DNA from: a virus
Direction: 5' to 3' (one strand)
Length of the DNA: 22,651 nt
Virus record (IMG/VR): IMGVR_UViG_3300006305_000166
Span: 1-22,651 of that record
A model generated the notes under the pieces. That model was not told where the DNA came from. It worked only from the letters and a program-made list of their open reading frames with translations, and did no database searches. Position numbers and translations under genes: made by a program. Shown here in pieces: positions 1-22,651 of the stretch; positions within the stretch are counted from its first letter, which is position 1, and each line of letters begins with the position of its first letter.

Positions 1-663
1 AGATTGATGATAAGACCAGATTTGATTAATTTAAATTGTATGGTTGCTGGTGTGAGAACACATCACTTTCCATTAAAACTAAGTGGTATTACTTTACACT
101 CAAGCCATGTAAAATATATGGACGGACAACATATTGATTTAGATGAACATAGAGATTTACAACAATGGAGACCCAACCAATGTTGGTTAACAAATATTGA
201 ACCAATACACAAATCAGATATAATAATTAATATGACAGATAGATATCACGATTGGGATAATAATAAACACGATTTTAGATTCTTTGACTACACATTACTT
301 AAAGACTATGATTGTGGATTTATTGGATTAGATAATGAATATAAACTATTTTGTGATAGATATGGATTTGAACCTAAACGAATACTTGTTAGTAATGCAC
401 TAGAAGTTGCACAATATATATCTGGTTCTAAATTATTTGTAGGTGCAGCTAGTTCTGCAAAAGCAATCGCAGAAGGATTAAAACATCCTACATTAATGGA
501 AATTAGTAAAGAATACCCAGATGATTTACCTAAACATAAACACGGACATTACTTTATCAACAAACAATTAATAGAATATTATTTAAATAATGATATAGAA
601 AAACCTAACTTTCCAGAATTTACTAAAGAAATTAAAGTTGGTTTAGATGGATTTATGGATTGA
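1..663 (+). CDS. Glycosyltransferase-like protein (GT-B/GT9-like C-terminal half), 5' end cut by window
   Basis: The reading frame is open to the window edge; a TTG at 4 and an ATG at 7 are possible starts, but the gene may well begin upstream. The C-terminal half reads like the second Rossmann domain of heptosyltransferase-type (GT9, GT-B fold) enzymes: a segment FVGAASSAKAIAEG followed by HPTLMEIS, where such enzymes bind the nucleotide-sugar. The N-terminal domain is short or missing, consistent with truncation. Phages use such enzymes to alter host surface glycans or to glycosylate DNA or virion proteins, but the substrate cannot be told here. The stop codon overlaps the -35 box of the uvsX promoter. 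The family call is moderate and the exact function is unknown. Confidence 0.5.
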   Translation, partial: RLMIRPDLINLNCMVAGVRTHHFPLKLSGITLHSSHVKYMDGQHIDLDEHRDLQQWRPNQCWLTNIEPIHKSDIIINMTDRYHDWDNNKHDFRFFDYTLLKDYDCGFIGLDNEYKLFCDRYGFEPKRILVSNALEVAQYISGSKLFVGAASSAKAIAEGLKHPTLMEISKEYPDDLPKHKHGHYFINKQLIEYYLNNDIEKPNFPEFTKEIKVGLDGFMD

Positions 664-687
664 CAAATATAAAAAATATGGTACAAT
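660..687 (+). promoter_or_regulatory. Sigma70-like promoter for uvsX
   Basis: TTGACA (660-665) and TACAAT (682-687) are separated by 16 bases. The -35 box overlaps the stop codon of the upstream gene. The predicted transcript start is near 694, close to the Shine-Dalgarno AAGGAGA (694-700) of uvsX at 706, so the leader would be very short. This looks like a host-polymerase (early) promoter, one of four with a TTGACAA core in the window. Confidence 0.75.
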
Positions 688-705
688 GTTGAAAAGGAGA
701 TTTGA

Positions 706-1746
706 ATGCCTGATTTTTTAAAAGAAGTTATCAAAACAACTGGTAACGAATATGCATCATTAGTTTCAGACGGAGTTGAAGCTGGTGATGTTGAAGAGTT
801 TATTGACACTGGTTCATATGCTTTAAATGCATTACTATCTGGTTCAATAAATGGTGGACTACCAGCAAACAAGATTACTGCAATCGCTGGTGAAAGTGCA
901 ACTGGTAAAACATTTTTTCTTATGGGTATGTGTAAAAACTTTCTGGATAAAAATCCAGAGGGTGGTGTAATATACTTTGAAAGTGAAAGTGCGATTACTA
1001 AACGAATGATTATTGACAGAGGTATTGACCCATCAAGAATGGTTATACTTCCAGTAACAACAGTGCAAGAATTTAGAACTCAATCATTAAAAGTTTTAGA
1101 TAGTTATATTAATCAAGATGCATCTATTCGTAGACCATTGTTTCTTGCATTAGACTCACTTGGTATGTTATCAACAACTAAAGAAGTTGAAGATACTGCT
1201 GAGGGAAAAGAAACAAGAGATATGACTCGTGCTCAAGTTCTCAAAGCTGCATTTAGAGTGTTGACTTTAAAACTTGGTAAAGCAAAAGTACCTATGGTTG
1301 TAACGAACCATACATATGATGTTGTTGGTTCTATGTTTCCAACAAAAGAAATGGGTGGTGGTTCTGGATTAAAATATGCAGCTTCTTCTATTGTATATCT
1401 TTCTAAGAGAAAAGAAAAAGAAGGAACAGAAGTTGTAGGTAATATTATACATTGTAAAAACTTTAAATCAAGACTTACAGTAGAAAACAAAATGGTTGAT
1501 GTTAGACTAACATACAATAAAGGACTTGATAGATATTATGGATTACTTGAACTTGCAGAAAAATATAAAGTATTTAAAAAAGTTGCAACAAGGTATGAGT
1601 TACCAGATGGTTCAAAACAATATGGTAAAACTATACTGAACGACCCAAAGAAATATTTCACTAAAGATGTTATGGATATCTTAGAAGAATGTGCGAAGAA
1701 GGAATTTAGATATGGTGGAACAGAAAGCATTGAAGAAAGCGAATGA
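706..1746 (+). CDS. uvsX: UvsX-like RecA-family recombinase
   Basis: This 346-residue protein is a RecA/RadA-type strand-exchange ATPase. The Walker A motif GESATGKT sits at residues 62-69 and a Walker B-like LFLALDS follows about 80 residues later. The L2-like segment with [14 protein letters not shown] lies where RecA proteins contact DNA. Length and N-terminal layout match T4 UvsX (about 390 residues) and its marine-phage homologues. In T4, UvsX drives recombination-dependent replication and repair with UvsY, gp32 and the gp41 helicase, whose homologue lies just downstream. A strong AAGGAGA ribosome site precedes the ATG, and a consensus-like promoter stands immediately upstream. The 3' end overlaps the next gene by 35 bases. 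Confidence 0.95.
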
Positions 1747-2107
1747 TACCTCAAAAAGATATTTAGGTAATATCGCAGATGATTATGTTTTTTTAGAAAA
1801 CAAATCAAAATCACAACAAGATTGCATTGGTATTAAAGGTGGTAGATATGATGGTATTGTATTCAAGTTTGGAAAGATTGCATCAGTACAAGACCCACAA
1901 AACCCAGGCCTAGAAGCAGTTCTTAAATTTCAATATACAGTTGTAGATTACAATGGATTGAAAGAAGAACATTTGAACATAGATTTCAAAAATCTTTTAG
2001 GTGATATACTTTGTGATATAGTAGACAAACATTATTCAGAGGGGGTTATTAGTGGTACAAAATCAGACGATAGAAGTAACGACACTAAGTCAGTTATTGA
2101 ACAATGA
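1712..2107 (+). CDS. Conserved-type phage protein between uvsX and helicase
   Basis: I prefer the ATG at 1712 (131 residues) over the GTG at 1691, because AAGGA at 1699-1703 is placed 8 bases before it. The product has a motif-like stretch [12 protein letters not shown], then [11 protein letters not shown] and a beta-rich core, and ends in a charged tail. I recall similar small proteins beside uvsX in T4-like cyanophages, but no function is known to me. It overlaps uvsX by 35 bases and the helicase by 56 bases, so the 2052-2107 segment encodes two proteins in different frames. Tight coupling suggests a role in recombination or replication; this is inference only. Confidence 0.8.
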
Positions 2108-3458
2108 AGAGTTCAATCGTAAGGTAACACCGTTTCTAAAAAAAGAATATTTCAAAGATAGAAGTCAACAGATTGTCTTTGAAGAAATAAATGATTTTGT
2201 AGAGAAATATTCTAAACCTCCAACTCAAACTGTTTTAGAAATAGAGATTCAAAACAGAAGAGATTTATCAGAAACTGAAAATAGTGGTGCATTAGAACTT
2301 TTAAAATCACTTGATAAATCAGAGGTTGATTATGATTGGTTACTAAAAACAGTTGAACAATTCTGTAAAGACAAGGCTGTATATAATGCAGTTGTTGATA
2401 GTATAAAAATAATAGAAGATAAAGATAAGAACAACACACCAGAATCTATTCCTAGTATACTATCAGATGCACTTGCAGTATCTTTTGATAATCATATTGG
2501 ACACGACTATATTGATGAGTCAGAAAGACGATTTGAATACTATCATAAGAAAGAAGATAGAATACCTTTTGATTTAGAATACTTTAATAAAATTACTAAG
2601 GGTGGTTTACCTAACAAAACTTTAAATGTTGCACTTGCTGGCACTGGTGTTGGTAAATCATTGTTTATGTGTCATATGGCTGCATCAACTTTGATGCAAG
2701 GTAAAAATGTTTTATATATTACATTAGAGATGGCAGAAGAAAAGATTGCAGAAAGAATAGATGCAAACTTAATGAATCTATCCATTGATGATTTACACGA
2801 ACTACCAAAGAAAATGTTTGATGATAAAATTAATAGTATATCAAAGAAAACAGTTGGTAAATTAGTAATCAAAGAATATCCAACTGCATCTGCACATAGT
2901 GGTCATTTCAAAAGTTTGGTAAAAGAACTTGCACTCAAGAAATCATTTAAACCAGACATTATTTTTATAGACTATCTAAATATATGTTCATCAACTAGAT
3001 TTAAAGGTAATGCAAGTGTAGGTTCATATTTTTATATTAAGGCGATTGCAGAAGAACTTAGAGGTTTTGCAGTTGAATCTAATGTTCCAATAGTATCTGC
3101 AACTCAAACAACAAGAAGTGCATATACTTCAACAGATGTAGGATTAGAAGATACATCAGAGAGTTTTGGTTTGCCTGCAACTGCTGATTTGATGTTCGCA
3201 TTAATATCTACTGAGGAACTAGAGGATTTAAATCAGATAATGATTAAACAATTAAAGAATAGATATAATGACCCCACAATGAATAAAAGATTCATATTAG
3301 GAATAGATAGAGCAAAGATGAGGTTATACGATGTTGAACAAGTTGCACAAAAAGATGTGTTAGACTCTGGACAAGATGAACCAGTCTTTGACAATACTGG
3401 TGTTGGAAAAAGATTAGGAGAAAAATCTTATGAAAAGTTTTCCGACCTCAAGATATAA
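2052..3458 (+). CDS. 41: gp41-like replicative DNA helicase (DnaB/RecA-fold)
   Basis: This 468-residue protein fits the T4 gp41/DnaB replicative helicase family, which unwinds DNA 5' to 3' as a hexamer and partners with the gp61 primase (encoded at 20081). An N-terminal helical domain is followed by the ATPase domain. Walker A AGTGVGKS is at residues 196-203, and Walker B-like IIFIDYLNI is about 110 residues further. The stretch ESNVPIVSATQTTRSA resembles the conserved Gln/Arg motifs of the family. The start is GTG at 2052, supported by AGAGGGGG at 2038-2045. It lies inside the end of the preceding gene and overlaps the following one by 29 bases, indicating translational coupling. Confidence 0.93.
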   Translation: MVQNQTIEVTTLSQLLNNEEFNRKVTPFLKKEYFKDRSQQIVFEEINDFVEKYSKPPTQTVLEIEIQNRRDLSETENSGALELLKSLDKSEVDYDWLLKTVEQFCKDKAVYNAVVDSIKIIEDKDKNNTPESIPSILSDALAVSFDNHIGHDYIDESERRFEYYHKKEDRIPFDLEYFNKITKGGLPNKTLNVALAGTGVGKSLFMCHMAASTLMQGKNVLYITLEMAEEKIAERIDANLMNLSIDDLHELPKKMFDDKINSISKKTVGKLVIKEYPTASAHSGHFKSLVKELALKKSFKPDIIFIDYLNICSSTRFKGNASVGSYFYIKAIAEELRGFAVESNVPIVSATQTTRSAYTSTDVGLEDTSESFGLPATADLMFALISTEELEDLNQIMIKQLKNRYNDPTMNKRFILGIDRAKMRLYDVEQVAQKDVLDSGQDEPVFDNTGVGKRLGEKSYEKFSDLKI

Positions 3459-3657
3459 AAAGTATAAGGTAAAATACTATTATGATGTTGAATGGAGAAA
3501 TGAAGAAGCTGTCTATGTTGTTGTTGAATTACCAACAAATGATGTTGTCCAAGTATTCAAATTCAAGGAAGACGCTGAAGAAATGGTTTCAGATTTAATG
3601 ACTATTAGACCATTTGGTAGAGACCCTTTACCTAAATTTTTAAAGGAAAAAAAATGA
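3430..3657 (+). CDS. Small unknown protein
   Basis: This 75-residue protein has AGGAG at 3416-3420, well placed for the ATG at 3430, which lies inside the end of the helicase gene. The sequence is charged and probably alpha/beta, with YKVKYYYDVEW then a helical stretch KFKEDAEEMVSDLMTI, and a lysine-rich end. I recognise no family. The strong ribosome site and the ATGA overlap with the next gene argue that it is real. It may belong to the replication operon, but nothing in the sequence shows its role. Confidence 0.7.
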   Translation: MKSFPTSRYKKYKVKYYYDVEWRNEEAVYVVVELPTNDVVQVFKFKEDAEEMVSDLMTIRPFGRDPLPKFLKEKK

Positions 3658-4226
3658 AAGATGACCCAGTAAAAGACCACCCACCGATATGGGGTAAAGA
3701 TGGCAGTCAAGTATTATTTAAAGAAAGATATCCAGTTGTTCTTAGAACATATGACAAATGGAAAGAATTAAACCCTTTATTAGAAAAATATATTAGACAA
3801 CAAGGTGATAGAATAAATCACAAGTCAAATGTAAAAGCACAAATGACAGAATGGAATATGCAAATAGAAGCTGGTGGTGAACATTTTCAAGAACTAGTGA
3901 ACTGGGTTAGAGAAATTTCATTAGAAATATCACCAGTACAATTTATACCAGATTGTTATGATGTTTGGGGTGCAGTATATAAAAAAGGTGATTATACTAT
4001 ATCACACGACCATTGGCCTGCAATATGGTCTTGGACATACTATGTAAATGTTACAAGTCAATGTTCTCCACTAGTATTTACAAACACAGATTATAAAGTA
4101 CAACCAGTAAATGGACTGTTAGTAATATTTCCAGGCTGGGTAAAACATAAGGTATTACCACAAGAAAACGACCACGAAAGAGTTATGGTTGCTGGTAATC
4201 TAAACGCAAGAAGTGGAATGTTTTAG
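3654..4226 (+). CDS. Putative 2-oxoglutarate/Fe(II)-dependent oxygenase
   Basis: The 190-residue protein matches the phage-common putative 2OG-Fe(II) oxygenase type (PF13759-like double-stranded beta-helix). Visible features are KKGDYTISHDHWP with H118 and H120, the following strand WSWTYYVNV, then NGLLVIFPGWVKHKV with the distal His165, and R176 in HERVMVAGNLN, the position that usually binds the 2OG carboxylate. Such enzymes hydroxylate proteins, nucleobases or small molecules; the substrate here is unknown. The ATG overlaps the previous stop (ATGA). It is the last gene before a new promoter region. Family confidence is good; the function is open. Confidence 0.82.
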   Translation: MKDDPVKDHPPIWGKDGSQVLFKERYPVVLRTYDKWKELNPLLEKYIRQQGDRINHKSNVKAQMTEWNMQIEAGGEHFQELVNWVREISLEISPVQFIPDCYDVWGAVYKKGDYTISHDHWPAIWSWTYYVNVTSQCSPLVFTNTDYKVQPVNGLLVIFPGWVKHKVLPQENDHERVMVAGNLNARSGMF

Positions 4227-4230
4227 GGAC

Positions 4231-4259
4231 TTGACAAATGTTCAATTTATAAATATAGT
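4231..4259 (+). promoter_or_regulatory. Sigma70-like promoter upstream of the ligase-like gene
   Basis: TTGACA (4231-4236) and TATAGT (4254-4259) have the ideal 17-base spacing. The promoter begins 4 bases after the stop of the oxygenase gene and drives the gene starting at 4286. It overlaps a TATAAATA box (4248-4255), so the same region could be read early by host sigma70 and late by a phage sigma factor. Confidence 0.72.
4248..4255 (+). promoter_or_regulatory. T4-type late promoter box TATAAATA
   Basis: This is an exact match to the T4 late promoter consensus TATAAATA, 30 bases before the ATG at 4286. An all-A/T octamer is not rare in DNA this AT-rich, so the position in a short intergenic gap, not the match alone, supports it. 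Confidence 0.5.
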
Positions 4260-4285
4260 ATATACAACTATGGAAAAATTGAACT

Positions 4286-5524
4286 ATGTTAACATTTAAA
4301 GAATTCTTATTAGAAGATAAACAAGGTAAAAATCTACACCTTGAACACCTAGAAGATGAGATACTCAACTTTGGTGTTGGTGGGGGTAGAGGTGCAATTA
4401 ATTTTCTACAATCACTTAGAGATATGTTATCTGGGTCATCAAAAGGTTCAGTTAATATGACTGTTAAGTGGGACGGAGCTCCTGCTATATTTGCAGGCGT
4501 TGACCCTTCAGACGGCAAGTTCTTTGTCGCAAAGAAATCAGTATTCAATGTAAATCCAAAGTTATATAAAGAAGAATCAGAAATAGATGTTTCTGGTGAT
4601 TTAAAAGATAAGTTTGCAATCGCACTCAAAGAATTTAAAAAACTAGGAATAAAAAATGTTATTCAAGGTGATTTGATGTTCACCAAGAAAGACTTAAAAA
4701 AGGAGAAAATTGATGACAAAACCTTTATTTCTTTTCAGCCTAATACTATCGTGTATGCTACACCTATGGGTTCTGAACTTAGTGGACAAATCTCTAAAGC
4801 ACAAATTGGAGTCGTATGGCACACAACCTACGAAGGTGATTCTTTACCATCAATGTCAGCAAAATTCGGTGTGGATATAAAAGGATTAAAAAAGATAGAT
4901 AGTGTATGGATGGATAATGCTTCATTTAAAGATGTTTCTGGTAAAGCAACATTTACTCAATCAGAAACAGAAGAAGTAACATCATACTTATCAACAGTTG
5001 GTAAAATTTTTAGACGAATAAATTCATCATTGTTAGAGAAGTTTATTAGACTTCAAAATTCAATGGTAGGGAATTTGTCTGGTGCTTCTCTGAAAACATA
5101 TAATAATTTAAAAGTAAGAGAAGGACAAACTATCAAAAATGTAAGACAGCACGCTCAAGGATATCTTGACCATATTGCAAATCATTTTGATAAGAATAAA
5201 GACAAAGTAAAGACACTCGGTGCAAAAGAAAAGATTGAAAGAAATAAGAACGAGTATCTGAAAGAGTTTAAGAAACATATCAGAAATATAGAAAGTGTCA
5301 TTTCTTTTCAACAAGCCGTTGTGGCCGCAAAGATGTTAATTGTTAAAAAGTTGAATTCAGTTAAACAACTGACGGACACCTTTATAAAAACGAAAAATGG
5401 ATTTAAGGTTACAAATCCAGAAGGTTATGTTGCAATTAATAATGATGGTAAGGCCGTAAAACTTGTTGATAGAATGGAGTTTAGTTTTAATAACTTTACT
5501 GCAATAAAGAATTGGGATAAGTGA
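4286..5524 (+). CDS. KWDG-motif protein, DUF6267-like (nucleotidyltransferase/ligase-like candidate)
   Basis: This 412-residue protein resembles a family common in T4-like marine phages (I recall it as DUF6267; the number is from memory). Residues 61-64 are KWDG, matching the Kx(D/H)G motif in which ATP/GTP-dependent ligases and capping enzymes form a lysyl-nucleotide intermediate. Further motif-like stretches are VIQGDLMFT (125-133), similar in position to ligase motif III, and IGVVWHTTYEG further on. The C-terminal part is helical and lysine-rich. A ligase-type activity is inference from these motifs. The N-terminus MLTFKEFLLE (Glu at residue 10) looks like a T4 capsid-targeting sequence. 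The ribosome site is weak (GGAAAA at 4272-4277). Confidence 0.8.
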   Translation: MLTFKEFLLEDKQGKNLHLEHLEDEILNFGVGGGRGAINFLQSLRDMLSGSSKGSVNMTVKWDGAPAIFAGVDPSDGKFFVAKKSVFNVNPKLYKEESEIDVSGDLKDKFAIALKEFKKLGIKNVIQGDLMFTKKDLKKEKIDDKTFISFQPNTIVYATPMGSELSGQISKAQIGVVWHTTYEGDSLPSMSAKFGVDIKGLKKIDSVWMDNASFKDVSGKATFTQSETEEVTSYLSTVGKIFRRINSSLLEKFIRLQNSMVGNLSGASLKTYNNLKVREGQTIKNVRQHAQGYLDHIANHFDKNKDKVKTLGAKEKIERNKNEYLKEFKKHIRNIESVISFQQAVVAAKMLIVKKLNSVKQLTDTFIKTKNGFKVTNPEGYVAINNDGKAVKLVDRMEFSFNNFTAIKNWDK

Positions 5525-6582
5525 TGTTAAGATTTAGACAGTTCATAAGTGAAAGAGTTGATACTACTGCAACTGCATCAATAACAGAACTTTTTCCAAC
5601 ACTTGCATTTAATTTAAAATTTAAACCATCATCAGTTGAAGATTTCAAAAAGTTTTTATATAAATTAGATTTAAAAAAAGATAAAAATTCTTTTGTAGTA
5701 GATGCAAATAAGAGTGCTGGTGTTGCAGTCATTGATTCATTGACTTCATTACCAGAAAGATTAGTAAAAACAAAAATAGAAAATGCAATAGGTATTACAA
5801 ATTACTTGTATGATATTAATAGAACTAAAAAGATAAAAAAAGTAGTTTGGGGGTATAGACAAAAACCATCTGGTATTCCAAAAAATCACGCTGGTGATAT
5901 TTTTATATTTTTTTCTAATGGAGATACACTAGGAGTTAGTTTAAAAGCTGGTGAAAAGAAATCTAAAGAACCATTACTTAATAGTTATGTTAATACACAA
6001 TATAAAAAATTAAATAAAGAAAGTGAGATTAAAAAACTAGAAGATGATTTATGGGATAGTGTCTATTCAAAAATACCTGGCATAGACAGTGTTACTGATA
6101 AAAATAACTATATGTCAAATAAGAATGGTGTTAGACAATTATACTTAGATTTTTTTGTTGAAAATGAAAAAGGAGCAAATGAATTGTACACTATAATGTT
6201 AAAAGTATGCAGAGAACATTTTTGTGACATAGTTAATTCATTAAGTTTAGATGAATTTAAAGATTGGATTAAAAATAATTTTAATTTACAAGATGCAAAA
6301 GAAAAAGTACCCTTAATTTTAGTTAAGGCTGTAGGTAAAACAGCAGAACAAAAGAATGATGACCTTGCATCTTTATTACCACTTATTAATAATTTTAAAG
6401 CATATTTAAATAAAAGTTCAGTTCAAGAGTGGTTAATTGATATTGAGACACCAGAGGAAAAGAAAACAATTAAAATGAATATTAGAAGTGATTCTGGTGT
6501 AAGAGCTGGTAAAAAATTATCAACACTTGGTAGACTTGGTAAATTTACTGCACTTAAATTGCAATATAACGGATTAATTTAA
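5524..6582 (+). CDS. Unknown protein with capsid-targeting-like leader; possible PD-(D/E)XK-like motif
   Basis: The ATG at 5524 overlaps the upstream stop as TGATG; a GTG one codon earlier is possible but less likely. The product has 352 residues. It opens with MLRFRQFISE, again with Glu at residue 10. Around residues 123-145 there is HAGDIFIFF, then NGDTLGVSLKAGE, giving D125 ... S139-L-K141. That layout recalls the D...(E/S)-x-K core of PD-(D/E)XK nucleases such as HpaII-type enzymes. The rest is lysine-rich alpha/beta sequence that I do not recognise. The nuclease suggestion is tentative; the gene itself is well supported by length and tight packing. Confidence 0.75.
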   Translation: MLRFRQFISERVDTTATASITELFPTLAFNLKFKPSSVEDFKKFLYKLDLKKDKNSFVVDANKSAGVAVIDSLTSLPERLVKTKIENAIGITNYLYDINRTKKIKKVVWGYRQKPSGIPKNHAGDIFIFFSNGDTLGVSLKAGEKKSKEPLLNSYVNTQYKKLNKESEIKKLEDDLWDSVYSKIPGIDSVTDKNNYMSNKNGVRQLYLDFFVENEKGANELYTIMLKVCREHFCDIVNSLSLDEFKDWIKNNFNLQDAKEKVPLILVKAVGKTAEQKNDDLASLLPLINNFKAYLNKSSVQEWLIDIETPEEKKTIKMNIRSDSGVRAGKKLSTLGRLGKFTALKLQYNGLI

Positions 6583-6902
6583 TGAAAACATTTAAACAAT
6601 TTATAGAAGCACCAAGAATACCTAGAAAGAAAGGTCAACCAGCAGGGTCTGATAAACATTCTGATTTATATACAGATGAGAATCCTAAAGGTACAATACA
6701 CGGACTAGGATTTAAAGATGAAAAGACTGCAAGGGCAAGTGTAAAAAAAATAAATAATAGTAATAGAAAACACGCACACAAAATACAAGCTGCGATTGCA
6801 ATGGAACAAAGAGCAAAAGTTGCTGGTAAAACAAAAGAGGCTGCAATCTATCGTGCTTATATAGAGAAGATGAAAAAGAAAACAAAGGAAATGAACAAAT
6901 GA
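6582..6902 (+). CDS. Small basic protein, MKTFKQFIE leader
   Basis: The 106-residue protein is very basic. It starts MKTFKQFIEA, almost the T4 internal-protein leader (MKTYQEFIAEA) with one residue fewer before the Glu. A conserved-looking core follows: DLYTDENPKGTIHGLGFKD, then HAHKIQAAIAMEQRAK and a lysine-rich C-terminus. I recall very similar small proteins in T4-like cyanophages, without known function. Its basic charge fits a DNA-associated head protein. The start overlaps the previous stop as TAATG, and its own stop overlaps the next ATG as ATGA. Confidence 0.8.
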   Translation: MKTFKQFIEAPRIPRKKGQPAGSDKHSDLYTDENPKGTIHGLGFKDEKTARASVKKINNSNRKHAHKIQAAIAMEQRAKVAGKTKEAAIYRAYIEKMKKKTKEMNK

Positions 6903-7357
6903 AAACATTTACAGAGTTAAAAAAGTTTGTTATGGATTTAGATGATGATGTAAGAGATATGTATTCCATAGACCAAGAGATTGTTGAGATTATGGATAGT
7001 GAAAATCTTGACGAAGTTACTGCGATTTCTAAGTTTATACAAAGAGCAAGAAAGGCAGGAAGAAAGTTAAGAGCAAAATCTGCAATGTTTGTAAAGAAAA
7101 GAATGAGAGCATTAAAAAGGTATAAAAAACCAGAAGCAATAAAAAGAATTGCAAGAAAGAAAGCGATTGATTTATTAGTGCAAAAGATATACAAACTTCC
7201 ATATAGAAGTTTACCAATGCAGAGGAAAGCACAGATAACTCAAAACTTCTTATCTAAACCAAATATTAAAAAGAAGATTAATAAGATTGCGAAGAAACAA
7301 GAAAGAAAAGTAAGAATTGCAGATAGAGAGAGAATTGCAAAAATGAGAGCAAAGTAA
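6899..7357 (+). CDS. Acidic-leader/basic-body protein, candidate internal head protein
   Basis: This 152-residue protein has two parts. Residues 1 to about 39 are acidic (MKTFTELKKFV... ending NLDE), and the remainder is extremely rich in Lys and Arg, including RARKAGRKLRAKSAMFVKKR and repeated KKINKIAKK-type segments. A cut after N-L-D-E would remove the acidic leader and leave a highly basic body, the arrangement of phage internal head proteins that bind packaged DNA. I recall homologues in cyanophages with unknown function. It overlaps both neighbours by 1-4 bases. The head role is inference. Confidence 0.8.
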   Translation: MKTFTELKKFVMDLDDDVRDMYSIDQEIVEIMDSENLDEVTAISKFIQRARKAGRKLRAKSAMFVKKRMRALKRYKKPEAIKRIARKKAIDLLVQKIYKLPYRSLPMQRKAQITQNFLSKPNIKKKINKIAKKQERKVRIADRERIAKMRAK

Positions 7358-7557
7358 TGATAGAAGAAGGGCCTATGAAAGAACATATTGAAAGAAGTAA
7401 AGAAGGTGTAATTGTTGCAAAATATATTACTTACACTATAAAGGATGGTATGTTAGTAAAAGAAGTTAGTACAAGAAAATATATGAAATCATCAAAAGGT
7501 GATTACATTGATTCTAAAACAAGTGAACCAATAGTAGAGATATCAGATGAAACTTAG
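7357..7557 (+). CDS. Small unknown protein
   Basis: This 66-residue protein begins at an ATG overlapping the previous stop (TAATG); a second ATG at 7375 (residue 7) is an alternative start. The sequence suggests a small beta-sheet protein: GVIVAKYITYTIKDGM, then KEVSTRKYM and GDYIDSKTSEP. It has no capsid-targeting-like leader, unlike its neighbours. It overlaps the next gene by 11 bases. I recognise no family; coupling on both sides supports that it is translated. Confidence 0.65.
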   Translation: MIEEGPMKEHIERSKEGVIVAKYITYTIKDGMLVKEVSTRKYMKSSKGDYIDSKTSEPIVEISDET

Positions 7558-10045
7558 AAACTTATTAGAAGGAACTGAATCAGTTGTATTTACATTTGGT
7601 AGATTCAATCCACCAACAACTGGTCACGAAAAACTAATAGAGAAAGTCAAGAAGATTGCTGGTGGTGATGATTATTACATATTCCCATCACATTCTCAAA
7701 ACAATAAGAAAGACCCTTTACCACTTGCAAAGAAAGTTGCATATATGAGAGATATGTTTCCAAAACATAAAAGAAACATAATCGCAAATAACAAATTAAA
7801 AACAGTTTTAGATATTGCAGTTTATTTTCACCAACAAGGTTATAAAGAATTAAATATGGTGGTAGGTTCAGATAGAGTTGCAGAGTTTAAAAAACTATTG
7901 ACAACATATAATGGTCAAGAAAAAAGACACGGTTTTTATGATTTTGATACTATACAAATTTTTAGTGCAGGCGAAAGAGACCCAGATGCAGAAGGTGTTA
8001 CTGGAATGAGTGCATCTAAGATGAGAGCAGCCGCAACTAATAATGATTATGATACATTTCAAAAAGGATTACCACGAGGTTTTAAAAATGGTAATCAATT
8101 ATTCAAGGATGTGAGGAAAGGTATGAACTTAAAAGAGAATTCAAAATACTCTGATGAAGAAATTGAAAGAGATTTATATGTCAGAGGTGCAATCTATCAA
8201 ATCGGAGATTTGGTAGAAAATATAAATGATGGAACTAGTGGTGAGATAATTAGAAGAGGTACAAACTATGTACAATACACAGATGGTGAAAATGTACACA
8301 AAGCATTTCTTCATTCAATTAAAGAAGCAAAAAAAATAACAAAAACGAAACAAGACCCAGATATTAAAGACAGTCCAGGCACAGAACCAGCAAAGTATTA
8401 TGCAAAAGGTGTAGGTGATAAAAAAGGAATGTCTGTATCTACTAAAAAGGCTAGAGATGCCCATTTTACAAAGGGAGCGAAAATGGACGATGATAACCCA
8501 AACGCATACAAACCAGCGCCTGGTGATAAAGGTAAGAAAACTAAACCATCACAGTACACTAAAAAGTTTAAACAAATGTATGGTGAAGTAACAGAAAGAA
8601 GAGTAGACCCAGCAGATATTGATACTTCTGCAACAGATGATGATATCGCAGCTGCAGATAAAAATATTATGATGCAACTAAGAAAGTCTGTATCACTAAG
8701 AGGTAATTTTCCAGTACAATTTATGGATAAGAAGAAAGTAAAAGTTTCATCTAAGATTGCACAAGCAGTTCAATCAAAATATAATTCTATGAAGAAACCA
8801 GCAGACAAAGAAAAGTTTCAGAATAGAATTTCTAAATCATATAAAGATTTATTAAGTGCGTTGAAAGAACAATTAGAAGAACAATCAAAAGGTCTGTATT
8901 ATAATATAAACAAAAAGAAAAAAGAAGGTAGACCTATGAGAAAGAAAGGTGAGAAAGGGGCACCATCAGCAGATGATTTTAAAAGGGCTGCAAAAACAGC
9001 AAAAACAGAAGATGATATAAAAGAAATGCCTTATTATAGAAAAATATATGATAAGATACACCAAATGACTCACCCTAAAGGTTATGATAAGATACTTAAA
9101 ATGTACATACAAATGCATAAACAAGGACACAGAAATCCTGCTAGTGCATTAGGACAAATGGTAAAGGGTGTTGAAGCAAGAGATATCGCATATTATATTA
9201 ATGGTTTAGTAAAAAAAGGTAAATTACCATCTAACCTTGCAGCCAAAGTTGATTTTGAAATAGATGAATCTGTAAATCTTACTGAGAAGATTGCTGGTCT
9301 TGTTAAGAAATCACAACAAACTGGTGTTCCTTATGGTATTCTAAAGAAGAGTTATGATAGAGGACTTGCAGCTTGGAGAACTGGACACAGACCAGGCACT
9401 ACACCACAACAATGGGCATTTGCAAGAGTGAACTCAATGTTAACTGGTGGTAAGGCAGACCCAGATTTACAAAAACAAGCAAGAGCATCTAAAAAGAAAA
9501 AGAAAAAAGAAGCATACGAAATAGGAGAACCTTATGCTAGACATACATTTGATGTTACACCAGGCCAAGACTATGAACAGTCAGTCAAGTCAAAGGTTGC
9601 GAGTGAATCCAATATACAAGAGTGGTTTGAAAGACCGTCTACTAGAAAAGAGTATCAAGAAAGATACAAAGATGAATGGGAAGAAAAACTCCAAGAAACC
9701 TATAATCGTATGAGGTCAAAGATTTCTAAAGATGATTTAGAAGATAAATATATAGAGAAACTAGAGATAGTAGAATCTGAATATCAAGGTCGTAAAGTTA
9801 AGTTAAATGACCCATTTAGATTACCTAGTGGAAGTAATAAAAAGTTTGGTGTTTATGTTAAAAATGAAAAAGGTAATGTAGTAAAAGTGACTTTCGGAGA
9901 CCCAAATATGGAGATAAAGAGGGACGACCCTGGCAGATTAAAAAGTTTTAGAGCAAGACATAATTGCGATAATCCTGGCCCAAAAACAAAAGCACGATAC
10001 TGGAGTTGTTTTCAGTGGAGAAAAGGTGCAAAGGTTGATAATTAG
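7547..10045 (+). CDS. Large mosaic protein with N-terminal cytidylyltransferase-fold domain
   Basis: This 832-residue product is a string of modules. Residues 9-190 are a nucleotidylyltransferase (NMN adenylyltransferase/cytidylyltransferase-like) domain with GRFNPPTTGH at 18-27 and MSASKMR at 154-160. Next come a small module (about 205-258, YVRGAIYQIGDLVEN), a lysine-rich segment with YKPAPGDKGKKTKPSQYTKK (321-340), a module at about 355-440 (DIDTSATDDDIAAADKN), a helical module (494-575), a module with GVPYGILKKSYDRG and WRTGHRPGTT (580-632, DUF5824-like from memory), a KKKKKK tract (649-654), and a C-terminal module with KKFGVYVKNEKG, GDPNMEI and ARHNCDNPGPKTKARYWSC. It starts MKLRNLLE. 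Many (I/L)-x-E tripeptides lie in the linkers. Reaction and substrate are unknown. Confidence 0.85.
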   Translation: MKLRNLLEGTESVVFTFGRFNPPTTGHEKLIEKVKKIAGGDDYYIFPSHSQNNKKDPLPLAKKVAYMRDMFPKHKRNIIANNKLKTVLDIAVYFHQQGYKELNMVVGSDRVAEFKKLLTTYNGQEKRHGFYDFDTIQIFSAGERDPDAEGVTGMSASKMRAAATNNDYDTFQKGLPRGFKNGNQLFKDVRKGMNLKENSKYSDEEIERDLYVRGAIYQIGDLVENINDGTSGEIIRRGTNYVQYTDGENVHKAFLHSIKEAKKITKTKQDPDIKDSPGTEPAKYYAKGVGDKKGMSVSTKKARDAHFTKGAKMDDDNPNAYKPAPGDKGKKTKPSQYTKKFKQMYGEVTERRVDPADIDTSATDDDIAAADKNIMMQLRKSVSLRGNFPVQFMDKKKVKVSSKIAQAVQSKYNSMKKPADKEKFQNRISKSYKDLLSALKEQLEEQSKGLYYNINKKKKEGRPMRKKGEKGAPSADDFKRAAKTAKTEDDIKEMPYYRKIYDKIHQMTHPKGYDKILKMYIQMHKQGHRNPASALGQMVKGVEARDIAYYINGLVKKGKLPSNLAAKVDFEIDESVNLTEKIAGLVKKSQQTGVPYGILKKSYDRGLAAWRTGHRPGTTPQQWAFARVNSMLTGGKADPDLQKQARASKKKKKKEAYEIGEPYARHTFDVTPGQDYEQSVKSKVASESNIQEWFERPSTRKEYQERYKDEWEEKLQETYNRMRSKISKDDLEDKYIEKLEIVESEYQGRKVKLNDPFRLPSGSNKKFGVYVKNEKGNVVKVTFGDPNMEIKRDDPGRLKSFRARHNCDNPGPKTKARYWSCFQWRKGAKVDN
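9485..9511 (+). repeat. Copy 1 of a 27-bp A-rich direct repeat coding ASKKKKKKE
   Basis: The 27 bases differ at one position from 17820-17846, 8.3 kb away, and both are read in the same frame as Ala-Ser, six Lys, Glu. It lies in the linker before the last two modules of the 832-residue mosaic protein. It may be a shared polybasic linker, or simply codon-restricted convergence in AT-rich DNA. Confidence 0.6.
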
Positions 10046-10053
10046 GAAAAGTT

Positions 10054-11094
10054 ATGACAACATATAGACAAAAAATGACAGAAGCATATCAACAAGTTAG
10101 GGAAAGAGAACTGACTCCAACTGAACTGAAACGCAGAGAAGAGATTGCAAAAAAACTTCCATTGAAAGACTTTGAAAAAAGGTATGGGAAAGAAAAAGGT
10201 ATGCAAGTCAAAATGGGTGTTGCAACCAAAATGGCAAAAAAAGAAACCAATGAATCTAGATATGTTCAAGCATTACCTCCGAAAGAAGCTATAGTTGCAA
10301 GGATTGCTCAACTTATGAAAAGAAAAAACCCAGACCCTTTACAGGCAAGAATAGAGGTGGGTAATTTTATAGAACTTAAAGCACCAGCACTATTTAAGTA
10401 TTATCGTGAATTACAAAAAAAAGGTATTACAAAGGGGCCTGAAGTTAAGAAGTTTGATAAACAATTATTACAAGCACTTGAGAAGAAATATGGTAAAGAT
10501 AGTTCCAAAGGTGTTGAAAAGGCACTTAAAGAAGAACTTAATGAAGATGGACATAGTGATGTTCCATCTATGATTAGAAAATGTAAAACAATCATTGAAG
10601 ATGCAAATGAGATTATGAGTAAACTAAACTCTATGGATAAGGAAGGTTCACTACCAACTTGGTGGACTAATAAACTTGCAGTTGCATCAAACAGTATGAA
10701 TAAAATGAGAGATTATATTCTGAACCCTATTGAAGAAAGTGTTATTATGGAAAAAGAGGGTGATTTAGAGGATATGAAAAAAGTTGTTGAAGAACTTAAA
10801 GGTGCATCTAAAAAACATTTAAGTCAGGCAGTTCGTATTGATAAATTAGATTTAGAAAACAAAACACTAGATACTATTTCTGATGAATTAAGAGCTGCAT
10901 CTAAAATGCATTTAGGTCAATCCAAAAGAGTTCAAGCACATATTGGTATGATGGAAGGTGATGCTACTGATGCTGCTAAAGAATTGATTAATAGAGAAAA
11001 AGAGAGAATGAAAGATAAACACGACAGAATTATGCAAAGAGCAAAAATTAAAGATGTTACAGATGCAAGTCGTGAGAAACAAGGAGAAAATTAA
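10054..11094 (+). CDS. Lysine-rich mosaic protein with tandem ASKxHLxQ repeats
   Basis: This 346-residue protein follows AGGAAAAG and starts MTTYRQKMTE, a leader with Glu at residue 10. Modules visible in order: a basic helical segment (about 20-65, PTELKRREEIAKKLP then GVATKMAKK), a second helical module (about 72-170), a segment with TIIEDANEIMSKLNSM and LPTWWTNKLAVASNSMN, and two copies of a helical repeat, ELKGASKKHLSQAVR and ELRAASKMHLGQSKR. The C-terminus is very basic. These modules recall proteins of T4-like cyanophages whose function is not known to me. No catalytic motif is visible, so a structural or DNA-binding role inside the head is the simplest guess. Confidence 0.8.
   Translation: MTTYRQKMTEAYQQVRERELTPTELKRREEIAKKLPLKDFEKRYGKEKGMQVKMGVATKMAKKETNESRYVQALPPKEAIVARIAQLMKRKNPDPLQARIEVGNFIELKAPALFKYYRELQKKGITKGPEVKKFDKQLLQALEKKYGKDSSKGVEKALKEELNEDGHSDVPSMIRKCKTIIEDANEIMSKLNSMDKEGSLPTWWTNKLAVASNSMNKMRDYILNPIEESVIMEKEGDLEDMKKVVEELKGASKKHLSQAVRIDKLDLENKTLDTISDELRAASKMHLGQSKRVQAHIGMMEGDATDAAKELINREKERMKDKHDRIMQRAKIKDVTDASREKQGEN
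10781..10945 (+). repeat. Two tandem coding repeats (ELxxASKxHLxQ) in the mosaic protein
   Basis: Two segments of about 70 bases, centred near 10815 and 10910, encode similar helices (VVEELKGASKKHLSQAVR and ISDELRAASKMHLGQSKR). The DNA is diverged, so this is an old duplication or repeated module. Confidence 0.65.
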
Positions 11095-11900
11095 TGACAA
11101 AGTATTTTGATACAAAAAATGGAACTTTGGAAAATGCCGTGTTATCTGTTTACGAGAAAAAATTAGACCCAGTAAATAAAAACGCAGTAAAGAAAAAGTT
11201 TGATGATAGAAAAGATAAAGATATTGATAATGATGGAGATGTGGATTCAACAGATAAATTTCTTCACAAAAGAAGAAAAGCAATCACTAAAGCGATTGAA
11301 AAAGAAGGTAATATGTTTAGTATGGCTTTAAAAAAAGCAAGAGATAATGGTGATGATGAAATGGTTGTTTCTGGTAAAAAATATAAAGTAAAAGATGTTG
11401 AAGATACTGTAAAGGAGTTAAAAATGTCTAAAAATGAAAACGCATATTTTAGAGTTGATTCAATGAGAGATGCTCTAAAAAAAGTATGGGGTGATGCAGT
11501 AAAAGAATCTGTTGAACCTCAAAAAGAAACTCTAGAAGAAAAGAAACTAGAAGATTCACCTAACCCAGCTAACCAATGGCATATGTGTGCAAAAAATGTA
11601 GTACACGAAAAATGGGGTAAAGGTAATACAATACACTCTATGCACGCTGACCCAGATAAAAAAGGTATGATTGAGTGGTATGATGTATGGTTTCATCACG
11701 GAATTGAAAAAAGAGTTCCTACAAAAGACTTAGAAATTGTTCACGAAGAAAAACATCACCACGGAAGTAGTAATGGTAAAGATGATGAAAATGGTAAAAA
11801 GGTTATCAAAGGTAAAAAAATGCATAAGACTATGACTGGTAAACCAATGTCTGATGTAGATACTAAAGAACAGACTAAAATTGGTAAAAAATCTGCATAG
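11094..11900 (+). CDS. Basic mosaic protein with EF-hand-type calcium loop
   Basis: This 268-residue protein starts at an ATG overlapping the previous stop (TAATG). Its first residues, MTKYFDTKNGTLE, are only loosely like the leader of its neighbours. Residues 43-54 form a canonical EF-hand/dockerin-type loop, D-I-D-N-D-G-D-V-D-S-T-D, followed by KFLHKRRKAITKAI. A further module carries NPANQWHMCAKNVVHEKWG and DVWFHHGIEKRVP, with several His and one Cys, and the tail is rich in Lys and His. I recall the same modules in cyanophage proteins of unknown role. Calcium binding is inferred from the loop alone. Confidence 0.8.
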   Translation: MTKYFDTKNGTLENAVLSVYEKKLDPVNKNAVKKKFDDRKDKDIDNDGDVDSTDKFLHKRRKAITKAIEKEGNMFSMALKKARDNGDDEMVVSGKKYKVKDVEDTVKELKMSKNENAYFRVDSMRDALKKVWGDAVKESVEPQKETLEEKKLEDSPNPANQWHMCAKNVVHEKWGKGNTIHSMHADPDKKGMIEWYDVWFHHGIEKRVPTKDLEIVHEEKHHHGSSNGKDDENGKKVIKGKKMHKTMTGKPMSDVDTKEQTKIGKKSA

Positions 11901-11902
11901 GG

Positions 11903-11930
11903 TTGACAAAATAGAATAGTATGTTATAAT
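11903..11930 (+). promoter_or_regulatory. Consensus sigma70 promoter for the HAD phosphatase gene
   Basis: TTGACA (11903-11908) and TATAAT (11925-11930), both perfect, are spaced by 16 bases. The promoter begins 3 bases after the upstream stop. The transcript would start near 11937 and reach the GTG at 11955 after a short leader containing GAGAGG. It places an apparently early-expressed gene between two late-type blocks. Confidence 0.85.
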
Positions 11931-11954
11931 AACAAAGATGAAAAGAGAGGTAAA

Positions 11955-12482
11955 GTGAAAGATTTTTATGATGTTTATAATTCTACATTAAATGAGAAAG
12001 AGGAACTGCCGACACTATTTTGTGATATGGATATGGTGTTGGTTGACTTTATAAAGGGTGCTGACAAAGAAGTCGGTCAATCCTTTGTAAAAATGGATAA
12101 TGCAAAAAGATGGGCAATCATTCATGAGAATAAAACCTTTTGGGAAAACTTAGATTGGATGCCTGGTGCAAAGAGATTATGGAGTTTCGTTAATAAATAT
12201 GGTTCACATATATTATCTGCATATTCAACAAAAGATAGTAACTGTGTGCCTGGTAAAATGAAATGGTTGAGAAAGAATTTGAAATTAACACAGAGAAGTC
12301 GTATACATTTAGTAAGGCGTTCTCAAAAACAAGATTTTGCAATGACAAACAACAAACCTAATGTTTTGATTGATGACCACGCTAAGAATATTAAAGAGTG
12401 GAAATCAAAAGGTGGTATAGGAATACATCATTTATCTGTGAGTACAACATTGAACGAATTGAAAAAATTAGGTTATAAATAG
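11955..12482 (+). CDS. HAD-superfamily phosphatase, 5'(3')-deoxyribonucleotidase-like
   Basis: This 175-residue protein starts at GTG, supported by GAGAGG at 11945-11950. HAD motif I is DMDMVLVD (residues 24-31), with the nucleophile Asp24 and the acid/base Asp26. The motif IV-like segment is NVLIDDHAKNIKEW near the C-terminus, where the Asp pair would bind Mg2+. Size and layout fit the small 5'(3')-deoxyribonucleotidase group found in phages, which could dephosphorylate nucleotides, but other phosphatase substrates are possible. The N-terminus MKDFYDVYNSTLNE precedes the domain as a separate leader ending in L-N-E. It has its own promoter. Confidence 0.8.
   Translation: MKDFYDVYNSTLNEKEELPTLFCDMDMVLVDFIKGADKEVGQSFVKMDNAKRWAIIHENKTFWENLDWMPGAKRLWSFVNKYGSHILSAYSTKDSNCVPGKMKWLRKNLKLTQRSRIHLVRRSQKQDFAMTNNKPNVLIDDHAKNIKEWKSKGGIGIHHLSVSTTLNELKKLGYK
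12474..12481 (+). promoter_or_regulatory. T4-type late promoter box TATAAATA for structural genes
   Basis: The box is an exact TATAAATA match overlapping the end of the HAD gene, 25 bases before the ATG at 12507. It is followed by a strong AAGGAG (12495-12500). A structural gene directly downstream is what a late promoter should drive, making this the best supported of the three boxes. Confidence 0.65.
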
Positions 12483-12506
12483 TTATAAAACTATAAGGAG
12501 AAAACA

Positions 12507-14027
12507 ATGAGTTTATGGAGTATGAATGATGGCTCCTCGTTGTCTGGTACTCACACTTTTACAAATGGAAGTGCGATTGTACAAGCTAACGCTAGTGGAG
12601 CTTACAAATCCGAAGTAAAAATCGGTGATGTATTGACTACAGCTGGTGGAGAAAAAGTGAGAGTAAAAAACCTTACACCACCTAGAACAGTTGCTACATC
12701 TGATGTGAACGCAAGTAATGAAAGAATTACCATTACTGCACACGGATATACTGCAAACACACCACTCACATATAGTGCAGCTGGTGGAACTGCAATCGCT
12801 GGACTAACAGACGGACAAATCGTATTTGTTAAAACTGTTCACGATGCAAATACAATAGATGTATCTGCAACAGAGGGTGGTTCAGTAATTGACTTAACTG
12901 GTACTGGTAATAATTCACAAACATTTATTGGTGAAACAAATACTGGTATAACATTAACATCTGACTTTGGTGGAAGTACAGAAAGTGGTGTCGCCGCTAC
13001 TGTATCAAGACCACCAATAGACGGACACGGTGGAACTATTGACACTAATGTATTAGGTATAGATGAGGGCGAATCTGTTGCTGGTGTTGACAATGTAACT
13101 GATATTGCATTAACATCAACTACTGGTGCAAGATATGTACAAGCACCAACTATTACAGTTGCAGGCCCAACTGCAAGAACTCTTGCAACTGCAAATGTTT
13201 CACTTGCAAACGATACATTTACACTAACAAACCACAATTTAAGAACTGGTACATCATTGACTTATAATAGTCAAGGTGGAACTAATCTTGCACAAAATAG
13301 TGGTAACATTGCAGATGATACTGAATTATTTGTTATTCGTGTAGATGCAGACACTATTAAGTTAGCAAGTTCACTTTCTAATGCACAAGCTGGTACTGCC
13401 ATTGATTTTACTGGTGGTTCTAGTAATGTTGGTAATAACTCACAAACATTAACTGGTACTACTGCAACTGCAACTGCAACAATTTCTGGTGGAGCAGTTT
13501 CTGCAATTACTGTAACAGCAGTAGGTTCTGATTATCAATCTACACCAGCTGTAACAGTTGAAGCACCTAAAATGACTATTCCTACAAGTGCTGTAAATGC
13601 TAGTTCAAATGTAATCACATTTGCTGGACATGGTTTATCAGATACTGACCAAATCACTTACAACCAAGTAGGTGGTGGTACTTTGATGACCAATGTAACT
13701 AACGGACAAACTGTATTTGTTAGAGATAAAACTGACGATACCTTTAAAATTGCAGCTACTTCTGGTGGAACTGCGATTAATATTGGTACTGGTCATAATG
13801 CACAGACATTTACTATTGTTACTGGTGCAACAACGGCAACTGCTGTCGCTTCACTTGGTTTAGGTAACGATGGTGATACTAACACAACTGAGATTTCTCA
13901 TGTTGGTTGGGTTAAGAAAACTGTTGGTACTGGTGGTCGTGCTGGTAGAGTTCAATATGAAACTCTAGTTGCCGCTTCTAGTATTTCTGGTGATGCTGCT
14001 GATGATATCGCACTACCAGATAGTTAG
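12507..14027 (+). CDS. Virion structural protein with alternating beta repeats
   Basis: This 506-residue protein is rich in Thr, Ala, Gly, Asn and Val and poor in charge, unlike its lysine-rich neighbours, as expected for a beta-structured virion surface protein. The N-terminus MSLWSMNDGSSLSG recalls structural proteins of T4-like marine phages. Three long repeats contain NxITxxxHGL, then LTYxxxGGT, FV and GxAIDLTG...NxQTF. They alternate with two shorter repeats ending PTITVAGP and PAVTVEAP. The C-terminus HVGWVKKTVGTGGRAGRVQYE is distinctive for a phage structural family. Decoration, fibre or tail roles are all possible. Strong ribosome site and late promoter box upstream. Confidence 0.82.
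   Translation: MSLWSMNDGSSLSGTHTFTNGSAIVQANASGAYKSEVKIGDVLTTAGGEKVRVKNLTPPRTVATSDVNASNERITITAHGYTANTPLTYSAAGGTAIAGLTDGQIVFVKTVHDANTIDVSATEGGSVIDLTGTGNNSQTFIGETNTGITLTSDFGGSTESGVAATVSRPPIDGHGGTIDTNVLGIDEGESVAGVDNVTDIALTSTTGARYVQAPTITVAGPTARTLATANVSLANDTFTLTNHNLRTGTSLTYNSQGGTNLAQNSGNIADDTELFVIRVDADTIKLASSLSNAQAGTAIDFTGGSSNVGNNSQTLTGTTATATATISGGAVSAITVTAVGSDYQSTPAVTVEAPKMTIPTSAVNASSNVITFAGHGLSDTDQITYNQVGGGTLMTNVTNGQTVFVRDKTDDTFKIAATSGGTAINIGTGHNAQTFTIVTGATTATAVASLGLGNDGDTNTTEISHVGWVKKTVGTGGRAGRVQYETLVAASSISGDAADDIALPDS
12702..13830 (+). repeat. Alternating A-B-A-B-A protein repeats
   Basis: Type A copies lie at about 12702-12935, 13195-13455 and 13589-13826, each about 75-87 residues. Type B copies lie between them, with Y-x-x-x-P-x-(V/I)-T-V-x-x-P at their ends. 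The DNA is diverged although the protein pattern is clear. Copy 2 of A has extra residues in its loops. Confidence 0.75.
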
Positions 14028-14050
14028 AATCTAAATTATAGGAGTATATT

Positions 14051-14275
14051 ATGTCTTTGGAATTAAAAGATATTGAAACGAGAAAACAAGAATTACAAGT
14101 TGAATTATCAAAGGTAGAGAATCAACTTGTAGAGGCACTCAAAAAAGTAGAGTCGTTGAAACAAACTAAATTCTCTATCGCTGGTGCCATAGCGCTTTGT
14201 AATGAATTCGGTGATAAAACTGATGTCGGAAACAATGCCGACAGTAACATTCCCCAAACTATTGCTGGGGTTTAG
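14051..14275 (+). CDS. Small coiled-coil protein
   Basis: This 74-residue protein has AGGAG at 14040-14044 ahead of its ATG. Residues 1-40 form a clear heptad-like coiled coil (LKDIETRKQELQVELSKVE and onward), followed by SIAGAIALCNEFGD and a polar tail. A 5-bp stem (CCCCA/TGGGG, 14252-14270) sits over the end of the gene. It lies between two structural genes and probably shares their late transcript, so a virion or assembly role is plausible. I recognise no family. Confidence 0.72.
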   Translation: MSLELKDIETRKQELQVELSKVENQLVEALKKVESLKQTKFSIAGAIALCNEFGDKTDVGNNADSNIPQTIAGV

Positions 14276-14292
14276 ACCATAGGAGATAAAAT

Positions 14293-14757
14293 ATGGCTGA
14301 TAAGAAAATTACTGCGTTAACAGACTTAGGGTCTGGTATCGCATCTGCTGATTTATTTCACATTGTAGATGACCCAACTGGTACACCTATCAATAAGAAA
14401 ATTTCAGCTGCGAATGTATTTAACTATATTCCAACATTCGTTGCAACTAACAGTACAGAAGCACTTACTAACACTTCAACTGCCGTTTCAGTTTCTACTG
14501 CAATCTCAACAGTTGACTCATCTGGTGGTGCAGTAACTGTAACACTTGCAGCTGGTGTAACTGGTCAGTTGAAAACAATTATTTGTACTACTGCTGGTAA
14601 TAACATCACTGTAACTCCTGCCGCCACAGTTGGTTCTGGTACTACTGTTGTACTAGATGCAGCTGGTGAATCAGTACAACTACTTTATACTGGTACTGCT
14701 TGGGCTGCAGTTGCAACTTCATCTTTTGCAACAAACATTGCAACAGTCATTCAGTAA
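14293..14757 (+). CDS. Putative virion structural/fibre-like protein
   Basis: This 154-residue protein has AGGAG at 14281-14285. The N-terminus [15 protein letters not shown]...DLFHIVDDP...KKISAANVF is a pattern often seen at the start of phage tail-fibre or head-fibre proteins. The rest is Thr/Ala/Val-rich beta sequence ([40 protein letters not shown]), resembling the head or shaft of a small trimeric fibre. It follows another structural gene on the same probable late transcript. The exact virion location is unknown. Confidence 0.75.
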
Positions 14758-14930
14758 TGTCTGATTTAAAGATGAAAGGTAAAAAGATGGGTGACCATCT
14801 TGATACTATGTTGAAGAAATATAAGAGAGGTGAGAAAATAGGTTTCACCGCTCTTGCAAGACTAAAGGCACGAGGTTTAATTCCTCGTGCTGATGGTTCA
14901 AAGAAAAAAGGTAAATTAGGGAAATCATAA
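14757..14930 (+). CDS. Small basic protein
   Basis: I choose the ATG at 14757, which overlaps the previous stop as TAATG, giving 57 residues. The in-frame ATG at 14700 would run through the end of the upstream gene and has no separate support. The sequence is strongly basic: KMKGKKMGDHLDTMLKKYKRGEKIGF, then ARLKARGLIPRADGSKK. I recall closely similar small proteins in T4-like cyanophages next to structural genes. A nucleic-acid-binding or assembly role is a guess. Confidence 0.75.
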   Translation: MSDLKMKGKKMGDHLDTMLKKYKRGEKIGFTALARLKARGLIPRADGSKKKGKLGKS

Positions 14931-15361
14931 TGATAGATTTTAAACAGTATATCACTGAACTACGAGGGCCTAAGCCTGCGAACTCTAATGCACAACACGA
15001 TTCTGACCACGATATGATTGATGTATCTGATGATAGTGTTGTTAGAAAACTAAACTCATTTTTAGGTTGTATCGCTGATATGGAACATATGTTACCAGAA
15101 CAAACTATTGGTGTTGTAAGAAGAAGACTTGCAAGTATTGGATTAAGTTTTCCAAATGTTGATATAGTAGAAGATTCTGGAAGTATATCTGCACCACTTA
15201 CACAATTTGGTGGAAGATTTGGTAAAGATATTGATACTCCACACGATGAGTTTGTTAACGATGATGGTATTTCGCATAGGGTTGAAGGTGGTCGTTCCAT
15301 TAACTTTGTTTATGAAAAAAAAGAAAATGGAAAATTTAAGGTAACTGCCGAAATTAAATAA
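14930..15361 (+). CDS. Unknown protein with MIDFKQYITE leader
   Basis: This 143-residue protein begins MIDFKQYITE, a capsid-targeting-like leader with Glu at residue 10. A helical region with a Cys follows (VRKLNSFLGCIADMEHML, then VVRRRLASIGL), and the end is beta-like with GGRFGKD, DDGISHRVEGG and NFVYEKKENGKFKVTAEI. I recall homologues in marine T4-like phages, all without known function. The start overlaps the previous stop (TAATG), and its stop overlaps the next start in the same way. Confidence 0.75.
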   Translation: MIDFKQYITELRGPKPANSNAQHDSDHDMIDVSDDSVVRKLNSFLGCIADMEHMLPEQTIGVVRRRLASIGLSFPNVDIVEDSGSISAPLTQFGGRFGKDIDTPHDEFVNDDGISHRVEGGRSINFVYEKKENGKFKVTAEIK

Positions 15362-15723
15362 TGTTTGAAAAAATAACGCCTGATAATGTTATGATGTATG
15401 CAATGAAACATTATAATAATCCTCAAGGGGATAATGAAAAAGAATTTCTTGATGATATGAAAAGATTTAAATATATCAAGAGATTGTTGAGAAAGTATCA
15501 AGACAATGGGTCTTTGAAAGAACGATTGATTTTAAATCATATAATTGTTTTAAATAATGTCTTTGGTGCAGATGCGTGTTCAACATTATTGTTATTTAAG
15601 TTAGAAACTTCGTTATGGAAATATGTTAAACCATTTATGGAATTATTAAACATTCTTCCAGATGGTGAACTAAAAGATATAAAGAATGATGAAAAAGTAG
15701 AAAGTATTTTAAGGAATATTTAA
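15361..15723 (+). CDS. Conserved-type helical phage protein
   Basis: This 120-residue all-helical protein contains the recognisable stretch VMMYAMKHYNNPQ, then EFLDDMKRFKYIKRLLRKY and LKERLILNHIIVLNNVFGAD. I recall near-identical segments in many T4-like cyanophages, where the protein has no known function. It has no N-terminal targeting-like leader. The two closest downstream genes overlap or abut it. Wide conservation suggests an essential role, perhaps in virion assembly given its neighbours. Confidence 0.8.
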   Translation: MFEKITPDNVMMYAMKHYNNPQGDNEKEFLDDMKRFKYIKRLLRKYQDNGSLKERLILNHIIVLNNVFGADACSTLLLFKLETSLWKYVKPFMELLNILPDGELKDIKNDEKVESILRNI

Positions 15724-16361
15724 TGGGAACTGCGATAGATTTATTTGTAACTTATAGATTTATAAAACTATTAGTTACACCGTTCAATAAAACTGAAGCA
15801 TTTAAACTTGGTATTATTGATGACAAAGGTATACGACAAGTTATGCCTGGAACAAATGTACCAACAAAACTCTCAACTATAAAAGAGAGAAATGCATACA
15901 CAGTCCTCCACAAGTTAGTATTCAATATTAAAAGAATTTTTGCAAAAGTGCCTGGATTAGGTTCTAAAGTTGGAACTTATGCAGCTGCACTTTTTTTGTT
16001 AAAAGACACTTTTAAAGAAAGTGTTGACCCTAAAATGTTTGAAAGGGAATTTTTAAAGTTTATAAAAGAAAACGATATTAAATTAGATGATACAATTACT
16101 GAAGAGGTAGAATTAGTTGATGGTAAATTACCAAAGGGTGTTTATAAACTATCAAACGATATTATAAAAGATGATGATGAAGAAATACCCTTACTAAAAA
16201 AAGATGACGATGTGGAAACATTAGAAGATACATTACCATCTGATACAGTATTAGGTGTTCCAGTTTTTGCAGTCCTACATACTAATAGTAATAGTAAGAT
16301 TTTTGTAAGTATGGATGATATTGAACCAGTATCAGTAGAAGATGCATTAGGAGAAATTTAA
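15723..16361 (+). CDS. Conserved-type phage protein, possible head assembly
   Basis: This 212-residue protein starts MGTAIDLFVTYRFIKLLVTPF, an N-terminal segment I recall from T4-like marine phages. Helical residues 1-100 include a weakly hydrophobic region KVGTYAAALFLLKD. The second half is acidic, with DDDEEIPLLKKDDD, and ends in a beta-like part with VLGVPVFAVLHTN. There is no catalytic motif. The acidic tail could bind basic partners such as the lysine-rich proteins encoded around it, but this is only a suggestion. Confidence 0.75.
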   Translation: MGTAIDLFVTYRFIKLLVTPFNKTEAFKLGIIDDKGIRQVMPGTNVPTKLSTIKERNAYTVLHKLVFNIKRIFAKVPGLGSKVGTYAAALFLLKDTFKESVDPKMFEREFLKFIKENDIKLDDTITEEVELVDGKLPKGVYKLSNDIIKDDDEEIPLLKKDDDVETLEDTLPSDTVLGVPVFAVLHTNSNSKIFVSMDDIEPVSVEDALGEI

Positions 16362-17741
16362 ATGGAAAAGAAAAGATATGTAAGAGTAGACCCTTTCACT
16401 GGATTTCCAGAGAAAGATGTAAAAGAAGATGCACCGACAACATCTACTGCTGGTGTTGCAGCTACTGGTGATGACCCAACAGTTGTTGTGAGAAAGAAAA
16501 AGAAAAAATTATATGATGGAAGAACAACAGTTGCAAAAAAGTTTATTGAAAGAATACTGAAACAAAGAGAATCAAGAAGACTTAACAAAGAAGAAGTTGA
16601 ACTTGATGAAGTATTAAAACCAAAAGATAAAAAAGTTATAGATGATTTTGTTCAGGCGAATAAAGGTACTGGAGTACAAAACTTTACTCAACGAGGTAAC
16701 ATAGTAGATTATGAAGGAAGAAGTTTAGAGAAAAGTGGTATGGGTGCTCAACAGATTGCGAGTATTGAATCTGACCCTAAAGACTCACATAAAATAAAAG
16801 TACACGCAAAAATGGATAGTAGGTCAACTCAATCCATAGTGAACTACCTTAAAAAAAGTGCTAAAAAATATAATATTAAGGTAGAAGAAACAGTCAAGGA
16901 AGAAATAATGACAGATGAAGATTTTAGAGGTTATGGAAAACATTTTGCATTAACACTTACACCAACTTTAAGAAAAAAAGTAATGAAACTTTTAGATAAA
17001 GAGAAAATTGAGTATGACAAATTTTCTAGAAAATTTTTATTTATAGGTAAAGATGGAGGTAAAGCTCCTATATCTATGAAAGACCAAAAAAGTATATTAT
17101 CAAAGATAGAAAAAGAAATAGGTAAAGATAATTTTAATTATACTTTTCAAAAAGAAGATGTTGAATTTGATAACCTTGAAGAAGAAGTTATGACTCTTAA
17201 AACAAAAGATGCTGTTATGGGACTCAAGGTATATAATGGTGCAAAAGGCTTAGGTTTAAAAGCTGCACTCTTAGGAAAATATGTAAGAGTTAAAGGTAGT
17301 AAAAAACAAGTAAACGATTTTGGAAGAACAGTTATTGGTAAATCATCAATGGGTAGTCCTACTGAATTAAAGCCTCTTCAAATAGATAATATACCACAAG
17401 AAGATAGAATATTAAATAAAAGGTTGAAAGAAGAACTAGAAATTCAAACAACATTTACTGCATCTATTCTAGAAAAAGTAAATGACTTTGGAAACGAACA
17501 CGAACTTGTGGAAACTAATTTAAAAGTTTTACAAAACATAGTGAAGAAAAAACAAAATCAAAAAGTTAAGTTCAAAGACAAACAGGCAACTGTTGATTTA
17601 TTTACTGCAAGTGCGATTATGAAAGTATATGATGCAGTAAAACCAGATAATAAAAAGAAAATAGAAAAATTGATGAACGGAACACTTGTTGACTTTTTAA
17701 AATTACAAAAGTTTGCAATGAAACAAGTGAAGTTTGCGTAG
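16362..17741 (+). CDS. Lysine-rich mosaic protein
   Basis: This 459-residue protein starts MEKKRYVRVDPFTGFPEKD, then a VRKKKKKLYDGRT tract. Several (I/L)-x-E tripeptides fall in low-complexity joints, for example VELDEV and DNLEEEV. Between them lie small modules: an alpha/beta domain after residue 85 (KGTGVQNFTQRGNIVDYEG), another with HFALTLTPTLRKKVMKLLDKE, and a basic one with KTKDAVMGLKVYNGAKG. The helical C-terminus VDFLKLQKFAMKQVK resembles that of cyanophage proteins I recall. No enzyme motif is visible. The pattern matches the mosaic proteins at 7547, 10054 and 11094. Confidence 0.78.
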   Translation: MEKKRYVRVDPFTGFPEKDVKEDAPTTSTAGVAATGDDPTVVVRKKKKKLYDGRTTVAKKFIERILKQRESRRLNKEEVELDEVLKPKDKKVIDDFVQANKGTGVQNFTQRGNIVDYEGRSLEKSGMGAQQIASIESDPKDSHKIKVHAKMDSRSTQSIVNYLKKSAKKYNIKVEETVKEEIMTDEDFRGYGKHFALTLTPTLRKKVMKLLDKEKIEYDKFSRKFLFIGKDGGKAPISMKDQKSILSKIEKEIGKDNFNYTFQKEDVEFDNLEEEVMTLKTKDAVMGLKVYNGAKGLGLKAALLGKYVRVKGSKKQVNDFGRTVIGKSSMGSPTELKPLQIDNIPQEDRILNKRLKEELEIQTTFTASILEKVNDFGNEHELVETNLKVLQNIVKKKQNQKVKFKDKQATVDLFTASAIMKVYDAVKPDNKKKIEKLMNGTLVDFLKLQKFAMKQVKFA

Positions 17742-17747
17742 GATAAG

Positions 17748-18023
17748 ATGAAAAAGTTTAAAGAATATTACAACTTCCCTTATGCAGATTTAACTTCCAA
17801 ACCTATGGCTGATTTAAATGCATCTAAAAAGAAGAAGAAAAAAGAAAAAGTTGATGAAAATAGATTTATGAGAGGTGGTATTAGATTATCTTTTGATGAT
17901 GATAGATTTGGTGGTAAAAAAATGATGATACAAATAGGAACAGATACAATAGATGTACCACATAGTCAACATAGAAATTTTTTAGCACTAATGCGTGGAA
18001 TATCAGAGAAAGATTTTAAGTAA
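17748..18023 (+). CDS. Small basic protein with polylysine tract
   Basis: This 91-residue protein begins MKKFKEYYNFPYADL, partly similar to the leader of neighbouring genes but without (I/L)-x-E. It then carries ASKKKKKKEKVDEN, followed by a compact beta-like region (GGIRLSFDDDRFGGKKMMIQIG, then DTIDVPHSQHRNFLALM). GGATA before the ATG is a weak ribosome site. The polylysine tract is nearly identical in DNA to one inside the gene at 7547. It is the last gene before the lysis-type block. Confidence 0.72.
   Translation: MKKFKEYYNFPYADLTSKPMADLNASKKKKKKEKVDENRFMRGGIRLSFDDDRFGGKKMMIQIGTDTIDVPHSQHRNFLALMRGISEKDFK
17820..17846 (+). repeat. Copy 2 of a 27-bp A-rich direct repeat coding ASKKKKKKE
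   Basis: It matches 9485-9511 at 26 of 27 positions and is read in the same frame. See copy 1 for the context. Confidence 0.6.
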
Positions 18024-18497
18024 ATGATATTTGGTTATGCAAAAATGGCAATCACTTTAGTGATGATTATAGGTATCGGTGGTGCGTTGACTTATGTTTT
18101 CAAACTTCGTGCAGACAACGCTGTACTCAAAGCAAACAATCTGGTATTAGAACAAAGTGTTGAATCACAAAAAATGGTAATAGAACAACAGAAAAAAGAT
18201 TTTGAAACCATACTTGAAACAAATAAAAAACTCACAACACTCTCAAACAATCTTCAACAAGAACTCAATGATTTAGATAAACGATTTACTAAAGGTGATA
18301 GAGATATAGGTAAAACTGCAATCGCAAAAGATAAAGTGATTCAAAGAATAATAAATAAGGCAAGTGCAGCTGCACTTAGATGTGTAGAAATATCATCTGG
18401 TTCACCACTAACAGAGAAAGAAATAAATGCAACAAAGAAAAGTGAAATCAATAGGGAGTGTCCTTCTATCGCTAACCCTAATTATATTCCTTACTAG
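18024..18497 (+). CDS. Inner-membrane spanin (Rz-like) candidate
   Basis: This 157-residue protein has one N-terminal membrane segment (about residues 7-26, MAITLVMIIGIGGALTYVF) followed by a long coiled coil (about 30-100, LEQSVESQKMVIEQQKKDF and on), then a periplasmic end with two Cys. That is the layout of type II inner-membrane spanins such as lambda Rz, which link to an outer-membrane lipoprotein and fuse the two membranes at lysis. The last 71 bases encode the signal peptide of the next gene in another frame, the classic Rz/Rz1 overlap. The start directly follows the previous stop, with a weak ribosome site. Confidence 0.78.
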   Translation: MIFGYAKMAITLVMIIGIGGALTYVFKLRADNAVLKANNLVLEQSVESQKMVIEQQKKDFETILETNKKLTTLSNNLQQELNDLDKRFTKGDRDIGKTAIAKDKVIQRIINKASAAALRCVEISSGSPLTEKEINATKKSEINRECPSIANPNYIPY

Positions 18498-18801
18498 TTG
18501 TTCTAGTATCAAGAAGATAGAAACTTTTTTCACACCAGTTGAAAGAGAACCTCTTGGTTTAGAAGAGCCTGTTTTGGGTAAGTTAGAATCAATAAAGTGG
18601 ATTGTTATCACATCAGAAAATGCAGAAGAAGTATTTAAGAAACTAGAAGAAGAGGGTATTGACCCAGTTTTATTCGGTCTTACAGACAATGATTATCAAC
18701 TGATTGCAAAGAACTTTGCACAGATAAGACACAATCTCAAAACTAAATCAGAAATCATTAAATCGTATAAAGAATATTACGAACCAAAGGAAAAGAAATA
18801 A
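18427..18801 (+). CDS. Outer-membrane spanin lipoprotein (Rz1-like) candidate
   Basis: This 124-residue protein starts with a lipoprotein signal peptide: basic KVKS, the hydrophobic run VLLSLTLIIF, and a lipobox LTSC with Cys25, followed by SS, which favours outer-membrane sorting. The mature part has a Pro-containing stretch (FFTPVEREPLGLEEP) and a small alpha/beta region KWIVITSENAEEVFKKLEEE...DPVLFGLTDNDY, seen by recollection in phage Rz1-type proteins. It begins inside the inner-membrane spanin candidate. It would be the partner in disrupting the outer membrane of a Gram-negative host. Confidence 0.8.
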   Translation: MQQRKVKSIGSVLLSLTLIIFLTSCSSIKKIETFFTPVEREPLGLEEPVLGKLESIKWIVITSENAEEVFKKLEEEGIDPVLFGLTDNDYQLIAKNFAQIRHNLKTKSEIIKSYKEYYEPKEKK

Positions 18802-19391
18802 TGGAAATGATATTATCACTTGCAGAACAGTTCTGGCAGTGGACAGTTGTAATCATATTGATAATCATTGGTATGATTATAAATTTTTTAGATAAAAAAC
18901 AAGCAAATAAGTGGAGAGTCAATTTTAAATATGATGAGTATCCACATATGAGACCTATCAGAATTGCAACCAGAGATAAAGGTTTTTGGGGTGCAATATT
19001 GATGTGGTTATTAGGTAGAAGAAGATGGCAAATATCAAAAGATTTTCATTATGAACTAAATGGTATTAAATATGTAATACCAAAAGGTTTTTCTTTTGAC
19101 GGTGCAAGTGTTCCTAAGTTTTTAGCAACTTTTTTATCACCAGTTGGGGTATTACTTTTAGGTGGTTTAATCCACGATTATGCTTATAAATATGCAGCTC
19201 TGAAACCTGCTTTACAAAAAAGTTCTTTGTTGGTGGTTGACCAAAAACAAGCAGATAAAATTTTCAGAGATATAAACATAGAAATAAATGGTTTCTATTT
19301 TCTAAACTATCTTGCGTACTGGGCACTTAGATTAGGTGGTTGGTTTGCTTGGAATAAACATAGAAAAAGAAATTTACAAATAGGAGACTAA
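18801..19391 (+). CDS. DUF1353-type membrane-anchored protein
   Basis: This 196-residue protein has an N-terminal membrane segment (about 13-31, WTVVIILIIIGMIINFL). The soluble part matches the phage DUF1353 family: YVIPKGFSFDGASVPKFLA, then GGLIHDYAYKYA with the His-Asp pair, and the QADKIFRDI helix. The function of DUF1353 is not established. It often lies near phage lysis genes, as here, directly after the spanin pair and before a small membrane protein. The ATG overlaps the previous stop (TAATG); an ATG two codons later is possible. Confidence 0.82.
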   Translation: MEMILSLAEQFWQWTVVIILIIIGMIINFLDKKQANKWRVNFKYDEYPHMRPIRIATRDKGFWGAILMWLLGRRRWQISKDFHYELNGIKYVIPKGFSFDGASVPKFLATFLSPVGVLLLGGLIHDYAYKYAALKPALQKSSLLVVDQKQADKIFRDINIEINGFYFLNYLAYWALRLGGWFAWNKHRKRNLQIGD

Positions 19392-19392
19392 C

Positions 19393-19578
19393 ATGAAAGA
19401 ATGGTTTGAAGATTCAATAGATTGGGTAAAAGATAGATTAGAAGAAAGAACAAGTCTTGATGGTGTTGTATTAATTGCAATGGGTCTTATTGCATTGTTA
19501 TTTCAAGGGATTGTTACATGGGCTGCATACATCGCTATTGCATATGGAGTTTGGACTTTAGTTAAATCTGAATGGTAG
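19393..19578 (+). CDS. Small membrane protein, holin candidate
   Basis: This 61-residue protein has a good AGGAG (19382-19386). A charged N-terminus (KEWFEDSIDWVKDRLEERTS) is followed by two short hydrophobic segments, GVVLIAMGLIALLF and TWAAYIAIAYGVWTLV, and a KSEW end. Size, one or two membrane spans and its place in a lysis-type block fit a small holin, which would permeabilise the inner membrane. I also recall similar small proteins in T4-like phages without assigned role, so the holin call is only a candidate. Confidence 0.65.
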   Translation: MKEWFEDSIDWVKDRLEERTSLDGVVLIAMGLIALLFQGIVTWAAYIAIAYGVWTLVKSEW

Positions 19579-19594
19579 TGTCAAATTATAATTG

Positions 19595-19613
19595 GTGTCA
19601 AAAATTTGAACAC
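19595..19613. repeat. Imperfect inverted repeat upstream of a late box
   Basis: GTGTCAAA (19595-19602) and TTTGAACAC (19605-19613) are complementary apart from one extra base. A second direct copy of GTGTCAAA lies at 19578-19585. It could be an operator or a small hairpin next to the TATAAATA box; it has no U-run, so a terminator is unlikely. Confidence 0.35.
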
Positions 19614-19614
19614 A

Positions 19615-19622
19615 TATAAATA
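19615..19622 (+). promoter_or_regulatory. T4-type late promoter box TATAAATA
   Basis: It is an exact consensus match 8 bases before the ATG at 19631. With normal T4 spacing the transcript would begin about 3 bases before the start codon, i.e. almost leaderless. Weakly supported because such A/T octamers occur by chance. Confidence 0.4.
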
Positions 19623-19630
19623 ATTATACT

Positions 19631-20041
19631 ATGACAATAAAAACCGAACTAGAACTTCTTAAAAAAGATGTAAGTGATATGAAACATATTCACTCACGCC
19701 TTGATACTGCGATTACTAAACTTACAGATGTATCAAACTGTATTAATAAAATACTTGCAGTACACGAAGAAAAACTTGCAAGACAAGAAGAAGAATTAAT
19801 AAAAAACGAAAAAGAAATAAAAAAAGAAATACAAGAATTACATTCAAGGGTCACATCAAATTACAAAGAAATAGTCACACTTATAAGTAAACACAATTCA
19901 GATGATATTGAAAGATTTCATCAACTTCAAAGAGAATTATCTAATAGGGTAGGTATATTAGAAAAGTGGAGGTGGATTATTATCGGTGGTTCAATAGTCG
20001 CTGGATTTATTCTTCACAAAGTAATTATGTTCGCTATATAG
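19631..20041 (+). CDS. Tail-anchored coiled-coil membrane protein
   Basis: This 136-residue protein is helical and highly charged (LELLKKDVSDMKHIHSRLD, then HEEKLARQEEELIKNEKEIKKE as coiled coil), with a single C-terminal membrane segment, WIIIGGSIVAGFILHKVI. No Shine-Dalgarno sequence is visible before the ATG. The topology (cytoplasmic or virion-side coiled coil with a membrane tail) could suit an antiholin, a lysis regulator or a membrane-tethered assembly factor; I cannot choose. It stands between the holin candidate and the primase promoter. Confidence 0.75.
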   Translation: MTIKTELELLKKDVSDMKHIHSRLDTAITKLTDVSNCINKILAVHEEKLARQEEELIKNEKEIKKEIQELHSRVTSNYKEIVTLISKHNSDDIERFHQLQRELSNRVGILEKWRWIIIGGSIVAGFILHKVIMFAI

Positions 20042-20043
20042 TA

Positions 20044-20072
20044 TTGACAATCTTTTAATTATGGTATATAAT
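20044..20072 (+). promoter_or_regulatory. Perfect-consensus sigma70 promoter for the primase gene
   Basis: TTGACA (20044-20049) and TATAAT (20067-20072) have 17-base spacing, a textbook host promoter. The expected start is 20079-20080, directly at the ATG (20081), so the mRNA would be leaderless or nearly so. The -35 box begins 3 bases after the upstream stop codon. Confidence 0.88.
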
Positions 20073-20080
20073 GTTTATCT

Positions 20081-21088
20081 ATGAACACTTTTGTTGATAC
20101 AAAATATATTGGTCTTTTATCTTCAAAGTTATCACAGTTTAAAAAGAAATCTGGTAATCTATACAATTTCAGATGTCCATACTGTGGTGATTCAGAAAAG
20201 TCTAAAACTAAAGCCAGAGGTTATCTTATACTCAATAAAACATTTTATGTTTATAAATGTCATAATTGTGAGAAATCTACTGACTTTGGTAGTCTGTTAA
20301 GATATGTAAATAGTGATTTGCACAAAGAATATACATTTGAAATCTATAAAAATAAGAATGTATATATACAATCAGACGATAATAAAAAAGATTTGAACTT
20401 AACTAAACCAGTATTTCTAAAAGGAGATTCTCCACTCAAAAAACTCAAGAAAATTTCACAACTTAGTCCAGACCACCCAGTAACTAAATGGGTAAGAAAT
20501 AGACATATTCAAAGTCGTTTTCACTACAAGTTGTTTTTCTGCAACAGATTTTATGAGTGGGTTAATACTTTTATACCGAACAAGTTTCCATCTTTAAAAG
20601 GTGACCACCCAAGATTTGTGATACCTTTTTTAGATAAGAGTAATAAAATGTTCGCACTACAAGGTCGTGCATTTGGTAAAGAAGAACCAAAGTATTTGAC
20701 CATTAGATTGAGTGATGAAAAGAAACTATATGGTTTAGACAGTATCAACTGGGGTAGGAAAGTTTATGTTGTTGAAGGCCCGATTGATAGTTTATTTCTA
20801 GATAATTGTGTTGCAACTGCACACTCTGATTTGAGAATTGATAAGAAAGATAATGTGACATTGATACCAGATAATGAACCAAGAAATAGGGAAATAGTAA
20901 AAAGAATTAGAAGTTTTATAGAAGATGATTTTTCTGTATGTTTGTTTCCAGAACAAATAAAACAGAAAGACATTAATGAAATGGTTGTGTCTGGAGTAAA
21001 AGACATAAAGAAACTAATAGACGATAACACATATAAGGGACTTGAGGCAAAAGTCCGATTTAACGAATGGAGAAAAATAGATGCTTAA
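20081..21088 (+). CDS. 61: gp61-like DNA primase
   Basis: This 335-residue protein fits the T4 gp61 primase (342 residues). The zinc-binding motif CPYC (residues 32-35) with CHNC (60-63) frames GDSEKSKTKARGYL, the typical DNA-sensing N-terminus. The TOPRIM domain shows VYVVEGPIDS with Glu232, and LIPDNE near residue 265, the acidic residues that bind Mg2+ for RNA-primer synthesis. It would work with the gp41-like helicase encoded at 2052. No Shine-Dalgarno sequence is seen before the ATG, and the promoter sits so close that the message is probably leaderless. It overlaps the reductase gene by 8 bases. Confidence 0.92.
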   Translation: MNTFVDTKYIGLLSSKLSQFKKKSGNLYNFRCPYCGDSEKSKTKARGYLILNKTFYVYKCHNCEKSTDFGSLLRYVNSDLHKEYTFEIYKNKNVYIQSDDNKKDLNLTKPVFLKGDSPLKKLKKISQLSPDHPVTKWVRNRHIQSRFHYKLFFCNRFYEWVNTFIPNKFPSLKGDHPRFVIPFLDKSNKMFALQGRAFGKEEPKYLTIRLSDEKKLYGLDSINWGRKVYVVEGPIDSLFLDNCVATAHSDLRIDKKDNVTLIPDNEPRNREIVKRIRSFIEDDFSVCLFPEQIKQKDINEMVVSGVKDIKKLIDDNTYKGLEAKVRFNEWRKIDA

Positions 21089-22651
21089 TGGTAAACTTCC
21101 AACAAAATATCAAGAATTTATACACCTTTCAAGATACTCAAGGTGGCTACCAAAAAAAGGTAGAAGAGAAACTTGGAGAGAAACAGTAACAAGATACTTT
21201 GATTTTTTTCAAGAACATTTAAAACAAAGTTGTAAATATAGTTTAGATAAATCATTAAGAGAAGAGTTGGAAGATGCAGTAATACATCTTAAAATTATGC
21301 CTTCTATGAGATGTTTAATGACTGCTGGTGAAGCATTAAAAAGAGAAAATATTGCTGGTTATAATTGTAGTTATGTTGCAGTTGATAGACCACAAGCATT
21401 TGACGAAATACTATATGTACTAATGAATGGAACTGGGGTAGGTTTCTCAGTTGAAAGACAGTTTGTTAGTAATCTACCAACAGTTGCAGATGAGTTTCAC
21501 CCTAGTGATACGACTATTGTTGTTCAAGATAGTAAAATGGGTTGGGCAAAAGCATTTAAAGAACTTGTTGCAATGTTGTATCACGGACAAATACCTAAAT
21601 GGGATTTAAGTAAAGTTAGACCAGCTGGTGCTCCATTAAAAACTTTTGGTGGTCGTGCATCTGGGCCTGAACCTTTGAGAAGATTATTTGAATTTACAAA
21701 AGAAATATTTCAAAATGCACACGGAAGAAAATTAAGTTCTATTGAATGTCACGATATTGTTTGTAAGACGGCAGAGATTGTTGTTGTTGGTGGTGTTAGA
21801 CGAAGTGCATTGATTAGTTTGTCTAATCTATCAGACGATAGAATGAGAGTTGCAAAGTCTGGTCAATGGTGGATTGATAATGGACAGAGAGCACTTGCAA
21901 ATAACTCTGCGTGTTATACAGAGAAACCAGATATAGGTATTTTTATGGACGAATGGAAAGCACTTTATGATTCCAAGTCTGGTGAGAGAGGTATATTCAA
22001 TAGAGAGTCTGCAAAGAAGATTGCAGAGAAGAATGAAAGAAGAGATGTTGGACACGACTTTGGAACAAATCCTTGTTCAGAGATAATTTTACGAAGTAGA
22101 GAATTCTGTAACTTATCTGAAGTTGTTGTTAGACCAGACGATACAGAAGATACATTATTAAATAAGGTAAGACTTGCAACAATACTTGGAACATTTCAAT
22201 CTACATTAACTAATTTTAAATATGTAAGTAAAGATTGGAAAAAGAATTGTATTGAAGAAAGATTACTTGGTGTATCACTTACTGGTATTATGGATAATAA
22301 ATGGACTGCTGGTAAATTGCCTGGTTTAGATGTGCTATTGAAAAATCTAAAACAAATGTCAGTAGATACAAATAAAGAATGGTCTAATAAATTAAAGATT
22401 AATCAATCGGCTGCAATCACTTGTGTGAAACCCTCTGGTACAGTTTCACAATTAGTAGATAGTGCAAGTGGTATTCACGCTAGACATAATCCTTATTACA
22501 TAAGAACTGTAAGAGGTGATAAGAAAGACCCACTTACAAAGATGATGGTAGAACAAGGATTTCCTGCCGAAGATGATGTTATGAAACCAAATGATACTAC
22601 TGTGTTTTCATTTCCAATAAAGTGTAGTCCAGATGCAGTATTCAGACAAGA
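21081..22651 (+). CDS. nrdJ: Class II (adenosylcobalamin-dependent) ribonucleotide reductase, 3' end cut by window
   Basis: The frame is open for 523 codons to the window end; the Lactobacillus leichmannii enzyme has about 739 residues, so roughly the last third is missing. NCSYVAVD carries Cys96 (redox partner), and FGTNPCSEII has Cys332, the expected thiyl-radical Cys. Cys343 in FCNLSE follows 11 residues later, exactly the 408/419 spacing of the L. leichmannii enzyme. KPSGTVSQL lies further on, and EILYVLMNGTGVGFSVE is typical of the monomeric triphosphate reductases. It reduces nucleotides to deoxynucleotides for phage replication and would need cobalamin. The stretch between the first two Cys is shorter than in L. 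leichmannii. The start overlaps the primase stop by 8 bases. Confidence 0.93.
   Translation, partial: MLNGKLPTKYQEFIHLSRYSRWLPKKGRRETWRETVTRYFDFFQEHLKQSCKYSLDKSLREELEDAVIHLKIMPSMRCLMTAGEALKRENIAGYNCSYVAVDRPQAFDEILYVLMNGTGVGFSVERQFVSNLPTVADEFHPSDTTIVVQDSKMGWAKAFKELVAMLYHGQIPKWDLSKVRPAGAPLKTFGGRASGPEPLRRLFEFTKEIFQNAHGRKLSSIECHDIVCKTAEIVVVGGVRRSALISLSNLSDDRMRVAKSGQWWIDNGQRALANNSACYTEKPDIGIFMDEWKALYDSKSGERGIFNRESAKKIAEKNERRDVGHDFGTNPCSEIILRSREFCNLSEVVVRPDDTEDTLLNKVRLATILGTFQSTLTNFKYVSKDWKKNCIEERLLGVSLTGIMDNKWTAGKLPGLDVLLKNLKQMSVDTNKEWSNKLKINQSAAITCVKPSGTVSQLVDSASGIHARHNPYYIRTVRGDKKDPLTKMMVEQGFPAEDDVMKPNDTTVFSFPIKCSPDAVFRQ

Follow-up and report, generated by a model that had tools for sequence, protein, structure and literature searches.

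Among the spanins described so far, those of the phages lambda, T5, and T4 offer the closest comparisons for the gene pair analyzed here. In lambda Rz/Rz1, as in those spanins that the main spanin survey (PMC6139136) classes as overlapped, an inner-membrane protein is combined with an outer-membrane lipoprotein encoded in a shifted, overlapping frame, and the same arrangement is predicted at positions 18,024 to 18,801 of a 22,651-base IMG/VR virus record (IMGVR_UViG_3300006305_000166, positions 1-22,651; this whole stretch is referred to as the window). The overlap of 71 nt is close to the 70 bp that the survey reports for the T5 spanins. However, the spanin genes of lambda are embedded, whereas those of the window are overlapped and do not lie beside an endolysin gene in this genome type, and lambda Rz1 has been described as unstructured, whereas the o-spanin of the window has 124 amino acids and a predicted helical model. 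T4 PseT.3/PseT.2 resembles the window in its T4-like background and in lysis genes that are not clustered with the endolysin, but it is assigned to the class of separated genes, whereas the two genes of the window overlap. Furthermore, PseT.2 was described as a beta-alpha-beta protein with two cysteines, whereas the o-spanin model is mainly helical and the cysteines are located in the i-spanin instead. The preliminary description of the locus considered the pair not obviously homologous to PseT.2/PseT.3, which holds as far as a tblastn search of 50,697 phage records at E <= 0.1 can show: no enterobacterial T4-like record was among the matches. No lambda record was among them either.

A membrane-anchored protein and a lipoprotein with the motif LTSC around Cys25 had been proposed from the sequence, and both ORFs were recovered, in different frames and with the overlap of 71 nt (Table 1). 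The part of the o-spanin gene that lies within the overlap corresponds almost exactly to the signal peptide. The i-spanin contains no proline up to residue 127, and its conserved C-terminal region carries Cys120 and Cys146. Cys25 is the sole cysteine of the window o-spanin, which has a conserved core at approximately residues 43-119, and it is invariant in 48 aligned o-spanin rows, which were picked for having a lipobox. The lipoprotein signal on which the preliminary description had staked its reading was thus present, as judged by our own pattern rule. The small folded domain that had also been proposed for the lipoprotein fared less well: helices were modeled at residues 66-75 and 87-118 by AlphaFold2 (mean pLDDT 78.3, pTM 0.45), but a domain was not firmly confirmed, and the model had no match with E <= 0.001 in a Foldseek search of a viral structure library (best E 2.5).

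Table 1. Features of the predicted spanin locus and its neighbors (positions within the window)
Feature	Position	Strand	Description
i-spanin (predicted)	18024..18497	+	157 aa, ATG; short N-terminal membrane segment; phrog_739, 3.7e-9
o-spanin (predicted)	18427..18801	+	124 aa, ATG; predicted outer-membrane lipoprotein, lipobox LTSC at residues 22-25; phrog_812, 8.3e-6
Two-frame overlap, 71 nt	18427..18497	+	Encodes the i-spanin C terminus in one frame and the o-spanin signal peptide in the other; second frame shifted by one
Cys25 codon	18499..18501	+	Putative lipid-bearing Cys, assigned from the sequence; starts two bases past the end of the i-spanin ORF
DUF1353 protein	18801..19391	+	196 aa, N-terminal membrane anchor; PF07087, 3.8e-14
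DGASVP	19098-19115	+	Part of the phospholipase-A2-like site of the DUF1353 protein
HDYAY	19173-19187	+	Part of the phospholipase-A2-like site of the DUF1353 protein
ADKIF	19251-19265	+	Part of the phospholipase-A2-like site of the DUF1353 protein
61-aa protein	19393..19578	+	Two hydrophobic segments (residues 22-36 and 39-53); holin candidate
DUF7201 coiled-coil protein	19631..20041	+	PF23831, 3.6e-14; C-terminal hydrophobic segment; related to cyanophage T4-GC 201

Both proteins matched PHROGs families that are named Rz-like spanin; these are direct family matches, although that of the o-spanin is weak and the family names are annotations. In Pfam, neither protein had a match above the cut-off. 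The tblastn search returned 13 records for the i-spanin and 8 for the o-spanin, from Pelagibacter and Vibrio phages and, for the i-spanin only, Roseobacter phages, in all of which the corresponding proteins are annotated as hypothetical or are unannotated. By profile search, the same two families were identified in the Vibrio phages phiKT1024 and Va1, the Roseobacter phage RDJL Phi 2, and the Methylophilales phage Melnitz, where they have been deposited as hypothetical proteins. The homologue search suggested in the preliminary description thus provided spanin-family matches for both proteins and relatives in viral contigs as well as in phage isolates. The same description had named a virion structural role as the finding that would speak against spanins. 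The ORF at 12507..14027, upstream of the pair, is likely to be structural and is baseplate-like, its middle part matching baseplate-wedge families, but neither protein of the pair matched a virion-protein family in PHROGs or Pfam, and endolysin genes adjoin relatives of the pair (see below). A virion or tail function of the pair was rejected on these grounds and is considered highly improbable.

To assess conservation, viral contigs were scanned with each of the two proteins (best 80 loci each), and these loci were combined with five isolate regions and the window. The resulting 163 records (162 loci and the window) contained 149 with both ORFs in order and 91 distinct pairs; since these were gathered by profiles of the same proteins, part of their likeness is due to selection. 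An N-terminal membrane segment was predicted from hydropathy in all 91 i-spanins. A strict lipobox was detected in 87 of the 91 pairs, the remaining four reading Asn-Gly-Cys or Gln-Gly-Cys; by the same rule, 21 of 1,221 other forward-strand ORFs of at least 80 aa in these loci were positive, so that a chance occurrence of the lipobox was rejected. The same frame shift was found in 90 of the 91 pairs, and the overlap measures exactly 71 nt in 56 and 10-19 nt in 19. In the i-spanin frame, the fraction of differences at fourfold sites was 0.257 (2,701/10,515) within the overlap versus 0.505 (7,545/14,948) upstream of it, counts that derive from comparisons among related sequences and hence are non-independent events. 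Such a halving of change is expected if selection acts on both frames.

The cysteines follow a regular pattern: Cys120 is present in 89 and Cys146 in 90 of the 91 i-spanins, two cysteines past residue 40 are found in 90, and 80 of the 91 o-spanins possess no cysteine except the lipid-bearing one. The presence of two i-spanin cysteines fits the rule of the spanin survey that each pair has at least one homotypic disulfide (PMC6139136), the disulfide being predicted here. In a positive-inside count, Lys/Arg was commoner after the membrane segment than before it in 82 of 91 i-spanins, against the expected orientation. Because this count gave no support, the i-spanin topology rests on homology; since the i-spanins, too, came out misoriented, the charge-count test was dropped.

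Several features were observed in individual relatives. In HTVC008M (KC465899.1, approximately 117049-117797), both spanin frames are interrupted, for which sequencing error and decay are indistinguishable; as annotated, the pair is therefore not recognizable in this phage and was left outside the 91 pairs. In three loci of the endolysin type (L132:6841-7008, L075:6390-6551, and L061:6384-6545), an extra ORF of 53-55 aa with a lipoprotein-like start directly follows the o-spanin gene. The o-spanin family also occurs in marine bacterial MAGs, on four contigs of which two belong to one assembly (L174-L177, L205); these are probably phage contigs binned with hosts, and the first assembly has DUF1353 and both spanins together.

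Links to lysis emerge from the gene neighborhood of the relatives. Among the distinct pairs flanked by at least 2.5 kb on each side, the 26 near which no DUF1353 gene was found include 19 with an endolysin relative upstream, starting 464-1,058 nt before the i-spanin gene (12 GH108, 4 GH19, and 3 M15); none was detected in the other 7. These neighbors were counted by their likeness to five proteins confirmed by Pfam, namely, GH108 endolysins (L132, L155, and L075), a GH19 endolysin with a peptidoglycan-binding domain (L061), and an M15 peptidase (L103). An M15 relative was also present in 2 of the 39 pairs with DUF1353 and in 1 of 44 loci of the reverse scan described below. A single spanin family next to endolysins of three unrelated families is difficult to explain other than by a lysis module. 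Phage lipoproteins can have exclusion roles too, and a membrane protein encoded together with a lipoprotein might form a superinfection-exclusion pair instead of spanins; given the overlapped architecture, the homology to spanin families, and these endolysin neighbors, however, this is very improbable.

In the window itself, no endolysin was seen among the ORFs scanned, in agreement with the initial statement that none was in view, and in some relatives endolysins are encoded elsewhere in the genome. HTVC008M possesses glucosaminidase-type and GH108 endolysins approximately 24-26 kb from the spanin locus, and in Melnitz a GH108 endolysin lies approximately 13 kb from the spanins. Of 18 related records, many of which are fragments, 2 had a detected GH108 endolysin and 7 one of the glucosaminidase type, so that at least one of the two types was found in 8 of the 18. 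By coordinates, the distance between spanins and endolysin is approximately 13-37 kb; one record (G003) is an exception with approximately 146 kb, or approximately 20 kb if the record is circular. Five glucosaminidase-type endolysins (L168, L169, L170, L172, and L173) have an N-terminal hydrophobic segment, which suggests that these endolysins are membrane-anchored or exported.

Taken together, the PHROGs matches, the conserved architecture with its lipobox, anchor, and periplasmic cysteines, the constraint on the overlap, and the endolysin neighbors argue for a two-component spanin of the overlapped class, ordinary in kind, and we assign this reading, which agrees with the Rz/Rz1-like pair originally proposed, a probability of roughly 0.9. 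Less expected than the pair is its DUF1353 neighbor.

The DUF1353 protein and the small membrane protein that had been announced downstream of the pair are both present there. The match of the former to PF07087 scored 52.5 bits against a curated cut-off of 22.5. One DUF1353 protein, TtaP, was shown in a 2024 study to be a phospholipase A2 with a His/Asp dyad, and its authors consider that other members of the family are likely to have the same activity (PMC11525133). TtaP shares with the window protein the Pfam family, the conserved His-Asp, and a second Asp; however, it has 125 aa and no overt secretion signal, whereas the window protein has 196 aa and an N-terminal anchor, and the two were compared by description. 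Residues H125, D126, Y129, and D152 (window numbering) are invariant in 60 of 60 distinct DUF1353 proteins from spanin loci, 51 of which have an N-terminal membrane segment, and HDxxY with a later xDxx[FM] was found in 69 of 69 and 49 of 49 DUF1353 genes of the two reverse scans. In an hhalign profile comparison with a phospholipase homologue of the family PF09056, the motifs DGxSxP, HDxxY, and ADxxF were co-linear, a match that is weak (P 0.0036, probability 9%) but better than that of the o-spanin, used as a control (P 0.28). The structure model of the DUF1353 protein is modest (pLDDT 70.6), and no phospholipase A2 was among its listed Foldseek/VIA matches (best E 1.0; one VIA row with Z 2.2). 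A search of PDB sequences with the DUF1353 profile gave no match; with the L104-type DUF1353, there was one, to a repeat-containing protein (E 0.0046). Nothing was found above the NCBIfam cut-offs. For the o-spanin profile, resemblances of 18-19 residues to PPR proteins in PDB (E to 1.7e-5) were read as chance. By its invariant catalytic-site residues, the window protein appears to be phospholipase-like, with a putative lipase activity.

The association between DUF1353 and the spanins was assessed in both directions. In the forward direction, 65 distinct pairs had at least 2.5 kb on both sides (26 of the 91 were short of this on one side), and DUF1353 was located within approximately 2.4 kb of the i-spanin start in 39 of them (27 upstream and 12 downstream) and not detected in 26. 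In the reverse direction, viral contigs were scanned with two DUF1353 alignments, mainly the window type and a divergent second subtype that is 24-28% identical to it and has no anchor; the loci comprised the best 80 of at least 504 for the window type and 76 for the second subtype, and genes without 2-kb flanks (25 of 69 and 11 of 49 distinct DUF1353 genes, respectively) were left out. Among these best 80 and 76 loci, both spanins of this family were found within approximately 1.7 kb, on either side, in 40 of 44 and 35 of 38 cases. The i-spanin gene lies upstream of DUF1353 in 10 of the 40 and 16 of the 35 cases and downstream in the other 30 and 19. The o-spanins were absent from the first set in 29 of 40 and 28 of 35 cases and already there in 11 of 40 and 7 of 35. 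The linkage is strong, but since both queries derive from DUF1353 genes found at spanin loci and the hits are close relatives of shared ancestry, it does not represent 75 independent events.

In RefSeq and PHROGs, DUF1353 proteins are labeled "tail assembly chaperone", a name that fits poorly with the phospholipase A2 activity proven for one protein of the family. If this label were correct, the block would be tail-related. The window protein does match phrog_1158 (4.3e-28), several RefSeq records bear the label, tail genes adjoin DUF1353 in phage KIRK (PMC7924643), and a tail-fibre neighbor is present in two Helicobacter prophages. However, an enzymatic activity has been proven within the family (PMC11525133), the catalytic-site residues are invariant (60/60), and spanins adjoin DUF1353 in 75 of the 82 flanked cases of this group (among the best 80 of at least 504 and the 76 loci), so that a chaperone role is judged quite unlikely.

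Harder to weigh is the reading in which the pair encodes spanins but the DUF1353 and 61-aa proteins serve an earlier remodeling of the host membrane, unrelated to lysis, and are neighbors through shared gene order. DUF1353 is widespread outside phages, exceeding the cut-off in 30 of 398 genomes from a single bacterial phylum, where many of the genes look chromosomal. With 17 single-sequence queries, an insensitive approach, none of these 30 loci had a lysis-like neighbor, and the spanin profiles of this analysis were positive for one, a phage-like contig with this spanin pair (L205). DUF1353 is therefore not lysis-specific in general. In phiKT1024, it is located approximately 70 kb from the spanins, and in RDJL Phi 2 it was not found; deletion of the DUF1353 enzyme of the typhoid islet caused no envelope difference according to the 2024 study (PMC11525133). 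Against this stand the linkage, which was seen in either search direction and in either gene order and extends to two subtypes of 24-28% identity, and the situation in other phages: in 18 regions hand-picked for variety (17 of the 109 records matched by the second subtype and phiRTG5), some of whose neighbors were unscanned, a lysis gene was found at most three genes from DUF1353 in nine, namely, DMCA, Bakedbeans, NrS-3, Segz_1, Bjorn, phiRTG5, CR5, Nican01, and Cygsa01. In Segz_1, the order is endolysin-endolysin-holin-spanin-DUF1353. In the remaining nine regions, which include the two Helicobacter prophages, no lysis gene was found near DUF1353. A role outside lysis is accordingly a serious possibility, somewhat short of even odds.

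The position of the block can be compared with that in cyanophages. P-SSM7 and Syn1 share a gene row composed of T4-GC 198, one more gene, T4-GC 201, the gp61 primase, and nrdA. The window possesses homologues of T4-GC 198 (15361..15723), of T4-GC 201 (the DUF7201 protein, with a match to P-SSM7 only), and of the primase, and the genes for the spanins, the DUF1353 protein, and the 61-aa protein, plus three other ORFs, lie between the first two. The slot occupied by the block ends on the right at the DUF7201 protein, which is taken to lie outside the proposed lysis block itself. The family phrog_451 spans this protein and the adjacent primase (19631..21088) in a single profile, and the two may therefore exist as one fused protein in some phages. 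Searches of the whole records of P-SSM7, Syn1, and the pelagimyophage Mosig recovered neither DUF1353 nor the o-spanin; for the o-spanin, this agrees with the spanin survey (PMC6139136), in which T4-like cyanophages, P-SSM7 and Syn1 among them, are listed as spanin-less. P-SSM7, Syn1, HTVC008M, and Melnitz all belong to the family Kyanoviridae. In Melnitz, the same block is present, including DUF1353 and a relative of the 61-aa protein, but its gene order differs; an extra small membrane-type protein is encoded there between the latter and the i-spanin (L162:4900-5241), with a weak match to DUF2746 below the cut-off. For the 61-aa protein itself, neither a PHROGs or Pfam match nor a holin family was found; among its 39 distinct relatives, two membrane segments were scored in 26 and one in 13.

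A mechanism can be proposed by analogy with Rz/Rz1. The N-terminal segment of the i-spanin would anchor it in the inner membrane, the o-spanin would be tethered to the outer membrane through its lipid-bearing Cys25, and the two may meet across the periplasm. An endolysin encoded elsewhere would first cut the peptidoglycan, after which the spanins would pull the inner and outer membranes toward each other and open the latter. The spanins, the DUF1353 protein, and the 61-aa protein probably form one lysis block. In it, the membrane-anchored DUF1353 protein, a putative phospholipase, could weaken membrane lipids or lower the fusion barrier, and the lysophospholipids and free fatty acids that it would release may destabilize membranes or favor spanin-driven fusion. 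That this putative enzyme is a lysis partner of the spanins is put forward tentatively, its lipase activity, role, and timing being deduced from conserved residues and gene context. The 61-aa protein may act as the holin, a candidate role that we grade weaker than that of the phospholipase. More broadly, it is conceivable, though we would not yet bet on it, that a large group of marine phages uses the spanin pair with a mostly membrane-anchored DUF1353 phospholipase A2 as a third component, and that the DUF1353 proteins of many other phages, which often bear the name "tail assembly chaperone", are lysis enzymes too.

In the literature covered (titles and abstract openings, with most subscription journals and preprints outside the scope), no description of this pair or of a link between DUF1353 and spanins was found. 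For Melnitz, those who described the genome put forward a curli pore as a possible regulator of lysis, and no spanin gene is named in the text consulted (PMC9004378). The recognizable spanin pair of Melnitz and its marine phage relatives offers a more ordinary answer for the opening of the outer membrane, and it also marks a position where two cyanophage relatives, P-SSM7 and Syn1, have none. If the link to DUF1353 is functional, a misleading gene name could be corrected, and the lysis of ocean bacteria by phages would include a dedicated lipid-degrading enzyme; DUF1353 could then represent a contribution to host lysis by such phages that has gone unnoticed.
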